From assembly GCA_008501735.1 (NCBI GenBank), contig QQUF01000028.1, positions 62,001-126,000 of the forward strand: DNA of 64,000 nt, read 5' to 3'. Below the pieces are notes generated by a model. The model ran no database searches, was not told the DNA's origin, and saw nothing but the letters and a program-made list of their open reading frames with translations. How positions within the stretch are numbered: the first letter of the stretch is position 1; each line of letters opens with the position of its first letter. Source of the DNA: Calditrichota bacterium (GTDB taxonomy: Bacteria; CLD3). A program made the position numbers and the translations under genes. Below, one piece after another: positions 1-64,000 of this stretch.

Positions 1-894
1 CGGAATGTAACCTTGAGTTTCCTCGAAACATTCTTTGAGTTTTGCAAATTCCTTTTCACGCCCCGTAAACTTTTCTTTGTGAAAATCTTTAGCTTTCACA
101 AATTCGGTTTTACCTTCTAAGATTCTGAAAAGTTCATCGTAATCTCTGAGCCTTTCAGTTCTTTTTCGCTTCAATAAGCGAAAAATTAAATTGTCAAAAG
201 GCTTTACTAAATTTTTACACTCAGTTTGAATTTCCTCTGTTTTATAAGAAATCTTCGCTTTTAATAGTTCATCATTTTTTTCGTGATTAAAAGGAGTTTC
301 CCCTAAAAAACATTTGTAAAGAATCACACCGAGAGCATAAAAATCTTTTTCTTGAGGCTCAAAACTTTTCTTTTCAATCTCTTCTGGTAAAAGGTATTCA
401 AGAGTTCCTGAAATATTAATTTCAAACTTAAAATTCGACAAACCAAAATCAATCAATTTGACCGAATGGAAACCTTCATTTTCTGTAACAAGAATATTTT
501 CAGGCTTCAAATCTCCGTGAATCACATCTTGCGAATGCAAATACTGTAAAACCCAAATAATTTGTCGTAAAATCAGAATCTGATTTTCTTGATTTGCCTC
601 TTTAAAAAATTCGTCAATGTGAGTTCCGTTGATAAAATCCATCGTATAATAAACTTGCCCATCAGAAGTAAAAGCAAAATCGTAAACTTTAACAAGTGCA
701 GGTGAATTAAGGTTTTTCAGTCTTTCAAACTCAACCTTAAAATCTTCTTTAACTTCTGAGTCCTCAAATTGTTTTAGAACCTTTAGAGCTAAAACTTGCC
801 CTGTCAAAGTATCTAAAACTTTGTAAACTTCGTTTTGGGATTTGGTTTCAAATTTGGTTAGAGATTTGTAACGATTAAAAAGAATTTTATCCAT
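1..894 (-). CDS. Ser/Thr protein kinase with STAND ATPase start, 3' end outside window
   Basis: The frame is open from an ATG at 894 to base 1, giving 298 visible codons of a longer protein. Residues 1 to about 260 read as a eukaryotic-like kinase: an ATP-binding Lys in LALKVLK (about residue 38), the catalytic loop HGDLKPEN and an intact DFG. The glycine-rich loop is unrecognisable, and the usual HRD Arg is Gly, so it is a non-RD kinase. The last visible residues, FTGREKEFAKL, match the start of the ATPase module that follows kinases in signalling giants. The same order (kinase, then F-x-GR-K/E-E-L) occurs in the 1,709-residue protein at 17480-22609, so this is probably a paralogue of it. 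The STAND assignment is inferred from this short stretch only. Confidence 0.85.
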   Translation of the reverse strand, partial: MDKILFNRYKSLTKFETKSQNEVYKVLDTLTGQVLALKVLKQFEDSEVKEDFKVEFERLKNLNSPALVKVYDFAFTSDGQVYYTMDFINGTHIDEFFKEANQENQILILRQIIWVLQYLHSQDVIHGDLKPENILVTENEGFHSVKLIDFGLSNFKFEINISGTLEYLLPEEIEKKSFEPQEKDFYALGVILYKCFLGETPFNHEKNDELLKAKISYKTEEIQTECKNLVKPFDNLIFRLLKRKRTERLRDYDELFRILEGKTEFVKAKDFHKEKFTGREKEFAKLKECFEETQGYIP

Positions 895-994
895 TTTCTG
901 TTCCGATTGACTTACTAAAGACTTGCGATATTTCGCAATATAATTTACTTATTAGAACTTAAACAAGCGGAAAAGGAATAAATTAAGGTCAGTT

Positions 995-3202
995 TTACTT
1001 GGAAATTAATTCTCTACTTCCGTCCCAATCTTTTGGAGGAGGTTTTTTTTGGAGTTCTTTACAAGTCAGAATCATTAACTCAGATGCTAAATCTTCTCTG
1101 AATTTAAGACATTTTGTAAAGCCCAAAATTGCTTCATCAAACTTTTGCCCGAAATAAAATTTGAGTGCATTCTCATAATTTTCAACGAATGCTTTTGTTT
1201 CTTGAGAAAGTGATTCTTCTTTTGAAGAAACAAGTTCAAAAATTTCAACAGGTTTATTTTTCCCTTTAACCCTAACTCTGTCTAATTTCCGAGTAAAGAA
1301 TTTATCCTTAACAATTTCGTTTGTAGCTTCGCCGAGCATAATTTTTGTACCATAAACTTTGTTCGTTCCTTCGAGCCTTGAAGAAAGATTCACAGAATCA
1401 CCCATCACAGTGTAATCAAAAATAATTTCAGAACCCATATTTCCAAGAACCATTTTACCAGAGTTAATCCCGATTCTTGCATTTAGTTCGGGCTTATTTT
1501 CAGCTTTCCATTTTAAGCGAAGTTTCTCAAGTCTTTTTTGCATTTTCAAAGCTGCGAAACAGGATTTTTCGGCGTGTTTTTCATCTTTTAGCGGAGCTCC
1601 AAATTCTGCCATAATTGCATCGCCTTCGTACTTGTCAATTATTCCGTCAAAAGAAAAAATTACCTCTGTCATCGCTGTCAAGAATTCATTCAAAAGTCCG
1701 GTAAGCTCTGTTGGAGAGAGTTTTTCGGAAATCGTTGTAAAACCTGCAACGTCAAGAAACATTACACTCATAAATCTTTCTTCACCACCTAGTTTCAATT
1801 GGTCAGGTTTTGCCAAAAGTTCATTTACAACTTTTTTCGGAATGTATTGAGCAAAAGCCTTAACAGCTTGTTGGCGTTCACGTTTTTCAATTCTGAGCTT
1901 GTAAATCATTACGAGAACGAAATTTAGAGCAACAAGAATAATTGGCTCAACAAATTCAAACAAAAAGTTAGTTTGTAAGAAAACTTCGAGTGCTACAAAG
2001 AATGAAACTCCAACCAAACATAGAGCAAAAAATGTCCATTTAATCGAAGGTAAAAAGTTAAAAATCAAACCTGAAAGTAACCCGATTAAAATCAACAAAA
2101 TAATTTTTTGCGAATAGGAATTTGTCAAAATAAAATCTTCGTTCAAGGCATTGAACAAAAATGTTGCGTGCAATTCAACTCCTGGAAATAGTTCGTCCGA
2201 AACAGGAATTGTTTTTAAATCTTGCAATCCGAATGCTGAACTTCCAACCAAAACAATCTTGTCTTTAAAGAATTTTTTACTAATTCTTTCGGTCAAAACA
2301 TCAGAAAACGAAACATAACGGAAAGTCTTCCCTTCTCCATAAAAGTTCAAAAGGTAGTCGAGATTTTCGTTCACTGGAATTTTCAGTAAAGTTTCCGAAT
2401 CACTTTCTAAAACAAATGAGCTTTCATTTTCATCAAAAGAAACTTTTGTCGCTCCAAGTAAATCAAGTAAAATCTGAAAACTAAAGTTCACATAAAATTC
2501 ATTTTTATAATCGAAGAAAAGCGGAAAGTGCCTCGTTACTCCGTCTTGGTCAGGATTCACGTGAGCAAAACCGACCGCAAAAGCCTTTTCGGAAAGAAGG
2601 TCAATTACCTTTTTTGGTGAGTGAAGTTTCGTAAAGTTCGGGTTTTCTAAATTTTGAATTTTATAAGAGATTAAATTTTCGGGAAGGATAACTTTGGAAG
2701 TGTCTTTTTCGTAAGCATTGTCAAACATCGAAAGAAAAACCACTCCAGAGTTTTCGATGCTTTGAGCAAATATTTCGTCGCTTGTTACTGCCGAAAGAAT
2801 GTTTTGAATTTCACTTTCCTCTAAGTCAGGAAATTCGCCTTTAATTTTAGCAGTGTATTCTTCAACAGAAAGTTGCGGCAATGAGTCAGTCTCAGTAAAA
2901 AAAATATCGAAACCAATCGCCATTGCTCCACCTTCTGAAATAAAATCCACAACTTTAGCGAAGTAAAGATTAGGAAGACTTGACCAGCGACCAAGAGCTT
3001 TTAGGCTTTTTTCATCAATGTCCAGAATCACAATTTCGTTGATTCTTTTTGGCTTTTCAGGAGTTTTGTATTGAAGAAAAATATCAAGGGCTTTGCTTTT
3101 ATTACTTTCGATTAGCGAATTTGTAAATCGAATTTCCTTTACAAGGAACAAAAGAATTAACGAAAGTATACCAAAAGAAAGTCCCAGAAAAACTTTCTGC
3201 AA
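995..3202 (-). CDS. CHASE2-domain class III adenylate cyclase
   Basis: Membrane-anchored cyclase predicted to make cAMP in response to an extracytoplasmic signal. One N-terminal membrane helix (about 7-23) is followed by a CHASE2 sensor (about 30-370), three membrane helices (about 375-445) and a cyclase domain. The cyclase motifs are FLDVAGFT (first metal Asp), KYEGDAIMA (second Asp and purine Lys) and DYTVMGDSVN. Lys paired with Thr in the purine pocket is the class IIIb pattern, normally ATP-specific; that specificity is inference. The stated start is a TTG with no usable ribosome site. The frame continues upstream past a good AAAGGA at 3243-3248 with no ATG, GTG or TTG at proper spacing, only ATA at 3235, so the true start is unsettled. 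Confidence 0.9.
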   Translation of the reverse strand: MQKVFLGLSFGILSLILLFLVKEIRFTNSLIESNKSKALDIFLQYKTPEKPKRINEIVILDIDEKSLKALGRWSSLPNLYFAKVVDFISEGGAMAIGFDIFFTETDSLPQLSVEEYTAKIKGEFPDLEESEIQNILSAVTSDEIFAQSIENSGVVFLSMFDNAYEKDTSKVILPENLISYKIQNLENPNFTKLHSPKKVIDLLSEKAFAVGFAHVNPDQDGVTRHFPLFFDYKNEFYVNFSFQILLDLLGATKVSFDENESSFVLESDSETLLKIPVNENLDYLLNFYGEGKTFRYVSFSDVLTERISKKFFKDKIVLVGSSAFGLQDLKTIPVSDELFPGVELHATFLFNALNEDFILTNSYSQKIILLILIGLLSGLIFNFLPSIKWTFFALCLVGVSFFVALEVFLQTNFLFEFVEPIILVALNFVLVMIYKLRIEKRERQQAVKAFAQYIPKKVVNELLAKPDQLKLGGEERFMSVMFLDVAGFTTISEKLSPTELTGLLNEFLTAMTEVIFSFDGIIDKYEGDAIMAEFGAPLKDEKHAEKSCFAALKMQKRLEKLRLKWKAENKPELNARIGINSGKMVLGNMGSEIIFDYTVMGDSVNLSSRLEGTNKVYGTKIMLGEATNEIVKDKFFTRKLDRVRVKGKNKPVEIFELVSSKEESLSQETKAFVENYENALKFYFGQKFDEAILGFTKCLKFREDLASELMILTCKELQKKPPPKDWDGSRELISK

Positions 3203-3252
3203 CCCTTTAGGAATTTTTTTGATGGTTTCTTTTATGAGATTTTCCTTTAAAC

Positions 3253-3286
3253 AAAAAACCCCTGAGTTTCACGAAGAAATCAGGGG
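3253..3286 (-). terminator. Rho-independent terminator of the LysM/lipoprotein operon
   Basis: Inverted repeat CCCCTGA / TCAGGGG (3259-3265 with 3280-3286), with the stem partly extended inward. On the minus strand it is followed by TTTTTTG. It lies 23 bases past the stop of the LysM gene and just before the cyclase gene, so it separates the two transcription units. Confidence 0.75.
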
Positions 3287-3308
3287 TAAATTTTCAAAAA
3301 AAGTGAAA

Positions 3309-4175
3309 TTATCTTTGGATAGATAAAATCATTTCTGGATAAATTGTTTTTCCGTCAGAAGAACCTTCAACGTTAGTAGTTTTAGCTACGTGAGCGTTCA
3401 TTGTATCAATGAGTTTTCTGTTAGAGTCGTAAAGTTTTGTCCAGTCTGCTGCATTTCCATAAACTCGGCTTGCAACTTTTTTGAGGTTTTCACCACTGTT
3501 GACAACAACTTGGTCTCTGTCTAAAACGTGAGGAACTTTGAATTTCTGGTCAGGGAAAATTAAATCAGGATCATTAATTTGGTCAGTGTTTACACTGTAA
3601 ATGCTAACCCATTTGAAAGGATTGTTGAAAACTTCTTTTTTACCTGCGATGTTCCAAAGATTATCTCCTCTAACAACACTGTAAGTAGAAGGTTTGATTC
3701 CACGAATTCTGCTTTCAAGTCTATTAATGAGTCTTTCGATTTCACTAACTTTTCCATCTGCACCAATAATAAGTGATTGTGGGTCTTCTTTAAGTTTTTC
3801 AAACTCCTCAATAAGTCCAGCTAATTCACCTTTTCTTGCATAAAGTTCTTCGTTATCAAGATTTAAAAGACCATTGAGTTTGTCAGTTAAAGCATCAAGT
3901 TGACTTACATAACCTTGGTGAGAAGCACTTGAAGTTCCAGCAGCTGCATAGATTTCTTCCCAAACAGAAGAGATTTCAGTATTTTTTGTGCTGAGTTGTG
4001 CTTTAAGAGCAGCGATTTCTTCATCAAGTTTTTTGATTTCGGTATCTTTATCAGCTTGAGTTTTTTCCCATCTTTGAAGTTCTACTTTATAGTCTTCATA
4101 CTTCATTTTTCTTTCTTGTGCGAAAGAAAAAGTTACAAAAGAAAGTAGGATAAAAATTGCAATTCTATTAGTCAT
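3309..4175 (-). CDS. Exported coiled-coil protein with LysM domain(s)
   Basis: A 288-residue secreted protein. Residues 1-19 form a signal peptide ending SFAQ. Residues 22 to about 155 are rich in Glu, Lys and Leu heptads, so coiled coil. From about 165 there is a LysM repeat (YSVVRGDNLWNIA) and a second, weaker LysM-like segment (VVVNSGENLKKVASRVYG). LysM binds peptidoglycan, so the protein probably bridges periplasmic structures and the cell wall. The ATG lies four bases after the stop of the small lipoprotein gene, and its ribosome site (AGGAAAGGA) sits inside that gene's end, so the two are co-translated. Exact role unknown. Confidence 0.8.
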   Translation of the reverse strand: MTNRIAIFILLSFVTFSFAQERKMKYEDYKVELQRWEKTQADKDTEIKKLDEEIAALKAQLSTKNTEISSVWEEIYAAAGTSSASHQGYVSQLDALTDKLNGLLNLDNEELYARKGELAGLIEEFEKLKEDPQSLIIGADGKVSEIERLINRLESRIRGIKPSTYSVVRGDNLWNIAGKKEVFNNPFKWVSIYSVNTDQINDPDLIFPDQKFKVPHVLDRDQVVVNSGENLKKVASRVYGNAADWTKLYDSNRKLIDTMNAHVAKTTNVEGSSDGKTIYPEMILSIQR

Positions 4176-4179
4176 CTAC

Positions 4180-4443
4180 TTATTCCTTTCCTGTTTTTCT
4201 TTTGATGTAATCTCTGTTAGCTTCTAATTTTTTGAGCTCTTTTACTTTTGCATCAAGCTCAGCTTTGAGATTATCACGAACTTTACGTTTTTCAGCGATT
4301 GTTTTATCAGCCGCCATTGCCGCTTCTTTTGTTTCGTCCAACTTCTGAATTTGCTCATCAGTTGCATACTTTGTACAACTTGTGGAAAGAAGAGCCATTC
4401 CAAAAGTAAGCATCAAAGCATAAGATATTTTTTTGAATTTCAC
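4180..4443 (-). CDS. Small coiled-coil lipoprotein
   Basis: An 87-residue predicted lipoprotein. The signal sequence ends in the lipobox LSTSC, placing the lipidated Cys at about residue 23. The rest is one charged helix rich in Lys, Glu and Ala with heptad spacing, like small Lpp-type outer-membrane lipoproteins. It is the first gene of a two-gene unit with the LysM protein, which suggests that together they tether envelope layers. That role is inference; no named family was recognised. Confidence 0.75.
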   Translation of the reverse strand: MKFKKISYALMLTFGMALLSTSCTKYATDEQIQKLDETKEAAMAADKTIAEKRKVRDNLKAELDAKVKELKKLEANRDYIKRKTGKE

Positions 4444-4557
4444 TTGCTAAATTCCTCCAAAGAAATTTGAGTAAAAATTATAAATTAATTAAGCTCCAAA
4501 CATAGATAAAAGGCGAAATTAAAAAATTAGAATTTCCAAGTCAAGTTAATTAAATGT

Positions 4558-6765
4558 TTAAACTTTTTGGGAAATTGAATTTTTATAAAGTTCTTTCAAA
4601 AATTGCACTTTAACACTCACAGAGTCATTAATTTCAAGAGAATTTTGTATTACTTCACCAATTTTTGAGAAAGCTAAAGTTTCATTTTTCAAAAACTTTT
4701 CTACTTCTTCTAAATTATCTTTTTTTACAGACACGACAACGAGAGATTGCGTTTCTCCGAAAAGTGCAAAATCTTCACGGTTAGCTTCAAAATTTACTTT
4801 TGCTCCCAAATTACCTGTCAAACAACTTTCTGCTAAAGTTACTGCCAAACCTCCGTCAGCAATGTCGTGAGCAGATTCAATCCAACCGTTTCTGATTGCT
4901 TGCAAAAGTGTTTTCTGAAGTTTTGATTCCGTTTCCAGATTTAGTTCAGGAATTTCACCTGTTACTTTGCCGTGTATGACTTTTAAGTATTCGCTTCCGC
5001 CGATTTCCTCTTTATTTTCACCAAGAAGTAGAATTACGTCACCTTCATTTTTGAACGACATTGTTGTAATATCTTCGAGTTTATCGACGAGTCCAAGCAT
5101 TCCAATTACAGGAGACGGATAAACTGCACCTTCTTGATTTTCATTGTAAAAACTTACATTTCCACCAGTAACTGGAGTTTCAAAAACTCTGCAAGCTTCT
5201 CCCATTCCTGTTACAGCTTCTGTGAATTGCCAATAAATTTCAGGTTTGTAAGGATTTCCGAAGTTCAAACAATTTGTAACAGCTAAAGGATGACCACCTG
5301 AACAAACAACATTTCTTGCTGATTCTGCAACTGCGATTTGTCCACCCCTTCTTGGATTCAAGTAAACGAATCTTCCGTTACAATCTGTTTTTGCCGCAAG
5401 TGCTTTATTTGTGTCTTTGATTCGGATTACTGCTGCATCTGCTTCGCCAGGTCCAACAACTGTGTTTGTTCTAACCATTGAATCGTACTGCTCAAAAATC
5501 CATTCTTTACTTGCGATGTTTGGTGAAGCAATTAAAGTTTTGAGAACTTCATTCAGGTCTTTTGGAACAGGAATTGAGTTTAAATCAAAATTTTGAGTTT
5601 CTTCTAAATAACTTGGTTTGCGAGTTTCTCTCTCATAAACAGGAGCTCCTCCTCCAAGCACCAAATCCCAAGCAGGAACTTTTGCAATCACTTCTCCGTG
5701 AAATCTTATTGTTACATTTTTATCTTCGGTAACTGTTCCGATTTGGACAGCGTTCAAGTCCCATTTTTTGAAAATGTCCATTACTTCGTCTTCTTTACCT
5801 TTTTCAGCGACAACAAGCATTCTTTCTTGTGATTCTGAAAGCATAATTTCGTAAGGAATCATTTCGCCGTCTCTTTGTGGAACAAGTGCAAGTTCGATTT
5901 CCATTCCGACTTCGCCTTTTGCAGACATCTCAGAAGTCGAACAAGTAATTCCTGCTGCTCCCATATCTTGGATTCCGACAACAAAACCTGTTGCGATTGC
6001 TTCAAGTGTTGCTTCGAGAAGTAATTTTTCAGTAAAAGGATCACCAACTTGAACAGAAGGTCTTTTTGCTTCTGAGGCTTCAGAAATTTCTTCCGAAGCA
6101 AAAGTTGCTCCGTGAATTCCATCTCGTCCTGTTGTTGAACCAACAATTAGAACAGGATTTCCAACACCTTTAGCCTCTGCTGAGGCTGTTTTACCGTGTT
6201 CAACAATTCCGATAGACATTGCATTTACAAGCGGATTTCCTGAGTAAGAATCTTCAAAGTAAACTTCACCACCAACTGTTGGAACTCCAAAAGAATTTCC
6301 ATAATCACCAATTCCTCTGACGACTCCGTCAAGAAGCCACTTAACTTTTTCGTCTTTCAAATTTCCAAAGCGAAGAGAATTCAAAGAAGCGATTGGTCTT
6401 GCTCCCATCGTAAAAATATCTCGCTGAATTCCACCAACTCCTGTTGCTGCACCTTGATAAGGTTCGATTGCTGAAGGGTGATTGTGACTTTCGATTTTAA
6501 AAGCAACTGCAAGTCCATCGCCAATGTCAACAAGTCCAGCATTTTCTTCACCTGCTTCGACGAGCAAATGTTTTCCTTCACGCGGAAGTGTTTTGAGTAA
6601 TTTTATTGAATTTTTGTAAGAACAATGTTCACTCCACATTACAGAAAATATTCCAAGTTCTGTGTGAGTAGGAATTCTACCAAGAATTTCAAGAATTTTC
6701 TCGTATTCTTCCTTGTTTAGCCCATATTCTTTGGCAAGTTCTAAATTTACTTTTGGTTCATTCAT
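4558..6765 (-). CDS. purL: Phosphoribosylformylglycinamidine synthase subunit PurL
   Basis: Catalyses the ATP-dependent conversion of FGAR to FGAM in purine synthesis. At 735 residues it is the small PurL type, which needs separate PurQ (glutaminase) and PurS partners; neither is in this window. Visible motifs include SEHCSYKNS (residues 45-53, catalytic His), the metal/ATP segment [21 protein letters not shown] and the second-half segments [12 protein letters not shown] and [10 protein letters not shown]. The length is normal and the ATG is followed by the typical N-terminus. It is transcribed alone, divergently from the aldolase gene. Confidence 0.97.
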
Positions 6766-6935
6766 TTTGATTTTATCGAATATTTTGTTTTAATTTTTCT
6801 CTTGATTGAAGAGCCAAAAGGTAAGAAGTGAAGTGGGTAAAAAAAACCATTATTTCTTCGTAAAATAAGTTTTTTTATTAAATTAGTGGATTGCATAAAT
6901 TTTAAATTAAAACAATAAATTTTGGAGACAAATCA

Positions 6936-7967
6936 ATGCCAGTAGCAGATTTTAAAACTTACTGTAAAATGCTTGACAACGCACAAGCAAACGGATTCGC
7001 TTATCCAGCAATTAATGTAACTTCAATGGCAACTGCAAATGCCGCTATCGAAGCATTTGCCCAAATGAAATCTGACGGAATTATCCAAGTTTCAACTGGT
7101 GGTGGAGAATTTGCTTCAGGTTTGGGAGTAAAAAGTGCTGCTCTCGGAGCAATCTCAATCGCTCAACACGTTCACCTTGTAGCTGAAAAATATGACGTTT
7201 ACGTTGCTCTTCACACTGACCATTGCCAAGCTAACAAACTCGAATCTTTTGTTTATCCTTTAATCGAAGAAACTGCAAGAAGAAGAGCTCTCGGTTTGCC
7301 GAATCTTTTCCAATCTCATATGTTTGATGGAAGTGCTTTACCACTCGAAGAAAATATGAAACTTGCAGTTGAGTGCTTACAAAAATGTGCCGAAAACGAA
7401 ATCATTCTTGAAGTAGAAGCAGGAGTTGTTGGTGGTGAAGAAGACGGAGTTGACAATGAAAATGCTCCTGCAGAAAAACTTTACACAACACCAGAAGATA
7501 TGCTTGAAGTTTATGAAAAACTTAAGCCAGTCGGTGGAAGATTTATGTTTGCAGCGACTTTCGGAAACGTTCACGGAGTTTACAAACCCGGAAACGTTAA
7601 GCTCAGACCAACAATCTTAAAAGAAGGTCAAGACGTTGTAATGGCTAAACACGGAAAAGAAGCAGAAATGGATTTGGTTTTCCACGGCGGAAGCGGTTCT
7701 GACCTTTCTGACATTCACGAAACACTTGATTACGGTGTGATTAAAATGAACATTGACACTGACACTCAGTACGCGTTTACTCGTCCGATTGTTGACCAAA
7801 TGTTCAGAAATTACGATGCAGTTTTGAAAGTTGAAGGCGAAGTTGGAAACAAAAAATTCTACGACCCAAGAAGCTACCTCAAAGCAGCTGAAAAAGCAAT
7901 GACAGCAAGAATCTGTCAAGGTTGTGAAGACCTTAAATCAGTAGGCACAACTCTTTTCGGAAAATAA
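6936..7967 (+). CDS. fba: Class II fructose-bisphosphate aldolase
   Basis: A zinc-dependent glycolytic and gluconeogenic aldolase that splits fructose-1,6-bisphosphate into DHAP and glyceraldehyde-3-phosphate. The 343-residue protein shows HTDHC (Asp95 as the acid/base and His96 as a zinc ligand, by family analogy), GGEEDGVDN with the conserved Glu pair, the zinc His in FGNVHGVY and the phosphate-binding LVFHGGSGS. The sequence is of the E. coli FbaA (IIA) type. The ATG is preceded by TTTGGAGAC. It is a single-gene unit followed by a perfect 34-bp palindrome. Confidence 0.96.
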   Translation: MPVADFKTYCKMLDNAQANGFAYPAINVTSMATANAAIEAFAQMKSDGIIQVSTGGGEFASGLGVKSAALGAISIAQHVHLVAEKYDVYVALHTDHCQANKLESFVYPLIEETARRRALGLPNLFQSHMFDGSALPLEENMKLAVECLQKCAENEIILEVEAGVVGGEEDGVDNENAPAEKLYTTPEDMLEVYEKLKPVGGRFMFAATFGNVHGVYKPGNVKLRPTILKEGQDVVMAKHGKEAEMDLVFHGGSGSDLSDIHETLDYGVIKMNIDTDTQYAFTRPIVDQMFRNYDAVLKVEGEVGNKKFYDPRSYLKAAEKAMTARICQGCEDLKSVGTTLFGK

Positions 7968-7973
7968 TTTTTT

Positions 7974-8007
7974 ATACCTGCAAGGTTTTTAAAAACCTTG
8001 CAGGTAT
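7974..8007 (+). terminator. Perfect 34-bp palindrome after fba, probable terminator
   Basis: ATACCTGCAAGGTTTTT is followed directly by its exact reverse complement, starting seven bases past the fba stop. The downstream T-run is short, so it may act as an RNA-stabilising hairpin or dispersed intergenic repeat as well as a terminator. The palindrome at 22688-22720 has a similar plan, with ACAGGT/ACCTGT arms around a short loop. Confidence 0.6.
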
Positions 8008-8065
8008 TTCCTTATCTAATATCTATAAAAATATCTTTATAAGAAGCTAAAAGGAGACCTTGAAG

Positions 8066-9079
8066 ATGTGTATATGTTGTATTTTTTGTAAAGTTGATGA
8101 ACAAAATAGCAAACTATCGAAAGAACATATTATTCCCCAAACTTTAGGAGGATTTCAAACTTTACCTTACGTTTGCAAGAAACATAACAACGATTTTGGT
8201 ACTAATTTTGAGAGTAAACTAAAGAAGAATATTTTTATTGTTAAAGCCTTAGATAATTTAAGAATTAAACCGAAAAAAATCGCTTATGACCAAGCCGAAT
8301 TTAGAATTGATTTATTAGAAGAAAAAAATTTAGTGGGATTCATAGATAAAAATGAAGATGTAAAATTTAGAACTCAAAAATATAAAAATGAAGATACAAA
8401 AGAAGAACACTTAGTAGTTTCAAATGAGCAAATTAAAACTACTTTGAAGAAACAAATTAAACGATACGAGACAGAACATGAAATTGAAGTTAAGTTTGAT
8501 GTAGATAAAGAATTCGACTCTTTACCATTTGATATTGCAATTCCAATATACCCAACAGATATTAATTTTATTAAACGTAAAAATTCTAATGGAAGAGCAA
8601 GAATATTAGGTTTAGATAATCCTATACCATTTGAAGTTATAGCTAAAATTGCTCTCTTACATTTATCATTTTTATTTTATCCATTAGCTATGGTGGACGA
8701 ATTAGACCAAATTAAAGAATTTATCTTAAATGGAGGTGAAAATTACTTTGTAATGATTCACTCCTTTTTACGAGAAGAAGATCCTGATGAATTAAACTAT
8801 CTTCCATTTCATAGTGTTAGAATTAGCCTTATAGATGACTCATTAGTTGCACTTGTTAACCTTTTTGGTACAATGACATTTTCTGTTGTTTTGGGAGATT
8901 TCAAAAAGGTTACAATAAAACCTCCTCAAGATGTTTCTGAATTATTTGATAAATATTTTGTTTACGACCTAGAAAAAAAAGAAATTTTTCTAGGAGACAT
9001 TGATATAGATAATTATCAAACTCATACATTTTATCTTGAAGATTTGGTAAGAACTATGAGATTCGAAAAAGGTGGCTAA
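8066..9079 (+). CDS. HNH-type endonuclease-like protein of unknown role
   Basis: A 337-residue protein. Its first 60 residues carry an HNH/zinc-finger layout: CxxC (CIFC), KEHIIPQTLGG and VCKKHNNDFG. This resembles small HNH nucleases (His-Ile-Ile-Pro, then Cys-x-x-His-Asn-Asn). The remaining 270 residues match no family I know. I chose the ATG at 8066 because AAGGAG at 8051-8056 is nine bases upstream; the earlier TTG at 8060 is too close to it. Codon use is even more A/T-biased than in the neighbours, and the gene lies in an accessory patch with a toxin-antitoxin pair, which hints at horizontal origin. Its stop overlaps the start of an alkC relic. Confidence 0.65.
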   Translation: MCICCIFCKVDEQNSKLSKEHIIPQTLGGFQTLPYVCKKHNNDFGTNFESKLKKNIFIVKALDNLRIKPKKIAYDQAEFRIDLLEEKNLVGFIDKNEDVKFRTQKYKNEDTKEEHLVVSNEQIKTTLKKQIKRYETEHEIEVKFDVDKEFDSLPFDIAIPIYPTDINFIKRKNSNGRARILGLDNPIPFEVIAKIALLHLSFLFYPLAMVDELDQIKEFILNGGENYFVMIHSFLREEDPDELNYLPFHSVRISLIDDSLVALVNLFGTMTFSVVLGDFKKVTIKPPQDVSELFDKYFVYDLEKKEIFLGDIDIDNYQTHTFYLEDLVRTMRFEKGG

Positions 9080-9222
9080 TGCCCGAACTCCTCAAAGACC
9101 GATTTTTCACAAAATTATTCATTGAAGAACTTGATGAAGTTACGTAAAAGAACTACTCTAAATTTGACAAATCGAAATTCAAAAGTTTAGTTTTCGTTTC
9201 AGACTTGGAGCAAAATTTCTGA
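9079..9222 (+). pseudogene. Relic 5' fragment of an alkC paralogue
   Basis: Translation gives MPELLKDRFFTK, then a stop at codon 23 (TAA), then KNYSKFDKSKFKSLVF and a final TGA. This parallels the first 48 codons of the intact alkC gene at 9930, which begins MPELLKDRFFTK and later has FDKSKFKSLVF. Many differences are silent third-position changes, so the fragment is an old diverged copy rather than a fresh duplication. Its ATG overlaps the stop of the HNH gene by one base. Confidence 0.8.
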
Positions 9223-9229
9223 TTAGAAA

Positions 9230-9442
9230 TTAATGAGACCATTTGATTGTTGGTTTTAATTTGTTTTCAGTGCAATCTTTGAGAAACAGATTTATCAATT
9301 TTTGGTAAGGAATATCCGTTTCTTTAGAAAGACTTTTAAAATATTCTATTGTCGCAACATCCAATCGAATGGTTACTTGTTTTTTTAATTTTTTGGTATA
9401 AGGATTTTTTATTGAATCCTTAAAGTCGTATTCTTCTCGCAT
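9230..9442 (-). CDS. brnA: BrnA-type antitoxin
   Basis: A 70-residue ribbon-helix-helix-like protein: KKQVTIRLDVATIEYFKSLSKETDIPYQKLINLFLKD fits the beta-helix-helix of BrnA/CopG antitoxins, with Arg-Leu-Asp starting the strand. Its ATG comes one base after the toxin stop. The toxin-first, antitoxin-second order is the known brnTA arrangement, in which BrnA neutralises BrnT and the complex represses the operon. Predicted role: DNA-binding antitoxin. Confidence 0.85.
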   Translation of the reverse strand: MREEYDFKDSIKNPYTKKLKKQVTIRLDVATIEYFKSLSKETDIPYQKLINLFLKDCTENKLKPTIKWSH

Positions 9443-9443
9443 T

Positions 9444-9731
9444 TTAAAACCTTGAGTATTGATTTTGTTCTTTTTTGGTAGCTTTTCTTGCCGAAATAAT
9501 TCTAATTATTTCTTCATTTTTTCTATAACAATGAACAACTATTAATATTCTAAATTTTTCAGAAAATCCTAAAAGAATAAATCTTTCTTCTTTTTCCGAG
9601 TGGTCAGAGTCAGGAATCAACCTTGCATTATCATCATAGAAAACCGTTTTAGCTTCTTCAAATGAAATTTTATGCTTTTTCTTATTTTCTTGGTTTTTAT
9701 TTGAATCCCATTCAAAATGTAAATACTTCAT
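9444..9731 (-). CDS. brnT: BrnT-type RNase toxin
   Basis: A 95-residue protein with the BrnT pattern from end to end: FEWDSNKNQENKKKHKISFEEA, VFYDD, KEERFILLGFSEKFRILIVVH and RIISARKATKKEQNQY. BrnT is a RelE-fold ribonuclease toxin. It is co-transcribed with brnA. The pair is inserted, on the opposite strand, between a relic copy and the intact copy of alkC, which suggests acquisition by recombination. Confidence 0.9.
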   Translation of the reverse strand: MKYLHFEWDSNKNQENKKKHKISFEEAKTVFYDDNARLIPDSDHSEKEERFILLGFSEKFRILIVVHCYRKNEEIIRIISARKATKKEQNQYSRF

Positions 9732-9929
9732 AATTAAATCTAATTTATATTTTAATTCTTTTCAACTAGATTTTGTAACGACAAGACAATACCTTATTCC
9801 TACTTCTTGACTAGTTACACAAGAGTTCCATTGATAAAAATTATTTTTGAATTTACCTTAGCAAGTAAAAGAAGAAAATTTAATTTCAATTTCTTCTTTT
9901 ACTCCAAAATTAAATGCTGAAAAAAAGAA

Positions 9930-11015
9930 ATGCCTGAACTCCTCAAAGACCGATTTTTTACAAAAACTTTCATCGAAGAACTCGCCGAAGTTACTCACAA
10001 GAATTACTCCGATTTTGATAAATCGAAATTCAAAAGTTTAGTCTTCTCTTCAGATTGGAACGCAAAAGAACTCAAAGAAAAAATGCGGCACATTACTTTG
10101 TGCCTTGGTGAAACTCTTCCTCAAAATTATGAAAGTGCTTTAGAAATTTTGCAGAAAATCGCTCCTGAATTTTCAGGTTTTGATGGAATGGTTTTTCCTG
10201 ACTTTGTGGAAGTTTACGGATTAAATAATTTTTACGAATCTTTAAAAGCTTTGGAACACTTAACCAAGTTCTCAAGTTCAGAATTTGCAATTCGACATTT
10301 TTTGCTCAAAGACCAAAACAAAGTTATTGATTTGATGCTCAAGTGGTCGAAAAGTGAAAATTTTCACGTCAGAAGATTGGCAAGTGAAGGTTGTCGTCCA
10401 AGACTTCCTTGGGCAATCGGAGTTCCAAATCTAAAAAAGAACCCAAAACCAATCTTGCCAATTCTCGAAAATCTCAAAGCAGACGAAACCGATTACGTAA
10501 GAAGAAGTGTTGCAAATAATTTGAACGACATTTCCAAAGATTTTCCAGATTTGGTTCTTGAAATTTGTGAAGGTTGGTACGGCAAACACAAAAATACAAA
10601 TTGGATTGTCAAACACGCTCTAAGAGGTTTGTTAAAAAAAGGAAATCCGCGAGCATTAATTTTGTTCGGATTTGGAAAGCCTGAAAACGTTGAAGTCTCG
10701 AATTTAGTTTTGGACAAAAATTATTTAAGGATTGGAGAGGAGTTTAATTTTAGCTTCGAAATTCAAATTCCAAAAGATTCTTCTTTAAAATTACGAATTG
10801 AGTACGCAATTCACTTCTGCAAAGCTAACGGAAGTCTTTCAAAAAAAGTATTCAGCATTTCTGAAAATACTTTTTCAAAACCTCAAACTGATTTTAGTAA
10901 GAAACATTCATTCAAAGATTTAACAACACGAAAACATTATTCAGGCGAACACTTTTTAGAGATAATTGTAAATGGAGTCACAAAACAAAAGTTTACTTTT
11001 CTTTTGGAAGCCTAA
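9930..11015 (+). CDS. alkC: DNA alkylation repair protein, AlkC-like
   Basis: A 361-residue HEAT-repeat DNA glycosylase-like protein. The helical repeats run to about residue 255 and include the family segment VRRLASEGCRPRLPWA near residue 150. The C-terminal ~100 residues are beta-rich (VSNLVLDKNYLRIGEEFNFSFEIQIP...). Known AlkC proteins carry such an Ig-like domain after the HEAT array and excise 3-methyl-adenine or -cytosine lesions without base flipping; applying this here is by family. The start is supported by the matching relic copy at 9079, which begins with the same residues. Confidence 0.85.
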   Translation: MPELLKDRFFTKTFIEELAEVTHKNYSDFDKSKFKSLVFSSDWNAKELKEKMRHITLCLGETLPQNYESALEILQKIAPEFSGFDGMVFPDFVEVYGLNNFYESLKALEHLTKFSSSEFAIRHFLLKDQNKVIDLMLKWSKSENFHVRRLASEGCRPRLPWAIGVPNLKKNPKPILPILENLKADETDYVRRSVANNLNDISKDFPDLVLEICEGWYGKHKNTNWIVKHALRGLLKKGNPRALILFGFGKPENVEVSNLVLDKNYLRIGEEFNFSFEIQIPKDSSLKLRIEYAIHFCKANGSLSKKVFSISENTFSKPQTDFSKKHSFKDLTTRKHYSGEHFLEIIVNGVTKQKFTFLLEA

Positions 11016-11017
11016 AT

Positions 11018-11054
11018 AAAAAGAAGCACAGTTAATAAAACCGTACTTCTTTTT
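11018..11054 (+). terminator. Terminator after alkC
   Basis: AAAAAGAAG at 11018-11026 pairs with CTTCTTTTT at 11046-11054, three bases past the alkC stop. The inner stem is extended by several further pairs with two mismatches. Confidence 0.6.
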
Positions 11055-11142
11055 AGTAAGAGAGAGATTTTCGCCCAAAAAAACAGGAGAAAACAGGCAA
11101 GTATTTTCTCCTGAGGGAGAGAGAAAGTCAGGTAATTTGACT

Positions 11143-14100
11143 TTACTTTAGTAGGAGCATTTTGCGTGTGAATTGTTCGGTGTTTGTTTTCATTTTAACG
11201 AAGTAAACACCTGAGCTGATTCTTTTACCTAAATTATCTGTTCCGTCCCATTCCACTTTATAAATTCCACCTTTAATTAATCCACTGTTCAGAGTTTTAA
11301 CAAGTTGACCTTTCACATTGAAAATCGAAAGTTGAACCAATTTGAAGCCTGAATTAACATTTGGAACTTCAAAAGAAATCGTTGTCGTCGGATTAAAAGG
11401 ATTCGGGAAATTTTGATTTAAGGCAAACCTTGAAATTACTCTTTTAGATTCTGGCACTTTTTCGATGTCAGTGATGATTTTTATCACTTCATGTTCTGTT
11501 TTGAACAAATCGAAACTAACGTCAACAAGTTTGTAGTAGTAAGTTTCACCGATTTTTACATTTCGGTCTGTGAAATTGTAGTTTGTTTCGTTTGCAAAAC
11601 TTCCTTTTCCTTCCAACTCTTCGTGTCCTTCGTAAGAGGCGATTTTTACAAAATTTTCTACTTTGTTTTGTGAGCGGTGAATTTCAAAACCTAAGTTCTC
11701 AAACTCGCTTGAAGTTGTCCACTCAAGTTTAATTTTATTCTCAATTTGAGTCGCTGTGAAATCTGCAAGTTCAATGAAAAGTGGTGAGTCGTTTGAAGCA
11801 ATTCCGAAATCTCCAGCAACTTCTGCAACGTTGTTTGTGTGCTTTTGGTTTGAAGGAGCAGAAGAATTTTGAGTTGCCGTAATAGTTACCGAACACTGTC
11901 CATTTCCAGCATCTTGAACTAAGGCTGTTCCTTGTTCAATCCAATTTGCACCGTCAAATCTGAAAATTTTTGCAACACTTCCGTGAGAAAGTCCTTCTGG
12001 AGCTTCTGAATTGAGGAAGAAGAAAGTTAGGTTTGCAGTAAAATTATTTCCGCCAACAGTTGCGACGTTAAAAGTTCTTGCAACACTGTTTGGCAAATCC
12101 GTTGGATTTTGTCCCGCAGCAGTTTGAACGGTAATTTGAGTTGGATTCGTTCCGCCTCCGTTTGTTGTGAGTTCGATTGCCATTACGTTTTGGTTTCCGC
12201 CATTTTCGTTAGCAGTAAAATTATTCGTGGTATTTGGAATCGGATTTCCACCGTTTGTAACAGGAGGTAAAATTTGTTTGCGGAAAACCTTAAGCACAAA
12301 TTCACCTGAAAGGAATGCAAAACCGCCTGTAAGTAAGTGATATTCTCCAGCAGCTAAAGTCAAGAAACCTGTTTGTGGAAGTCTTGAGTGAACCTCATTT
12401 ACAACTGCTATGTCATTACAACCAAGACTTGTGAAACTTCCGCAACTTCCTGTGAAAAGTTCTAAAACAGTAGGAACTTCTTTGAGAGAGTCTTGCGTTG
12501 TAAAACTAACTTCCCAAGTTTCACCTACGGGAACTGTAAACTTATACCAAACTGTCTTATTAAATTCTGCATCTGGAATACCACAACTTTGTAGATTATT
12601 CACGTCAGCAGTCGCATCTCTGTTATCAATTTCAATTGGAGTTACAAAATCTGTAATCTCAATTGCATTTTCACAAAAGTCATTTCCAATATTTTTCATT
12701 TCGAATGAGAAAAATGAGCTTGGAGCATTTTTACCCACTAAATTTGTTCCTGTTCCACCAAAAGGTGCTGTAATAATAGCTCCATTTAAAGACTTCGCAG
12801 CAATATAGTATTCAAGGGAATCACCAACAGATTGAACTGGAATTTGTGCGGTAAAGACAGCAAAGATTTCGTTGCTATCGTACTTATTCGATGAAATTTG
12901 AGATTTTGCTCTGGCTTGGAAATTATTTCCGTGAGTTACACTTTTTCGAGTTCTTACTTTTGTTTTTCTAAAGTTCTGAGACACTTCTAAAACTTGGTTT
13001 TGATTTTTGCTGATTGAATTTGCAGGGCTTGAAGTTGACATTTGAACTGGAGTGAAGTTTCCACCTGTTTTTGCAGAACGAAACCAAACTGTTGGAACAT
13101 CATTTCCTGTTGTTACTATAGGATTGCTACCAAATGCTTGAATTGAGGCAGTAATCGTGATTGGTAAACTTGGTTCTTGTTTTTCTTCCAACTCTGTGTG
13201 AGCGATTAGTGGAATTGAGTTACAAGCAGTTATTCGAATCATTGGAACTTTATTAATTCCCAATTTTGCATTTATCCAAGCGGTTCCTAAAGTGTCTCCT
13301 GAAAAAGAAACATTTGACAATTCACCCAATAAATTTCTACTTGTGTCTGCTCCAACGGGAAAACTTCCTAAAACACTTGGTGTTAACTGTGAAATTCCTG
13401 CAAAAATTCTTTTATCTGGAGTGAGCAAAACAGGAGCTGGAATCGGGAACTTGTTCCAAGCATCAAAAACTCCACCATCTGCCAAAAACTCATTGTAAGT
13501 CATATCCTCTGTAACATTCTGATTTAAACTTGAAGGAATTACATCTGTTGTATCTCCTTCCCAAAGAGTAATTCGGAACTTTTCAGAGTTATCAGAAGGC
13601 TCATTCATAAAAATCGAAACTGTATCGACAACTACTGTATCACAAAAAGTGAAAGAATTTACAAGCACTCCAACACCTTGGTCAAAACCAACATTAAATG
13701 CATCTTTTGAGCCATCGTCGTAAGCAAAAACATTTGAACTGACATCATAATTATGAGTTAAAGCATTGTTTGAGTTGTTTTGGTCGCTTCCTAAATTTGT
13801 AGTCACAGTTAAAGTAAAAGAAGAATTTGTACTGAATGAGCTCAAATCCAAATCAGGAAAAGTTACAATTTCAGTGCTACCACTTGCAAGGTTAGTAACT
13901 GAAACAGTGTTTGAATATTTTCCCGGAACCGTTGCGATGACATCAAAACTATTTGTATTGGTTCCAAAATTTCTCACTGTTGCAGTTACTTCCTCACAAT
14001 TTTGGCAGTTAGCCATAACTGAATATTTTCCACTGTTGATTAGTGTAACACCAACATCATTTGCATTTAAATTCTCTATCAAACTCACGTCATCAATTGC

Positions 14101-17100
14101 CATATCCGAAGTGAACCCTCTTGTAAAACCTCTCCAACGAAATCTGATTTGCTCACCAACAAATTGTGATAAGTCAAGCTGTGCTTCCGAATAACCTGAA
14201 TTGCTTGAATTAGTTTGCTGTCCGTCAAAAAGGATTGCGTCTAATTGTAAAACTGTTCCGTCAATGTCCATAACATCAACTGCCATAGTTCCCATATTTA
14301 CTCCAAACATATGGTAGAAGAAGCTAAGTGAAGGATTTGTTAATCCTGTCAAATCGAAACAAGGCGAATACATTAAAGCATTTTTCTTAAACTGATTGCT
14401 TGCATCTGATGATTCGGTATAAATAAATTGACCTGAACCTAAAGTGTTATCTCCAGAAGGACCAGTTCCACTTGAAGGAGTTGAAGAGCTTTTTGCTGTC
14501 CAATTAATGTCATCACCTACAATGTTTAACCAACCAGTTGCAGTCGCAAAACTTGCTCCATTAAAATCTGTAACATTATCAAAATTCTCATTGTAAGGAA
14601 ATGTATCCACTAAATTATTACAACTTGGGTTTTGGTAAGTAGTGTAGTCCAAACTCTTAGAATTATTACTTAAATTTTCATCAGTTGCAGATGTTAAAAC
14701 TCCAGTCCCATTCAAAGTGTTTGTGCCAATGTTTACGGAGGCAGTTATTGTAAGAGTTGTAGTGTCAGAAGCATTTGTTACAATGTTCGTAAAAACATTT
14801 GTTACAGTTGTGTCATTAACACTATCTCCATCAAGGTCAAGACTGACATCAACACTTTGTGCAGTGTTTAAACCTTTATTTCGTAAAATAACTTGAATAT
14901 CAAAATCTTTTCCTGCAACAACAGGAAAGTTGTTCACCAAAGATAACTCTACAAGTTCAATATCGTTACTCGGCTGAGAAGACAATGAAAAATCATCAAT
15001 TGCCATATCACTTCTAAAAGATGAACCTGTAATTCCTTCGAACCTTATAATTATTTCATCGCTCCCCAAACCTCCAACCAAGAAAACCGCTTCTCTCCAA
15101 TCCGCTCCACTTGTTGCTTGTTGTTGTCCTGTCAATGAAACAACATCGTCTAGCAAAACATTGTTGTTGCCGTCCAAAACATCGACATTCAAAGTTCCCA
15201 TATTACTTCCAAACATATGGTAGAAGAATGAAACTTGCGGATTTACCAAAGCAGAAATATCAAAACAAGGAGACCTTATGATTGCTGTTTTACTTGGGTT
15301 GTTGCTTCCTGAAGCTTCTGTGTAAAGGTATTGTGTATTTCCGTTCGTGTTGTCTCCTGTTGGTCCTGTATCACCAGAAATAGTTCCAAATGTTTCGCTT
15401 TCCCAGTCAAAATCATCATTGGAAAGATTAACCCAACCTGTTGAAGGGTCGAAATTAGCTTCGTCAAACAAAGCCGAATTATCGAAATTTTCAGTGTAAG
15501 GAAAAGTGGAAACGCAACCTGGTAAAAGTTCAAAAGTTGTTGTTAGTGAATCATTTGCTGCATCTCCGTCAGTTCCATTTTCAAGAACTACGAATGCATT
15601 TGCTGTTAAAGTCTCAAGTGTTCCACCAAAAGTAATTGGGAAATTTACTGTCAAAGTATCACCAGTTGCCAAGTTTGCAAACGTAACAGAATCGTGAGTA
15701 GCAGGATTGTCTAAAGTAAAATGTACTTTACCATTTGCAGGATTTCCCAAAGCTCCAAGATTAGTAATTTTTATAGTAAAGTTTTGTGTTTGATTCACTT
15801 TTGGACTTGCAGGAGCGTTGAACTCTACCATTTTCAAATCTTCCGGAGAAGGGCTTTTAACCATCATTCCCCAAGAAATTAGTGTTCCTGAATCTGCAAT
15901 AATATCATCTAAAACTTTTAGTCTCCAAGTTCCATTAATCGGCTCGTCATCAAAAGTAGAAAGTGGATTATCAGGGACAAAAGTTCCTGTCATTGGACTT
16001 TCGCCGTCTTCTGCTAAAGTATTTGCTTCATCGTCAAAAACCGTACATTCATAATTCTCATCATCACCATTACCTTCACTTAGGAGAACTTCTGTTCCAC
16101 TTGGAGAAATTAAAGAAAAAATCATATCATCTGCAAATGCGTGTTCAACTTCAACAAAAATATTCAAATCTTGCACATTTCCTGCAACATTTGTAATTAT
16201 TAATTCACTTTCTGTTTCATCTAAATCAGGCATAACAAAGGGTAAATTCTTGTCTTGACTTACAAAATAATTGTAATCAGCTCCGTCACCTGGGTCAGCA
16301 ACTTTAATTTTTATTGGAATCACTTGCGGAATTGCTCCACCAACTGATGTTACTGTAATTTCACCATTAAACTCAGTTCCTATTGCAGTCCCATTTGGAA
16401 CATTGAAAGAAGCTGTAAAGTTTTCGCTTGAACCATTTGCAAGTGTTCCTCCAAGAGCAGGAATTGCGTTTGTAGAAAGTGTAAATTGACTAACTCCTGA
16501 ATTAGCAATTGTGTAAGAATCACTTGAATTGATATTTTTAAGTTCCAAATCAAATTCAACCGTTTGCCCTTCAACTCCGCAAGTTGTAATTTCATAAGGC
16601 TTTGTTATAAAATCTTTTCCAACTCCATCTGCGATATCGAAATGAAGTCCCCAATCATTTAATGTTCCTGTTCCAGAAATTTTATCCGTAGATTTTTTTG
16701 CATTTGGTCCGAAAAATCCCTGTTCAGAAAAAATCTCTAATTCCCAAGTTCCGTTTGGATCTTCTCCATCAAATTTTCTAAGTAATTCTTGCGGAACTAA
16801 AGCACCTGCGAATGAAGAAGTTTGGGAAATAATAGTTGTCGAAGCTTCATCATCAAAGACAACGCAATCGAAATCCGAACCCGTTCCACGCGAAGAAACT
16901 AAAAGAACTTTTGTCCCAGAAGGAGATTTGAGAATAAACTGAAGCTCAAACGTTATGTTATAATCAACATCAATGGACAAGTTCATATCTTTAATTAGCC
17001 CTGTAAACCCTGAAACAGTTGTAGTAGAACTTCCGTCAAAAGGTGCATTAATTGTTAATGGAAGAGAAACATCGTTGCTTGGAACGTGAGAATAATTTGC

Positions 17101-17214
17101 TCCATCACCTTGGTCGGGACAAATTATATTGATAGAATTTCCACCCTTAGCAAAGAGAATAGAGTTTGTTACTAAAAGTAGAAACAGAATAAAGTGTTTA
17201 GTAAAGTTTTGCAT
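11143..17214 (-). CDS. Giant T9SS-exported surface protein with P-domains and MAM-like modules
   Basis: A 2,023-residue extracellular protein. I chose the ATG at 17214 because GGAGCACAAA precedes it and it opens a clean signal peptide (ending SILFAKGG); the frame runs 23 codons further upstream. Two proprotein-convertase P-domains occur (about residues 15-195 and 305-455). Both contain SPSGT...VLL, a VFDDEA segment and NGTW. CARDB-like adhesive strands and two near-identical MAM-like modules follow, containing FPYTENFDN, YLYTE, FFYHMFG.NMGT and RSDMAIDD. A fibronectin-like segment and the sorting signal NQNFPNPFNPTTTISFEVP...GVYFVKM end the protein. No protease domain is visible. It is probably a cell-surface adhesin-like protein. 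Confidence 0.88.
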   Translation of the reverse strand: MQNFTKHFILFLLLVTNSILFAKGGNSINIICPDQGDGANYSHVPSNDVSLPLTINAPFDGSSTTTVSGFTGLIKDMNLSIDVDYNITFELQFILKSPSGTKVLLVSSRGTGSDFDCVVFDDEASTTIISQTSSFAGALVPQELLRKFDGEDPNGTWELEIFSEQGFFGPNAKKSTDKISGTGTLNDWGLHFDIADGVGKDFITKPYEITTCGVEGQTVEFDLELKNINSSDSYTIANSGVSQFTLSTNAIPALGGTLANGSSENFTASFNVPNGTAIGTEFNGEITVTSVGGAIPQVIPIKIKVADPGDGADYNYFVSQDKNLPFVMPDLDETESELIITNVAGNVQDLNIFVEVEHAFADDMIFSLISPSGTEVLLSEGNGDDENYECTVFDDEANTLAEDGESPMTGTFVPDNPLSTFDDEPINGTWRLKVLDDIIADSGTLISWGMMVKSPSPEDLKMVEFNAPASPKVNQTQNFTIKITNLGALGNPANGKVHFTLDNPATHDSVTFANLATGDTLTVNFPITFGGTLETLTANAFVVLENGTDGDAANDSLTTTFELLPGCVSTFPYTENFDNSALFDEANFDPSTGWVNLSNDDFDWESETFGTISGDTGPTGDNTNGNTQYLYTEASGSNNPSKTAIIRSPCFDISALVNPQVSFFYHMFGSNMGTLNVDVLDGNNNVLLDDVVSLTGQQQATSGADWREAVFLVGGLGSDEIIIRFEGITGSSFRSDMAIDDFSLSSQPSNDIELVELSLVNNFPVVAGKDFDIQVILRNKGLNTAQSVDVSLDLDGDSVNDTTVTNVFTNIVTNASDTTTLTITASVNIGTNTLNGTGVLTSATDENLSNNSKSLDYTTYQNPSCNNLVDTFPYNENFDNVTDFNGASFATATGWLNIVGDDINWTAKSSSTPSSGTGPSGDNTLGSGQFIYTESSDASNQFKKNALMYSPCFDLTGLTNPSLSFFYHMFGVNMGTMAVDVMDIDGTVLQLDAILFDGQQTNSSNSGYSEAQLDLSQFVGEQIRFRWRGFTRGFTSDMAIDDVSLIENLNANDVGVTLINSGKYSVMANCQNCEEVTATVRNFGTNTNSFDVIATVPGKYSNTVSVTNLASGSTEIVTFPDLDLSSFSTNSSFTLTVTTNLGSDQNNSNNALTHNYDVSSNVFAYDDGSKDAFNVGFDQGVGVLVNSFTFCDTVVVDTVSIFMNEPSDNSEKFRITLWEGDTTDVIPSSLNQNVTEDMTYNEFLADGGVFDAWNKFPIPAPVLLTPDKRIFAGISQLTPSVLGSFPVGADTSRNLLGELSNVSFSGDTLGTAWINAKLGINKVPMIRITACNSIPLIAHTELEEKQEPSLPITITASIQAFGSNPIVTTGNDVPTVWFRSAKTGGNFTPVQMSTSSPANSISKNQNQVLEVSQNFRKTKVRTRKSVTHGNNFQARAKSQISSNKYDSNEIFAVFTAQIPVQSVGDSLEYYIAAKSLNGAIITAPFGGTGTNLVGKNAPSSFFSFEMKNIGNDFCENAIEITDFVTPIEIDNRDATADVNNLQSCGIPDAEFNKTVWYKFTVPVGETWEVSFTTQDSLKEVPTVLELFTGSCGSFTSLGCNDIAVVNEVHSRLPQTGFLTLAAGEYHLLTGGFAFLSGEFVLKVFRKQILPPVTNGGNPIPNTTNNFTANENGGNQNVMAIELTTNGGGTNPTQITVQTAAGQNPTDLPNSVARTFNVATVGGNNFTANLTFFFLNSEAPEGLSHGSVAKIFRFDGANWIEQGTALVQDAGNGQCSVTITATQNSSAPSNQKHTNNVAEVAGDFGIASNDSPLFIELADFTATQIENKIKLEWTTSSEFENLGFEIHRSQNKVENFVKIASYEGHEELEGKGSFANETNYNFTDRNVKIGETYYYKLVDVSFDLFKTEHEVIKIITDIEKVPESKRVISRFALNQNFPNPFNPTTTISFEVPNVNSGFKLVQLSIFNVKGQLVKTLNSGLIKGGIYKVEWDGTDNLGKRISSGVYFVKMKTNTEQFTRKMLLLK

Positions 17215-17336
17215 TTTGTGCTCCAAAATTTGTTTGCCTGAATTACCTGAACTCAACAAACAAAGACACAAATTAAATGCCACTTTACGACCAAAGAGCT
17301 AAACTATTATTTAGAAAGGACTTAACAAAAATTCAT

Positions 17337-17376
17337 AGATTAATAATGTTTCCTTATGAGGAAACATTATTAATCT
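17337..17376. repeat. Perfect 18-bp-stem hairpin
   Basis: AGATTAATAATGTTTCCT, loop TATG, then the exact reverse complement. The centre reads GTTTCCTTATGAGGAAAC, a motif that recurs in variant form in the hairpin at 17437-17480. It lies about 120 bases upstream of the giant surface-protein start. No T-run follows, so a plain terminator is unlikely; a regulator site or intergenic repeat is possible. Confidence 0.7.
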
Positions 17377-17436
17377 ATTTACATAATTTTGAAACAAAAT
17401 ATCTATAAAGTAAAGTAAAAAAGCTAATTTTTATTT

Positions 17437-17480
17437 GTTTCTTTATAGGGAAACAAATTTATGCTTCCCTATAAAGAAAC
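17437..17480. repeat. 16-bp-stem hairpin at the end of the giant kinase gene
   Basis: GTTTCTTTATAGGGAA at 17437-17452 is the exact reverse complement of 17465-17480, with a 12-base loop. Each arm resembles the core of the hairpin at 17337. The right arm touches the stop codon of the kinase gene (17480-17482), so it may cap that transcript, although no T-tract follows. Confidence 0.65.
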
Positions 17481-20400
17481 TAGTCTTTTAACTTATTCCT
17501 TCTTAGGAAATTCATAAATTTTATGTAGTCTTGTCGTGTGTCGGGAATTTGGAATAAAAGCGATAATTTTTTAAGACTTCCGTTCACCTCTTTCATTCCA
17601 ATTTCGAGAACTGCTTTTACTTGAGAACGATTTAGTTCACGTTCCAAGTAAGGCTCAGAAATCACTTCCCAAAAACTTTCTTTCAAATTCACCATTCTTT
17701 CGTAAAGTGATTTTATTTCAGAGTCGCCACTTTTAGTGGCAAGAATCACTTTATTTACATTTTTTAAAGTTTCCTCATCAAAGATATTTTCAACAAAAAG
17801 CAATTCACCTGTTTTGTGTTTTACCACTGCCTTTGCAATCGTATTTTCCAATTCACGAACATTTCCTCTCCAATCATAATTTTCCATTCCTAAGACCGCT
17901 GTTCCACTAAAACCACTAATTTCTTTTCCTGTTTCTTTACAAAATTTTTCTAAAAAATGAAAACCTAAAGGAAGAATATCAGCTTTCCTTTCTCGAAGTG
18001 GTGGAACAACTATTTTCAAAACATCTAATCGGTGAAACAAATCTTCTCTAAAATTTCCATTCACAACTTCTTCTTTTAAATCTTTGTGCGTAGCAACCAC
18101 AATTCTTGAATTAATTTTTATGGCTCTTTCACCGCCGACTCGCCAAATTTCTTTTTTCTGAATCACTCGCAAAAGTTTGGCTTGAATTTCCAAAGGTAAT
18201 TCTGCGATTTCGTCTAAAAACAAAGTTCCGTTTTGAGCTAATTCAAATTTTCCTTTTTTAGTGGATAAAGCACCACTAAATGCACCTTTTGTATGCCCAA
18301 ACAATTCGCTTTCTGCTAAACCCTTTGGAATTGCAGAACAGTTAATTGCAATGAAAGGCTCATTTTTTCTTGGGCTTAATTTATGAAGTGCTTCTGCGAC
18401 AAGTTCCTTCCCTGTTCCTGTTTCACCTTGAATGTAAACTGTGAAATTCACGTTTGCAGCTTCTTCGATTTCCTCGTAAACCTTTTTCATCTTCGGGCTT
18501 TTTCCAACAAAGATTCCTAACTCTTGAATTTCGGAATCAAGTTTTGCTTGAGAATCATTTTCTTGCCTAACTAAAAGTGGAATTAAAAGTTCCGCAATTC
18601 TTTGAACTTCTGAGACATCACTTGAACTAAAAGAGCCAATTTTCAAAGTTTCTCGTGAAAGGTAAATTGCACCAGAAATACCTTCTTTAGTGGAAATTAG
18701 TGGTGAAGCAATAATTGAAAGAAAAGGTTTTCCGATGACACTTTGGTTAGTTTGAAATTCTTCCTCTTGAACGGCATTTTCAATTCTAAGCGGCTCTTCT
18801 TTTTCAATACATTTTTCGATAATTCCACGACTAAAAGTAATGTCATCTTTGCTTAAACTTTGCGAAATGGCTTTTAGTTCAAAATTACCACTTGCTTCGT
18901 CTTTAAAAATTATCTGACAAGAATCAGCCTCGCACTGCTCTACTAAATAATTTAAGAGTTCTGAAAATGCTGTTTGTGGATTCAGGAAACGGAAAATTGA
19001 TTGTAAAAGTTTATTACTGTTTTGCATTTCCGCCACTTTCTTTTCTTGGTTTAAAATTTCTAATTGCTCTTTAAAAATGAATTTTGGTGTCTTGCCATAA
19101 AGTTTTGAATATAATTTTTTTGCTTTCTCTTTGTATTCAAACTCCTTTTTTGAATTACCTAAATTTTCATAAATATTTACAAGTTCAAAATATATTTCTG
19201 CTTTGTGTTCGTCATCTTTAGTGGTAGAAAGTAGTTTAATCAATGATTCTGCGACTTCATTCGTTAAAGGTGAGTTTTTGAGACTAATCTTTATCTTCAA
19301 AAATTTACCCCTAAAAACATTCTCAGAATCATTAATTTCTTTCGCAAGCTCCAACCCGTCTTTACAGGATTCTTCTGCTTCAATAAGTTTACCAATTTCA
19401 TATAAAATATTTGCTTTGTCTAAATTAAATCCCGAATAAAATTGCTTTCCTAATTCTTTTGCAAGTTCTAAAGCATTTTCAGTGTATTCTAAGGCTTTCC
19501 CGTAGTCTTTTTGCAAGGTATAAATTCCACTAATATTCCCATAACCATACATAATTCCCATTTTATTTGATAGTTTTTTATTCATTTCAAAAAACTCTTG
19601 GCAGTATTCCAAAGCCTTTTCAAATTCACCTTTTTCTCTAAGGATTAAACCGATGTTTCCTTTAACCAAAGCAATTCCGGCTTCATCTCCAATCTCTTTG
19701 GAAATACTTAACTTTTTCTCAAAATAAAACATTGCCTTTTTGAAGTTTCCTGAATAATAATTTAACAAACCAAGATTATTGGAAATGAGAGCAATCTTGT
19801 AGGAAATCCCATTTTTTTCATAAAAATTATACGCTTTTAGAAAGTGCTTTTCAGCTTCTTCACTATTCCTTTGATAAAGTAAAACAGTTGCTATTAATCC
19901 ATTTGCTCTTGCAATTTCACTCTGTAAGTTTAGTTTTTTAGAAATCTCCATATACTTGTTTATGTATTCCAAACAAATTTGAAATTCGCCTTTTTGCATA
20001 TAAATTGTGGCTAAATTGAAGGTGTCATTTAAAACCATTTTTGAGTCTTCTTTAAAACCTTCTAGCTTAGAAACCGCACTAATTCTTTCTTTGTAGTATT
20101 CGATTGCTTTCGCAAAATTTCCTAAGTTTTGGAATGCAACTCCAATGTTTCCCTTAACCTCCCAAATATTTTCAACATCATTTTTTTCTACACAAATTTT
20201 AAGGCAGATTTCAAGTGTTTCAATAGCCTCTTTGTTAAATCCACTCATAATGTAAGATTTACCAAGTTGACGATAAAAAATGATTAAGAAACTCTCATTC
20301 TTTTGACTCTTTGAAACTTCAATCATTTTTTTGCAAAGCTCTGTGGCTTTTGAAAACTCACCTTGCTCAATCAATACATTCGTAATTTGTTCATTTGCTT

Positions 20401-22609
20401 CCAATAATTTTTGCGAATCTTTTCCACTTTCCGACAGTAGAATCGCATTTTTGAAATATTCCAATGCCTTTCCATAAGCAAATTTTTTCTGTGAAATTTT
20501 CCCTGCTTCAAAATTGTATTTAAAACCTTTCTCCGATTCTTTGGCTATAAAAAAGTGATTTGCAAGTTTCTCAGTGAGATTTTCATTTTCACCTTTGGCT
20601 TCTAAAAACAAGCCGACTTTTAAATTGATTTCTTGCTTTAATTCTTCGTCCAAATCTGCAACCAAAGTTTCCCGAACTGCATCGTGAACAAAGTTGAAAC
20701 TCTTAGAATCTTTCGATTTTTCCAAGACTCCAAAACTTTTTGAAAATTCTAAAATTCTCTGTAAACTTGTTAACTCTGTTTTCATTAAAGTAACTAAGTC
20801 TTCAATTAGAAATTCTTTACCTAAGACTGAACTAAATTCTAAGACTTCTAAAATCTCATTGTCTAAAGTTTTAAGTCGATTCAAAATTAGTGTGTGGAGT
20901 GATTCAGAGTCATAATTTGCACTTTCCTTTTCAATTTCTAAAATCCAGTTCCCGTCTTTTTTCTGGAGGTGTTTTTTATCCAAAAGACTATGGACAAATT
21001 CACGAATAAAAAGTGGATTGCCAAAAGTTTGGTTCAATAGTTTTTCTTTAAACCCAATTTCACTTACTTTTTTTGTTCTTAGTAACGAAGCAACAATTTT
21101 TCTTGAGGCTTTTACTGAAAGTGGATTTAAAGCGATTTCAGTGAGAAAATTTTCATTTTTAAGTTGTTCGTAAATTTTGAAAAAATAAGATTCTTCAAAA
21201 GAATCCTTCCTACAAGCCCCGACAAAAACAATGTTTTCATTTTCCATACTTTTCAAAAAATGTGCTAAAAATCTAAGACTAACCTCGTCAACCCACTGCA
21301 AATTGTCAAAATAAATTACAAGTTTAGAATCCAACTTTTCAGCAACATTTCGCAGAGTTGAGCCAACTGTTTGGAAAAGCCTCATTTCACCTTCTTTTCC
21401 GCTAAGCTCTGGCAATTTTTCCAAATTTTGCATAAAAGGCATTTGGGCAACTTGAACAGCGACGTTTACCAAATCCCAACCAAAATTACCGACAAGTGCA
21501 GTTTTCTGAGAGTCTTGGTAACTTTTTATAGAGTTAATTGCTTGTAAAACGATTTCTTGCAAAGCTCCATAAATCGAACTTTCCTTTTGGCAATCGGTTT
21601 CAAAGTAAGTGAAATTATTTTGGGTTTTAAATTCGTTCCAAAGTCTTGTTTTTCCAATTCCTGATTCACCAGAAATTAGAGTAAGTTTAGTGGTACCAAC
21701 TTCTGAAACAGACTTTTGTAATTTTGAAAGTTCTTTTTTTCGACCATAAAATTCAGAAGGAAAAAGTGTGTAAACTTGTGAAGAATAAAGTTCAATTTTA
21801 TTTTTTAAAAGAAAATCTTTTAGGTCTGAAATTACTTCTTCAACCGACTGAAAACGGTCTTTTGGTTTCTTTTCCAAAAGTCTCGTGATAATTTTGGAAA
21901 TCTCTTTTGGAATCTGCGGAAAGTAGTTTTCAGGTTTTGGAAGTTCTTTTTTTAGATGAGCAATTCCAATCTCTGCAAAATTATTTCCATCAAAAGGAAC
22001 TTGCCCTGTCAGCAATTCATAAAAAATAACTCCGAGCGAGTAAAGGTCACTTCTTTGGTCTAATTTTGTGTTGATTTCGCATTGTTCAGGTGAAGCATAT
22101 TTGACAGTTCCGATGAAAGTTCCTTGGGTCGTGAGGTTCGTTGCATCGATGTTTTTGAGAAAGTCAAAGTCGGTGATTTTTACATTCAAATCTTTGTCAA
22201 GAAGAATGTTTTCTGGTTTCAAATCTCTGTGGATAATTTTTTGCAAATGCAAAGCACTTAACCCATTGCAAACTTGAACCATAGTTTGAACAATTTTACC
22301 AATTGAGTAAACACTGCTGTCGTCAGTTTTGCGTTTGAGTGAAGAAATTGGCTTTCCTTGAACAAACTCCATCACAATTCCAAATTGTGAATCTTGCTCG
22401 TACCAATCAATTATTTTTACACAATTTGGGTGAGTTATTTTTGAGGCGTTTTGAAAACTTTTGAAAAATCTTTTTCTGTCTTCTGCATTCTGAAATTTCG
22501 AATGAAAAATCTTCAAGGCACAAAAATCCTCATTCTCAGGATTTTCTACTTTATAAAGGCTCCCGAAAGTTCCTTCAGCGATTTTTTCTAAAATTTTCCA
22601 GTCAGTCAT
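17480..22609 (-). CDS. Ser/Thr kinase-STAND ATPase-TPR-GAF-sigma54 activator fusion
   Basis: A 1,709-residue signalling giant. The kinase (5-270) has a Gly loop AEGTFGSLYKV, Lys33, HRDLKPEN (127-134) and DFD in place of DFG (147-149). The STAND-type ATPase starts FYGRKKEL and has Walker A GESGIGKT (314-321) and Walker B LVIYFDNLQWVD. TPR repeats span roughly 700-1200 and a GAF domain about 1235-1400. A sigma54-activator AAA+ domain follows, with GETGTGKE, GAFSGA (the usual GAFTGA with Ser), FLDEIAELP and RLDVLKI...PPLRERK. The C-terminal helices are HTH-like but divergent. Such fusions sense a ligand through TPR/GAF and activate sigma54 promoters; target genes are unknown. Confidence 0.93.
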   Translation of the reverse strand: MTDWKILEKIAEGTFGSLYKVENPENEDFCALKIFHSKFQNAEDRKRFFKSFQNASKITHPNCVKIIDWYEQDSQFGIVMEFVQGKPISSLKRKTDDSSVYSIGKIVQTMVQVCNGLSALHLQKIIHRDLKPENILLDKDLNVKITDFDFLKNIDATNLTTQGTFIGTVKYASPEQCEINTKLDQRSDLYSLGVIFYELLTGQVPFDGNNFAEIGIAHLKKELPKPENYFPQIPKEISKIITRLLEKKPKDRFQSVEEVISDLKDFLLKNKIELYSSQVYTLFPSEFYGRKKELSKLQKSVSEVGTTKLTLISGESGIGKTRLWNEFKTQNNFTYFETDCQKESSIYGALQEIVLQAINSIKSYQDSQKTALVGNFGWDLVNVAVQVAQMPFMQNLEKLPELSGKEGEMRLFQTVGSTLRNVAEKLDSKLVIYFDNLQWVDEVSLRFLAHFLKSMENENIVFVGACRKDSFEESYFFKIYEQLKNENFLTEIALNPLSVKASRKIVASLLRTKKVSEIGFKEKLLNQTFGNPLFIREFVHSLLDKKHLQKKDGNWILEIEKESANYDSESLHTLILNRLKTLDNEILEVLEFSSVLGKEFLIEDLVTLMKTELTSLQRILEFSKSFGVLEKSKDSKSFNFVHDAVRETLVADLDEELKQEINLKVGLFLEAKGENENLTEKLANHFFIAKESEKGFKYNFEAGKISQKKFAYGKALEYFKNAILLSESGKDSQKLLEANEQITNVLIEQGEFSKATELCKKMIEVSKSQKNESFLIIFYRQLGKSYIMSGFNKEAIETLEICLKICVEKNDVENIWEVKGNIGVAFQNLGNFAKAIEYYKERISAVSKLEGFKEDSKMVLNDTFNLATIYMQKGEFQICLEYINKYMEISKKLNLQSEIARANGLIATVLLYQRNSEEAEKHFLKAYNFYEKNGISYKIALISNNLGLLNYYSGNFKKAMFYFEKKLSISKEIGDEAGIALVKGNIGLILREKGEFEKALEYCQEFFEMNKKLSNKMGIMYGYGNISGIYTLQKDYGKALEYTENALELAKELGKQFYSGFNLDKANILYEIGKLIEAEESCKDGLELAKEINDSENVFRGKFLKIKISLKNSPLTNEVAESLIKLLSTTKDDEHKAEIYFELVNIYENLGNSKKEFEYKEKAKKLYSKLYGKTPKFIFKEQLEILNQEKKVAEMQNSNKLLQSIFRFLNPQTAFSELLNYLVEQCEADSCQIIFKDEASGNFELKAISQSLSKDDITFSRGIIEKCIEKEEPLRIENAVQEEEFQTNQSVIGKPFLSIIASPLISTKEGISGAIYLSRETLKIGSFSSSDVSEVQRIAELLIPLLVRQENDSQAKLDSEIQELGIFVGKSPKMKKVYEEIEEAANVNFTVYIQGETGTGKELVAEALHKLSPRKNEPFIAINCSAIPKGLAESELFGHTKGAFSGALSTKKGKFELAQNGTLFLDEIAELPLEIQAKLLRVIQKKEIWRVGGERAIKINSRIVVATHKDLKEEVVNGNFREDLFHRLDVLKIVVPPLRERKADILPLGFHFLEKFCKETGKEISGFSGTAVLGMENYDWRGNVRELENTIAKAVVKHKTGELLFVENIFDEETLKNVNKVILATKSGDSEIKSLYERMVNLKESFWEVISEPYLERELNRSQVKAVLEIGMKEVNGSLKKLSLLFQIPDTRQDYIKFMNFLRRNKLKD

Positions 22610-22687
22610 TTTTCAAAAATAAGTTTGGGGTTAAAAGCTGACAGGTAACAAAACAAATTTTTGGGGAAAGTTCAATAGGAAAGAAAA

Positions 22688-22720
22688 AGACCTTACAGGT
22701 TTTGGAAACCTGTAAGGTCT
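22688..22720 (-). terminator. Terminator of the isocitrate-type dehydrogenase gene
   Basis: AGACCTTACAGGTTT, loop TGG, exact reverse complement AAACCTGTAAGGTCT. On the minus strand it starts nine bases past the stop and is followed by TTTTCTTTCC. Confidence 0.75.
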
Positions 22721-22728
22721 GAAAAAAA

Positions 22729-23913
22729 TTATAAAGCGGCAATAATTGCGTCTGTCATTTGTTGGGTTGATGCAGCACCACCTTCGGTAACTGCTTTTGT
22801 AGAACCACGAAGTTTGAGCATATCGTAAGTTCTGACTTTTCCTTCTACAACTACTTTTGCAACTGCATTTTTGATTTTTGTAGCTTTTTCTGTTTCGCCG
22901 ATGTGGTCTAACATCATACAAGCAGAAAGAATCATCGCAATTGGATTAACGATTGAAGGCTCTAATTCAAAATATTTTGGAGCAGAGCCGTGAGTTGGTT
23001 CAAAAACTGCAACTTCTTCGCCGATGTTTGCCGAACAAGCGAAACCAAGTCCACCAACAAGTCCTGCAAATCCGTCTGAAATGATGTCTCCGAACATATT
23101 TCCTGCAACAATCACTCCGTAGTCTTGAGGATTTTTTGTAATCCACATCATTTGAGCGTCAATATTTGTTGACCAAAGTTGAATGTCAGGATAATTTTCA
23201 GCTACTTTTTTTCCTTCCTCTTCCATCATTCCCGAAGTCTCACGCAAAACGTTTGGTTTTTCACAAAGAGTAACTGATTTGTAACCGAATTTTTTTGCGT
23301 ATTCAAAAGCACTTTGCATAATTCTGTGGCAAGCTTTTCTTGTAAAAATTCTTGTTGAAATCGCCATATCTTCACGAGGGCAATCAGCAAAACCTTGCAT
23401 TTTCGGGTGAGTCATCAAAGCATCGTAAACTTGGTCTGGTGGATTTGTCCATTCAACACCACCGTAAAGTCCTTCTGTGTTTTGACGAAAAACTACTGTG
23501 TCAATTTTTGGCTCAAAAAGTCCATCTCCGTCACGAAGAACAAAATTTAAAGGATTATTTGGGAAAGAAATACAAGGGCGAATGCAAACGTCTAAATTAA
23601 AATGTTGTCGCATTTTTACGATTGGCGAAAAGTAAACCAAACCTTTGCCTCGCAGACTTGGGTCTAACTCTTCAGCTGTTTTTACTTTTGGCTTAGAAGT
23701 TATCGCTCCGAAAAGACCGATTTTGTATTTTTCAAGCAAGTCAATTGTTCTGTCAGGTAATGGATTTCCTTCGCTTCTCCAAAATTCCCAACCAATGTCA
23801 GCGTGATGATAATCTGCTTCAAATCCTGCTGCTTCAAGAACTCTGATTGCTTCTGGTAAAACAGTTTGTCCGATTCCATCTCCTGGCATCGAAACTACGT
23901 TGTATTTTGGCAT
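22729..23913 (-). CDS. Isocitrate/isopropylmalate dehydrogenase family protein, probably NAD-type isocitrate dehydrogenase
   Basis: A 394-residue beta-decarboxylating dehydrogenase. It has PGDGIG at the N-terminus, the substrate-loop segment FRQNTEGLYGG, KPNVLRETSGMM and the metal-site segment GNMFGDIISDGFAGLVGGLG, followed by the cofactor-site segment EPTHGSAPKY. NTEG before the Tyr favours isocitrate over isopropylmalate (LTGG in LeuB). No leuC or leuD is nearby, which also argues against leucine synthesis; homoisocitrate or tartrate-type substrates cannot be excluded. Start: ATG preceded by CGAGGAAATAAAA. Its own terminator follows. Confidence 0.85.
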   Translation of the reverse strand: MPKYNVVSMPGDGIGQTVLPEAIRVLEAAGFEADYHHADIGWEFWRSEGNPLPDRTIDLLEKYKIGLFGAITSKPKVKTAEELDPSLRGKGLVYFSPIVKMRQHFNLDVCIRPCISFPNNPLNFVLRDGDGLFEPKIDTVVFRQNTEGLYGGVEWTNPPDQVYDALMTHPKMQGFADCPREDMAISTRIFTRKACHRIMQSAFEYAKKFGYKSVTLCEKPNVLRETSGMMEEEGKKVAENYPDIQLWSTNIDAQMMWITKNPQDYGVIVAGNMFGDIISDGFAGLVGGLGFACSANIGEEVAVFEPTHGSAPKYFELEPSIVNPIAMILSACMMLDHIGETEKATKIKNAVAKVVVEGKVRTYDMLKLRGSTKAVTEGGAASTQQMTDAIIAAL

Positions 23914-23980
23914 TTTTATTTCCTCGAAATTTTATTTTTACTTTTGTTAATTCTTCTATAAAAAACTTTAAATATTATAA

Positions 23981-24019
23981 ACATAAAACCCCAAGTTCAA
24001 AAGGCTTGGGGTTTTATGT
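23981..24019 (-). terminator. Terminator of the ABM-domain gene
   Basis: ACATAAAACCCCAAG (23981-23995) pairs perfectly with CTTGGGGTTTTATGT (24005-24019) around a 9-base loop. The GGGGTTTTATGTTTATA end on the minus strand is a typical terminator tail. Confidence 0.7.
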
Positions 24020-24032
24020 TAAAAAAATTTAC

Positions 24033-24317
24033 TTACTTTTTGTAAACTGTGTGACTTGGTCTTCCTGCGAGAATTTGTTCTTTGCCCCAATTTGCGACTT
24101 TGGCGAATTGTTCTGAACGCATAAAACCGTTGAAAGCATCTTCCGAACTCCAATCTGAAACGATTGAGTATTCCATTAAATTGTCAATATTTCTGAACAT
24201 TTTAGTTTCTGAATGACCTTCGATGTCAGCCATTACTTTTATTACGCCACGAAAAGCATTTTCAAAAATTTCTTCTTTACCTGGCAAAACCAAGTAATTC
24301 ATTCCAATTGTAACCAT
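24033..24317 (-). CDS. Antibiotic-biosynthesis-monooxygenase (ABM) fold protein
   Basis: A 94-residue dimeric alpha-beta barrel protein: the N-terminal strand MVTIGMNYLVLPGKEEIFENAF, then the EGHSETKMF and YSIVSDWSSEDAFNGFMRSEQF segments, follow the ABM pattern. Members include quinol monooxygenases and haem-degrading enzymes. The haem-binding signature is not clear enough to choose between them. Single gene with its own terminator. Confidence 0.75.
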   Translation of the reverse strand: MVTIGMNYLVLPGKEEIFENAFRGVIKVMADIEGHSETKMFRNIDNLMEYSIVSDWSSEDAFNGFMRSEQFAKVANWGKEQILAGRPSHTVYKK

Positions 24318-24400
24318 TTTTTTAACCTTTAAAATTCATTTGTAAAACTCGAAAATTGAACTCAAAGATAACATTTTTAGAACTTCAACAAATCAAATTT

Positions 24401-25630
24401 CTAACTCAAATATAAAAAAATCTTGTCCAAAATTTGGGCTGTTACTTCTTGTCCTTCAGAAATTTCTTTCTGTTCTTCCCCGATTTCAATCAAACAATTT
24501 GCGAGGCTCATTGAACGTAAAATTCCCGAGCCTTGTCTTCCTGTTAAACTCACTGAAAAGCCGTTTTCATTTTTTTCTAAAATGCCTCTTAAAAAATGAG
24601 TTTTGTTGTCTCTTTTACTAAAACTACCAACAAATTTTGCTTGAACTTTTGGCAAAGAAAAGTTCGCATTTCCACTCATTTTTTTCATTGCAGGAACAAC
24701 GAACTTTAAAAATGAAACCATCGAAGAAACAGGATTTCCGGGAAGTCCAAAGACTAATTTTTCGCCGAAAGTTCCGAAGAGAACAGGTTTTCCGGGTTTA
24801 ACGTTAATTTTGTGGAAAACAATTTTCACTCCAATTTCAGGGAACACTTCTTGAACAAAGTCAAAATCTCCCATCGAAACTCCGCCCGAAGTTACCAAAA
24901 TATCAGCGGTTTCGAGAGCTTCAAGAACTTGTTTTGTGAGCTCAGGTTTTGAGTCTTTACCGATTCCGAACGAAATTGCTTTTCCGCCAAATTCTTCAAC
25001 TAATCCACAAAGTGTAAACTCATTTGAGTTCCTAACTTTACCTAAACTAAGTGGCTCTTCGGGAGAAATAATTTCGTCTCCTGTTGCAAGAACAGCGATT
25101 TTGGGTTTGCGAAAACTCAAAGGATTTGCATTTCCAACCGAAGCCAAAACTCCCAAGTCAGCAGGAGAAATTATTTTTCCTTTTTTAAGAACTTGCATTC
25201 CAACAGAAATATCTTCACCTGCTCGTCTAATATTTTCGGCTAATTTTGCTTCTCGAAAAATTGAAACTTCGTCGCCATTTTTTTCAGTCTGCTCAACAAT
25301 TACAACGGAATCTGCTCCATTAGGAATCGGAGCTCCTGTCATAATTTTTACAACTTCTCCGTTTTGCAAAACTTGGTTTGAAGAATGTCCTGCGGCAACA
25401 ACTTCCGACATTTTTAATTTAACCGGATTTTCTTTTGAAGCACCTTTTGTGTCTTCAAATTTCACTGCATAACCGTCCATCGCAGAATTGTCAGCAAATG
25501 GAATGTTGTCCTTTGAAAAAACATTTTCCGCTAAAACCAAGCCTAAACTCTCAGAAAGTGAATTCCGACTCGGTGAAAAAGTGTTAGTATTTTCAAGAAT
25601 TAATCTTTTGGCTTCTGAAACTGAAATCAT
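24401..25630 (-). CDS. moeA: Molybdopterin molybdenumtransferase MoeA
   Basis: Inserts molybdate into adenylylated molybdopterin to form Mo-cofactor. The 409 residues show the domains of MoeA: DNSAMDGYAV near residue 48, MTGAPIPNGADSVVIVEQ, IRRAGEDI, and the MogA-like core with VLATGDEI, SNEFTLCGL, VTSGGVSMGDFDFV and FGLPGNPVSSMVSF. The length is normal. The ATG follows AAGGAAAAAAA. It is alone here; no other Mo-cofactor gene lies in the window, so the molybdoenzymes it serves are elsewhere. Confidence 0.96.
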   Translation of the reverse strand: MISVSEAKRLILENTNTFSPSRNSLSESLGLVLAENVFSKDNIPFADNSAMDGYAVKFEDTKGASKENPVKLKMSEVVAAGHSSNQVLQNGEVVKIMTGAPIPNGADSVVIVEQTEKNGDEVSIFREAKLAENIRRAGEDISVGMQVLKKGKIISPADLGVLASVGNANPLSFRKPKIAVLATGDEIISPEEPLSLGKVRNSNEFTLCGLVEEFGGKAISFGIGKDSKPELTKQVLEALETADILVTSGGVSMGDFDFVQEVFPEIGVKIVFHKINVKPGKPVLFGTFGEKLVFGLPGNPVSSMVSFLKFVVPAMKKMSGNANFSLPKVQAKFVGSFSKRDNKTHFLRGILEKNENGFSVSLTGRQGSGILRSMSLANCLIEIGEEQKEISEGQEVTAQILDKIFLYLS

Positions 25631-25740
25631 TTTTTTTCCTTAGTCTTTTAATTAGATTTAGCCGACGAAATGTCAAATTTAAAACTTAATGCTACACTTT
25701 GAAAGCAACTTCTAAGTGTCCAAAATTTTAAGGAAAAATC

Positions 25741-26787
25741 TTGGTAAGAAAAACAATCATTGGAATTATTCTTTTAGTTTTAACAGGAATCGGAATAGCA
25801 TTTTGGGGTTACCAGAATGCCTTTGAGAAAATGAACTTTCCTAATCAAACCGAATCTAAAATTGTCACAATTCCACAAGGTTCACTTTTACCGCAGATTT
25901 CAAAAATCTTAGCTGACAGTTTGATTTTGGAAGATGAATTTTGGTTTGAATTATCAGTCAAGATTTCTAAGAAAGCACCTGAATTCAAAGCTGGAACTTT
26001 CCGTTTTGAACAAGGAAAAACGAATCAAGAACTAATTGAAACTCTTGTTAGTGGCAAACAAGTTTTGGTAAAAGTTACACTTCCGGAAGGCACAACTTAC
26101 AAACAAATTGCTAAAATTTTTCAAAAGGAACTTGGTTTAGATTCTGAAAAAATCATTGGGCTTTGCGAAGACTCAACTTTTTTGAGAGAACTTGAGATTC
26201 CTCAAAAGAATGTGGAGGGATTTCTTTTACCCGAAACTTACTTCTTTCCCAAAAGTCTAACCGAAAAAGAAGCGATTAAATTTTTGGTTCAAGAGCAGAA
26301 AAAATTTTGGGAGAAAAATTATTTGAGCGAAACTTTAAGTTTAAGACTCAAACTTAGTAAAAATGAAATTCTGACTCTCGCCTCAATCATCGAAGGGGAA
26401 GCAATAATTGATTCGGAAAGAACAACCATTTCAGGAGTTTACGTGAACAGACTTGAAAAAGGAATCAAACTTCAAGCAGACCCAACAATTCAATACATTT
26501 TGCCAGATGCTCCGAAGCGACTCCTTTTCAAAGATTTGAAAATTGATTCGCCTTACAACACTTACCTTTACAAAGGTCTTCCGCCAGCTCCAATAAACAA
26601 TCCGGGAAAGAACTCTATTCTTGCGGCTTTGAATCCGAAGAAAATTCCGTTCATTTACTTTGTTGCAACAGGAGACGGCGGACACACTTTTACGAAAACT
26701 CTAAAAGAACACCTTAAAGCCAAAGAAAAATTCGATGCAGTTCGCAGAAAAGTTGCTCGCGAAAAAAGGCGTAAAAACAGACCTTAG
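25741..26787 (+). CDS. mltG: Endolytic murein transglycosylase MltG
   Basis: Inner-membrane lytic transglycosylase that cleaves nascent glycan strands and sets their length. The 348-residue protein has one N-terminal membrane helix (about 4-24), a LysM-like segment, then the YceG domain with the catalytic Glu in LASIIEGEA. The family block LQADPTIQY...SPYNTYLYKGLPPAPINNPG...FVATGDGGHTF follows. The start is TTG at 25741 with AAGGA six bases upstream and no better alternative. It converges on the arsenic cluster, ending four bases before it. Confidence 0.95.
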   Translation: MVRKTIIGIILLVLTGIGIAFWGYQNAFEKMNFPNQTESKIVTIPQGSLLPQISKILADSLILEDEFWFELSVKISKKAPEFKAGTFRFEQGKTNQELIETLVSGKQVLVKVTLPEGTTYKQIAKIFQKELGLDSEKIIGLCEDSTFLRELEIPQKNVEGFLLPETYFFPKSLTEKEAIKFLVQEQKKFWEKNYLSETLSLRLKLSKNEILTLASIIEGEAIIDSERTTISGVYVNRLEKGIKLQADPTIQYILPDAPKRLLFKDLKIDSPYNTYLYKGLPPAPINNPGKNSILAALNPKKIPFIYFVATGDGGHTFTKTLKEHLKAKEKFDAVRRKVAREKRRKNRP

Positions 26788-26790
26788 ATT

Positions 26791-26892
26791 TTATTTACTT
26801 TTACAATTGCAAAGAAAGCAATCCCAAAAGTAAAAAACAGCAACACTCAAAAGAGTAAACAAAATTGTTGTAAGAACCAAAAACTCGAACAT
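26791..26892 (-). CDS. 33-residue membrane peptide with Cys-rich tail, coupled to arsM
   Basis: The arsM stop overlaps an ATG (TAATG at 26894-26890), so this short frame is probably translated by re-initiation. The product starts MFEFLVLTT, continues as one hydrophobic segment to about residue 23, then ends DCFLCNCKSK with three Cys in seven residues. The frame stops at 26791, just before the convergent mltG end. Its coupling to an arsenic gene and its Cys cluster suggest a metalloid-related membrane peptide; this is inference, and no family was recognised. Confidence 0.5.
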   Translation of the reverse strand: MFEFLVLTTILFTLLSVAVFYFWDCFLCNCKSK

Positions 26893-27716
26893 TATTTTTC
26901 TGCCTGAATGTAAGCTGAAATCGTGTATTCCTCAATTCGTTTTCCTGGAGCCCATTCTTTAATAAATTCTTGGCTCTCCATTTTTGGAGTAATACTAATG
27001 TTTTTGAAACCTGCTTTCTGAAGCATTCCTTCGAGTTTATCAATTGGTTCTGCTCCACCGACACAACCTGAAATTAAAGCTAAGTCATTCTTCACGTCTT
27101 CTGGAATTTTCGCAGTAGCAACAACGTCAGAAAATGCAACTCTTCCGCCATTTTTGAGAACTCGGTAAGACTCGTTATAAACTTTTTGCTTTTCAGGTGA
27201 AAGATTAATCACACAGTTTGAAATTATAACGTCAACGGAATTATCGGCAAGAGGAAGATTTTCGATTTCTCCAAGTCTAAATTCTACATTTTTGTAGTTG
27301 TGTTTTTTCGCATTTTCTCTCGCAAGTTCAAGCATTTCAGAAGTCATATCAACTCCGATTACTTTTCCTGTTTCACCAATTTGTCTTGCAGCTAAGAAAC
27401 AGTCGAAACCTGCTCCACTTCCCAAATCCAAAACTGTTTCTCCAATTTTCATTTCTGCGATTGCTTGAGGATTTCCGCAACCAAGTCCTAAGTTTGCACC
27501 TTCGGGGACATTTTCAAGCTCTTCTAAAGAGTAGCCTAATTTTTCAGAGACTTTTTTGAAATCCACCTCTTCTCCACAACAACTTGAACTTTGCTTCTTA
27601 GCAATTTCAGCGTAGTTAGTTTGCACTGCTTTTTTGATTGTAGTTTCTGAATGTGTTATTTCTGTGCTACAACAAGTAGGTTCACAACAGCTTTGGTCAT
27701 TTTTTTGTTCTAACAT
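26892..27716 (-). CDS. arsM: Arsenite methyltransferase ArsM
   Basis: SAM-dependent enzyme that methylates As(III) to methylated, partly volatile species. The 274 residues carry a Cys-rich N-terminus (CCEPTCC and SSSCCGEEVD), the SAM-binding motif LDLGSGAGFDCFLAA, GVDMTSEML, and the arsenic-binding Cys in SNCVINLSP and SGCVGGAEP. GLGCGNPQAIA is the usual segment before the SAM fold. It follows arsR on the same strand with a second copy of the ArsR-type operator in between. No arsenite efflux pump (arsB/acr3) or reductase is in the window. Confidence 0.95.
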   Translation of the reverse strand: MLEQKNDQSCCEPTCCSTEITHSETTIKKAVQTNYAEIAKKQSSSCCGEEVDFKKVSEKLGYSLEELENVPEGANLGLGCGNPQAIAEMKIGETVLDLGSGAGFDCFLAARQIGETGKVIGVDMTSEMLELARENAKKHNYKNVEFRLGEIENLPLADNSVDVIISNCVINLSPEKQKVYNESYRVLKNGGRVAFSDVVATAKIPEDVKNDLALISGCVGGAEPIDKLEGMLQKAGFKNISITPKMESQEFIKEWAPGKRIEEYTISAYIQAEK

Positions 27717-27736
27717 TTTTTATCCTTTATGTTTTT

Positions 27737-27760
27737 ATATTTCGCTAAATAACGAAATAT
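27737..27760 (-). promoter_or_regulatory. ArsR-type operator upstream of arsM
   Basis: Palindrome ATATTTCG-N8-CGAAATAT, 21 bases upstream of the arsM ATG. The ATTTCG-N8-CGAAAT core is identical in plan to the site before arsR, which strongly suggests control by the same repressor. Confidence 0.75.
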
Positions 27761-27775
27761 TCAAGTTAATTTTTT

Positions 27776-28123
27776 TTAACAACAACTCATTGAAGTTTCA
27801 CGGTCAACTGTCTTCAATCTTTCAAAGTCATTCTTTACGATTTCGTCGTCATTCAACCAGTAACTCAAAAGTGGTAAAAGTGAAGCAATTTCTTGAGAAG
27901 TAGGATTTTTGACGAGATTGTAGTAAATCCATCTTCCGTCTTTGAAACTCTCGATTAGACCTGCACTCTTAAGCAAAGAAAGGTGTGCAGAAACTGTTGA
28001 CATCGAAAGTCCGAGAACTACTGTCATTTCGCAGACGCAAAGAGGTCTCACTTGTAACATTTTTACAATTCGCATTCGGTTTTTATCAGAAAGGCTTTTG
28101 AAAGTTTTAAGTAAGTTGTCCAT
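27776..28123 (-). CDS. arsR: ArsR-family arsenic-responsive repressor
   Basis: A 115-residue winged-helix repressor. The recognition helix region (STVSAHLSLLKSAGLI) is typical of ArsR/SmtB. The CVC motif in PLCVCEM (Cys29, Cys31) is the classical As(III) site, and a C-terminal Cys pair (114-115) may add ligands. In the family, metalloid binding releases the repressor from its operator. Palindromes of the same design lie before this gene and before arsM. Confidence 0.93.
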   Translation of the reverse strand: MDNLLKTFKSLSDKNRMRIVKMLQVRPLCVCEMTVVLGLSMSTVSAHLSLLKSAGLIESFKDGRWIYYNLVKNPTSQEIASLLPLLSYWLNDDEIVKNDFERLKTVDRETSMSCC

Positions 28124-28131
28124 AAAATTTC

Positions 28132-28151
28132 ATTTCGTTATTTGACGAAAT
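28132..28151 (-). promoter_or_regulatory. ArsR operator upstream of arsR
   Basis: ATTTCG-N8-CGAAAT, starting nine bases upstream of the arsR ATG. It matches the arsM-proximal palindrome in arms and spacing, indicating autoregulation. Confidence 0.75.
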
Positions 28152-28285
28152 ATAAATTTATAGAGGAAGGTTTGTCAAGTAAAAATTTACACATTCTTAT
28201 TTTTAGGCGAACACGTAGGTTAGCTTCTACAAAATTTCGTGTATTTTTCGTGTTTCGAGGGCTAAAAAAAATCTATAACATTAAT

Positions 28286-28885
28286 TTAATTTTCTTTTAA
28301 CCACTTGAGGAATTTCTTCGACTCTTCTGAGATTGTCCCATTTTTCGTGAGAATCTCTTGAAGCTCGTCGTAGAAAGGTTTGGCTTTTGGAATTAAATAT
28401 TGAACTCCATTGTAAGTTCTTGGTGCAACTTTGCTTGTGAAGTCATAAAGCAAAGAGCTTCGCGTTCCTTTCAAAAACTCTTGGGTAACAGGCATAAAAT
28501 TTAGAATTAGAATTGCGATACTTGCTACCAACAATCCTTTAAAAACTCCAAGCAAACCTCCGAGAAGTCTGTCAACCCAACGCAAAAAAGCCATCGAAAT
28601 TACTTTCACAACAAATTTTCCGATTGCGACAACAATTAACCAAATAGAAATGAAAAGAATGCTAAAACATAAAATTACTGAAACGACAGGAGTTAACTGT
28701 AAAAATTCATTGAAGATTTGAACTGCTGTTCCGAGTAAAGCAGTTCCAAAAACAAAACCCAAAAGTATCGCTAAGACACCAAAGACTTGTTTAATTATTC
28801 CGCTGATTAAACCGGTAACGGCAAAAATTAGAACAGTTATAAGAATGAAAAAGTCAAAGCCGCTAAGACCTAAAGATTCAGCCAA
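28286..28885 (-). CDS. cvpA: CvpA family membrane protein
   Basis: A 199-residue inner-membrane protein with four hydrophobic helices between residues 10 and 130. It carries CvpA-type features: FDFFILITVLIFAVTGLISG at the start and the short helix-breaking LRWVDRLLGGLLGVFKGLL. CvpA members are linked to colicin V export and envelope homeostasis; the exact role is unknown. The start is TTG at 28885, seven bases after GGAG. It directly follows murI and is probably co-transcribed with it. Confidence 0.85.
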   Translation of the reverse strand: MAESLGLSGFDFFILITVLIFAVTGLISGIIKQVFGVLAILLGFVFGTALLGTAVQIFNEFLQLTPVVSVILCFSILFISIWLIVVAIGKFVVKVISMAFLRWVDRLLGGLLGVFKGLLVASIAILILNFMPVTQEFLKGTRSSLLYDFTSKVAPRTYNGVQYLIPKAKPFYDELQEILTKNGTISEESKKFLKWLKEN

Positions 28886-28902
28886 AATTTTTCTCCAAAG
28901 TT

Positions 28903-29742
28903 TTAGTCAAGTGAAACCTGTTCGACAGATTCAATTTTACTGCCCAAGAAATTACTTCCAACTTCTGTGAATTTCAAAGGCAAATCAGTCAAAAAATATT
29001 TTTGCGAAGGCTTTACATTTTTTTCAAAGTTCAGCAAGTTAGTTTCTTTCAGAACTTTTGCCGCAAAAATTGCCGTCTCGTGTCCTGAATCGATGAGAAT
29101 TACAGAGCTTCCAACTTCCTTTTGAATTACTTTTTTGAGCAAAGGGTAATGAGTGCAACCAAGAATTAAAGTATCAATTCCTGCGTCAACTAACTCAGCA
29201 AGATATTTTTTTGCAACTAATGAAGTAGCTTCTTCTTCAATCCAACCTTCTTCGACAAACGGAACAAACAAAGGACAAGCCTTTGAAAAAACTTCAATTT
29301 TGGGGTTCAAATCTTGGATTTCTCTAAAGTAAGCCTGACTCAAAATTGTTCCTGTTGTTCCGATAACTCCAATTTTTCCGTTCTTGGTTGTTTCAACAGC
29401 TTTTTTTGCAGCTGGTTCAATTACTCCAATAATTGGAATTTGGAATTTCTCTTTTAGAATCGAAAGTGCTTTTGCCGATGCTGTATTACAAGCTACAACA
29501 ATAATTTTTACATTTTGTTTTAAGAGGAAATTTGAGATTTGAATTGAAAATTGGATTACGGCTTTAGAAGACTTTGAGCCGTAAGGAACTCTCGCAGAGT
29601 CACCTAAGTAAATTAGATTCTCATTTGGAAGTTCCGAGATAAGTTGCCTAACAACTGTAAGACCACCAATTCCTGAATCGAAAATTCCGATTGGTGAATC
29701 AGAAGACAACTTTTGACTTGAATTTGAAAGAGAAAAGCCCAT
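28903..29742 (-). CDS. murI: Glutamate racemase
   Basis: Makes D-glutamate for peptidoglycan. The 279-residue protein has the Asp-Ser motif GIFDSGIGGLTV, the first catalytic Cys in VVACNTASA, the second in ILGCTHYPLL, and YLGDSARVPYG. About 15 non-conserved residues precede the core. It sits between rpmB and cvpA in one run of minus-strand genes with gaps of about 20 bases. Confidence 0.96.
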   Translation of the reverse strand: MGFSLSNSSQKLSSDSPIGIFDSGIGGLTVVRQLISELPNENLIYLGDSARVPYGSKSSKAVIQFSIQISNFLLKQNVKIIVVACNTASAKALSILKEKFQIPIIGVIEPAAKKAVETTKNGKIGVIGTTGTILSQAYFREIQDLNPKIEVFSKACPLFVPFVEEGWIEEEATSLVAKKYLAELVDAGIDTLILGCTHYPLLKKVIQKEVGSSVILIDSGHETAIFAAKVLKETNLLNFEKNVKPSQKYFLTDLPLKFTEVGSNFLGSKIESVEQVSLD

Positions 29743-29762
29743 TCAGGACGAATAGGCTAAAT

Positions 29763-29987
29763 TTATACGTTTTGTAAATTTCTTTTTCCTGCTTTGGCAA
29801 TTTTACCAGCAGAAATACAAGAAGTACAAACTTTCATTCTTTTGTTAGTTCCATTTTCAGAAACTTTTACCGATTGCAAATTAGGTAACCAACGTCTTTT
29901 AGTTCTAACACCAGAGTTGCTACGTTCAATCGGAACATTGTTTCCAACTGAAGGACCTTTACCGCAAACTTCACACTTTCTTGACAT
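29763..29987 (-). CDS. rpmB: Ribosomal protein bL28
   Basis: A 74-residue large-subunit protein. [32 protein letters not shown] and the second Cys pair in KVCTSC identify bL28 of the zinc-binding (CxxC...CxxC) type. It precedes murI on the same strand. Confidence 0.96.
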
Positions 29988-30039
29988 TTTTATTTTCCTT
30001 GCTTATGCTTAATTTTAAAGAGCAGCGAATTTACCAAGA

Positions 30040-30189
30040 TTACCAAATGAAATCAAGAATTATTTTGGAAATAACAAGGTAAGCCAAAGTAATCCCTAAA
30101 ACCACCAAAGCCTCTTGAAAAAACCAGTCAGAAGTAAGTTTACGAGTTTGTTCTTTAGTAAATTGAATGTAATTATTTATGTATTTCAT
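30040..30189 (-). CDS. 49-residue single-pass membrane protein
   Basis: A short frame starting one base after the stop of the aspartyl protease gene (TAA-A-ATG). The product starts MKYINNYIQFTKEQTRKL, then has a hydrophobic stretch (ALVVLGITLAYLVISKIIL) and ends DFIW. The tight junction suggests it is translated with the protease. Function unknown; a membrane anchor or accessory peptide is possible. Confidence 0.55.
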   Translation of the reverse strand: MKYINNYIQFTKEQTRKLTSDWFFQEALVVLGITLAYLVISKIILDFIW

Positions 30190-30190
30190 T

Positions 30191-31102
30191 TTAGAATCTT
30201 TCAGTGTTTTCTGTCAACCAAAGGGCTGAATTTGGATAATCAAAAACAACACGGTAATTTTTTAAAATCTCGTTACCAACAACTCCAACATTTGAATTTA
30301 CAAGCGGTTTTAATCTGTCAGTGTAAATTCCACTTGTTTGTTCAAGTTCAAAACCGTCAATCGAAACATCTTCCAAAGTAACTGAGCTTGCAAAAATGTC
30401 AGAGTTCAAACCTGAACACTTAATGTTTTTGGGTGAATTTTCAGAATTTTCATTTTGGTTTACAAGAAGACTTCCTCTAAAACCTGTATCAAAAATAAAA
30501 AATGAATCGCCAAAATCCGTCTCACCTTGAGCAAGTGGAGTTTGACCTGAAAGTAAAGAAGAGTCGAAAGTAATTTTTTTGGTTTTAGTATTTTCTAAGT
30601 TTCGAGCAACCTTTTCAGATTCGTGCAAAGTCAAAAAACCTTTTGAGTAATCAATTTCAATTGAAACTAAGTCAAAAATTGTTTTACCCAAAATTCCAGC
30701 AACCTTTGGAAATCTCTTTTGAATTCTACTCAAGTCAGTTTGAACAACAGGAACATTTTGAAACTTGATTCCTGCAAATTCAATAAAATTAACGTTAGTA
30801 ATCAAACCGATTGATTTTCCAAAAGCTCCGTGAACTTTAATCGGTAAAGTCTCAAGTCCGTTTGAAATTTCAAGTTTTTCATCCAAAAGAATTGCTTCAC
30901 AACCTGAATCCAAAAGAAATTCACGAACTTCGCCGTCAGCAAGTTTTGCTGTTACGAAAATTAAATTATCTTTAAAGTTGATTTTTTCTACAGAAAGGAT
31001 TGAGTTTTCACTCGCAACAATTGAGTTACCGACTTTGGTAAAAATCAAATGAGTAAGTAGAAACGTGAGTAAGAAGATGAAATATTTTGTTGGTTGGCTC
31101 AT
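30191..31102 (-). CDS. Retropepsin-like aspartyl protease, membrane-anchored or exported
   Basis: A 303-residue protein from the ATG at 31102, opening with a hydrophobic signal/anchor (residues 7-22). There are two aspartyl-protease half-domains, each with its catalytic motif: LLDSGCE and IFDTGFRG. After the first comes the family block ILGKTIFDLVSIEIDYSKG, and after the second the matching block VVGNEILKNYRVVFDYPNS. Two such halves make one pepsin-like active site, so this single chain is probably self-sufficient. Substrate unknown. A TTG 14 codons upstream is an alternative start. Confidence 0.85.
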   Translation of the reverse strand: MSQPTKYFIFLLTFLLTHLIFTKVGNSIVASENSILSVEKINFKDNLIFVTAKLADGEVREFLLDSGCEAILLDEKLEISNGLETLPIKVHGAFGKSIGLITNVNFIEFAGIKFQNVPVVQTDLSRIQKRFPKVAGILGKTIFDLVSIEIDYSKGFLTLHESEKVARNLENTKTKKITFDSSLLSGQTPLAQGETDFGDSFFIFDTGFRGSLLVNQNENSENSPKNIKCSGLNSDIFASSVTLEDVSIDGFELEQTSGIYTDRLKPLVNSNVGVVGNEILKNYRVVFDYPNSALWLTENTERF

Positions 31103-31207
31103 TTTGTCCGTAAAAGTTTTAAGTTTTACTTTTCCTTCTTCCAAATCTGTGCCAACTTTCAGAATCTTAGTCTTGAGCTACTGAAATGCCTTTTTAGTAA
31201 AAACCTG

Positions 31208-31269
31208 TGTGATTTTTCACAACACTGTATATTTTTTGCCACAGCTAAAGTGTGAATTTTTTCACACTT
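31208..31269. promoter_or_regulatory. Two CRP/FNR-like palindromes before the metal-efflux operon
   Basis: AAGTGTGAA-TTTT-TTCACACTT (31248-31269) contains TGTGA-N6-TCACA, the exact CRP-box plan. A half-copy variant, TGTGA-N4-TCACA, lies at 31208-31221. Both are in the 252-base gap between the divergent protease and Cys-rich protein genes. A metal-responsive regulator could equally use such a site. Confidence 0.5.
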
Positions 31270-31354
31270 CTTGTAGAAACGAATTTTCTGCTCTTGATTT
31301 CAAAATTTTCTTGTTTTAGCTTGTTCACTCATTTTAACGGACTTTTATATTTTA

Positions 31355-31744
31355 ATGAATTCAACTTTTTTCCGAAAATTTTTAATCTCAATCTTTTTAC
31401 TTTCATTCTTCGCTATAGAAAGCAATTTACTTTGTGAGTTAGATTGTAAAGAGTCTCTTGAATGTTTTGCCCAAATTAGCTTTGAAAACCAAACTCACGA
31501 GCATAAATGTGCTACAAATCTCTGCGAATCAAGCCACAAATCTCTTCACCAATTTATAACAGACTCACAAAACTCAAATAATCAGACTAAAGAAAAGAAG
31601 TCCACAAACTTTTTAAAATTTCTTTCAACAATTCAAACAAAAACACTTTATGAGAAATTAAACTTTCTAAAAGTTAGAACTGTTGGGAAACTCCTTTCAA
31701 ACAAAATTCCTTTGTTCAAGTTCCTCTCTTCCTATCTAAATTGA
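31355..31744 (+). CDS. Small exported Cys/His-containing protein at head of RND metal-efflux operon
   Basis: A 129-residue protein with an N-terminal signal-like helix (residues 8-24). A cluster of Cys and His follows between residues 27 and 66, in two stretches: CELDCKESLEC and HEHKCATNLCESSH. The rest is polar and basic. It is the first gene before the CzcCBA-type pump, 79 bases upstream of the outer-membrane component. Small periplasmic metal-binding proteins often head such operons, so a metal-sensing or chaperone role is a reasonable inference. No family was recognised. Confidence 0.6.
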   Translation: MNSTFFRKFLISIFLLSFFAIESNLLCELDCKESLECFAQISFENQTHEHKCATNLCESSHKSLHQFITDSQNSNNQTKEKKSTNFLKFLSTIQTKTLYEKLNFLKVRTVGKLLSNKIPLFKFLSSYLN

Positions 31745-31823
31745 TTTTCCTTTTTTAGAAATTACTGTTCAAAAGTGAGAATCTAATTCTCACAAATTCA
31801 ACACAAAAAAGGAAATTTTAAAA

Positions 31824-33050
31824 ATGATTTTAATTTTCATTTTAGCCTTTGGAGTAATTTGTACGCCTCTTTTTGCACAAGACTTTGCAAATCTAAGTCT
31901 GCAAGAAGCATTTCAAATTGCACTCGAAGGCAACAAAAATATTCTCTCACGGAGAGAAAATATTAACATTAAAAAAGGCGAATTTTGGTCTAAGATTTCT
32001 CTACCAAATCCCGAAATCAGCTGGGAATTTGAAGAAATCCCAAAAGGTGAGCCTTTCAAAAATTACGGAAATCAAAGATTCGCAATCACTCAAGAATTTG
32101 AATTTCCAACCAACTACTTTTTGAAAGCAAAAGCCTTAAACTCTGGAATTTTGGTTGCTGAAATCGAAACTAAAGCCGAAGAAAACAACCTCAAAAATGA
32201 AGTAATGAAAACTTACTTTGAAGTTGTCCTTTCATCGGAACTCAATAAATTGGCAAGGCAGAATTTTGTCCAAACAACAAAGTTCTACGAAAATGTTAAG
32301 AAGTTGGAAGAGTTCGGCGAAACTGACAAACTTTCTGTTTTGAAAGCGAAAGTCAAAAAATCAATTGCCCAAAACGAACTTGAATCCTCAATTCAAGACT
32401 CAATTTTTATCACAAAAAGATTCTTGAACTTGCTCGGAATCAGCTCTGAAAAAATAAATTCATTGAAACTTACTGATTCTCTTGAATCGAGTTCAAACTC
32501 TTACTCAAACAAAGTTGAAGGTCTTGCAACAAATCCACTTTTGCAACTCACAAAACTTGAGAAAGGTTCAGCCAAAATTGACAAATGGCTAACTTACAGT
32601 GAGATTTTACCAAACTTTTCATTTTCCTACTTTCAGGATAAAACAGAAAATTCGGAAAAATTTTGGGGAGTTGAGTTAGGAATTTCAGTTCCAATTTGGC
32701 TAATCGGCTACAAAGGAAACATTCAACAAGCAAAGGCAAAATTAAGACAAGCAAAGTTCAACAAAGAATTTGTAGAACTAAACTTGAAGAATGAGTTTTG
32801 GGAAGTCGAATCACAGCTTGAAAAAGCCAAAAAACAAACCGAACTTTTCAAAAACGAAATTCTCTTAGAGGCAAAAGAAGCGTTTCGAGTAGCCGAAAAA
32901 AGCTACCAAGAAGGTGAAATCGGATTTTTAGATTTTTTCGATTCACAGCAACTTTTGATTGAAGTTCAAAAAGAATACTTAACCGCACAATTTGATTACC
33001 AAGTCGCAAAAGCTGATTTACTCACCTTAATCGGCTTCCAACAAAACTAA
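31824..33050 (+). CDS. TolC/CzcC-family outer-membrane efflux protein
   Basis: A 408-residue outer-membrane channel of a tripartite metal pump. It has a signal peptide ending LFAQD, then two TolC halves: LSLQEAFQIALEGNKNI near the start, and KEAFRVAEKSYQEGEIGFLDFFDSQQLL with long coiled helices in the second half. This order matches CzcC/CusC. It is followed after 11 bases by the adaptor gene, with AGAGGACAA as ribosome site. Confidence 0.9.
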   Translation: MILIFILAFGVICTPLFAQDFANLSLQEAFQIALEGNKNILSRRENINIKKGEFWSKISLPNPEISWEFEEIPKGEPFKNYGNQRFAITQEFEFPTNYFLKAKALNSGILVAEIETKAEENNLKNEVMKTYFEVVLSSELNKLARQNFVQTTKFYENVKKLEEFGETDKLSVLKAKVKKSIAQNELESSIQDSIFITKRFLNLLGISSEKINSLKLTDSLESSSNSYSNKVEGLATNPLLQLTKLEKGSAKIDKWLTYSEILPNFSFSYFQDKTENSEKFWGVELGISVPIWLIGYKGNIQQAKAKLRQAKFNKEFVELNLKNEFWEVESQLEKAKKQTELFKNEILLEAKEAFRVAEKSYQEGEIGFLDFFDSQQLLIEVQKEYLTAQFDYQVAKADLLTLIGFQQN

Positions 33051-33061
33051 AAGAGGACAAA

Positions 33062-34276
33062 ATGAAAATAAAATTTATTTGCCTAATTCTTGCTTTAGGC
33101 TTAACAAGTTTGATTTTTTCTGAAAATGGACACGATGACCACGAAGGACACGACCACGACAATCACAGCAAAAACGAAGAATCTCACGACGACCACAGTG
33201 GACACGGACACGACGAACACGAAGAAGATTTAAAACTTTCTCCGAAAATTATCGGCGAAATCGGACTCACAGTAGAAACCGTTACGAAAAAAAATATTGG
33301 TGAAACAGTTGCCGCAAAAGGTAAAATTGTTACAAATCCAAATAATTTTGCAAAAATCGGCTCTTTGATTTCGGGCAGAGTTGCAAAAATTCATTCAAAA
33401 CTCGGCGATTTTGTGAAAAAAGGCGACGTTCTTTTTGAAATCGAAAGCACCGAAATTGTTGGCGTAATTTCAGATTTCATTTCTTCAAAAAGCGAGCTTG
33501 AAGTTGCAAAAACAAACTTTGAACGTTTGCAAAATCTGAAAAAATCTGAAATCGGCTCAGCTAAAAACTTACTCGAAGCAAAGGCTCAATTTGAAATCGC
33601 TTCCGCAAAGTTCAAAGCTGCTGACCTTGTAATTCACACAATCGGTTTTACAGACAAAGATTTAGATGAAATTTTTGAATCCGATTCACACTCAAAAGTT
33701 TTGTTTAAAATTCGTGCTTCGATTACAGGAGAAATTTCATTTTCAGATATTAAACTCGGACAATTTATTTCCGAAGAAGTTACTGTTTTTGAAATTACTA
33801 ACTACTCAAAAATTTGGGTTGAAGTCTCGCTTTTTGAAAAGGATTTCGGAAAAGTCCAAAACGGTAACAAAGTCGAAGTCAAACTTCCAATGCGAAATTC
33901 AATTTTGGGCGGAAAAATCATTCGCATTGGAAAAACACTTTCGGAAATTGACAGAACGATTCCTTTACTCGTTGAACTTGAGAAGCCTCAAGGTTTGATT
34001 GTGAATTCCTTTGTTGAGGTAAATCTTTTTTCAAATTCAAAGCTGACACTTGCAGTTCCAAACCAATCACTTCAATTTGAAGGTGGCGAAAATTTTGTTT
34101 TTGTAGAAGAAGAGCCTAACAAATTTGAAAGAAAAGCTGTTTTTCTTGGGCAGAAATTTGACAATTACACGGAAATTCTTTCAGGTTTGACTGAAAACGA
34201 CAAAATTGTTGTTGAAGGAAGTTTTTACCTAAAATCAAAACTTGCAGGCGAAAACATTGGCGGACACAGCCACTAA
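33062..34276 (+). CDS. CzcB-type periplasmic adaptor with His/Asp-rich N-terminus
   Basis: A 404-residue membrane-fusion protein joining the RND pump to the outer-membrane channel. After the signal peptide (ending LIFSEN), residues 21-57 are dominated by His, Asp and Glu, including DDHEGHDHDNH and GHGHDEHEED, a likely metal-binding tail as in CzcB. Then come the lipoyl-like segment (ISGRVAKIHSKLGDFVKKGDVLFEIES), a helical hairpin and beta-barrel strands. Metal specificity cannot be read, but His-rich tails suggest Zn, Co, Cd or Cu. Confidence 0.92.
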   Translation: MKIKFICLILALGLTSLIFSENGHDDHEGHDHDNHSKNEESHDDHSGHGHDEHEEDLKLSPKIIGEIGLTVETVTKKNIGETVAAKGKIVTNPNNFAKIGSLISGRVAKIHSKLGDFVKKGDVLFEIESTEIVGVISDFISSKSELEVAKTNFERLQNLKKSEIGSAKNLLEAKAQFEIASAKFKAADLVIHTIGFTDKDLDEIFESDSHSKVLFKIRASITGEISFSDIKLGQFISEEVTVFEITNYSKIWVEVSLFEKDFGKVQNGNKVEVKLPMRNSILGGKIIRIGKTLSEIDRTIPLLVELEKPQGLIVNSFVEVNLFSNSKLTLAVPNQSLQFEGGENFVFVEEEPNKFERKAVFLGQKFDNYTEILSGLTENDKIVVEGSFYLKSKLAGENIGGHSH

Positions 34277-34288
34277 AGGAGAATTAAA

Positions 34289-37200
34289 ATGATTAACAAA
34301 ATCATAGAATTTTCAGTTCGCCAAAAACTTTTGATAATTTTGGCACTGATTTTCTTTATCGGTTGGGGAATTGATTCTTACAGGAAAATTCCGATTGACG
34401 CTTTTCCTGACGTAACAAACAACCAAGTTCAAATTCTCACAACAATCAATGGTTTCTCGCCACTCGAAGTTGAAAAACTCATCACTTACCCGATTGAAGT
34501 TGAAATGAGTTCGATTCCGGGTTTAGTCGAAAATCGCTCAATTTCACAGTTTGGGCTTTCGGCAATCACGCTTGTTTTTGAAGACGAAATTGACATTTAC
34601 TGGGCAAGACAGCAGATTCTCGAAAAATTAATCGTCGTTGGCGAAGAACTTCCCGAAGGAGCAGAAGTCGAAATGGGACCTGTTTCGACTGGACTTGGAG
34701 AAATTTACCAATACACTTTGGAATCAGAATCTTTGTCGCCGATGGAATTGCGAGAAATTCAAGATTGGGTAATCGCTCCTGTTTTGCGTTCCGTAAAAGG
34801 CGTTGTCGAAGTCAACAGCTTTGGTGGCTTTGTGAAGCAGTTTCACATCGTTTTGAACCCAACTTCAATGCAGAATTTCGACGTTACTTTAGACGAAATT
34901 TGGGAGTCGGTAGAAAACAATAATTCAAACGCAGGTGGAAATTACATCGAAAAGAACTTCGAGCAGTACGTTGTTCGTGGAATCGGTTTAATCGAAAAAA
35001 TCTCTGACATCGAAAACATTGTTGTAAAAACTGAAAACGGAATTCCTGTAAAAATCTCTGACGTTGCCGAAGTGAAAATCGAAGCACAAGTTCGCTACGG
35101 AGCAGCAACAAAAGACGGAAAAGGTGAAGCAGTTGCAGGAATAATTATGATGCTGAAAGGCGAAAGTGGAAAAAATGTTGTTCTGCGAGTCAAAGAAGCG
35201 TTTAAAACTTTAGAAAACTCATTGCCCAAAGACTTAAAAATCGTTCCTTACTACGACAGAATTGAACTTGTTGACAAAGCAATTTCAACCGTTACAAATG
35301 CTTTGGTGATTGGTGGGATTCTGGTTGTTTTAATTTTGATTCTATTTTTGGGAAATTTCGGAAGTTCGTTAATTGTGTCTCTTGTGCTTCCTATTTCGGT
35401 CTTGCTAAGTTTTATTGTAATGAAAATGATTGGACTTTCCTCAAACCTGATGAGTCTTGGAGGTCTTGCAATCGGAATCGGAATGATGGTTGATGGAGGC
35501 GTTGTTGTAATCGAAAACATTAACCGATTGATTCAAGAGAACAAGACAAAAGTTACAAAAGAATCTTTTGCAAAACTTGTAATTCGTGGTGCGGAAGAAG
35601 TTGGAAGACCTTCATTTTTCGCTGTTCTTGTTGTCATTACGGTTTTCATTCCACTTTTCACTTTGGAAGGTTTGGAAGGAAAAATGTTCACTCCACTCGC
35701 AATAACAATCAGCGTTGCTTTGCTAATTTCCTTACTTTTGTCTCTGACAATGGTTCCTGCTTTTGCAACATTTTTATCGAAAAAGCAATCAAGTGAAAAG
35801 TCAAACCCACTTTTAAGTTTTGCAAAATCAATTTACGAGCCGATTTTAAATTTTGCTTTAAACAAAAAAGGCTTAACAGTTGGAATTTCAGCAATAATTT
35901 TTGCACTTTCGGCTTTCCTTTTCAGCCGCTTAGGAACAGAATTTGTGCCTCCTTTGGAAGAAGGTTCGATTGCTGTTCAGGCTTTCAGACTTCCAAGTAT
36001 TTCCACAAAAGGTTCGGTTGAAATTTGTAACCTAATCGAAAAAAGAATCAAAGAAATTCCTGAAATTACAACTGTTGTTTCGCGGACAGGAAGAGCGGAA
36101 GTTGCAACTGACCCAATGTTACCGAGCATTTCTGACATTTACGTGATGATGAAACCGCTTGAAGAATGGCGAGAAGGTTACACGAAAAAAATGATTGTCA
36201 ACGAAATGCGTGAGAAGTTGGAAGAAATTCCGGGAGTTCTTTACAGTTTCAGCCAACCGATTGCACTAAGAGTTGACGAATTAATTTCTGGAGTAAAATC
36301 CCAACTTGCAGTAAAAATCTTTGGTGAAGACAGTGAAGTGATGAATGAAATTGCTGAACAAATCATCAAAGAACTTCAAGAGATGAAAGGCACACAAGAT
36401 GCAAAAGTTGAACAAACAACAGGTTTTGGTTACTTACAAATTAAAATCAATCGCGAAGCTTTAGGTCGTTACGGATTGAATGTTAAAGAAATTCAAGAAT
36501 ACATTTCAATCGGAATTGGCGGTGAAACTGTTTCAACTCTTTACGACGGTGAAAAGAAATTTGACATTGTTGTTCGTTTGGAAGAAAGCCAAAGAAACAC
36601 ACTGAAAGCGATTTCGAACATTTTGGTTTCAACTCCACAAGGTTACAGGTTGCCACTTTCAACTTTTGCCGAAGTTTACTTTGAAGACGGACCTTCTCAA
36701 GTCAGCCGTGAAAATGGAAAACGTAAAGTTACAGTTGAACTTAACGTTGAAGGTGTTGACATCGGAACTTTCGTTGAAGCTGCACAAACAAAGCTAAAAA
36801 CTATTTCGCTTCCAACTGGTTACTACTTAAAATGGGGCGGACAATTTGAAAATCAACAAAGAGCGAATGAAAGATTAAAATTAATTCTGCCATTTACTCT
36901 GGTACTGATTTTCGTCTTACTTTTTATAACTTTTGGCTCAATTAAGAATTCCGCACTTGTTCTTTTGAATTTACCATTTTCTCTGGTTGGTGGAGTTTTG
37001 GGAGTTTGGCTTTGGGATATTTATCTTTCAGTTCCAACTTCCGTCGGTTTCATCGCAGTAATTGGAACGGCAGTTCAAAATGGAATTGTAATGGTTAGTT
37101 TCATCAACGAACATCGTGAAAAGGGTCACTCAGGTTTAGACGCAATAAAAATTAGTTCAATGCTAAGACTAAGACCGATTTTAATGACTTCACTCACAAC

Positions 37201-37357
37201 AATTTTAGGATTGATTCCTTTGTTACTTGCAACAGGAATTGGCTCTGAAATCCAGCAACCTTTGGCAATTGTGGTTGTCGGAGGATTGGTAACTTCAACA
37301 TTTTCAACTTTAGTAATTTTACCAAGTCTCTACTCTTGGTTTGAAAAAGCGAAATGA
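34289..37357 (+). CDS. CzcA/CusA-type heavy-metal RND pump
   Basis: A 1,022-residue proton-driven pump of the HME-RND subfamily. It has 12 membrane helices with the family hallmarks FPDVTNNQVQI, the TM4 motif GIGMMVDGGVVVIENI (proton-relay Asp and Glu), PLFTLEGLEGKMF and AVIGTAVQNGIVMVSF. Two large periplasmic loops with the usual porter-domain repeats lie between TM1-2 and TM7-8. The length is normal. It ends 7 bases before a REP palindrome whose T-tract can terminate the operon. The exported metal cannot be decided from sequence alone. Confidence 0.95.
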   Translation: MINKIIEFSVRQKLLIILALIFFIGWGIDSYRKIPIDAFPDVTNNQVQILTTINGFSPLEVEKLITYPIEVEMSSIPGLVENRSISQFGLSAITLVFEDEIDIYWARQQILEKLIVVGEELPEGAEVEMGPVSTGLGEIYQYTLESESLSPMELREIQDWVIAPVLRSVKGVVEVNSFGGFVKQFHIVLNPTSMQNFDVTLDEIWESVENNNSNAGGNYIEKNFEQYVVRGIGLIEKISDIENIVVKTENGIPVKISDVAEVKIEAQVRYGAATKDGKGEAVAGIIMMLKGESGKNVVLRVKEAFKTLENSLPKDLKIVPYYDRIELVDKAISTVTNALVIGGILVVLILILFLGNFGSSLIVSLVLPISVLLSFIVMKMIGLSSNLMSLGGLAIGIGMMVDGGVVVIENINRLIQENKTKVTKESFAKLVIRGAEEVGRPSFFAVLVVITVFIPLFTLEGLEGKMFTPLAITISVALLISLLLSLTMVPAFATFLSKKQSSEKSNPLLSFAKSIYEPILNFALNKKGLTVGISAIIFALSAFLFSRLGTEFVPPLEEGSIAVQAFRLPSISTKGSVEICNLIEKRIKEIPEITTVVSRTGRAEVATDPMLPSISDIYVMMKPLEEWREGYTKKMIVNEMREKLEEIPGVLYSFSQPIALRVDELISGVKSQLAVKIFGEDSEVMNEIAEQIIKELQEMKGTQDAKVEQTTGFGYLQIKINREALGRYGLNVKEIQEYISIGIGGETVSTLYDGEKKFDIVVRLEESQRNTLKAISNILVSTPQGYRLPLSTFAEVYFEDGPSQVSRENGKRKVTVELNVEGVDIGTFVEAAQTKLKTISLPTGYYLKWGGQFENQQRANERLKLILPFTLVLIFVLLFITFGSIKNSALVLLNLPFSLVGGVLGVWLWDIYLSVPTSVGFIAVIGTAVQNGIVMVSFINEHREKGHSGLDAIKISSMLRLRPILMTSLTTILGLIPLLLATGIGSEIQQPLAIVVVGGLVTSTFSTLVILPSLYSWFEKAK

Positions 37358-37363
37358 TTTTCT

Positions 37364-37389
37364 GTAGAGACGCACGGCGGTGCGTCTCT
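37364..37389 (+). repeat. REP element 1 (GTAG-headed), also operon terminator
   Basis: GTAG then stem AGACGCAC, loop GGCG, stem GTGCGTCT, followed by an eight-T run. GTAG before the hairpin is the hallmark of REPs mobilised by RAYT transposases. The T-run lets it end the RND operon. Confidence 0.85.
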
Positions 37390-37427
37390 TTTTTTTGTAT
37401 ATTTATTTTTATATTTTAAATTTTTAA

Positions 37428-37449
37428 ACGCACAACCGTGCGTCTCTAC
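37428..37449 (-). repeat. REP element 2 (inverted)
   Basis: ACGCAC-AACC-GTGCGT followed by CTCTAC; read on the minus strand it begins GTAGAGACGCAC. It forms an inverted pair with REP 1 just upstream of the transposase. Confidence 0.8.
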
Positions 37450-37472
37450 AATATTTTGAGGAAAATTTATAA

Positions 37473-38009
37473 ATGGAAAAATATAAAAATAAATATCGTG
37501 TAAAATCTGCGAGAGCAACTTGGGCAAACTATGATGAAAATGGTTTTTATTTCATAACAATTTGTTCGATTGGACATCAAAATTTGTTTGGTGAAATTCA
37601 AAAAGATGAAATGATTTTGTCTAAGATTGGTGAAATTGTTTCAGAAGAATGGTACAAATCTTTTGAAATTCGTTCTGAATTATTTTGCGAGGCTTTTGTT
37701 GTTATGCCGAATCACATTCACGGGATTTTGCGGATTTTACAAAACGAAAAGACGCACCGCCGTGCGTCTCTACAGAAGGAAATTGGAGTTGCTTACCGAG
37801 CACCGAAATCGATTTCTTCTTTTGTTGCAGGTTTCAAATCTTCGGCTACTAAAAAAATTAACAGACACAGAAATTCATTTGGTTTAGCAGTTTGGCAAAC
37901 GCGATTTCACGACCATATTATCAGAAACCCCGAAGAACTTCACCGAATCAAAAATTACATTTTAGAAAATCCCAAAAGATGGAATAAAGATAAATTCTAC
38001 ACTCCGTAG
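37473..38009 (+). CDS. REP-associated tyrosine transposase (RAYT, Y1 HUH type)
   Basis: A 178-residue HUH single-strand transposase. It has FYFITICSIGHQNLFG, the metal-binding HxH in VVMPNHIHGIL, and the C-terminal IRNPEELHRIKNYILENPKRW with the nucleophilic Tyr. RAYTs move or spread the REP palindromes that surround them. Two inverted REPs flank it on each side, and a fifth lies inside the gene at 37750-37773, adding the codons that read KTHRRASL. The stop codon TAG is itself part of the GTAG head of REP 4. The HUH and Tyr motifs look intact. Confidence 0.92.
   Translation: MEKYKNKYRVKSARATWANYDENGFYFITICSIGHQNLFGEIQKDEMILSKIGEIVSEEWYKSFEIRSELFCEAFVVMPNHIHGILRILQNEKTHRRASLQKEIGVAYRAPKSISSFVAGFKSSATKKINRHRNSFGLAVWQTRFHDHIIRNPEELHRIKNYILENPKRWNKDKFYTP
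37750..37773 (-). repeat. REP element 3, inside the RAYT coding sequence
   Basis: AGACGCAC-CGCC-GTGCGTCT-CTAC, identical in plan to the flanking REPs with its GTAG head on the minus strand. It is read in frame as part of the transposase. Confidence 0.85.
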
Positions 38010-38029
38010 AGACGCACCGCCGTGCGTCT
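38006..38029 (+). repeat. REP element 4, overlapping the RAYT stop
   Basis: GTAG-AGACGCAC-CGCC-GTGCGTCT. The TAG of its GTAG head is the transposase stop codon. Confidence 0.85.
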
Positions 38030-38057
38030 TTGATATTTTTACAAAAACATTATTTTT

Positions 38058-38081
38058 AGACGTACCGCCGTGCGTCTCTAC
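38058..38081 (-). repeat. REP element 5 (inverted)
   Basis: AGACGTAC-CGCC-GTGCGTCT-CTAC with its GTAG head on the minus strand. It completes the downstream inverted REP pair, directly before the convergent anmK gene end. Confidence 0.85.
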
Positions 38082-38087
38082 AAGAAT

Positions 38088-39236
38088 TCAAAAACAAAAT
38101 TTCCCCAGAACGACAGGACGATTTGCACCTGTGATTTCGGGTAAGTTAGAAGGATTCCCGAAAAGACTTTCATTTCCAAGAACTGCGAATGAAACTGCTT
38201 CTTTTGCTTCAAGTGAAAAACCTAATTCATCGGCGGTTTTGACAGGAATTTTTCCGAGTAAATTTCTGAGGTCATAAAGCAAAGTTGGGTTCAAAGCTCC
38301 ACCTCCTGAAATGAAAACTTCATCAGGTGGAAAAGGAAGGTAATTCAAATAAGATGAACTAATCGACCAAGCGACGAAGTAAACTAAAGTTCTAACAAAA
38401 TCGATAAAATTATCCACGTTGTAACAAACTATGAAATCGTGTACAAACTCTTTTCCAAAATCTTCTCTACCACAGGACTTTGGTAGTTTCTGCGAAAAGT
38501 AAGGATTCCCAACCATAAATTCAATCCACTTAAAACGAACTCCGCCTTGCATCGAAATTTTTCCGTCTTTATCAAATTTTAATTCACCATTCGTTGCCAA
38601 AGAAACTGCTTCGTCGATGATTGCGTTTCCTGGTCCTGTGTCGAAAGCGATAATTTTTTCTTCTTCGCTGACAGGTAAAAAAGTCAAATTTGACATTCCA
38701 CCGATATTTTGTAAAACGCGATTTTTGAAAGGGTGTGAGAACAAAAGTTTGTCAACAAAAGGAACAAGAGGAGCTCCTGAACCTCCAGCAGAAATGTCTC
38801 TAACTCGAAAATCCGAAATCACGGGAACACCAAAAGTTTCTGCCAAAACCGATGCTTCTCCGATTTGTAAAGTAGAATGTTGGTGAATGTGGTAAATCGT
38901 TTGTCCGTGAGAAGCGATTAAATCCAACTCGTCAAACGGAAATTTTTTCTCTTTCAAAAAGTCTTGAATGAAACTCGCCCAAACTCTCGAAATTGTAAAA
39001 TTTAACCTACAAATTTGTTCGGAAGTTCCTTCAAAGGCTTTATGAATTTGCTTTTTTGTGAACTCGTCGTACTCGTAAGTTGAAAATTCCAAAAGCTCAA
39101 TTTTAGTGGAAATCCCTTTTCCAGAAACTTTGCAAAGTGCGATGTCAAGACCGTCAACCGAAGTTCCTGACATCAAACCCAAAATTATTCTTGAATCTTT
39201 TTTCCTTAGAAAAGAAATTTTCTCAAACCAATCCAC
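38088..39236 (-). CDS. anmK: Anhydro-N-acetylmuramic acid kinase
   Basis: Phosphorylates 1,6-anhydro-MurNAc released by lytic transglycosylases, so cell-wall sugar can be recycled. The 382 residues contain LGLMSGTSVDGLDIALC, the catalytic region IASHGQTIYH, FRVRDISAGGSGAPLVP and FDTGPGNAIIDEAV. The start is GTG at 39236, about eight bases after the AGG in the upstream VWA stop region, and no ATG is near. It follows the VWA gene by five bases. Confidence 0.93.
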   Translation of the reverse strand: MDWFEKISFLRKKDSRIILGLMSGTSVDGLDIALCKVSGKGISTKIELLEFSTYEYDEFTKKQIHKAFEGTSEQICRLNFTISRVWASFIQDFLKEKKFPFDELDLIASHGQTIYHIHQHSTLQIGEASVLAETFGVPVISDFRVRDISAGGSGAPLVPFVDKLLFSHPFKNRVLQNIGGMSNLTFLPVSEEEKIIAFDTGPGNAIIDEAVSLATNGELKFDKDGKISMQGGVRFKWIEFMVGNPYFSQKLPKSCGREDFGKEFVHDFIVCYNVDNFIDFVRTLVYFVAWSISSSYLNYLPFPPDEVFISGGGALNPTLLYDLRNLLGKIPVKTADELGFSLEAKEAVSFAVLGNESLFGNPSNLPEITGANRPVVLGKFCF

Positions 39237-39241
39237 GAAAT

Positions 39242-40333
39242 TTACCTAAGTCTTTTTTTACGATTTTTGATGTAGTCAACCAAAAGAAATTCACCAAGTT
39301 TGTTGAGTTGTGAGAAGTAGGCTCTTCCTTTGTTTATTTGCGTCAGTTTGTTTACAAAATCCACGAGAACTTTGTCGCGAGCAATCATAAAAGTTGTGAT
39401 TGTAATTTTGCTTTTCCGGCACATCACTGCTTCGTCAAGAGTTCGATTTACAATCTTTCTGTCTAAGCCAAAAGGGTTTTTGTAAATTTTCATTCCTTCT
39501 TTGATTGCCGAAGGTTTTCCGTCAGTAATCATCACAATTTGTTTGTTGTCGTTTTTCTTAGACTTGAGAATTTTCTGTGCTAACTGCAAACCTGCTTTTG
39601 TGTTTGTGTGAAAAGGTCCAACACTCAGATAAGGAATTTCTTCGATTTTGAGTTCAAAAGCCTCGTCGCCAAAAGCAATCACATTCACACTGTCTTTTGG
39701 AAATTTTCTGCGAATCAGTTCTGCCAAAGCCATTGCAACCGTTTTTGCAGGAGTAATCCTGTCTTCTCCGTAAAGAATCATCGAATGGCTGATGTCAATC
39801 ATCAAAACTGTTGAGCAAGTCGTTTGGTGTTCAGTTTCATAAACTTCAAAATCATCTTCCGAAAGTGAAAATTTGTCCAAACCTGCTCTGCTGATTGCAT
39901 TGTTAATTGTTTGGGTAAAATCAATGTTTGAAGGTGAATCACCAAAATTGAATTTCCGAGTTGAGTTGTCTCTTTCGATTCCTTTTCCTGAAAAAGGTGT
40001 TTCGTGTGAGCCAAATTGTTTTTTGTCCATATTGGAAAAAATATCTCGCAAGGAATCTTCGCGAATCTTTTTGTTACCTTTTGAAGTCAATCCCAGAACA
40101 TCATTATTTTCTTTAATCATTCCTTGTTTCTTTAGGTCTTCAATGAAATCACCCATCGAAAGCCCTTCGCCCAAAACTCCATATTTTTTGTCAATTTGAG
40201 TTAGCCAATTTAGTGCTTCGTTCACGTCTCCACTTGTCGCAATCAAAAGTTTGCGGAACAAGTCCATTAGCTGGTCGAAGTTCGTTGCACTTAGGTCTTG
40301 GTTTTCAATGTATTTTGTAAATTTGTATCGCAT
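39242..40333 (-). CDS. VWA-domain protein with N-terminal helical region
   Basis: A 363-residue protein from the ATG at 40333 (MRYKFTKYIENQDLS); a second ATG lies 11 codons upstream without a ribosome site. Residues from about 170 to the end form a von Willebrand A domain with the metal-ion site DISHS, a downstream Thr in FHTNTKAGLQLA and the ITDGKPS Asp. The N-terminal half is helical and similar in plan to VWA proteins paired with MoxR ATPases. No MoxR gene is adjacent, so the partner is unknown. Confidence 0.8.
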   Translation of the reverse strand: MRYKFTKYIENQDLSATNFDQLMDLFRKLLIATSGDVNEALNWLTQIDKKYGVLGEGLSMGDFIEDLKKQGMIKENNDVLGLTSKGNKKIREDSLRDIFSNMDKKQFGSHETPFSGKGIERDNSTRKFNFGDSPSNIDFTQTINNAISRAGLDKFSLSEDDFEVYETEHQTTCSTVLMIDISHSMILYGEDRITPAKTVAMALAELIRRKFPKDSVNVIAFGDEAFELKIEEIPYLSVGPFHTNTKAGLQLAQKILKSKKNDNKQIVMITDGKPSAIKEGMKIYKNPFGLDRKIVNRTLDEAVMCRKSKITITTFMIARDKVLVDFVNKLTQINKGRAYFSQLNKLGEFLLVDYIKNRKKRLR

Positions 40334-40406
40334 TGTTTGACTTTCTTTTTTTTGTAAATTAAGCATTCAGATTTTTTTTACAAACAAATTTTGTTTACAA
40401 ACATTT

Positions 40407-41537
40407 ATGAGTCTTTTTAAAAACAAATTTAGTAATTCCCAAATTTTCGCAGTTTGCACTCTCTTCGGAATTTTTACGGGTGTATTTTATTATTTCCAAT
40501 TTAATTACTCTTCTTTTCAAGCTGAATGGTATCAAGTTTTCCTTCCTGAAATTGTTTACTGGAACGTTTGGGGAGCAATTTTCATTTTGTCAAACAAAAT
40601 CATTGAGAAATTTCCTTCGCAAAAAATCTTAAGTTTCAAATCACTTTTAGTTCACATTCCGTTAAGCCTGTTAATTCCTCTTTTGATGTTCATCTTTTAC
40701 CTTTGGCTGATGTTTTTTTTCAAATTCATCTTCCAATTTCCGAACCCTGAATTCAAAATTTCATTTTTTGAAAGTGTCAAAAGTAATCTTTCACACACTT
40801 ACATTTTGGGTCAAGGTTTCATTCTGGGATTTTTTATCTACTGGACTTTCATAATTTCCTCTTACGCAAAATCCTACTACGAAAATTTTGTTGAGCAAGA
40901 AATCCGAACCTTAAAATTAGAATCTGAACTCTCTAAAGCTGAATTCCAAGCTTTAAAAATGCAACTTCAACCTCATTTTCTTTTCAACACTCTAAACTCA
41001 ATCTCTGCACTTTTGCAAACTGACACTGAGAAAGCCGATAAAATGTTAACACTTCTTGGCGATTTTCTGAGGCTTACTTTGGAACGAAAAAACGATTCTT
41101 TCTTGACTTTGGAAGAAGAGTTAAAGTTCACTAAAAATTACTTAAAAATTGAAGAAGTGCGTTTTGGTGAAAGGCTAAAAGTAATCTTAAAAATTCAAGA
41201 TGAAATTCTGAAAGCAAGAGTTCCAAACTTGATTTTGCAACCTTTGGTAGAAAATGCAATTCAGCACGGAGTTTCTAAAAACATCGAAAAAGGTTGGGTT
41301 AAAATTATTGCTGAAAAATACCAAAACGATTTGAAACTTACAGTTGCAGACAGTGGAGCAAATTCTCAAACTCCTGTAAAAACCAAAAATAAAGGAATCG
41401 GACTTAGGAACACAAAATCACGCTTGGAACAGCTTTACGGAGATAATTTTACTTTTGGTTTTGGCAAAATTGAAGACAAAGGTTTTGAGGTAAAAATTAA
41501 AATTCCGCTTGAAATTATTGAAGGAGACTCGGTTTGA
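40407..41537 (+). CDS. LytS/YehU-type sensor histidine kinase
   Basis: A 376-residue membrane kinase. Four hydrophobic helices span residues 12 to 155, without a recognisable sensor domain. The His-kinase module follows: phosphoacceptor His in LQPHFLFNTLNSIS, N-box LQPLVENAIQHG and G-box GIGLRNTKSRLEQLYG. This family signals to LytTR-type regulators, and the next gene is one, overlapping by four bases. The input signal is unknown. Confidence 0.93.
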   Translation: MSLFKNKFSNSQIFAVCTLFGIFTGVFYYFQFNYSSFQAEWYQVFLPEIVYWNVWGAIFILSNKIIEKFPSQKILSFKSLLVHIPLSLLIPLLMFIFYLWLMFFFKFIFQFPNPEFKISFFESVKSNLSHTYILGQGFILGFFIYWTFIISSYAKSYYENFVEQEIRTLKLESELSKAEFQALKMQLQPHFLFNTLNSISALLQTDTEKADKMLTLLGDFLRLTLERKNDSFLTLEEELKFTKNYLKIEEVRFGERLKVILKIQDEILKARVPNLILQPLVENAIQHGVSKNIEKGWVKIIAEKYQNDLKLTVADSGANSQTPVKTKNKGIGLRNTKSRLEQLYGDNFTFGFGKIEDKGFEVKIKIPLEIIEGDSV

Positions 41538-42292
41538 AGATTAGCGTTTTAGTCGTTGACGACGAACCTTTGGCAAGAAGCAAAATTGTAAATTGGCTAA
41601 AAAAATTTGACGAAGTTGCCGAAGTTCAAGAAGCTCAAAATGGCTTTGAAGCAGTAGAGTTGACTCAAAGTTCTAAAATTGATTTGATTTTCTTGGATAT
41701 TCAAATGCCCGAAATGAGTGGATTTGAATTGTTGGAAAAAATTGAAAAATTACCACTTGTGATTTTTGTAACTGCTTTCGACAAGTTCGCAATCGAAGCA
41801 TTTAAGGTAAATGCTTTGGACTACTTGCTCAAGCCTTTCGACAAAGAGAGATTTGAGAATGCATTTTTGAGAGCAATTGACCAACTCAAACAAATTGAGA
41901 ATCTCGAATTTGCTGAAAAACTTCAATCACTTTTGGAGTCTCAAAAAGGCAAAGTTTTTTTAGAAAAAATAACTGTAAGACTTGGCAAAAAGATTTCAAT
42001 TTTGGAAGTTCGAGAAATTAAATGGTTCAAAGCAGAAGGGAATTACGTTAAGATTTTTGCAGAAAGTGGAAATTTTTTGATTCGTGATTCACTCCTAAAT
42101 TTAGAGAAGAAACTCAACCCACAAGAATTTCAACGTATTCATAAATCTTACATTCTGAACACAAACTTAATTCAAGAGCTACAGTCTGCTTCTCACGGAG
42201 ATTACCACATTTTACTAAAAGATTCGACCAAGCTAACTTTAAGCCGAAATTACAAAGATAAATTTTGTAAGGCTTTGGAACTTAAAATCTGA
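41534..42292 (+). CDS. LytTR-family response regulator
   Basis: A 252-residue regulator with an N-terminal receiver (VDDEPLA, phosphoacceptor Asp in LIFLDIQMPEMSG, Lys in LLKPFD) and a C-terminal LytTR DNA-binding domain (IKWFKAEGNYVKIF, FQRIHKSYILN, TLSRNYKDKF). The start is TTG at 41534, overlapping the kinase TGA, so the pair is translationally coupled. It is probably the transcriptional output of that kinase. Confidence 0.93.
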   Translation: MKISVLVVDDEPLARSKIVNWLKKFDEVAEVQEAQNGFEAVELTQSSKIDLIFLDIQMPEMSGFELLEKIEKLPLVIFVTAFDKFAIEAFKVNALDYLLKPFDKERFENAFLRAIDQLKQIENLEFAEKLQSLLESQKGKVFLEKITVRLGKKISILEVREIKWFKAEGNYVKIFAESGNFLIRDSLLNLEKKLNPQEFQRIHKSYILNTNLIQELQSASHGDYHILLKDSTKLTLSRNYKDKFCKALELKI

Positions 42293-42405
42293 CCTTTTGA
42301 ACCACAAAAAAATCCTTTTCATCACAAACCATTTCCAAAACAATTTTTAAAGTCTTAAAAATAGCTTGAATTTTTACGGGTAAAAAAATTTCAAGGGAAA
42401 AAAGA

Positions 42406-43593
42406 ATGTTTAAAAAACTATTCACAAGCATTTTGTTTGTGGTTTCAGTTTCCGTGCAAATTAATGCACAGACAGTTTCTACGCTTTTTAATTCAATTGC
42501 TGCGGGAAGTTTGACGACTGACAGCGTTGGTAATGTTTACGCTTCTGACATTGTTGGAACGGGAACTAGTTGGAATAACATCAATGGAACAATTGTCAGG
42601 AAAATTTCTCCTGATGGCTCCCAAATTGAAACTTTCAAAACGGGTTTGCTCTTGCCAGTCGGAAATGCTTTTGATTCACAAGGTAATTTTTATTCTGCAA
42701 GTAACGGTAACAATTTGATAATTCGGACTTCACCGGCAGGAGTTGTTGATACTTTTGCACAACAGTTAGTGAGTCCGACAGGAATGTTAATTGACGAGCA
42801 AGATAATGTTTACATCGCAAATTTCAGTAGCACTTCTTTTTACAAAATCGCTCCTGACAAACAAGTGGAAGTTTACGCTTCTCACCCAGATTTGCTGAAT
42901 GCAAACGGAATCACTTTCGATGAAACTGGAAATATTTACGTTGCAAATTGGACTGATGGAAAAATCAACCGAATTGACACAACAGGGCAAGTTTCGGTTT
43001 TAACGACAATTCCGCCAACTGGAGGTTTCGGAGCTGGTTACATTGTTTACAGAAACGGGATTTTCTACATCACCGGGCTTGGAACTCACAGAGTTTACTC
43101 TTTCAACACTTTTACAAATCAACTCGAAGTTTTGGCAGGTTTGGGAATTGCAGGTTACGAAGATGGCGATGCAAGTTTGGCAAGATTTCAACAACCGAAC
43201 GGACTTGCAATTTCAGTTACAGGCGACACACTTTACGTTGCAGAAACAATTCAACGGCGAATCCGAATTATCACAGGAATTTTGACAGATGTAAAAGAAG
43301 AAGTGAACCTTTCATTACCGAACTACACTTTAGAACAAAATTTTCCAAACCCATTCAATCCTTCAACGGTTATCAATTATGAATTACAAATTACGAATTA
43401 CGAATTTGGGGAATTGGTGATTTTTAACACTCTTGGAGAAAGAGTTAAGGATTTCGAGTTAAGGAACTCAAAAGGTTCTGTTACTTGGAATGGAACTGAC
43501 AAAAATGGCAATCAAGTCTCAAGTGGAAATTATTTTTACAAACTAACAGCACCAAATTTTAGTGAAACTAAGAAAATGACTCTCATTCGTTAA
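42406..43593 (+). CDS. NHL-repeat beta-propeller protein with T9SS sorting domain
   Basis: A 395-residue secreted protein. Signal peptide to about residue 21 (ending INAQT). Residues 25-290 are NHL/YVTN-like propeller repeats (DSVGNVYASD, DSQGNFYSAS, DEQDNVYIAN, DETGNIYVAN). The type IX sorting domain ends it: LEQNFPNPFNPSTVINYE...GNYFYKLTA...MTLIR. Cut by the T9SS sortase and shown at the surface in known cases. Inside the sorting domain a near-tandem AATTACGAATT repeat encodes ELQITNYEF. Confidence 0.88.
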   Translation: MFKKLFTSILFVVSVSVQINAQTVSTLFNSIAAGSLTTDSVGNVYASDIVGTGTSWNNINGTIVRKISPDGSQIETFKTGLLLPVGNAFDSQGNFYSASNGNNLIIRTSPAGVVDTFAQQLVSPTGMLIDEQDNVYIANFSSTSFYKIAPDKQVEVYASHPDLLNANGITFDETGNIYVANWTDGKINRIDTTGQVSVLTTIPPTGGFGAGYIVYRNGIFYITGLGTHRVYSFNTFTNQLEVLAGLGIAGYEDGDASLARFQQPNGLAISVTGDTLYVAETIQRRIRIITGILTDVKEEVNLSLPNYTLEQNFPNPFNPSTVINYELQITNYEFGELVIFNTLGERVKDFELRNSKGSVTWNGTDKNGNQVSSGNYFYKLTAPNFSETKKMTLIR

Positions 43594-43600
43594 TGGTTAG

Positions 43601-43648
43601 AAAAAAGAAAAGGTCGTTGAAAGTATTCGAAACAACCTTTTCTTTTTT
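43601..43648. terminator. Bidirectional terminator between convergent surface-protein genes
   Basis: AAAAAAGAAAAGG (43601-43613) pairs with CCTTTTCTTTTTT (43636-43648). It is A-rich on one side and T-rich on the other, so it can terminate both the NHL gene and the beta-helix gene. Confidence 0.75.
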
Positions 43649-43653
43649 TAATA

Positions 43654-46600
43654 TTAGTTTTCCCACGTTACAAAGTAGAAATACTTTTGACCGTTTGTAA
43701 CTGCATTTGTATCTATAAAGCTTGGAATATTGCCTGTTGAAGTTGGGGAGTAAGTTCCGATTTCTGTTGATGTGGAGAAATCAGAAATTGTGTTTCTGTA
43801 AATTCTGTAAATTATTGCATCTGTTTTTTCTTCCCAACTCAAAATGGCTGAATTTCCAAAAGTAAGAATATTTAAATTTTGAATTGTGCAATTAGAAGGT
43901 TCTCCAGGTGAACCTTCGTTACCTAAAGTTCCAAAAGCAATCGAGCCTTTGCACCAATTATTTGCATCTGACGAGTTTTCGGTAAGGCTAATCCGTTCAA
44001 AAGATTTTCCTTGAATCGTGTTCCAAGTTGGGTTGTAATAAATAGAGTCAACTGTTCTCCCTTCTGAATCTTCCAAAATAATCACATCTGAGTAGTTATC
44101 TAAGGAAAAGTATCCGCCTAATAAATAGTCATAAGGAATACCATTACTTGCATACTTAGTAAAAACCGAGAAATCATTATTTTGAAGAACAAAATTATTT
44201 ATTACAAAAACCTGTCCTGTAGAAGTTGTAATTGTCCAAGAAGACATATCAATTGGTTGTGAAGTCGTATTAGCAATTTCAAAAAATTCAGATGAATCAA
44301 AAATTGTCTGCGAAAGACCGAAATTAAGGAATTCAGAAATGGCAATATCACCTAAAACTTGGAAATTCGTTAAAAGAGTGTCATTATCAGGGTTTATATC
44401 TTGGTTTAATTTTGTTATTACTTTTACATCATAAATTCCACTTTTATAAAACCTTAATGAATCGAAAGCAACAGTAGAACTACTAATGGGTAGAATAAAC
44501 GGTACATCTTGTAAACTATTGTAAACTTGAGAATTATTCAAAGAAATAGATATTTCAACTTCAGTAAGCGGTGAAGTAAAAACAGTGTCCAAGTTTGAAA
44601 TCTCGATTTGTGGTGAGTAACCTTGACCAGCTTCAAAATTATTTTGCGAAATTAGTTGAGTTGGAGAAATGTCAGCAGTTGGAAATTCAGGTTCCTTCAC
44701 AAGCCAAGGCGACAAAGAAACTTTTCCTGAAATACTTTCACCTTGCCCATTTGGACTTTGAATTGAATGAAAAGGACCTGATAAATCTCCCCACCAATTA
44801 TTGGTTACATCAAGAGTTGCAGAGGTTTCATTTTGCAAACCATAAAAATTACTTAGCCCAAGAGTATTATTTCCCATAATCATATTTTCGGTAATTATCG
44901 GAGAACCTGCACCAATCCTAATTCCATTTCCCTCTGAACCAATAATTTTAGAATTTGTAATCGTAAGCGTGGATGCTTCGCTGTAAATTGCACTTCCGTT
45001 AATAGTACCGCCATCTCCCATTCTTTCAACTAAAACATAATCAAGAATTGAACCTGAACTGTTCGCATCAAAAACTATACTTCCTCCATAAATAGATGGA
45101 GCAGGATTAGTTCCGATAAATTTTATAGAATCTTGTGGTGTTCCGTCAGCAATAAGAGTTCCTATAACGATTAATTGCTTTGTATAATTTGGAAATCTAA
45201 ATTCTGTTCCCGGCTCAAGTGTCAAAGTATCATCATTTGCAATTGCTACAAAATCAATCAACTCATAAACAGCTTTTGGCAAAAACTTAGATTCTGTTGC
45301 AATACTTATTTCAAGTCTAACTTTTTCAAATGAATTACTACTATTTGGCACACCTGCTACATTTGAAAAAATATCATAATCGTTGTTCAGAAAAATACAA
45401 TCTTTCATTAAGGTCGGGTTAGTATTACCATAATATCCTATTTGACAATTTGCAATTAGACAGTTTTCAATAACTGGATTACTACCACTACCACTAACGC
45501 TAATTCCACTCCATTCTGAATCTATTACTTCTGTATTTGTAATAGAGAGAGAAGAAGTCTGAGTCCAAATGCCTCCCATTCTATTTAATAAAACGTAATC
45601 CAAAATTGAATTAGTACTACTTTGAGTAAAATAAATTGTCCCGCCATAATCTGAACTATCTCTATAAAATTTAATCGAATCTTGAGGAGTTCCATCTGCA
45701 ATCAAAGTTCCCTCAACAACCAAACTTCCACCCGAAGTTCCAATCCTAACATTAGTTCCTTTTTCAATTGTCAAGGTGTTTCCATTTGAAACCGTAACAT
45801 CACCTTTTAAAGTATAATTTGCTTTTTGCCAATTTACAGATTGTGTTATGGTATCACCTGAAACCTCAGCATTGAAAAAAATATTACTTGTATCAGGAAC
45901 ACTTTCAGGGTGAGATAGGACATCGAAATAATTTCCGGAAAAGCTACAATTCTGAATAATTGGTGAACCTGAAAAAATCCAAATCCCATAGTCTTCTGAG
46001 TCAATTACTTGAGAATTTGTGATGGTTAAAGATGAAGAATTCACAAAAATTCCACAGTCAAGACTTGAGCCTTCGTCTCCCATTTTTTCAACCGAAACAT
46101 AATCTAAAACCGAACCTGAACTGCTTGAATTGAAAATCAAATTCCCACCGTGAACAGAAGGATTTGAATTGCTTCCATAAAATTTTATAGAATCTTGAGG
46201 AGTTCCATCTGCAATTAAAGTTCCATTTATAATAATTCCAATATTTGAATTAGGAAATTTTATTTCTGACCCCGAATCAATTTCTAAAGTGTTTCCAAAG
46301 GCAATTGTCATATCGCCTAACAAAGTGTAATTCGCATTTTGCCAAATCGAAGATTCTGTCATAACTCCACTTAAGACTTCTACATTCTCGAAAGAATTGC
46401 TTGTATCGGGAATACTTGATGGATGAATTTTCAAATCTGAAACATTATTTATAAAAGTACAATTTTGAACTTTTAAAGAGTCTGAGCTTGAGAAAAGCCC
46501 AATTGAGTTATTAATAAAATTGCAGTTCTGAATTGTAGGAAAAACCAAGTCAACTCTCAAGCCATAAACTTCTGAGCCAATAAATTGAGAGTTTGTAATT

Positions 46601-47031
46601 GTTATTGAAGATGTCTGAACAAAAACTCCACTTTGATAAGAAGCATTACTATCTCCCATTTGTTCAACCAAAACATAATCAAGAATTGAATTCGAACTAA
46701 CTGAACCAAATCTCAAATAACCGCCATAAATCGAAGAATCTGGATTAGTTCCATAAAACTTTATGGAATCCTGAGAAGTTCCGTCAGCAATTAAAGTTCC
46801 GTAAATGAAAAGTTCTTTGTCATAATTTGGGAATTGAACTTCGACTCCCGGTTCAATTGTCAAAGTAATTCCATTAGAAACCGTAACATCTCCAACTAAA
46901 ACATAAGGACTGTTTGCTAAAGTCCAGGTTTCATTTGTAGAAATTGTTCCACTAACATTTGTTGCAAAAACTGTTTTGATACAACTCAAGAATAAGAACC
47001 CAAGAAATAATATTCGAAAATATCTAGACAT
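43654..47031 (-). CDS. Exported beta-helix protein with lamin-tail and fibronectin-like domains
   Basis: A 1,125-residue secreted protein from the ATG at 47031, which has a strong GGAGGAG site; the frame runs 28 codons further up. After a signal peptide (ending VFATN), four large repeats of about 170 residues form a right-handed beta-helix. Each contains a GTLIADGTPQDSIKF-like line and a SILDYVLVERMGD-like line. A lamin-tail domain follows (SEFLNFG...FFEIANTTSQPIDMSSW), then a short fibronectin-like end. No T9SS sorting domain is present, unlike the neighbour. Probably surface or extracellular; polysaccharide interaction is a guess from the fold. Confidence 0.85.
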   Translation of the reverse strand: MSRYFRILFLGFLFLSCIKTVFATNVSGTISTNETWTLANSPYVLVGDVTVSNGITLTIEPGVEVQFPNYDKELFIYGTLIADGTSQDSIKFYGTNPDSSIYGGYLRFGSVSSNSILDYVLVEQMGDSNASYQSGVFVQTSSITITNSQFIGSEVYGLRVDLVFPTIQNCNFINNSIGLFSSSDSLKVQNCTFINNVSDLKIHPSSIPDTSNSFENVEVLSGVMTESSIWQNANYTLLGDMTIAFGNTLEIDSGSEIKFPNSNIGIIINGTLIADGTPQDSIKFYGSNSNPSVHGGNLIFNSSSSGSVLDYVSVEKMGDEGSSLDCGIFVNSSSLTITNSQVIDSEDYGIWIFSGSPIIQNCSFSGNYFDVLSHPESVPDTSNIFFNAEVSGDTITQSVNWQKANYTLKGDVTVSNGNTLTIEKGTNVRIGTSGGSLVVEGTLIADGTPQDSIKFYRDSSDYGGTIYFTQSSTNSILDYVLLNRMGGIWTQTSSLSITNTEVIDSEWSGISVSGSGSNPVIENCLIANCQIGYYGNTNPTLMKDCIFLNNDYDIFSNVAGVPNSSNSFEKVRLEISIATESKFLPKAVYELIDFVAIANDDTLTLEPGTEFRFPNYTKQLIVIGTLIADGTPQDSIKFIGTNPAPSIYGGSIVFDANSSGSILDYVLVERMGDGGTINGSAIYSEASTLTITNSKIIGSEGNGIRIGAGSPIITENMIMGNNTLGLSNFYGLQNETSATLDVTNNWWGDLSGPFHSIQSPNGQGESISGKVSLSPWLVKEPEFPTADISPTQLISQNNFEAGQGYSPQIEISNLDTVFTSPLTEVEISISLNNSQVYNSLQDVPFILPISSSTVAFDSLRFYKSGIYDVKVITKLNQDINPDNDTLLTNFQVLGDIAISEFLNFGLSQTIFDSSEFFEIANTTSQPIDMSSWTITTSTGQVFVINNFVLQNNDFSVFTKYASNGIPYDYLLGGYFSLDNYSDVIILEDSEGRTVDSIYYNPTWNTIQGKSFERISLTENSSDANNWCKGSIAFGTLGNEGSPGEPSNCTIQNLNILTFGNSAILSWEEKTDAIIYRIYRNTISDFSTSTEIGTYSPTSTGNIPSFIDTNAVTNGQKYFYFVTWEN

Positions 47032-47207
47032 CTTCTCCTCCCGAGAAATCTTTATAATGTCTTTCCAATTATTTTTATGTCTTCTAAATTTATCTCTCAA
47101 ACTCCTAAAACTCAAGGTGTTTTAAGGAAAGCTTTCATCAACATTTTTTTAAAAATTCTAAGTTACTTTGGCTTTTTTAAAATTTCATTGCAATTTTTAA
47201 GTTCTTC

Positions 47208-47334
47208 AACCACCCCCAGTTTTTCGTTTTCACAAACTAAAGTTTGAAACGAAAAACTTCCCCTCCTTGTCAAGGAGGGGAGAAATTAGAATTTACGAAC
47301 TTCAGTTTGTGAAATTCTAATTTCGGGGGTGGTT
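47208..47334. repeat. 127-bp element with 10-bp terminal inverted repeats and three internal hairpins
   Basis: Outer arms AACCACCCCC (47208-47217) and GGGGGTGGTT (47325-47334) are exact reverse complements. Inside are hairpin A (GTTTTTCGTTT with AAACGAAAAAC, 47219-47257), hairpin B (CCCCTCCTTG with CAAGGAGGGG, 47260-47280) and hairpin C (GAAATTAGAATTT with AAATTCTAATTTC, 47282-47324). CACAAACT in A can also pair with AGTTTGTG in C. It lies in an otherwise gene-free 368-base gap. It looks like a MITE or structured intergenic repeat; no transposase is adjacent. Confidence 0.75.
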
Positions 47335-47399
47335 TGACACACTTCTAAATTTGCATTAGTCTTTTTAAAATTCGTTTCGTCTCCATTCAACGAACTTTG

Positions 47400-48188
47400 C
47401 TAACAATTCTCTCTAATAATTTTAGCTAAAACTTTCACTCCGTCAGTAAGACTTGCTAAACCAGGTTGAAGCATCAAAATTGGGTCAACTTCAAATATTT
47501 TGTTGTTTTTTACAGCAGAGATTTTTTGCCAATTTTTGCGATTCGGAATTGTTTCGTCGTATTTTTTGCCACACCAACAAGAGAAAATAATTTCAGGATT
47601 TCTTTCGATTACTTGTTCGGCAGTAACGAATCTTTCTTTTGCTGATTGCCCTTTTCGTAATTCTGCAAAAATGTCAATTCCACCTGCGATTTCGATTAAT
47701 TCACTAACCCAACGAATTCCTGAAATTATCGGCTCGTCCCATTCTTCAAAATAAACTTTTGGTTTTCGCTTTAATTTTGAGGATTCCAATTTAATTAGTT
47801 CAAGATTTAAGGCTGTTTTTTCGGCAAGTTCTTGAGCTTTCTTTTCCCTTCCGATAATTCCACCGATTACCAAAATCGACGAAAGGATTTCTTCAACAGA
47901 CCTTTGGTTGAAAGTAAAAACAGGAACTCCGAGTTTTACAAGGTCTTTAGAAATGTCTGCTTGAAGGTCTGAAAATGCTAAAACTAAGTCAGGTTTTAGG
48001 CTTAATATTTTATCATAATTTGCTTGAATAAAAGCTGAAACGCTCGGTTTCTTTCGTGCTTCGATAGGTCTTTTTGTGTAAGCGGAAACTCCAACAACTT
48101 TGTCTCCTGCTCCAAGTGCGTAAAGAATTTCTGTAGTTTCTTCTGTTAAACAAATAATTCGTTTTGGGTAGTCGAATTTGAATTTCAT
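47400..48188 (-). CDS. Periplasmic-binding-fold protein of the cobalamin/iron-siderophore type, no signal peptide
   Basis: A 262-residue protein with the two-lobed fold of BtuF/FepB-type binding proteins. It starts RIICLTEETTEILYALGAGDKVVGVS, followed by ILSLKPDLVLAFSDLQ and later RNPEIIFSCWCGKK. There is no signal peptide or lipobox at the stated ATG and none upstream, which is unusual for a transport-binding protein. Only six bases separate it from the upstream toxin gene, so it may be expressed with the toxin-antitoxin operon. Ligand uncertain. Confidence 0.78.
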   Translation of the reverse strand: MKFKFDYPKRIICLTEETTEILYALGAGDKVVGVSAYTKRPIEARKKPSVSAFIQANYDKILSLKPDLVLAFSDLQADISKDLVKLGVPVFTFNQRSVEEILSSILVIGGIIGREKKAQELAEKTALNLELIKLESSKLKRKPKVYFEEWDEPIISGIRWVSELIEIAGGIDIFAELRKGQSAKERFVTAEQVIERNPEIIFSCWCGKKYDETIPNRKNWQKISAVKNNKIFEVDPILMLQPGLASLTDGVKVLAKIIRENC

Positions 48189-48194
48189 AATTTT

Positions 48195-48524
48195 TTAAAA
48201 ATCAAAAGCCATTTTGGCTCTTTTTTGTAATTCAATGCAATCAGTTGAGCTCAATTTTCCTACTTTGTAACGAACCATTGCAGGACTAAGAGAAGCAATT
48301 TTTATTCTTACCCAAGAAGATTTAATTAGATTAGCACTTTCCCACTCTTTGATTTCATAATCAAAAATTGTAGAATGCGGAACAGAAGTTATCATTGCTA
48401 CAATAACACTTTCAGTAATTTTTTGATAAACTTTTGTGCTAAGAACAACAGTTGGTCTAGTTTTGGAGGAAGTTAAATCTGTGAAGGGAAAAGGAATCAA
48501 AACAATGTCTCCTTGCTCAAACAT
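48195..48524 (-). CDS. MazF/PemK-family endoribonuclease toxin
   Basis: About 109 residues from the ATG at 48524 (MFEQGDIVLIPFPFTD). GDIVLIPFPFTDLTSSKTRPTVVLS is the MazF/PemK core, followed by SSWVRIKIASL with a later basic region. These toxins cut mRNA. The antitoxin gene overlaps its start by eight bases, so the order is antitoxin then toxin. Another frame-compatible Met lies 20 codons upstream but lies inside the antitoxin gene. Confidence 0.85.
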   Translation of the reverse strand: MFEQGDIVLIPFPFTDLTSSKTRPTVVLSTKVYQKITESVIVAMITSVPHSTIFDYEIKEWESANLIKSSWVRIKIASLSPAMVRYKVGKLSSTDCIELQKRAKMAFDF

Positions 48525-48714
48525 TGTAGATTTCTCGCCAATTGTCGTATTCGGAATCTTCTTCATTTTCCCAATCTTCTTCAAAAGAACTTGAAGCTAC
48601 TTTAAACCACTCTAAATCCTGTTCTGAAATTGAAGATTTGTTTTTTAATCTTTCAACAATCTTTTTGAGCATTTCAATTTCTTTTGGTTCTAAACCTGTT
48701 ACGTCAATGTTCAA
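48517..48714 (-). CDS. Probable antitoxin of the MazF-type toxin
   Basis: A 65-residue acidic protein. Residues 1-35 are helical (LEPKEIEMLKKIVERLKNK), then SSSFEEDWENEEDSEYDNW is strongly acidic and aromatic, as in antitoxin tails that block MazF-like sites. The stop overlaps the toxin ATG by eight bases. The family name is not certain; the call rests on size, charge and position. Confidence 0.7.
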   Translation of the reverse strand: MNIDVTGLEPKEIEMLKKIVERLKNKSSISEQDLEWFKVASSSFEEDWENEEDSEYDNWREIYNV

Positions 48715-48791
48715 TGTTTTGCCTTTAAAATTAAATTGTCTCAGAAAATTTAATTTAAGTAAGAAATTTACGCAAGTTGTTCTTAAAATAA

Positions 48792-48828
48792 AAAATGCTC
48801 CAAAACTTTAAAGAACTTGGAGCATTTT
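48792..48828 (-). terminator. Terminator of the sigma-ankyrin/F1-beta-like operon
   Basis: AAAATGCTCCAA (48792-48803) pairs exactly with TTGGAGCATTTT (48817-48828), and the minus strand continues as TTTATTTTAAG. It lies 25 bases past the stop of the F1-beta-like gene. Confidence 0.75.
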
Positions 48829-48852
48829 CTATTTTAGTATTGTTAGAGTATT

Positions 48853-49809
48853 CTAGGCAGTTTCTGTAATACTTTCGAGGTTTCCTTTGTAAAGAAATTC
48901 TTTTGGATCTAAGCCTTGAAAACCATTTTCTAAAAGTTCTTGTAAATCTTTAAGACCTTCTTCTTTTTTTACAAAAACTCCGGGTTTTCCTGTGTAAAGT
49001 TGTGCAACAAAGAAAAACTGTGTCAAGAAATTTTGGATTCTTTGAGCTTGAGTTTCACTTTCTGCAAAATCTGGAAAATTTCCATTTACAAAAAGTTTTT
49101 GAACTTTTGCAGTTACTTCTTTTTGTGCCTCACTCAAAACTTTTGATTTTGAAGCAATTACATCAACTGCTGGATAAATTCCTTTCTTCGCCAACTTTCC
49201 ATTCAGAATTATTTCAGAATCAAAGTTTAAATTTTCGCTGTTTTTGTGTTCAGGAAAACAACTTACCAAAGTCAGAACTTGCCCGTTTTGCAAATTCGGG
49301 AAAAATTTGATTTCTCCGTCCAAAACTCTGTCGTCAATTACTAACAGAACTTTTTCATTTTTTGCCAATTCTTCCGCAAGTGAAATTGTGTTATTTAAGG
49401 CTTCACTAAAAATTTCCTGTGAATCGTTTGCCTTTGTTAGAACCGAAACAATTTCACCTGCAAGGTTGCATTCTTTGAATTCTAAGAGAATGTCTTGCCA
49501 CTCACGACTTCTTTCTTCGACTGCAAGCCAAATGACTTTTCCTCCAACTGTTTTGAGGAAATTTCTGATTAACTCCATTTCCAAGACCAACTTTCCACAC
49601 CAAGAAGGTCCGGAAATTTTTGAAATTCCACCAAAAGTTAGAGGGGTAAAAACATCAATTGATTTAATTCCCGATTCAAAAGTTGTCTTCTCTGAATTTG
49701 AATTAGTAGAAAAATCATAGTTTTTCTTTTCAATTTCGATTCTGTCGCTTGAATCAATTCCATTTAATTTATAATCAAAAATTTTACCAAAGATTTCTTG
49801 AGTGTTCAT
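48853..49809 (-). CDS. Diverged, shortened F1-ATPase beta-like protein
   Basis: A 318-residue protein aligning by eye to the nucleotide-binding and C-terminal parts of AtpD. Matches include FESGIKSIDVFTPL (family: ETGIKVIDLLAPY), VIWLAVEERSREWQD (GVGERTREGND, catalytic Glu at residue 99), VLLVIDD (Walker B, 154-160), KKGIYPAVDVIASKSKVL (204-225) and IQNFLTQFFFVAQLYTGKPG (258-277). The P-loop is altered to GPSWCGKL (67-74): GK is kept but the following Thr is Leu. The N-terminal beta-barrel is absent, replaced by about 40 unrelated residues. It is too short for an ATP synthase subunit, and no atp genes are near. It sits behind the sigma-ankyrin gene and is probably co-expressed with it. Function unknown. 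Confidence 0.72.
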   Translation of the reverse strand: MNTQEIFGKIFDYKLNGIDSSDRIEIEKKNYDFSTNSNSEKTTFESGIKSIDVFTPLTFGGISKISGPSWCGKLVLEMELIRNFLKTVGGKVIWLAVEERSREWQDILLEFKECNLAGEIVSVLTKANDSQEIFSEALNNTISLAEELAKNEKVLLVIDDRVLDGEIKFFPNLQNGQVLTLVSCFPEHKNSENLNFDSEIILNGKLAKKGIYPAVDVIASKSKVLSEAQKEVTAKVQKLFVNGNFPDFAESETQAQRIQNFLTQFFFVAQLYTGKPGVFVKKEEGLKDLQELLENGFQGLDPKEFLYKGNLESITETA

Positions 49810-50130
49810 TTTATTTACCTTCCAAAGTTTTTACAGTTTTTGCATTTTCATTAATTTTTGCCCAATCCAAAGCAGTAAGTCCATTTGAATCTTTTAGTTT
49901 GATTTCTGCTCCACTTTGGACAAGCAAATCCACCATTCCGATTGATAAATTTGATTTGTAGTCAAAAATTTGACCAAACATTTCTTGAGTTTGCATTTTA
50001 TTTACCTTCCAAAGTTTTTACGATTTCTGTGTTTTCATTAATTTTTGCCCAATCCAAAGCGGTAAATCCGTTTGAATCTTTTAGTTCGGTTTTTGCTCCA
50101 TTTTGGATTAACAAATTCACCATTCCAATG
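49765..50130 (-). repeat. Tandem duplication of a gene junction, period 187 bp
   Basis: Bases about 49765-49940 align with 49952-50127. Each copy holds the 3' end of an ankyrin gene (...TALDWAKINEN..VKTLEGK), the junction TAAAATG, and the 5' end of the F1-beta-like gene (TQE.FG.IFDYK). Copies differ at scattered positions, mostly silent or conservative. Confidence 0.8.
49811..49996 (-). CDS. 61-codon ankyrin mini-gene created by junction duplication
   Basis: The product begins MQTQEMFGQIFDYKSN, matching the F1-beta-like N-terminus. It continues as one ankyrin unit (SIGMVDLLVQSGAEI...TALDWAKINENAKTVKTLEGK), matching the sigma-ankyrin C-terminus. Its start and stop use the same TAA-A-ATG junctions as its neighbours. 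No stop has entered the frame despite substitutions, so it may still be translated as a lone ankyrin cap. It could equally be a neutral by-product. Confidence 0.55.
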   Translation of the reverse strand: MQTQEMFGQIFDYKSNLSIGMVDLLVQSGAEIKLKDSNGLTALDWAKINENAKTVKTLEGK

Positions 50131-51188
50131 GAATTGTTTGTTGCTGCCCAATGCAAAGGAGTTCTACCGAATTTGTCTTTTGTGTTGCAATCAATTCCGC
50201 ATTCCAAAAGTGCTTTCAAAATTTCCTCATTCCTTTGTGCGACTGCAAAATGAATTGCTGAAGCGTGAGATTTTTTGTCTTCCGAAGAAGCACCGTTTTT
50301 AATTAAAATTTTTGCGACTTCTGTAAAGTTGTATGAAATCGCAGTAAAAAGTGGAGTTTTCCCGCTCCAATCGGAAACATTGATTTCAGTTTTTTGCTCA
50401 ATTAAAAATTTTACAATTTCGACATTTCCACAAAAAGCTGCCCAATGTAAAGCTGTCCAACCGTCTTGGTTGCTCGTTACATTTTCGTTTGTGCTTGCGT
50501 CGTAAGAAGTTTGCCCGAAGTGAATTCTTGTCGAGTAACGTGTTCCTTCTTTGCTTTCTTGGTAGTTGAGCAAGTTTGCATTCTTTGCAACAATCTCTTT
50601 TATTTTTGGCAGATTTTCGTTTCTGATTGCATAAAAAAGTTCAAATGATTTTGCAAAGTAATTTTCCTGTTTTTGAGGCATTTGGTTAAATCTTTCTTTT
50701 ATTTTATTTCTTGAGAGTTGCAGCCTTTTCTTGACTGTTGTTAGCGGTAAGTCGAACTTTGCCGCAATTTCCTTTTGCGAGTAACCCGATAAATAAAATA
50801 ATTTTGCGATTTCGATTTCTTTTGGAGGTAAGTTGTCCAACTCTTCGACAATTTCTTCAAACTGCTCATTTTTTTCAGAGTAACGAAAATTTTTGAGTGA
50901 ATCCAAAGTTGTGTGTTGGACTTTGTTTTTACGATTAAACCTTTCGCATTTACCGATTATGATTTTTTTGAGCCAACTCGAAAAAGCTTTTGGTTCTTTC
51001 AGATTTTGCAATTTCAACCACGCTTCAATAAATGCTTCTTGCGTAACGTCTTTTGCAAAATTTTTATCCCTAACTTTTTCGTAACTTATAAAATAAGAAC
51101 TTTGGCTAAATCTAACCACAATCTTAGAAAATGACTTTGCATCACCTTCTTTAGATTTATTTATCAGAATTTCTAAATTTTCAATCAT
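49998..51188 (-). CDS. ECF sigma factor fused to ankyrin repeats
   Basis: A 396-residue transcription factor. Sigma region 2 (about 15-85) includes KDVTQEAFIEAWLKL. Region 4 (about 118-165) includes LPPKEIEIAKLFYLSGYSQKEIA and LPLTTVKKRLQ. From about 180 on there are ankyrin repeats: DGWTALHWAAFCGNVEIVKFLIEQ, GKTPLFTAISYNFTEVAKILIKNG, and FGRTPLHWAATNNSIGMVNLL. Ankyrin repeats bind proteins, so the tail may act as an in-built partner or anti-sigma docking site. No separate anti-sigma gene is visible; the F1-beta-like protein downstream is the candidate partner. Target promoters unknown. Confidence 0.9.
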   Translation of the reverse strand: MIENLEILINKSKEGDAKSFSKIVVRFSQSSYFISYEKVRDKNFAKDVTQEAFIEAWLKLQNLKEPKAFSSWLKKIIIGKCERFNRKNKVQHTTLDSLKNFRYSEKNEQFEEIVEELDNLPPKEIEIAKLFYLSGYSQKEIAAKFDLPLTTVKKRLQLSRNKIKERFNQMPQKQENYFAKSFELFYAIRNENLPKIKEIVAKNANLLNYQESKEGTRYSTRIHFGQTSYDASTNENVTSNQDGWTALHWAAFCGNVEIVKFLIEQKTEINVSDWSGKTPLFTAISYNFTEVAKILIKNGASSEDKKSHASAIHFAVAQRNEEILKALLECGIDCNTKDKFGRTPLHWAATNNSIGMVNLLIQNGAKTELKDSNGFTALDWAKINENTEIVKTLEGK

Positions 51189-51323
51189 TTCTGAGGAGTT
51201 TCTTAAGTTTTTATTTTAGAGTGCCAATTGAAATGCAAAAGGTGAATTAATTTTTCAAAAAAGTTTTATCTTGTGCAAAAAATTACAACGAAGTATATTT
51301 TTTATTTCAAGAAATTTGACCAA

Positions 51324-51536
51324 ATGAATACTGAAAACGATAAAAAAATCTGCCCAATTTGCGAACAAGAAAACAGTTGCAGTTTACTTCAAGGTAAATC
51401 AAAATGCTGGTGCTTCAACCGAGAATTTCCACCTGAACTTTTGGAACTCGTCAGCGAAAAAGAACTTTCTTGCATTTGTGAAAACTGTCTTGAAAAATTC
51501 ACAGAATTAAAAGTCCCTCTTGGAAGAGGGATTTAG
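51324..51536 (+). CDS. Cys-rich CWC-type protein
   Basis: About 70 residues from the ATG at 51324 (MNTENDKKICPICEQ); a GTG 17 codons upstream opens the same frame. CPICEQENSC, KCWCFNREFPPELLELV and CICENCLEKF match the cysteine-rich CWC family, probably zinc-binding; its function is not known. The last residues (PLGRGI) come from an intergenic palindrome, TCCCTCTT/AAGAGGGA at 51514-51531. Confidence 0.75.
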   Translation: MNTENDKKICPICEQENSCSLLQGKSKCWCFNREFPPELLELVSEKELSCICENCLEKFTELKVPLGRGI

Positions 51537-51589
51537 GGAGATGTTAAAAACATTCCGAGTAACTGCAACTTCAAAATTAGGAAAAAATA

Positions 51590-51802
51590 ATGGAATGTAT
51601 TTTTTGCAAAGGAACAATGGAAAAAGGTTTTGCACCTTTCCAAATTGATAGAAAAAATTACCACTTTACTTTAGAAAAAGTTCCTGCTTGGGTTTGCACA
51701 CAATGTGGAGAAAAGTATTTTGAAGAAAATGAAGTTAAAAAAATCCAAGAATTGTTAGAAAAGATTGACTCTGAAACAAACGACTTTTCAAAAGTCGCAT
51801 AA
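51590..51802 (+). CDS. YgiT-type zinc-finger protein
   Basis: A 70-residue protein with two Cys pairs: CIFCKGTMEKG and VCTQCGEKYFEENEV. This is the MqsA-like N-terminal zinc finger without the HTH half. Such proteins are usually antitoxins beside a small toxin, but no toxin is adjacent. AGGAAAAAATA precedes the ATG. Confidence 0.75.
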   Translation: MECIFCKGTMEKGFAPFQIDRKNYHFTLEKVPAWVCTQCGEKYFEENEVKKIQELLEKIDSETNDFSKVA

Positions 51803-51819
51803 AAATTTTAGGAAAATAA

Positions 51820-53229
51820 ATGCTTTTTGAACCTTACAAAATAAATTCAATGACACTTCCGAATAGAATCGTTCTTCCTGCAATGGTTACAAGACTCAGC
51901 GGAGAAGACGGATTTGTCAACAAAGAAATTCACGACCGTTACATTCGTTTTGCAAAAGGCGAAGTTGGTTTGATTGTCGTCGAAGCAATGGCAATTCACA
52001 CGGCAAAAAGTGGTCCATTACTCAGACTTTCAGATGATAAATTTATCCCTGGGCTTCGAGACTTAGCAAAAGAAATTCACGAAATCAGTCCTTCCAAAGT
52101 TGTGCCTCAAATTATTCACTTTCTTAAAGTTGCACGTTCAGGTTGGCGACAAAAAATCCAAGACCTTTCGATTGCAGACATCAAAGGAATTATTAAAAAT
52201 TATGGAGAAGCCGCTTACCGTTCAGCCGAATGTGGATTTGACGGAGTTGAACTTCATATGGCTCACGCATATACAGTTTCATCTTTCCTTTCTCGCAAAA
52301 ACACAAGACGCGATGAATACGGAGGAAAATCAATCGAAAACAGAATGCGTTTGATGTGCGAAGTTTACGAGGAAGTCCGAAGAAGTGTTGGCAAAGATTT
52401 TCCAGTTGGAGTTCGTTTTGTCGGTGAAGAAGGAATTAAAGGTGGTTATTCAACAGAAGATTCAAAAATTATCGCTCTAAAAATGGCTCAACTTGGATTC
52501 GATTACATCAGCGTTTCAGCAGGCGGAAAATTTGAAGATGCAGTAAAAAAGGAAGGTGAACCACCTTATCCTTACACAGGTTACAGCGGAGACAAATGTA
52601 TGCCAGGAAGTCAATATCCTGACGCTTACAACATCTACTTACCTGAAGCTATCAAAAAATACATTAATGCAAATGGTTACAACACTCCGATTGTCGGTGC
52701 AGGAAAGATTTCTAAAAGCTCAACTGCGGAAGAAATTCTTGAAAATGGACAAGCGGATTTAATCGGAATGGCAAGAGCTCTTCTCGCTGACCCAGATTTA
52801 CCGAAGAAAATTCGTGAAGGAAGAGAAGACAAAGTTGTTGAGTGTATTTACTGGAATATTTGTAAAGGACTTGACGAAGCATTCAAAAAAGTAACTTGCG
52901 GACTTTGGCCCAAAGGTGCAGTTCAAGCTCCTGAAAGCAATGATGAAAGCATTCCTGAATGGGAAACCGACGGAAAGTTAAAAGCAGAAATCAAAAAAAG
53001 TGCAATTCATTTGAAGTGGGAAACTGCAACTGACGACGAAGAAATTATGGGTTACGATGTTTTCCGTTCTGAAAACGGATTAGATTTTGAAAGAATTTAC
53101 GCTGTAAAAAGACCTTCTTACCAAGACAACACAGCTTTCAGCGGAAATTCTTACTCTTACTTTGTCAGAGCTTACGATTTAGCAGGAAACAAAAGTGTAA
53201 AATCAAATGTTGCAGAAATTAGATTCTAA
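51820..53229 (+). CDS. Old yellow enzyme-type NADH:flavin oxidoreductase with C-terminal fibronectin-like domain
   Basis: A 469-residue FMN oxidoreductase (residues 1 to about 370). It has LPNRIVLPAM, the FMN/substrate segment FDGVELHMAHAYTVSSFLS, the RRDEYGG and ENRMRL helix, VGAGKISKSS and DLIGMARALLADPDL. The active-site His pair typical of the family is HMAHAY. Cys and aromatic residues near 350 resemble an Fe-S-type tail (CIYWNIC...CGLWP). From about 385 a fibronectin type III-like segment (IHLKWETATDDEEIMGYDVFRSENG...) follows; such an add-on is unusual for a cytoplasmic flavoenzyme. Substrate unknown. Confidence 0.82.
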   Translation: MLFEPYKINSMTLPNRIVLPAMVTRLSGEDGFVNKEIHDRYIRFAKGEVGLIVVEAMAIHTAKSGPLLRLSDDKFIPGLRDLAKEIHEISPSKVVPQIIHFLKVARSGWRQKIQDLSIADIKGIIKNYGEAAYRSAECGFDGVELHMAHAYTVSSFLSRKNTRRDEYGGKSIENRMRLMCEVYEEVRRSVGKDFPVGVRFVGEEGIKGGYSTEDSKIIALKMAQLGFDYISVSAGGKFEDAVKKEGEPPYPYTGYSGDKCMPGSQYPDAYNIYLPEAIKKYINANGYNTPIVGAGKISKSSTAEEILENGQADLIGMARALLADPDLPKKIREGREDKVVECIYWNICKGLDEAFKKVTCGLWPKGAVQAPESNDESIPEWETDGKLKAEIKKSAIHLKWETATDDEEIMGYDVFRSENGLDFERIYAVKRPSYQDNTAFSGNSYSYFVRAYDLAGNKSVKSNVAEIRF

Positions 53230-53230
53230 A

Positions 53231-53527
53231 ATGAAGACACTAAAAGAAATTCAAGAAATTTTAATAAAGCATGAAAACCAAATTAAGAATGGTTTTAAAG
53301 TTCAAGAGATTGGAATCTTTGGTTCTTACTCAAAAAATGAACAAAGTAATTCGAGCGATGTTGACGTTTTAGTCCTTTTTCAAAAAGACGGAAAATCTTT
53401 CGATAATTTTATGGACTTGAAATTTTACTTAGAAGAACTTCTTGAAGAAAAAATAGATTTAGTTCTCAAAAATGCATTAAGAGAAGAAATTAAAGATGAA
53501 ATATTAGAGGACACAATTTATTTCTAA
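53231..53527 (+). CDS. mntA: MntA-type nucleotidyltransferase antitoxin
   Basis: A 98-residue minimal nucleotidyltransferase. It carries GSYSKNEQSNSSDVD, the GSX10DXD motif of MntA, with the remaining Asp in EEKIDLVL. In characterised pairs MntA AMPylates a Tyr of HepT and so inactivates the toxin. I use the ATG at 53231, just after the previous stop. The hepT gene follows after 19 bases. Confidence 0.88.
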   Translation: MKTLKEIQEILIKHENQIKNGFKVQEIGIFGSYSKNEQSNSSDVDVLVLFQKDGKSFDNFMDLKFYLEELLEEKIDLVLKNALREEIKDEILEDTIYF

Positions 53528-53546
53528 GTCAAAAAGAAATTACTTA

Positions 53547-53873
53547 ATGTTTCTTAGTGATATTTTGGAATCTTGTAGAAAAATTCAAAAGTACACTAAA
53601 GAGAAATACTTTGAGGATTTGATTTCTGAAGAAATGCTTTTGGATGCACTTGTTAGAAATTTGGAAATTATTGGCGAAGCGGCTAAAAATATTCCAACTG
53701 ATGTAAAAGACAGGCATTCTCATATAGAGTGGAGAAAAATTGCAGGACTTCGAGATTACCTAATTCACGTTTATTTCGGAATTGACGAAGAAATACTTTG
53801 GGACATTGTAAAGAATAAAATTCCAAAACTTCAACAAGACATAAAAGAAATTCTCAGACACGAACAATCTTAA
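53547..53873 (+). CDS. hepT: HepT-type ribonuclease toxin
   Basis: A 108-residue helical HEPN protein. The RX4HXY catalytic and modification site is clear in GLRDYLIHVYFGID (Arg, His and Tyr). HepT toxins are RNases kept inactive by MntA-type modification of that Tyr. The ATG at 53547 gives the usual length. Confidence 0.9.
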   Translation: MFLSDILESCRKIQKYTKEKYFEDLISEEMLLDALVRNLEIIGEAAKNIPTDVKDRHSHIEWRKIAGLRDYLIHVYFGIDEEILWDIVKNKIPKLQQDIKEILRHEQS

Positions 53874-53882
53874 GGAATAGAT

Positions 53883-54656
53883 TTGACTTTAAAAAACAAA
53901 ACTGCACTCGTAACAGGTGCAAGTCGTGGAATTGGAAAAGCAATCGCTTTGACTTTAGCAAAACAAGGTGTGAATTTAATTTTGACTGCAAGAAGCACTG
54001 ATTCATTGAATTTGACTTTAGCAGAAGCAGAGAAATTTGGTATAAAAGGCAAAGTTTTTTCTTGTGATTTTGCGAAAAAAAGTGAAGTTGGAAACCTGAT
54101 TTCACAAGTTAAAAATCATTCACAAATTGACATTTTAATCAATAATGCAGGAATTGCAGAAAGCTATCCTTTGCTCAAGACAAGTTTTGAAGAATGGCAA
54201 AGGCATTTTGCTGTAAACGTTGATTCGACTTTCCTTTTGACTCAAGCATTTATTTCCGAAATGGCTGTGAAAAAATGGGGAAGAATTGTGAACGTTGCTT
54301 CAACTGCGGGAAAAGTTGGTTACGCTTACACTGCTGCTTACACTGCTTCCAAACACGCTTTACTTGGTCTGACAAAAGTTGCTGCACTTGAATTTGCGAA
54401 AAAAGGTGTAACCGTAAATGCAGTTTGTCCTTCTTTTGTAAACACAGAAATTGTGAGCAAAAGTATCCAAAAAATAAATGAAACAACAGGAATGAAAGAA
54501 GACAAAGCACGCGAAACTCTGTCGAGACTTTCACCACAAAACAGACTTTTAGAAACACAAGAAATCGCCGATTTGACTGTCTTTCTCTGCTCAAAAGAGG
54601 CAAAGGGAATTACAGGTCAAGGAATTAATATTGATGGCGGAACTCTAACTTTTTAG
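53883..54656 (+). CDS. Short-chain dehydrogenase/reductase (FabG-like)
   Basis: A 257-residue NAD(P)-dependent SDR. It has the nucleotide motif TGASRGIGKA, NNAG, the catalytic Ser in VNVASTAGK and YTASK, and a C-terminal GQGINIDGG. The likely substrate is a 3-oxoacyl or 3-hydroxyacyl compound, but specificity cannot be read. The start is TTG at 53883 with AAGGAA six bases upstream. Confidence 0.88.
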   Translation: MTLKNKTALVTGASRGIGKAIALTLAKQGVNLILTARSTDSLNLTLAEAEKFGIKGKVFSCDFAKKSEVGNLISQVKNHSQIDILINNAGIAESYPLLKTSFEEWQRHFAVNVDSTFLLTQAFISEMAVKKWGRIVNVASTAGKVGYAYTAAYTASKHALLGLTKVAALEFAKKGVTVNAVCPSFVNTEIVSKSIQKINETTGMKEDKARETLSRLSPQNRLLETQEIADLTVFLCSKEAKGITGQGINIDGGTLTF

Positions 54657-54673
54657 TAAAATGAGATTTTAAA

Positions 54674-55060
54674 ATGGATAAAAATACAGTAAAACAAATC
54701 GCTTTTGAAGCACGACAAAAACTCGGCGAGAAAGCAACACCTGAATTAGTTGAAAAAGTGGTAAGAAGAACTTTGGAGTTGATGGGAAATAATGAAATTG
54801 CTACCCAAACAAAAAATACATTTTCAGAAAAACTGACTGGAATTTTAACTGTCGTCGGTAATTCAGAAAAACTTGACTCTGTTAGAAGTTTAATAAAAAG
54901 CTCACACTGTAAAATTTTTGTTGAACAAAGCTTTAACGTTAGAGATAGGCAAGTAACACATTTTTCGATTGATTGTTCCGAAAGCATTGCATCACCACAG
55001 GAAGTTGTAAAGCAAATTAATCAACTGGGTTCTTTAGAAAGTCATTTTTTTAAAATCTAA
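54674..55060 (+). CDS. Unknown protein with ACT-like C-terminal half
   Basis: A 128-residue cytoplasmic protein. A helical start (KQIAFEARQKLGEKATPELVEKVVRRTLELM) is followed by a strand-helix-strand-strand-helix pattern (GILTVVGNSEKL..., VTHFSIDCS, SPQEVVKQINQLG) that looks like an ACT domain. No family match is certain. It lies 17 bases after the SDR gene on the same strand and ends at a shared terminator. Confidence 0.5.
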   Translation: MDKNTVKQIAFEARQKLGEKATPELVEKVVRRTLELMGNNEIATQTKNTFSEKLTGILTVVGNSEKLDSVRSLIKSSHCKIFVEQSFNVRDRQVTHFSIDCSESIASPQEVVKQINQLGSLESHFFKI

Positions 55061-55074
55061 ACTTTATAAATAAA

Positions 55075-55106
55075 AAAAGGCAATTTGAATTAACAAATTG
55101 CCTTTT
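55075..55106. terminator. Terminator shared by the ACT-like gene and the LruC lipoprotein gene
   Basis: AAAAGGCAATTTG (55075-55087) pairs exactly with CAAATTGCCTTTT (55094-55106). On the minus strand seven T follow, so it is a strong terminator for the lipoprotein and a weaker one in the other direction. Confidence 0.75.
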
Positions 55107-55126
55107 AAATGAGGTATTTGAGAAAT

Positions 55127-57097
55127 TTATTGTTTTATCAATCCAGGAATTTGGAAAATATTCAAAATATTAATATTTCCAATAGTTGGTAAATACCAAT
55201 CTGTGTTATTTTCCCCGCCACTTTGAGCCCAATCATCAAAATTGTAGTAAGCATTTAAAATGTCAACTTTTTCTTTTGGATAGTCGAAAGAGTTTGGCAT
55301 TGAAATCGCCCAAGGTAATCCACTCGCAGTTTTGTAGTAATTGCCAGTTAGCTGATTGCTTGCATCATCTGCTGTTCCAAGAAGTGAAAGGTCAGCTAAA
55401 GCTGTTGGTTCAGTATCTGGTAAATGCACTTCGTGAGTTCTGTCTCTGTCAACAAACATAAATGGGTTAAAAGGAGGTTGCAAAGCATCTAACTCTAAAG
55501 ATGAAAGAGGTGGATTCAAAGTGAAACTAATTTGTGTAGTATCAGGTTCAACGTAAGCAACTCCACTTTCTGTGTTTACAAAAATCGAACCGTTTGGTGG
55601 TTGCATAATATTACTAACATTATCATAAACTATGAAAACTGTTTTATCACTTGCATGACCTGCTTCAAGTCCTTGGGCATTTGTGTTAATAAAGCTTTCA
55701 GTTAAAGATTGAGACCTTGCAAAATTTGTTACTTTAGCTTGTGGAATATTCATCTCAACACCAAAACCATTTTTTAATGTCGCTCCAACAGCTTTTGCAA
55801 CGTAAGTAGCTTTTACTTCAACTAACTCATTACTTGCATTTACAACTCCTTGATATTTGTAATCAATAGCTAAGTCATTGAAATCAAAATCTCCTTGATT
55901 TGGCCATCTATCTTCAAAAACCAAGCTTCCAAAATTCCCATTGTCAGGATAAAAAAGATTGAATGCTTTTGTAGCATCATTTGGATAATCATCAACTTTA
56001 TCAGAAATTCCATCTCCATCAGTATCAGCATCAGGTTGAATTACGTGAATATTATCAACAAACCAACCAGAATAATTTTGAGCAATTCCATCAACTGTAT
56101 CAAAGTAAAATCTAATTTGTATGTTTTGCCCAGCAAAGTCTGATAAACTTAATTCAGTGGAAATCCATCCACCACTATTTCCACTTGGAGCTAAACCTGA
56201 AATAGATTTCTGTTTTGGGATTCCACGAAGTTCTGTCCAATTACTTCCACCGTCGTTAGAAACACTAACCATACAATAATCCCACCAAAATTCAGTTTTA
56301 TATTTTTCATCAAAAACTAAAACTAAACCATCATCATTAGGCAAACTAACTTGAGGCGATACAACTGCTGTATTAATTCTATTCCCTGTAGCATAGTTTC
56401 CAGAACTATTAATTCCACACCACATTGCATTTGTCGAACCTCCTTCTGGACCAGGATTTTTCGATACAATATGCCAAAGGTCATCATTACCAGAATAAAC
56501 CTGAGTTGTCCAACCACCAATTCCACTTTCAAAATCTTCGAAGAAAAGTGTAATTGTGTCAGTTCCAGCGACACTATTTGTAGTTTTGCTAAATACCGCT
56601 TCTGAAACTTCTGCTCTATCACCTGAATTATTTGAAGGGCTTGAATTTCCTGTTCTAGTTTGAGGAATTGTATTCTCGTCAGGATAAGAATAAGTGTGCG
56701 AAGCCTCTCCACTAAGAATCGGAATTTCAATTGTTTTGTAATAAATTGAAGAATGATTAGTAGCCACGAAAATACTTTCAAGGTAAGTTGCCAAACTCAA
56801 ATCCCTTTGAAAAACACCTTGTGAGTTTGTTACTCCTTGAGTTAATAATTGCCCACCATTTTCAGGGTCATCATTATAAATTTTAAAAACTGCTCCATCA
56901 ATTGGTTGGTTATCAAAATCAGGTGCTGTAATTTTTATTGTTACTGTTTCCACAGTTTCAAAATTAAATCCTTCTGCAACTTTTATTTCATTAGTTGTAT
57001 CAGGAGTCAATTCAGCAGAATCATCATTTGTACAACCAATCATCAAAAGTACTGACGCTGCCAAACTTAACTTTGCTAAAGAGTTAAAAGTTTTCAT
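55127..57097 (-). CDS. LruC-domain surface lipoprotein
   Basis: A 656-residue lipoprotein with lipobox LMIGC (Cys at about 22). A carboxypeptidase-regulatory-like beta domain (about 40-130) is followed by a jelly-roll/MAM-like segment (about 180-345). Then comes a Ca-binding-like DADTDGDGISDKVDD and the LruC (DUF4842) block YPDNGNFGSLVFEDRWPNQ.GDFDFNDLAIDY. The end carries LPWAISMPNSFDYPKEKVDI. Found in Bacteroidota and Leptospira as surface proteins. Single gene with its own terminator. Confidence 0.88.
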   Translation of the reverse strand: MKTFNSLAKLSLAASVLLMIGCTNDDSAELTPDTTNEIKVAEGFNFETVETVTIKITAPDFDNQPIDGAVFKIYNDDPENGGQLLTQGVTNSQGVFQRDLSLATYLESIFVATNHSSIYYKTIEIPILSGEASHTYSYPDENTIPQTRTGNSSPSNNSGDRAEVSEAVFSKTTNSVAGTDTITLFFEDFESGIGGWTTQVYSGNDDLWHIVSKNPGPEGGSTNAMWCGINSSGNYATGNRINTAVVSPQVSLPNDDGLVLVFDEKYKTEFWWDYCMVSVSNDGGSNWTELRGIPKQKSISGLAPSGNSGGWISTELSLSDFAGQNIQIRFYFDTVDGIAQNYSGWFVDNIHVIQPDADTDGDGISDKVDDYPNDATKAFNLFYPDNGNFGSLVFEDRWPNQGDFDFNDLAIDYKYQGVVNASNELVEVKATYVAKAVGATLKNGFGVEMNIPQAKVTNFARSQSLTESFINTNAQGLEAGHASDKTVFIVYDNVSNIMQPPNGSIFVNTESGVAYVEPDTTQISFTLNPPLSSLELDALQPPFNPFMFVDRDRTHEVHLPDTEPTALADLSLLGTADDASNQLTGNYYKTASGLPWAISMPNSFDYPKEKVDILNAYYNFDDWAQSGGENNTDWYLPTIGNINILNIFQIPGLIKQ

Positions 57098-57268
57098 GGT
57101 CTTGCTCTACATTGATTTAATTTATAAATTTAAATAATTATTTACTTGTGTTGTCTTACGGAAACTAAAATAAAAAATAATACTCAAAAATTTCTCGTTT
57201 TCGATGAACATTCTTTTTTGAAAGGTGAATGATGAGTAATATAAGTTTTCTGAATAGAAAAAGAAGGC

Positions 57269-57631
57269 TCAGTTTATTTTCTGTAATTCTTCTTCAAGTT
57301 CTTTGTTTGCTTGAATGAAGTAAACTTCAAGTTCGTCAATTAAGTTTGGGAGTAATTCTAAATTTATTTTCTGTGCAGAAAATCTTTCGATGTTCAAGAC
57401 AATACTATCTAAGTCTTTATTTCCTAAAGTCTTCGCTGTTGGTTTGTATTTGTGGGCAATTTCTCGAACTCCCTCATAATTTTTAGTAGCTAAATTTTCT
57501 TTGATTATTTCTAGAATTGAAAGATTAGTTCTGATAATCATTTCAAGAGTTTCTTTCAAGAATTCTCGGTCATCTTTGGAATTTCCGCTTAAAAAGCCTT
57601 CAAAATAAGAAAGGTTAAATAATTTTTCCAC
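57269..57631 (-). CDS. HPt phosphotransfer protein
   Basis: A 120-residue helical bundle. The phosphoacceptor His is in IAHKYKPTAKTLGNKDLD, matching the HPt signature (HKLKGSA..G). It passes phosphate between receiver domains in a phosphorelay. Its GTG start lies 15 bases after the stop of the LytTR regulator gene, so the two form an operon. No hybrid histidine kinase is adjacent. Confidence 0.85.
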   Translation of the reverse strand: MEKLFNLSYFEGFLSGNSKDDREFLKETLEMIIRTNLSILEIIKENLATKNYEGVREIAHKYKPTAKTLGNKDLDSIVLNIERFSAQKINLELLPNLIDELEVYFIQANKELEEELQKIN

Positions 57632-57646
57632 TCTCAGAAACTCAAT

Positions 57647-58348
57647 CTAAATTAGGTTTAGGCTTTTCATTAATTCATCTTTGTAGGACTTTCCAATTGG
57701 AATTAATTTTTTATCAATTACCAAAGTATTATCCTCAATTACAGAAATCTTATCTTTCTTAACAATGTAAGATCTATGAACTCTGACAAAATCATCAGAA
57801 GGAAGTTTTTCAATAATTCCCTTCATTGTCGAATGCACTGTAAATTTTCCATTTGGGGTAAGAATATTTACATAATCAGACATCGATTCAATCCACATAA
57901 TATCATTTGTACTAATTTTTACAAGTCGTGAATTAACTTTTACAAAAATATTTGTGTCTTCTGAAGTAGAATGATTTTGTTGCTCTTCAGTATCAAAACT
58001 TTCTTTAGCTTTTGTAACAGCTTTTAAAAATCTTCCATAATTAACTGGCTTTAAGATGTAATCTGTAACATCGTGTTCAAATGCTTCAACAGCATATTCT
58101 TCGTGCGAAGTTATCAAAATGATTTGCGGTTTTTCTTTAAAATTTTTGATAAATTCAATTCCTGTCATTTCAGGCATCTCAATATCAAGAAAGATTAAAT
58201 CAACCTTTTCTGTACGTAAAACATTAGAAGCCTCAATTGCGTTAGAGCAAAGTTTCACTAATTTTAGAAAATCAGTTTGCTCCACACAACGACTTACCAT
58301 ATGTCTTGACATATCGTCGTCATCAACTACAATACAGTTCATTAACAT
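57647..58348 (-). CDS. LytTR-family response regulator
   Basis: A 233-residue regulator: receiver VVDDDDMSRHMV, phosphoacceptor Asp in LIFLDIEMPEMTG, Lys in YILKPVN, and a LytTR domain (IMWIESMSDYVNILTPNGKF, FVRVHRSYIVKKDKI). It leads an operon with the HPt gene. The distant paralogue at 41534 is coupled to a kinase instead, so this one probably belongs to a relay with kinases elsewhere. Confidence 0.92.
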   Translation of the reverse strand: MLMNCIVVDDDDMSRHMVSRCVEQTDFLKLVKLCSNAIEASNVLRTEKVDLIFLDIEMPEMTGIEFIKNFKEKPQIILITSHEEYAVEAFEHDVTDYILKPVNYGRFLKAVTKAKESFDTEEQQNHSTSEDTNIFVKVNSRLVKISTNDIMWIESMSDYVNILTPNGKFTVHSTMKGIIEKLPSDDFVRVHRSYIVKKDKISVIEDNTLVIDKKLIPIGKSYKDELMKSLNLI

Positions 58349-58435
58349 TTGAATTTCTTAGCCTTGTGTTATTAGAAAGATTTCTAAAAATAAAACATTC
58401 TCATTAAACTTTGTAAGAAATTTTGTTTTTATTTT

Positions 58436-59632
58436 TTAGATGTTTAAGTCAAGCACCAATGGAATGTGGTCTGAAATCCTCAAACCTTCAAAATCTTGAG
58501 TTTCAATTACTTTTGTAAAAATATTTTTCTTTCGTCTCTTAAAATCTTCTAAATCGCTTTTGACAGCAAACCAATCAAGTTTCATCGGGATTTTTCCGTC
58601 CCATTTTGCAAGCCTCTTTTTAGCGTAATTCAAAAGAAATTTTGGCATTAATTCAAGTGCCTTTTTACTCGCAATTTCATCAGCAACTTCAAAAAACAAA
58701 GTTCCCTTTTGCTCTTCATTGAAGTCCTTAAAGTTGTAACCGTATTCATTTAATTTATCAAAAATTGGCTTTTCAAATCTTTTGAATGGCACTAAATAAT
58801 TTTCAATCGTTTCGTCAATCCCAAAAATAAAACCTTTGTAAAGCATTTCTCTGACTGTCGAAAAGTAATTACTAAAATCCCAAGTTGTTGTATTAAAATC
58901 TCCACCAATTATTTGAGTTTCGGCTTTTGTTTTTCCCAAACTTTCTAAGATTCCTTGTAATTGTTCTGCTCGTTGTTTCGGCGAAGCTCCAGAATCCAAG
59001 TGGGCAACTCCTAACCCTAAACTTTTTTCCCCAATCTGAATTTTTGCCACGCAAGATTTTTTACTTCCGAGTCTTTTTTCAGAGCTAGTAAACTTGTCTT
59101 TGAGAATTGACAAAATAGCATTTTCACAATGAGTTATTTTGAATTTGGAAAGAATTGCACTTCCGTGAAGCCCCAAAGAATTTGGAATTTTATGAGAAGT
59201 TTCTCCGTGAGTGCCTTTTGAAAGGACAAGGTAAGAGTTTGCAAAACAGTAATTCATTTGAAGTGCAAGTGCTATTTCTCTTGCAACATTTTTGTTCTGA
59301 CTTCTTCCCATTCCATTATCAACTTCTGACAAAAGTAAAATATCTGCTTCTGCAAGAATCGACTCGTTTTGCAAAGCCCAAATGATTCCTTTTAAATTTT
59401 TGCCTCTTTCGATGTTCCAAGCAACAACACGAATTTTTTCTTTTGTTTCACAATTTTTTGAAATTGAATTATCCCACTCAATTCCGTTTACCACTTCTGA
59501 AATTTGATTTTTTAACTTTGCATAAAGTGGAGAATTCTCAAAATTTTTTCTCTGTTTAAATTTTGAAATTTCACCAAAAAGTGGAGTTAGTTGGTGAGTT
59601 AAAAAATGTTTTTCCTCTTTAATCTCTAACAT
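58436..59632 (-). CDS. Endonuclease/exonuclease/phosphatase family protein
   Basis: A 398-residue metal-dependent phosphoesterase-fold protein. The catalytic layout is visible: VVAWNIERGKNL (Asn), LLLSEVDNGMGRS (metal Glu), IIGGDFNTTTWDF (Asp-Asn) and the final ISDHIPLVLDL (Asp-His). About 70 N-terminal residues precede the fold. The substrate (DNA, lipid or nucleotide) cannot be read. It starts 13 bases after hldE on the same strand, probably one unit. Confidence 0.85.
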   Translation of the reverse strand: MLEIKEEKHFLTHQLTPLFGEISKFKQRKNFENSPLYAKLKNQISEVVNGIEWDNSISKNCETKEKIRVVAWNIERGKNLKGIIWALQNESILAEADILLLSEVDNGMGRSQNKNVAREIALALQMNYCFANSYLVLSKGTHGETSHKIPNSLGLHGSAILSKFKITHCENAILSILKDKFTSSEKRLGSKKSCVAKIQIGEKSLGLGVAHLDSGASPKQRAEQLQGILESLGKTKAETQIIGGDFNTTTWDFSNYFSTVREMLYKGFIFGIDETIENYLVPFKRFEKPIFDKLNEYGYNFKDFNEEQKGTLFFEVADEIASKKALELMPKFLLNYAKKRLAKWDGKIPMKLDWFAVKSDLEDFKRRKKNIFTKVIETQDFEGLRISDHIPLVLDLNI

Positions 59633-59645
59633 TCCGAACTGAGTT

Positions 59646-61025
59646 TTAGTTTAGTTTATCCAAAATTTTTGAAGTACTTTGTTGGCTTTCAAATTCAAAA
59701 ACAACAACTTTTCCGCCGTTTGCTCCAACAACTTCTTTTCCAACAATTTCTTCAAGTTTGTAGTCTCCGCCTTTTACTAAAAAATCGGGTTTTAGTTTCT
59801 CAATAATTTTCAAAGGCGTTTCTTCTGAAAAGGCAAAGATTCCGTCCACAAATTCCAAAGCAGAAAGCATTTCCAACCTTTCCGAAAGTTCAAAAATTGG
59901 TCTTGAGTTGCCTTTCAATTTTTTAACGGAACTATCGGAATTCACAGCAACAAAAAGGTAATCGCCAAGACTTTTAGCTTTTCGTAAAAGTTGAATGTGT
60001 CCGTTGTGCAGAACGTCAAAACAGCCGTTTGTAAAAACAAAAATTTTGTTTTCTTTCTGCAAAGAATTCCGAATTTCTAATGCTTCTTTTAAGGTCAAAG
60101 TTTTAGTTTTCTCTTGAATAATTTCCTCAAAATTCACAACCGAAGTTCCTTGTTTTGAAACAACTTGTCCAGCAGCAAGGTTTGCGATTTTACAAGCGAA
60201 GTGCAAGTCTTTTGTCAAAAAATGAATCGGAGCTAAAACCGCTAAAAAAGTATCTCCAGCTCCAGTAACATCGAAAATTTCTTTTGCTTTTGTTTCCTCG
60301 CTTACGACTTTCTCGTTTTCTAAAAAACAAACACCTTTTTCAGCAAGAGTTACGACAACATTAGAAATTTCATTTTGACTTTGAATTTTTTCAAGAATTT
60401 TAGAGGCATTTTCTAAAGTAAATTTTTCGTTAGTTGCTTCTGAGATTTCTGTTTGGTTTGCGAGAACCAAAGTCGAGTTTTGGTAAGTGCTAAAATCCTT
60501 AGACTTCGGAGCAACGTAAACAGGCTTTCCAACTTTCAAAATTTCTTGAACAAGCTCCTTTGAGACAACACCTTTTGCGTAGTCAGAAACGATGAAGAAA
60601 TCAAAATTTTTAAGTTCATCTTTTTGCGGAAGTTCTAAGTTTAGTCTTTCAGTTTGCTCAAAATCTGCCCTAAAAAGCTGTTGTCCTTGAGCGATAAACC
60701 TTCGTTTTGTAGTCGTTGGGAAGTATTTCTGCTCTTGTAAAAAATCGGCTAAAATGCCTTTTTCTTCCAAAATCTGTTTTACCCTTTTACCATTTTTACC
60801 AGTTCCCAAAACTCCCAAAACTGAAACTTCAACTCCACAGGCTTTTAAATTCAAAGCCAAGTTTCCCGCTCCACCAAGAGTGAAACTTTCAAATTTTTCC
60901 TTAAAAACAGGAATCGGTGCTTCGGGCGAAATTCTTTCGCAATCACCAAAGACGTAGTGGTCAAGCATCAAATCGCCGATTACAAGAACTTTGAGTTCCT
61001 TGAAATTTTCTGTTAGACTTTTAAT
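59646..61025 (-). CDS. hldE: Bifunctional heptose-7-phosphate kinase / heptose-1-phosphate adenylyltransferase
   Basis: Makes ADP-heptose for LPS core. The kinase half (PfkB fold) has GDCERISPEAPIPV, GGAGNLALNL and VTGAGDTFLAV. The transferase half begins FTNGCFDVLHNGHIQLL and carries GGDYKLEEIVG. The first usable TTG (60971) would cut off the conserved strand KVLVIGDLMLDHY, which continues in frame to at least 60992. The frame stays open to a TGA at 61031, and the only start-like codon there is ATT at 61025, with AGG eight bases upstream. I therefore extend the gene to 61025, with low certainty on that codon. Confidence 0.9.
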   Translation of the reverse strand: MKSLTENFKELKVLVIGDLMLDHYVFGDCERISPEAPIPVFKEKFESFTLGGAGNLALNLKACGVEVSVLGVLGTGKNGKRVKQILEEKGILADFLQEQKYFPTTTKRRFIAQGQQLFRADFEQTERLNLELPQKDELKNFDFFIVSDYAKGVVSKELVQEILKVGKPVYVAPKSKDFSTYQNSTLVLANQTEISEATNEKFTLENASKILEKIQSQNEISNVVVTLAEKGVCFLENEKVVSEETKAKEIFDVTGAGDTFLAVLAPIHFLTKDLHFACKIANLAAGQVVSKQGTSVVNFEEIIQEKTKTLTLKEALEIRNSLQKENKIFVFTNGCFDVLHNGHIQLLRKAKSLGDYLFVAVNSDSSVKKLKGNSRPIFELSERLEMLSALEFVDGIFAFSEETPLKIIEKLKPDFLVKGGDYKLEEIVGKEVVGANGGKVVVFEFESQQSTSKILDKLN

Positions 61026-61122
61026 TTTTCAAACCTATTTCATTTTAAAAGGTGAGTTTTAAAATTAATTGATTTACGTAGATAAAAAAATAATTTGATT
61101 TCAAAATTTATTTTTTAAATTA

Positions 61123-61136
61123 GTTGCCGAAGCAAC
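61123..61136 (+). promoter_or_regulatory. MarR operator upstream of marR
   Basis: GTTGC-CGAA-GCAAC. A second copy of the same plan lies at 61622, after marR and before the next gene. A TTG inside it could be read as the marR start but is better seen as operator sequence. Confidence 0.7.
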
Positions 61137-61150
61137 AAAATAAAGATTTT

Positions 61151-61603
61151 ATGAAACCCAAAGATTTTACATCAGCAGGAATGGAAAAAGCTCCTGCTTA
61201 CCTGATTTACAGAACTGCTAGAGTTTTGAGAATGTTTTTTATCAAAATGATGAAAAACAGCGGAAATGACTTAACTCAAGAACAGTGGTTAATTTTAAAC
61301 CGAATTAGAAACCAAGAAGGGATTTCACAAACTGAACTTTCTGACAGTGTTTTTAATGATAGACCAAACATCACAAGAATTGTTGATTCCCTCATAAAAA
61401 GAAATTTTGTAACTCGCAGGAAAGATGCAAATGACGGCAGAAAGTTTAATGTTTTTCTTACTAAGGAAGGTGAGATTTTCGTTGAAAAAATTACCAAAGT
61501 CGTCGAAAAGGAAAGGGAAAGGATTTACAAAGGAATCTCAGAAAATGAACTTGAACAATTGAGTAACTTCTTACAAAAATTTGAAAAAAATATTCTCGAA
61601 TAA
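61151..61603 (+). CDS. MarR-family transcriptional regulator
   Basis: A 150-residue winged-helix regulator from the ATG at 61151. LTQEQWLILNRIRNQEGISQTELSD, the recognition helix RPNITRIVDSLIKRNFV and the wing RRKDANDGRKFNVFLT are typical MarR segments. Twin GTTGC-N4-GCAAC palindromes before it and before the next gene suggest it represses itself and the two-gene export unit that follows. The inducing ligand is unknown. Confidence 0.88.
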   Translation: MKPKDFTSAGMEKAPAYLIYRTARVLRMFFIKMMKNSGNDLTQEQWLILNRIRNQEGISQTELSDSVFNDRPNITRIVDSLIKRNFVTRRKDANDGRKFNVFLTKEGEIFVEKITKVVEKERERIYKGISENELEQLSNFLQKFEKNILE

Positions 61604-61621
61604 AAAAAATTTAATCTATTA

Positions 61622-61635
61622 GTTGCCTAAGCAAC
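61622..61635 (+). promoter_or_regulatory. MarR operator upstream of the NTF2-like gene
   Basis: GTTGC-CTAA-GCAAC with the same flanks (TTA before, AA after) as the site upstream of marR, 36 bases before the downstream ATG. Confidence 0.7.
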
Positions 61636-61670
61636 AATTATTTTAACTCAAAACCAATAAGGAGAAAAAA

Positions 61671-62123
61671 ATGAATTTTCAAAAACATTTTTTCCTAACA
61701 ACACTTTCAATTTTAACAATTCTTTTAACAAATGTTTTCGCTTCTGAAAAGGAAGACCGAGAAGCAATTCGGCAAACGATTTCTTACTTTGTTCAAAGCG
61801 GAGACACTCAAAGCTCTAAATTAGGCAAAAAATCCCTGCACGAAGACTGCAAACAAATCATTCTTGGAAACATTGGCGAGACCGAAAAAGGTTTTATGGA
61901 AATGCCAACAAGTGTTTACCTAAAGATGTTAGACGAAAAGAAAATCGGTGGCGACAAAAGAACTTTTGAAATTAGTTCACTTGAGGTCAGTAACCAAACA
62001 GCTTCGGCTAAAGTAAAAATCTACTCGGAGAAACATACTTTTACCGATTTCATTTCTCTCGCAAAGTTTGGCAACGAATGGAAAATCATTGGGATTCTAA
62101 TTGATTTTCAGAGTGAAAAATAA
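61671..62123 (+). CDS. Exported NTF2-like (SnoaL/lumazine-binding-like) protein
   Basis: A 150-residue secreted protein with a signal peptide to about residue 24 (ending VFASE). The NTF2-like fold is suggested by EDREAIRQTISYFVQSG, then LHEDC and repeated strands ending FISLAKFGNEWKIIGILIDFQ, the usual layout of these small pockets. Ligand unknown. A strong AAGGAG precedes the ATG. Its stop overlaps the start of the DOMON gene (TAATG). Confidence 0.75.
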   Translation: MNFQKHFFLTTLSILTILLTNVFASEKEDREAIRQTISYFVQSGDTQSSKLGKKSLHEDCKQIILGNIGETEKGFMEMPTSVYLKMLDEKKIGGDKRTFEISSLEVSNQTASAKVKIYSEKHTFTDFISLAKFGNEWKIIGILIDFQSEK

Positions 62124-62629
62124 TGCTAAAATTACAACTTAAAATCTGGCTCGCGTGTCTTTTACTTTCTGCGAATTTGTTTGCAGAAAGTAAAAACTCT
62201 TACACTTTTGGGGAAATGAATTTCAGTGCCAAAATCGTTCAGGACTCAATTTTAGTTTTAATCAAAGCTCCGACAAAAGGTTGGCTTGCTGTCGGTTTAA
62301 ATTCTGAAAACTCAATTGTTGGAAGTGATTTGAAAATGTTCAGAGTCGTGAGTGGGAAAGTAGAATTTGAAGACCAATTCACGACGGGCTTTGGAATTCA
62401 CCCTCAAGATTCAGAGCTTGGAGGAACTTCAAACGTCAAAATAATTTCTGGTTCCGAAAACGAAAAATTTACTGAAATACTTTTTCAAATTCCGATGGTT
62501 TCAAAAGACAAATTTGATTTTAAAATTGAACCGAACAAAAAATTTTGGCTGATTTTAGCCTACTCAACCGAAGATGACTTTCAACACCATTCGATTATGC
62601 GAAAGCACAAAGAAATCGAAATTAGGTAA
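62123..62629 (+). CDS. Exported DOMON-domain protein
   Basis: A 168-residue secreted protein with a signal peptide ending LFAES. FSAKIVQDSILVLIKAPTKGWLAVGLN, then SDLKMFRVVSG and a late HHSIMRKH segment resemble DOMON haem- or sugar-binding domains. The Met and His residues at the typical positions are compatible with haem b. It is translationally coupled to the NTF2-like gene and probably under the same MarR control. It overlaps the convergent methyltransferase by eight bases. Confidence 0.75.
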   Translation: MLKLQLKIWLACLLLSANLFAESKNSYTFGEMNFSAKIVQDSILVLIKAPTKGWLAVGLNSENSIVGSDLKMFRVVSGKVEFEDQFTTGFGIHPQDSELGGTSNVKIISGSENEKFTEILFQIPMVSKDKFDFKIEPNKKFWLILAYSTEDDFQHHSIMRKHKEIEIR

Positions 62630-63257
62630 TTACCTTTTTGGAAAATTTGAAAGAAATTAATCTTGGAGTTTCTTCTAAGGGTGAATTCTTATTCTTTCTC
62701 CATTCTTTGCATTCTACTAATTCAAAGCCGACTTCAAGCCCCGCCGAAATGAATTCTGAAATGTCGTGAATGAAGGAATTGATTCTAATTTCTTCCTCTG
62801 AAAACTTTGCTTTAGAACCTCCGATTTGCTTGAAAGGGTGAAGTTCACAAAGGAACAAAATTCCATTTGATTTCAGCACTCTAAACGATTCTTGAAAAAT
62901 CGGTTTTAAATTTTCAATGTGTTCAAGGACTAAGTTTCCTAAAACAATGTCGAAAGTTTCATTTTGTAATTCCCAATTTTTGGTTAAGTCTTGGACTTTA
63001 AAAGTAACATTTTCGGCTTTAACTTTTTCCTTCGCGACTTTCAGCATTTTTTCGGAGAAATCCATTGCAAAGACTGACTTAGAATTTTCAACTAAGAATT
63101 CAGTATTTTTTCCTGTTCCACAGCCTAATTCTAAAATATTTTTGTCTTCTAAATTTGTAAGTGAAATTCGAGTTACAATTTTATCCAAATCTCGCGTTTT
63201 ATTTGAATCACTGTCGTAAGTTTTTGCCCACAAATTGTAGGCTTCTTCTACTTTCAT
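62622..63257 (-). CDS. Class I SAM-dependent methyltransferase
   Basis: A 211-residue methyltransferase: SAM motif I ILELGCGTGKNTEFL, acidic strand end VFAMDFSEKML, motif FDIVLGNLVLEHI and a C-terminal region without obvious substrate signature. It is of the Methyltransf_11/25 type. It overlaps the glycosyltransferase gene by the ATGA junction, so the two are probably expressed together. Substrate unknown. Confidence 0.88.
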   Translation of the reverse strand: MKVEEAYNLWAKTYDSDSNKTRDLDKIVTRISLTNLEDKNILELGCGTGKNTEFLVENSKSVFAMDFSEKMLKVAKEKVKAENVTFKVQDLTKNWELQNETFDIVLGNLVLEHIENLKPIFQESFRVLKSNGILFLCELHPFKQIGGSKAKFSEEEIRINSFIHDISEFISAGLEVGFELVECKEWRKNKNSPLEETPRLISFKFSKKVIT

Positions 63258-64000
63258 TTTTTAATCCCAAATTTCTTTTGTAAAATTTTTATTGCGTTTT
63301 GAACTCCATTTTCATTTTTCATTTTTTGTCCAATGCTTTTTGCATTCTCTTTCATTTCAGGCGAAGCCAAAACAGTTTTAATTCTCGCTGCTAAATCTTC
63401 TGCTTTGAGTGTTCGGCGAAGCAGGTGTTTTGGCGAAACTCCAAGTCTGTGAAGTTCTTCTCCCCAAAAAAATTGGTCTGCGAGATGAGCGACGATTAAC
63501 GAAGGAGTTCCTGCAAGTAGCGAACTTTGTGTAGTTCCTGCTCCTCCGTGATGAACAACTAAATTGCATTTCGGGAAAATTAAACTATAAGGAAAGTAAC
63601 TTAGGAAATAAAAATTCTCGCCATTTTGGTAATTCCTTAGCTCTGTTTCGGCAATTTGAATTATCGCTTTGCAGCCAACTAAATTAGTCGCTTCTCTAAA
63701 AATTTCAACGGTTTCTCGGATTTTTACTGCACTTGTCGGCATCATACTTCCGAACGAAAAGTAAACTGTTGGTTCATCACTTTCGAGAAACTTTTCTAAA
63801 CTTTGCGGAAATTCAAAATTTAAATCTTCTGTTGGCGTGTTCAGAAAACCACAGACTTCGTAAAGCTTTTCCCAATCGTCTTGTTTTTTACAAATCTCAC
63901 GGCTCACAGCGATTAAGTTCAAAGTTTCAGAAGCCCAAATCTCTGTCATTAAATCTTTTTTGGGAGGCAAGTTTTCACGTTTTCTGAGCTTGTTAAATTC
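63254..64000 (-). CDS. UGT/MurG-superfamily glycosyltransferase, 5' end outside window
   Basis: The frame is open to the window edge, 248 visible codons. The C-terminal half of a GT1/GT28-type enzyme is visible: VYFSFGSMMPTSA, NFYFLSYFPYSLIFPKCNLVVHHGGAGTTQSSLLAGTPSLIVAHLADQFFWGEEL is the donor-binding signature, with the HHGGAGT loop and the DQ pair. It resembles sterol or macrolide UDP-glycosyltransferases. Acceptor unknown. It shares an ATGA overlap with the methyltransferase, suggesting joint tailoring of one metabolite or lipid. Confidence 0.88.
   Translation of the reverse strand, partial: EFNKLRKRENLPPKKDLMTEIWASETLNLIAVSREICKKQDDWEKLYEVCGFLNTPTEDLNFEFPQSLEKFLESDEPTVYFSFGSMMPTSAVKIRETVEIFREATNLVGCKAIIQIAETELRNYQNGENFYFLSYFPYSLIFPKCNLVVHHGGAGTTQSSLLAGTPSLIVAHLADQFFWGEELHRLGVSPKHLLRRTLKAEDLAARIKTVLASPEMKENAKSIGQKMKNENGVQNAIKILQKKFGIKK

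Follow-up and report, generated by a model that had tools for sequence, protein, structure and literature searches.

Within the 64,000-nucleotide window (the whole stretch of DNA analysed), three ORFs follow one another on the minus strand and run up to a shared terminator-like hairpin (Table 1), as the preliminary description had claimed. In order of transcription they encode an ECF sigma factor with a C-terminal ankyrin stack, a 61-aa polypeptide, and a 318-aa protein related to AtpD, the F1-beta subunit. Both ORF junctions take the form TAA-A-ATG, reading GGAAGGTAAATAAAATG, and an SD-like GGAAGG lies upstream of the one-base junction. The coding signal in the named frames amounts to 0.34, 0.59, and 0.47 bits/codon, with the other frames at about -0.2 to 0.25, and is similar to that of a neighbouring gene. 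The 21-bp hairpin lies just 3' of the last gene's stop codon and has a fold energy of -24 kcal/mol (z -7.4 vs shuffled sequence); a simple terminator scan missed it because its loop is longer than the scan allows. A sigma-70 promoter scan gave uninformative output.

Table 1. Features of the operon and their positions in the window
Feature	Coordinates	Strand	Evidence
ECF sigma with C-terminal ankyrin stack, 396 aa	49998..51188	minus	Pfam/NCBIfam matches, coding signal
61-aa ORF, by-product of duplication (by sequence comparison)	49811..49996	minus	repeat family D1, base-by-base comparison, dN/dS
318-aa AtpD (F1-beta) derivative without barrel	48853..49809	minus	TIGR01039, PDB F1-beta chains, AtpD alignment
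187-bp tandem duplication across gene junction, with GGAAGGTAAATAAAATG	49762..50135	minus	repeat search, base-by-base comparison, shuffles
Hairpin with U-rich 3' side, probable operon terminator	48784..48836	minus	inverted repeat I2, fold energy

On the plus strand, two small genes (51273-51802) diverge from the sigma gene. The product of the first, 87 aa long, matches Cys_rich_CWC (1.5e-12); the second encodes a CxxC protein of 70 aa that is weakly MqsA-antitoxin-like. The Cys_rich_CWC gene and the operon could have a common intergenic control region (51189-51272). Directly downstream of the operon terminator, at 48195-48714 on the minus strand, are two overlapping ORFs: first one of 65 aa that is antitoxin-like in appearance, then a PemK/MazF-like toxin gene (129 aa, 5e-14). 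The neighbours tested against PADLOC gave no defence match.

A tandem duplication at the gene junction

The middle ORF had been taken for a separate gene encoding a lone ankyrin unit, a claim that fails when the locus is compared with itself. A direct-repeat search aligned 49762-49945 with 49949-50132 at 86% identity over 184 nt and a spacing of exactly 187 (family D1), vs a best self-match of 46% in shuffled sequence; the two copies lie at about 49762-49948 and 49949-50135. The duplicated stretch takes in the last part of the sigma-ankyrin gene as well as the beginning of the 318-codon gene. Followed base by base, the identity begins within the penultimate ankyrin unit encoded by the sigma gene (...SIGMV...), continues through TTGGAAGGTAAATAAAATG, and stops after approximately the first 16 codons of the gene downstream (...FDYK.N). 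In the 61-aa ORF, the head, MQTQEMFGQIFDYKSN, corresponds to that of the 318-aa protein, MNTQEIFGKIFDYKLN, and the rest (SIGMVDLL...LEGK) matches the ankyrin tail of the sigma factor (SIGMVNLL...LEGK), corresponding to its last 1.5 ankyrin units. In AtpD the barrel is followed by an LGRIFNVLGxPID segment, with which the duplicated head aligns, and the head therefore belonged originally to the 318-aa protein.

One tandem duplication hence accounts for both the identical junctions and the chimaeric 61-aa ORF, which, judged by its sequence, is the scar of a junction duplication and a chimaera of both its neighbours. The repeated junction is indeed present, but it is not an independent feature of a three-gene arrangement, arising instead from this one event. 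Between the copies, which are short, dN is about 0.12 and dS about 0.31, and by this divergence the duplication is old. The ancestral operon is one of two genes, and the present anatomy is almost certainly that of two genes and a duplication scar; the two genes are probably translationally coupled.

The ankyrin-tailed sigma factor and its counterparts in other genomes

The 396-aa protein matches Sigma70_r2 (4e-8), Sigma70_r4_2 (8e-10), and Ank_2 (9e-38) in Pfam, and TIGR02937 in NCBIfam (68 bits vs a cut-off of 42.9). Sigma regions 2 and 4, both above the Pfam gathering scores, are present without region 3, the arrangement of an ECF sigma factor, and these matches bear out the domain calls originally made for this gene. 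The sigma part occupies about residues 1-175 and the ankyrin stack residues ~180-396, with approximately six units counted by eye and a Pfam ankyrin match reaching residue ~393; the protein thus has the structure of a sigma factor with a C-terminal extension, the extra domain after sigma4 being ankyrin repeats. ECF sigma factors that lack an anti-sigma often bear an N- or C-terminal extension as regulator instead, and control by a partner protein has been proposed for the TPR-tailed ECF42 and the WD40-tailed ECF57 groups, in a review of non-canonical ECFs that does not mention ankyrin (PMC8999054). As in these groups, the operon has a sigma2-sigma4 core with a protein-binding repeat domain behind it and no recognisable anti-sigma next door; unlike in ECF42, where a YCII-related protein is found nearby, the extension is ankyrin and the neighbour an AtpD derivative. 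The first gene is best read as encoding an ECF sigma factor with a regulatory extension, of the ECF42/ECF57-like kind, in which the ankyrin tail would be the protein-binding regulatory part. A defence reading by way of PADLOC ankyrin models was rejected as weak and confined to the ankyrin part. The same holds for MzaA of the MZA defence system, which is annotated as a sigma factor and has an ankyrin match: its equivalog model scores 57 bits vs a cut-off of 800, with the best stretch in the ankyrin part, and it is weak in PADLOC as well.

ECF-ankyrin fusions were found at ten loci elsewhere: two in genome G383, one in G119, and seven in another phylum, in which 7 of 68 genomes carry one. Like the 396-aa protein, these fusions (L038-L041 and L093-L098) join an ECF sigma to a following ankyrin part in one polypeptide, with about 23-28% identity to it over most of its length; they differ in being longer (about 530-775 aa) and in having more repeats. 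The sequence retrieved for the ten loci contains no AtpD-like stretch by tblastn at E values up to 0.1, so ECF-ankyrin proteins are in general independent of an AtpD-like protein, and the suggestion of a fixed pairing between the two is left unsupported. A search of open-access texts found no paper on ECF-ankyrin fusions.

At five of the seven loci in the other phylum, an S-adenosylhomocysteine (SAH) hydrolase gene lies downstream on the same strand (L041, L093, L094, L097, and L098), the gap being 72 to about 540 bp in four of them and about 2.8 kb in L093; a functional link between the ECF-ankyrin protein and SAH hydrolase is possible. In L038 (4039-7289), the ECF-ankyrin gene (748 aa) has directly behind it a second gene that encodes ankyrin alone (324 aa). 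The host genome itself encodes an ECF sigma fused to a SAM-dependent methyltransferase domain (L010:793-1968, contig C57, minus strand; Sigma70_r2 7e-12, Methyltransf_11 9e-20).

The F1-beta derivative and its proposed relation to the sigma factor

The 318-aa protein matches ATP-synt_ab in Pfam (2e-17), TIGR01039 atpD as its best match in NCBIfam (2.9e-32), and F1-beta chains in the PDB, and its alignment with AtpD begins just past the barrel and extends to the C-terminus, in agreement with its earlier identification as F1-beta-like and barrel-less. It shares 26% identity with the AtpD of the host genome and 27-31% with other AtpD proteins. The TIGR01039 score of 112 bits falls short of the equivalog cut-off of 463 that marks a full-length AtpD, and the protein likewise scores far below the equivalog/exception cut-offs of the MSC_0618 and MMOB1670 families. 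It resembles all three families in having homologous nucleotide-binding and C-terminal domains; it differs from AtpD and the F1-like beta paralogues in its lack of a barrel, its internal deletions, a Leu in Walker A, and the absence of an adjoining alpha gene. Missing relative to AtpD are the N-terminal barrel, the segment FRFTQAGSEVSALLGR, most of ATEMGALQERITST after Walker B (the FRFTQAG...ERITST segment is mostly absent), stretches around DPAPATTF, and roughly ten residues ahead of DELSEED. In F1, the crown formed by the barrel and the segments after Walker B serve contacts within the complex.

Around the nucleotide site, Walker A reads GPSWCGKL, with Leu replacing the Thr of AtpD (GxxxxGK[ST]), and Walker B (LLVIDD) keeps its Asp. 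The P-loop Lys, the ER pair, GIYPAVD including its Tyr, and the C-terminal adenine-pocket Phe are also kept; the Asn after Walker B has become Asp, and a nearby Arg is lost. These residues presumably play the roles known generally from F1 structures. On this pattern, hydrolysis of ATP by the protein is unlikely and binding of nucleotide possible, and the protein is very probably a non-catalytic AtpD derivative.

Conservation is uneven along the alignment: 63 of the 163 aligned AtpD-invariant columns are kept (39%), 87 of 105 always-hydrophobic columns are still hydrophobic (83%), and 22 of 149 never-hydrophobic columns are hydrophobic (15%). When the 318 codons were shuffled 20,000 times, no shuffle was stop-free. 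Such an intact frame together with the kept core indicates selection for a protein during most of its history. In a tree with AtpD sequences, the 318-aa protein sits on a branch of length 10, an extreme value that makes its placement meaningless and leaves the donor lineage unplaced. AlphaFold2, given an alignment of only three AtpD rows from viral contigs, returned a model with a pLDDT of 35.6, too low to be of use.

The host assembly totals 4.14 Mb in 59 contigs, is reported as 100% complete, and contains an intact atpD-atpC pair apart from the operon and an atpB...atpFHAG cluster elsewhere. The 318-aa gene stands outside these clusters and is not the only beta copy in the genome, where a search for further copies of it found none. 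No orthologue was found in the eight other genomes of the phylum searched (nine including its own). Nor was one found in about 385 genomes sampled from the whole domain in overlapping sets, two of which had no positive control, in 85,000 species by peptide patterns that reach close relatives only, or in phages and plasmids (tblastn) and viral contigs; some of these collections may omit very near relatives of the host genome. The matches listed were AtpD-type or other rotary ATPases, all ordinary. DNA comparison with a genome of the same family (G001) gave no match inside the operon and so demonstrated no empty site. Taken together, the 318-aa protein is best read as a putative lineage-restricted pseudo-ATPase derived from F1-beta.

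For the operon overall, the explanation that we consider reasonably probable is a two-gene unit of ECF sigma-ankyrin and diverged, barrel-less F1-beta derivative, with the 61-aa ORF as a leftover. Depending on what is bound to it, the ankyrin tail would switch the conformation of the sigma factor, a mechanism that has been put forward for ECF42 with its TPR tail, and the co-translated AtpD-derived protein would be a candidate binder that perhaps reports the adenine-nucleotide state by binding without hydrolysis. That the 318-aa protein functionally partners or binds this sigma factor is a tentative and speculative proposal drawn from gene position in the one genome in which the pair is seen. 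The more specific idea of a domesticated F1-beta acting as a nucleotide-binding, non-hydrolysing controller of an ankyrin-tailed sigma factor, linking energy state to promoter choice, is doubtful.

Alternatively, the 318-aa gene could be a passenger. An old copy of atpD, now trimmed, would have come to lie behind the sigma gene and be co-transcribed with it, with an unrelated function or in slow decay. We regard this as a substantial possibility, if one short of even. The lack of an orthologue in the phylum or elsewhere searched, the extreme divergence (26-31% identity, branch length 10), and the ability of ECF-ankyrin proteins elsewhere to manage without an AtpD-like protein are all consistent with such an origin; against it stand the intact 318-codon frame, its normal codon usage, a hydrophobic-core pattern kept despite the divergence, and the one-base junction to the sigma gene.

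The 318-aa protein could instead work with the ATP synthase of the cell, for example by binding its subunits and modulating assembly or activity, with the sigma factor responding to energy state. Its ancestry in AtpD, and not in the FliI, Rho, or V-type families, would fit this reading, which is nevertheless very improbable given that the barrel crown and post-Walker B segments are the parts lost and that the gene is not close to the atp clusters. Equally remote is a three-component system with the 318-aa protein as anti-sigma and the single ankyrin unit as a separate working part: gene order and tight junctions do recall sigma/anti-sigma operons, but the middle ORF arose by duplication, an on-board extension frequently stands in for an anti-sigma (PMC8999054), and the 318-aa protein matches no anti-sigma family in Pfam or NCBIfam, so that the anti-sigma role once suggested for it finds no support.

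The locus illustrates that a tandem duplication spanning a gene junction can imitate an extra operon gene. Ankyrin-tailed ECF sigma factors recur in other bacteria, with SAH hydrolase a frequent neighbour in one phylum, and even without a sigma partnership, the operon documents a strongly trimmed AtpD pseudoenzyme, as it appears to be, with a still-open frame. If the proposed partnership were true, a sigma factor would be under the control of a recycled ATP-synthase subunit, which would be an unusual way of coupling transcription to energy state.
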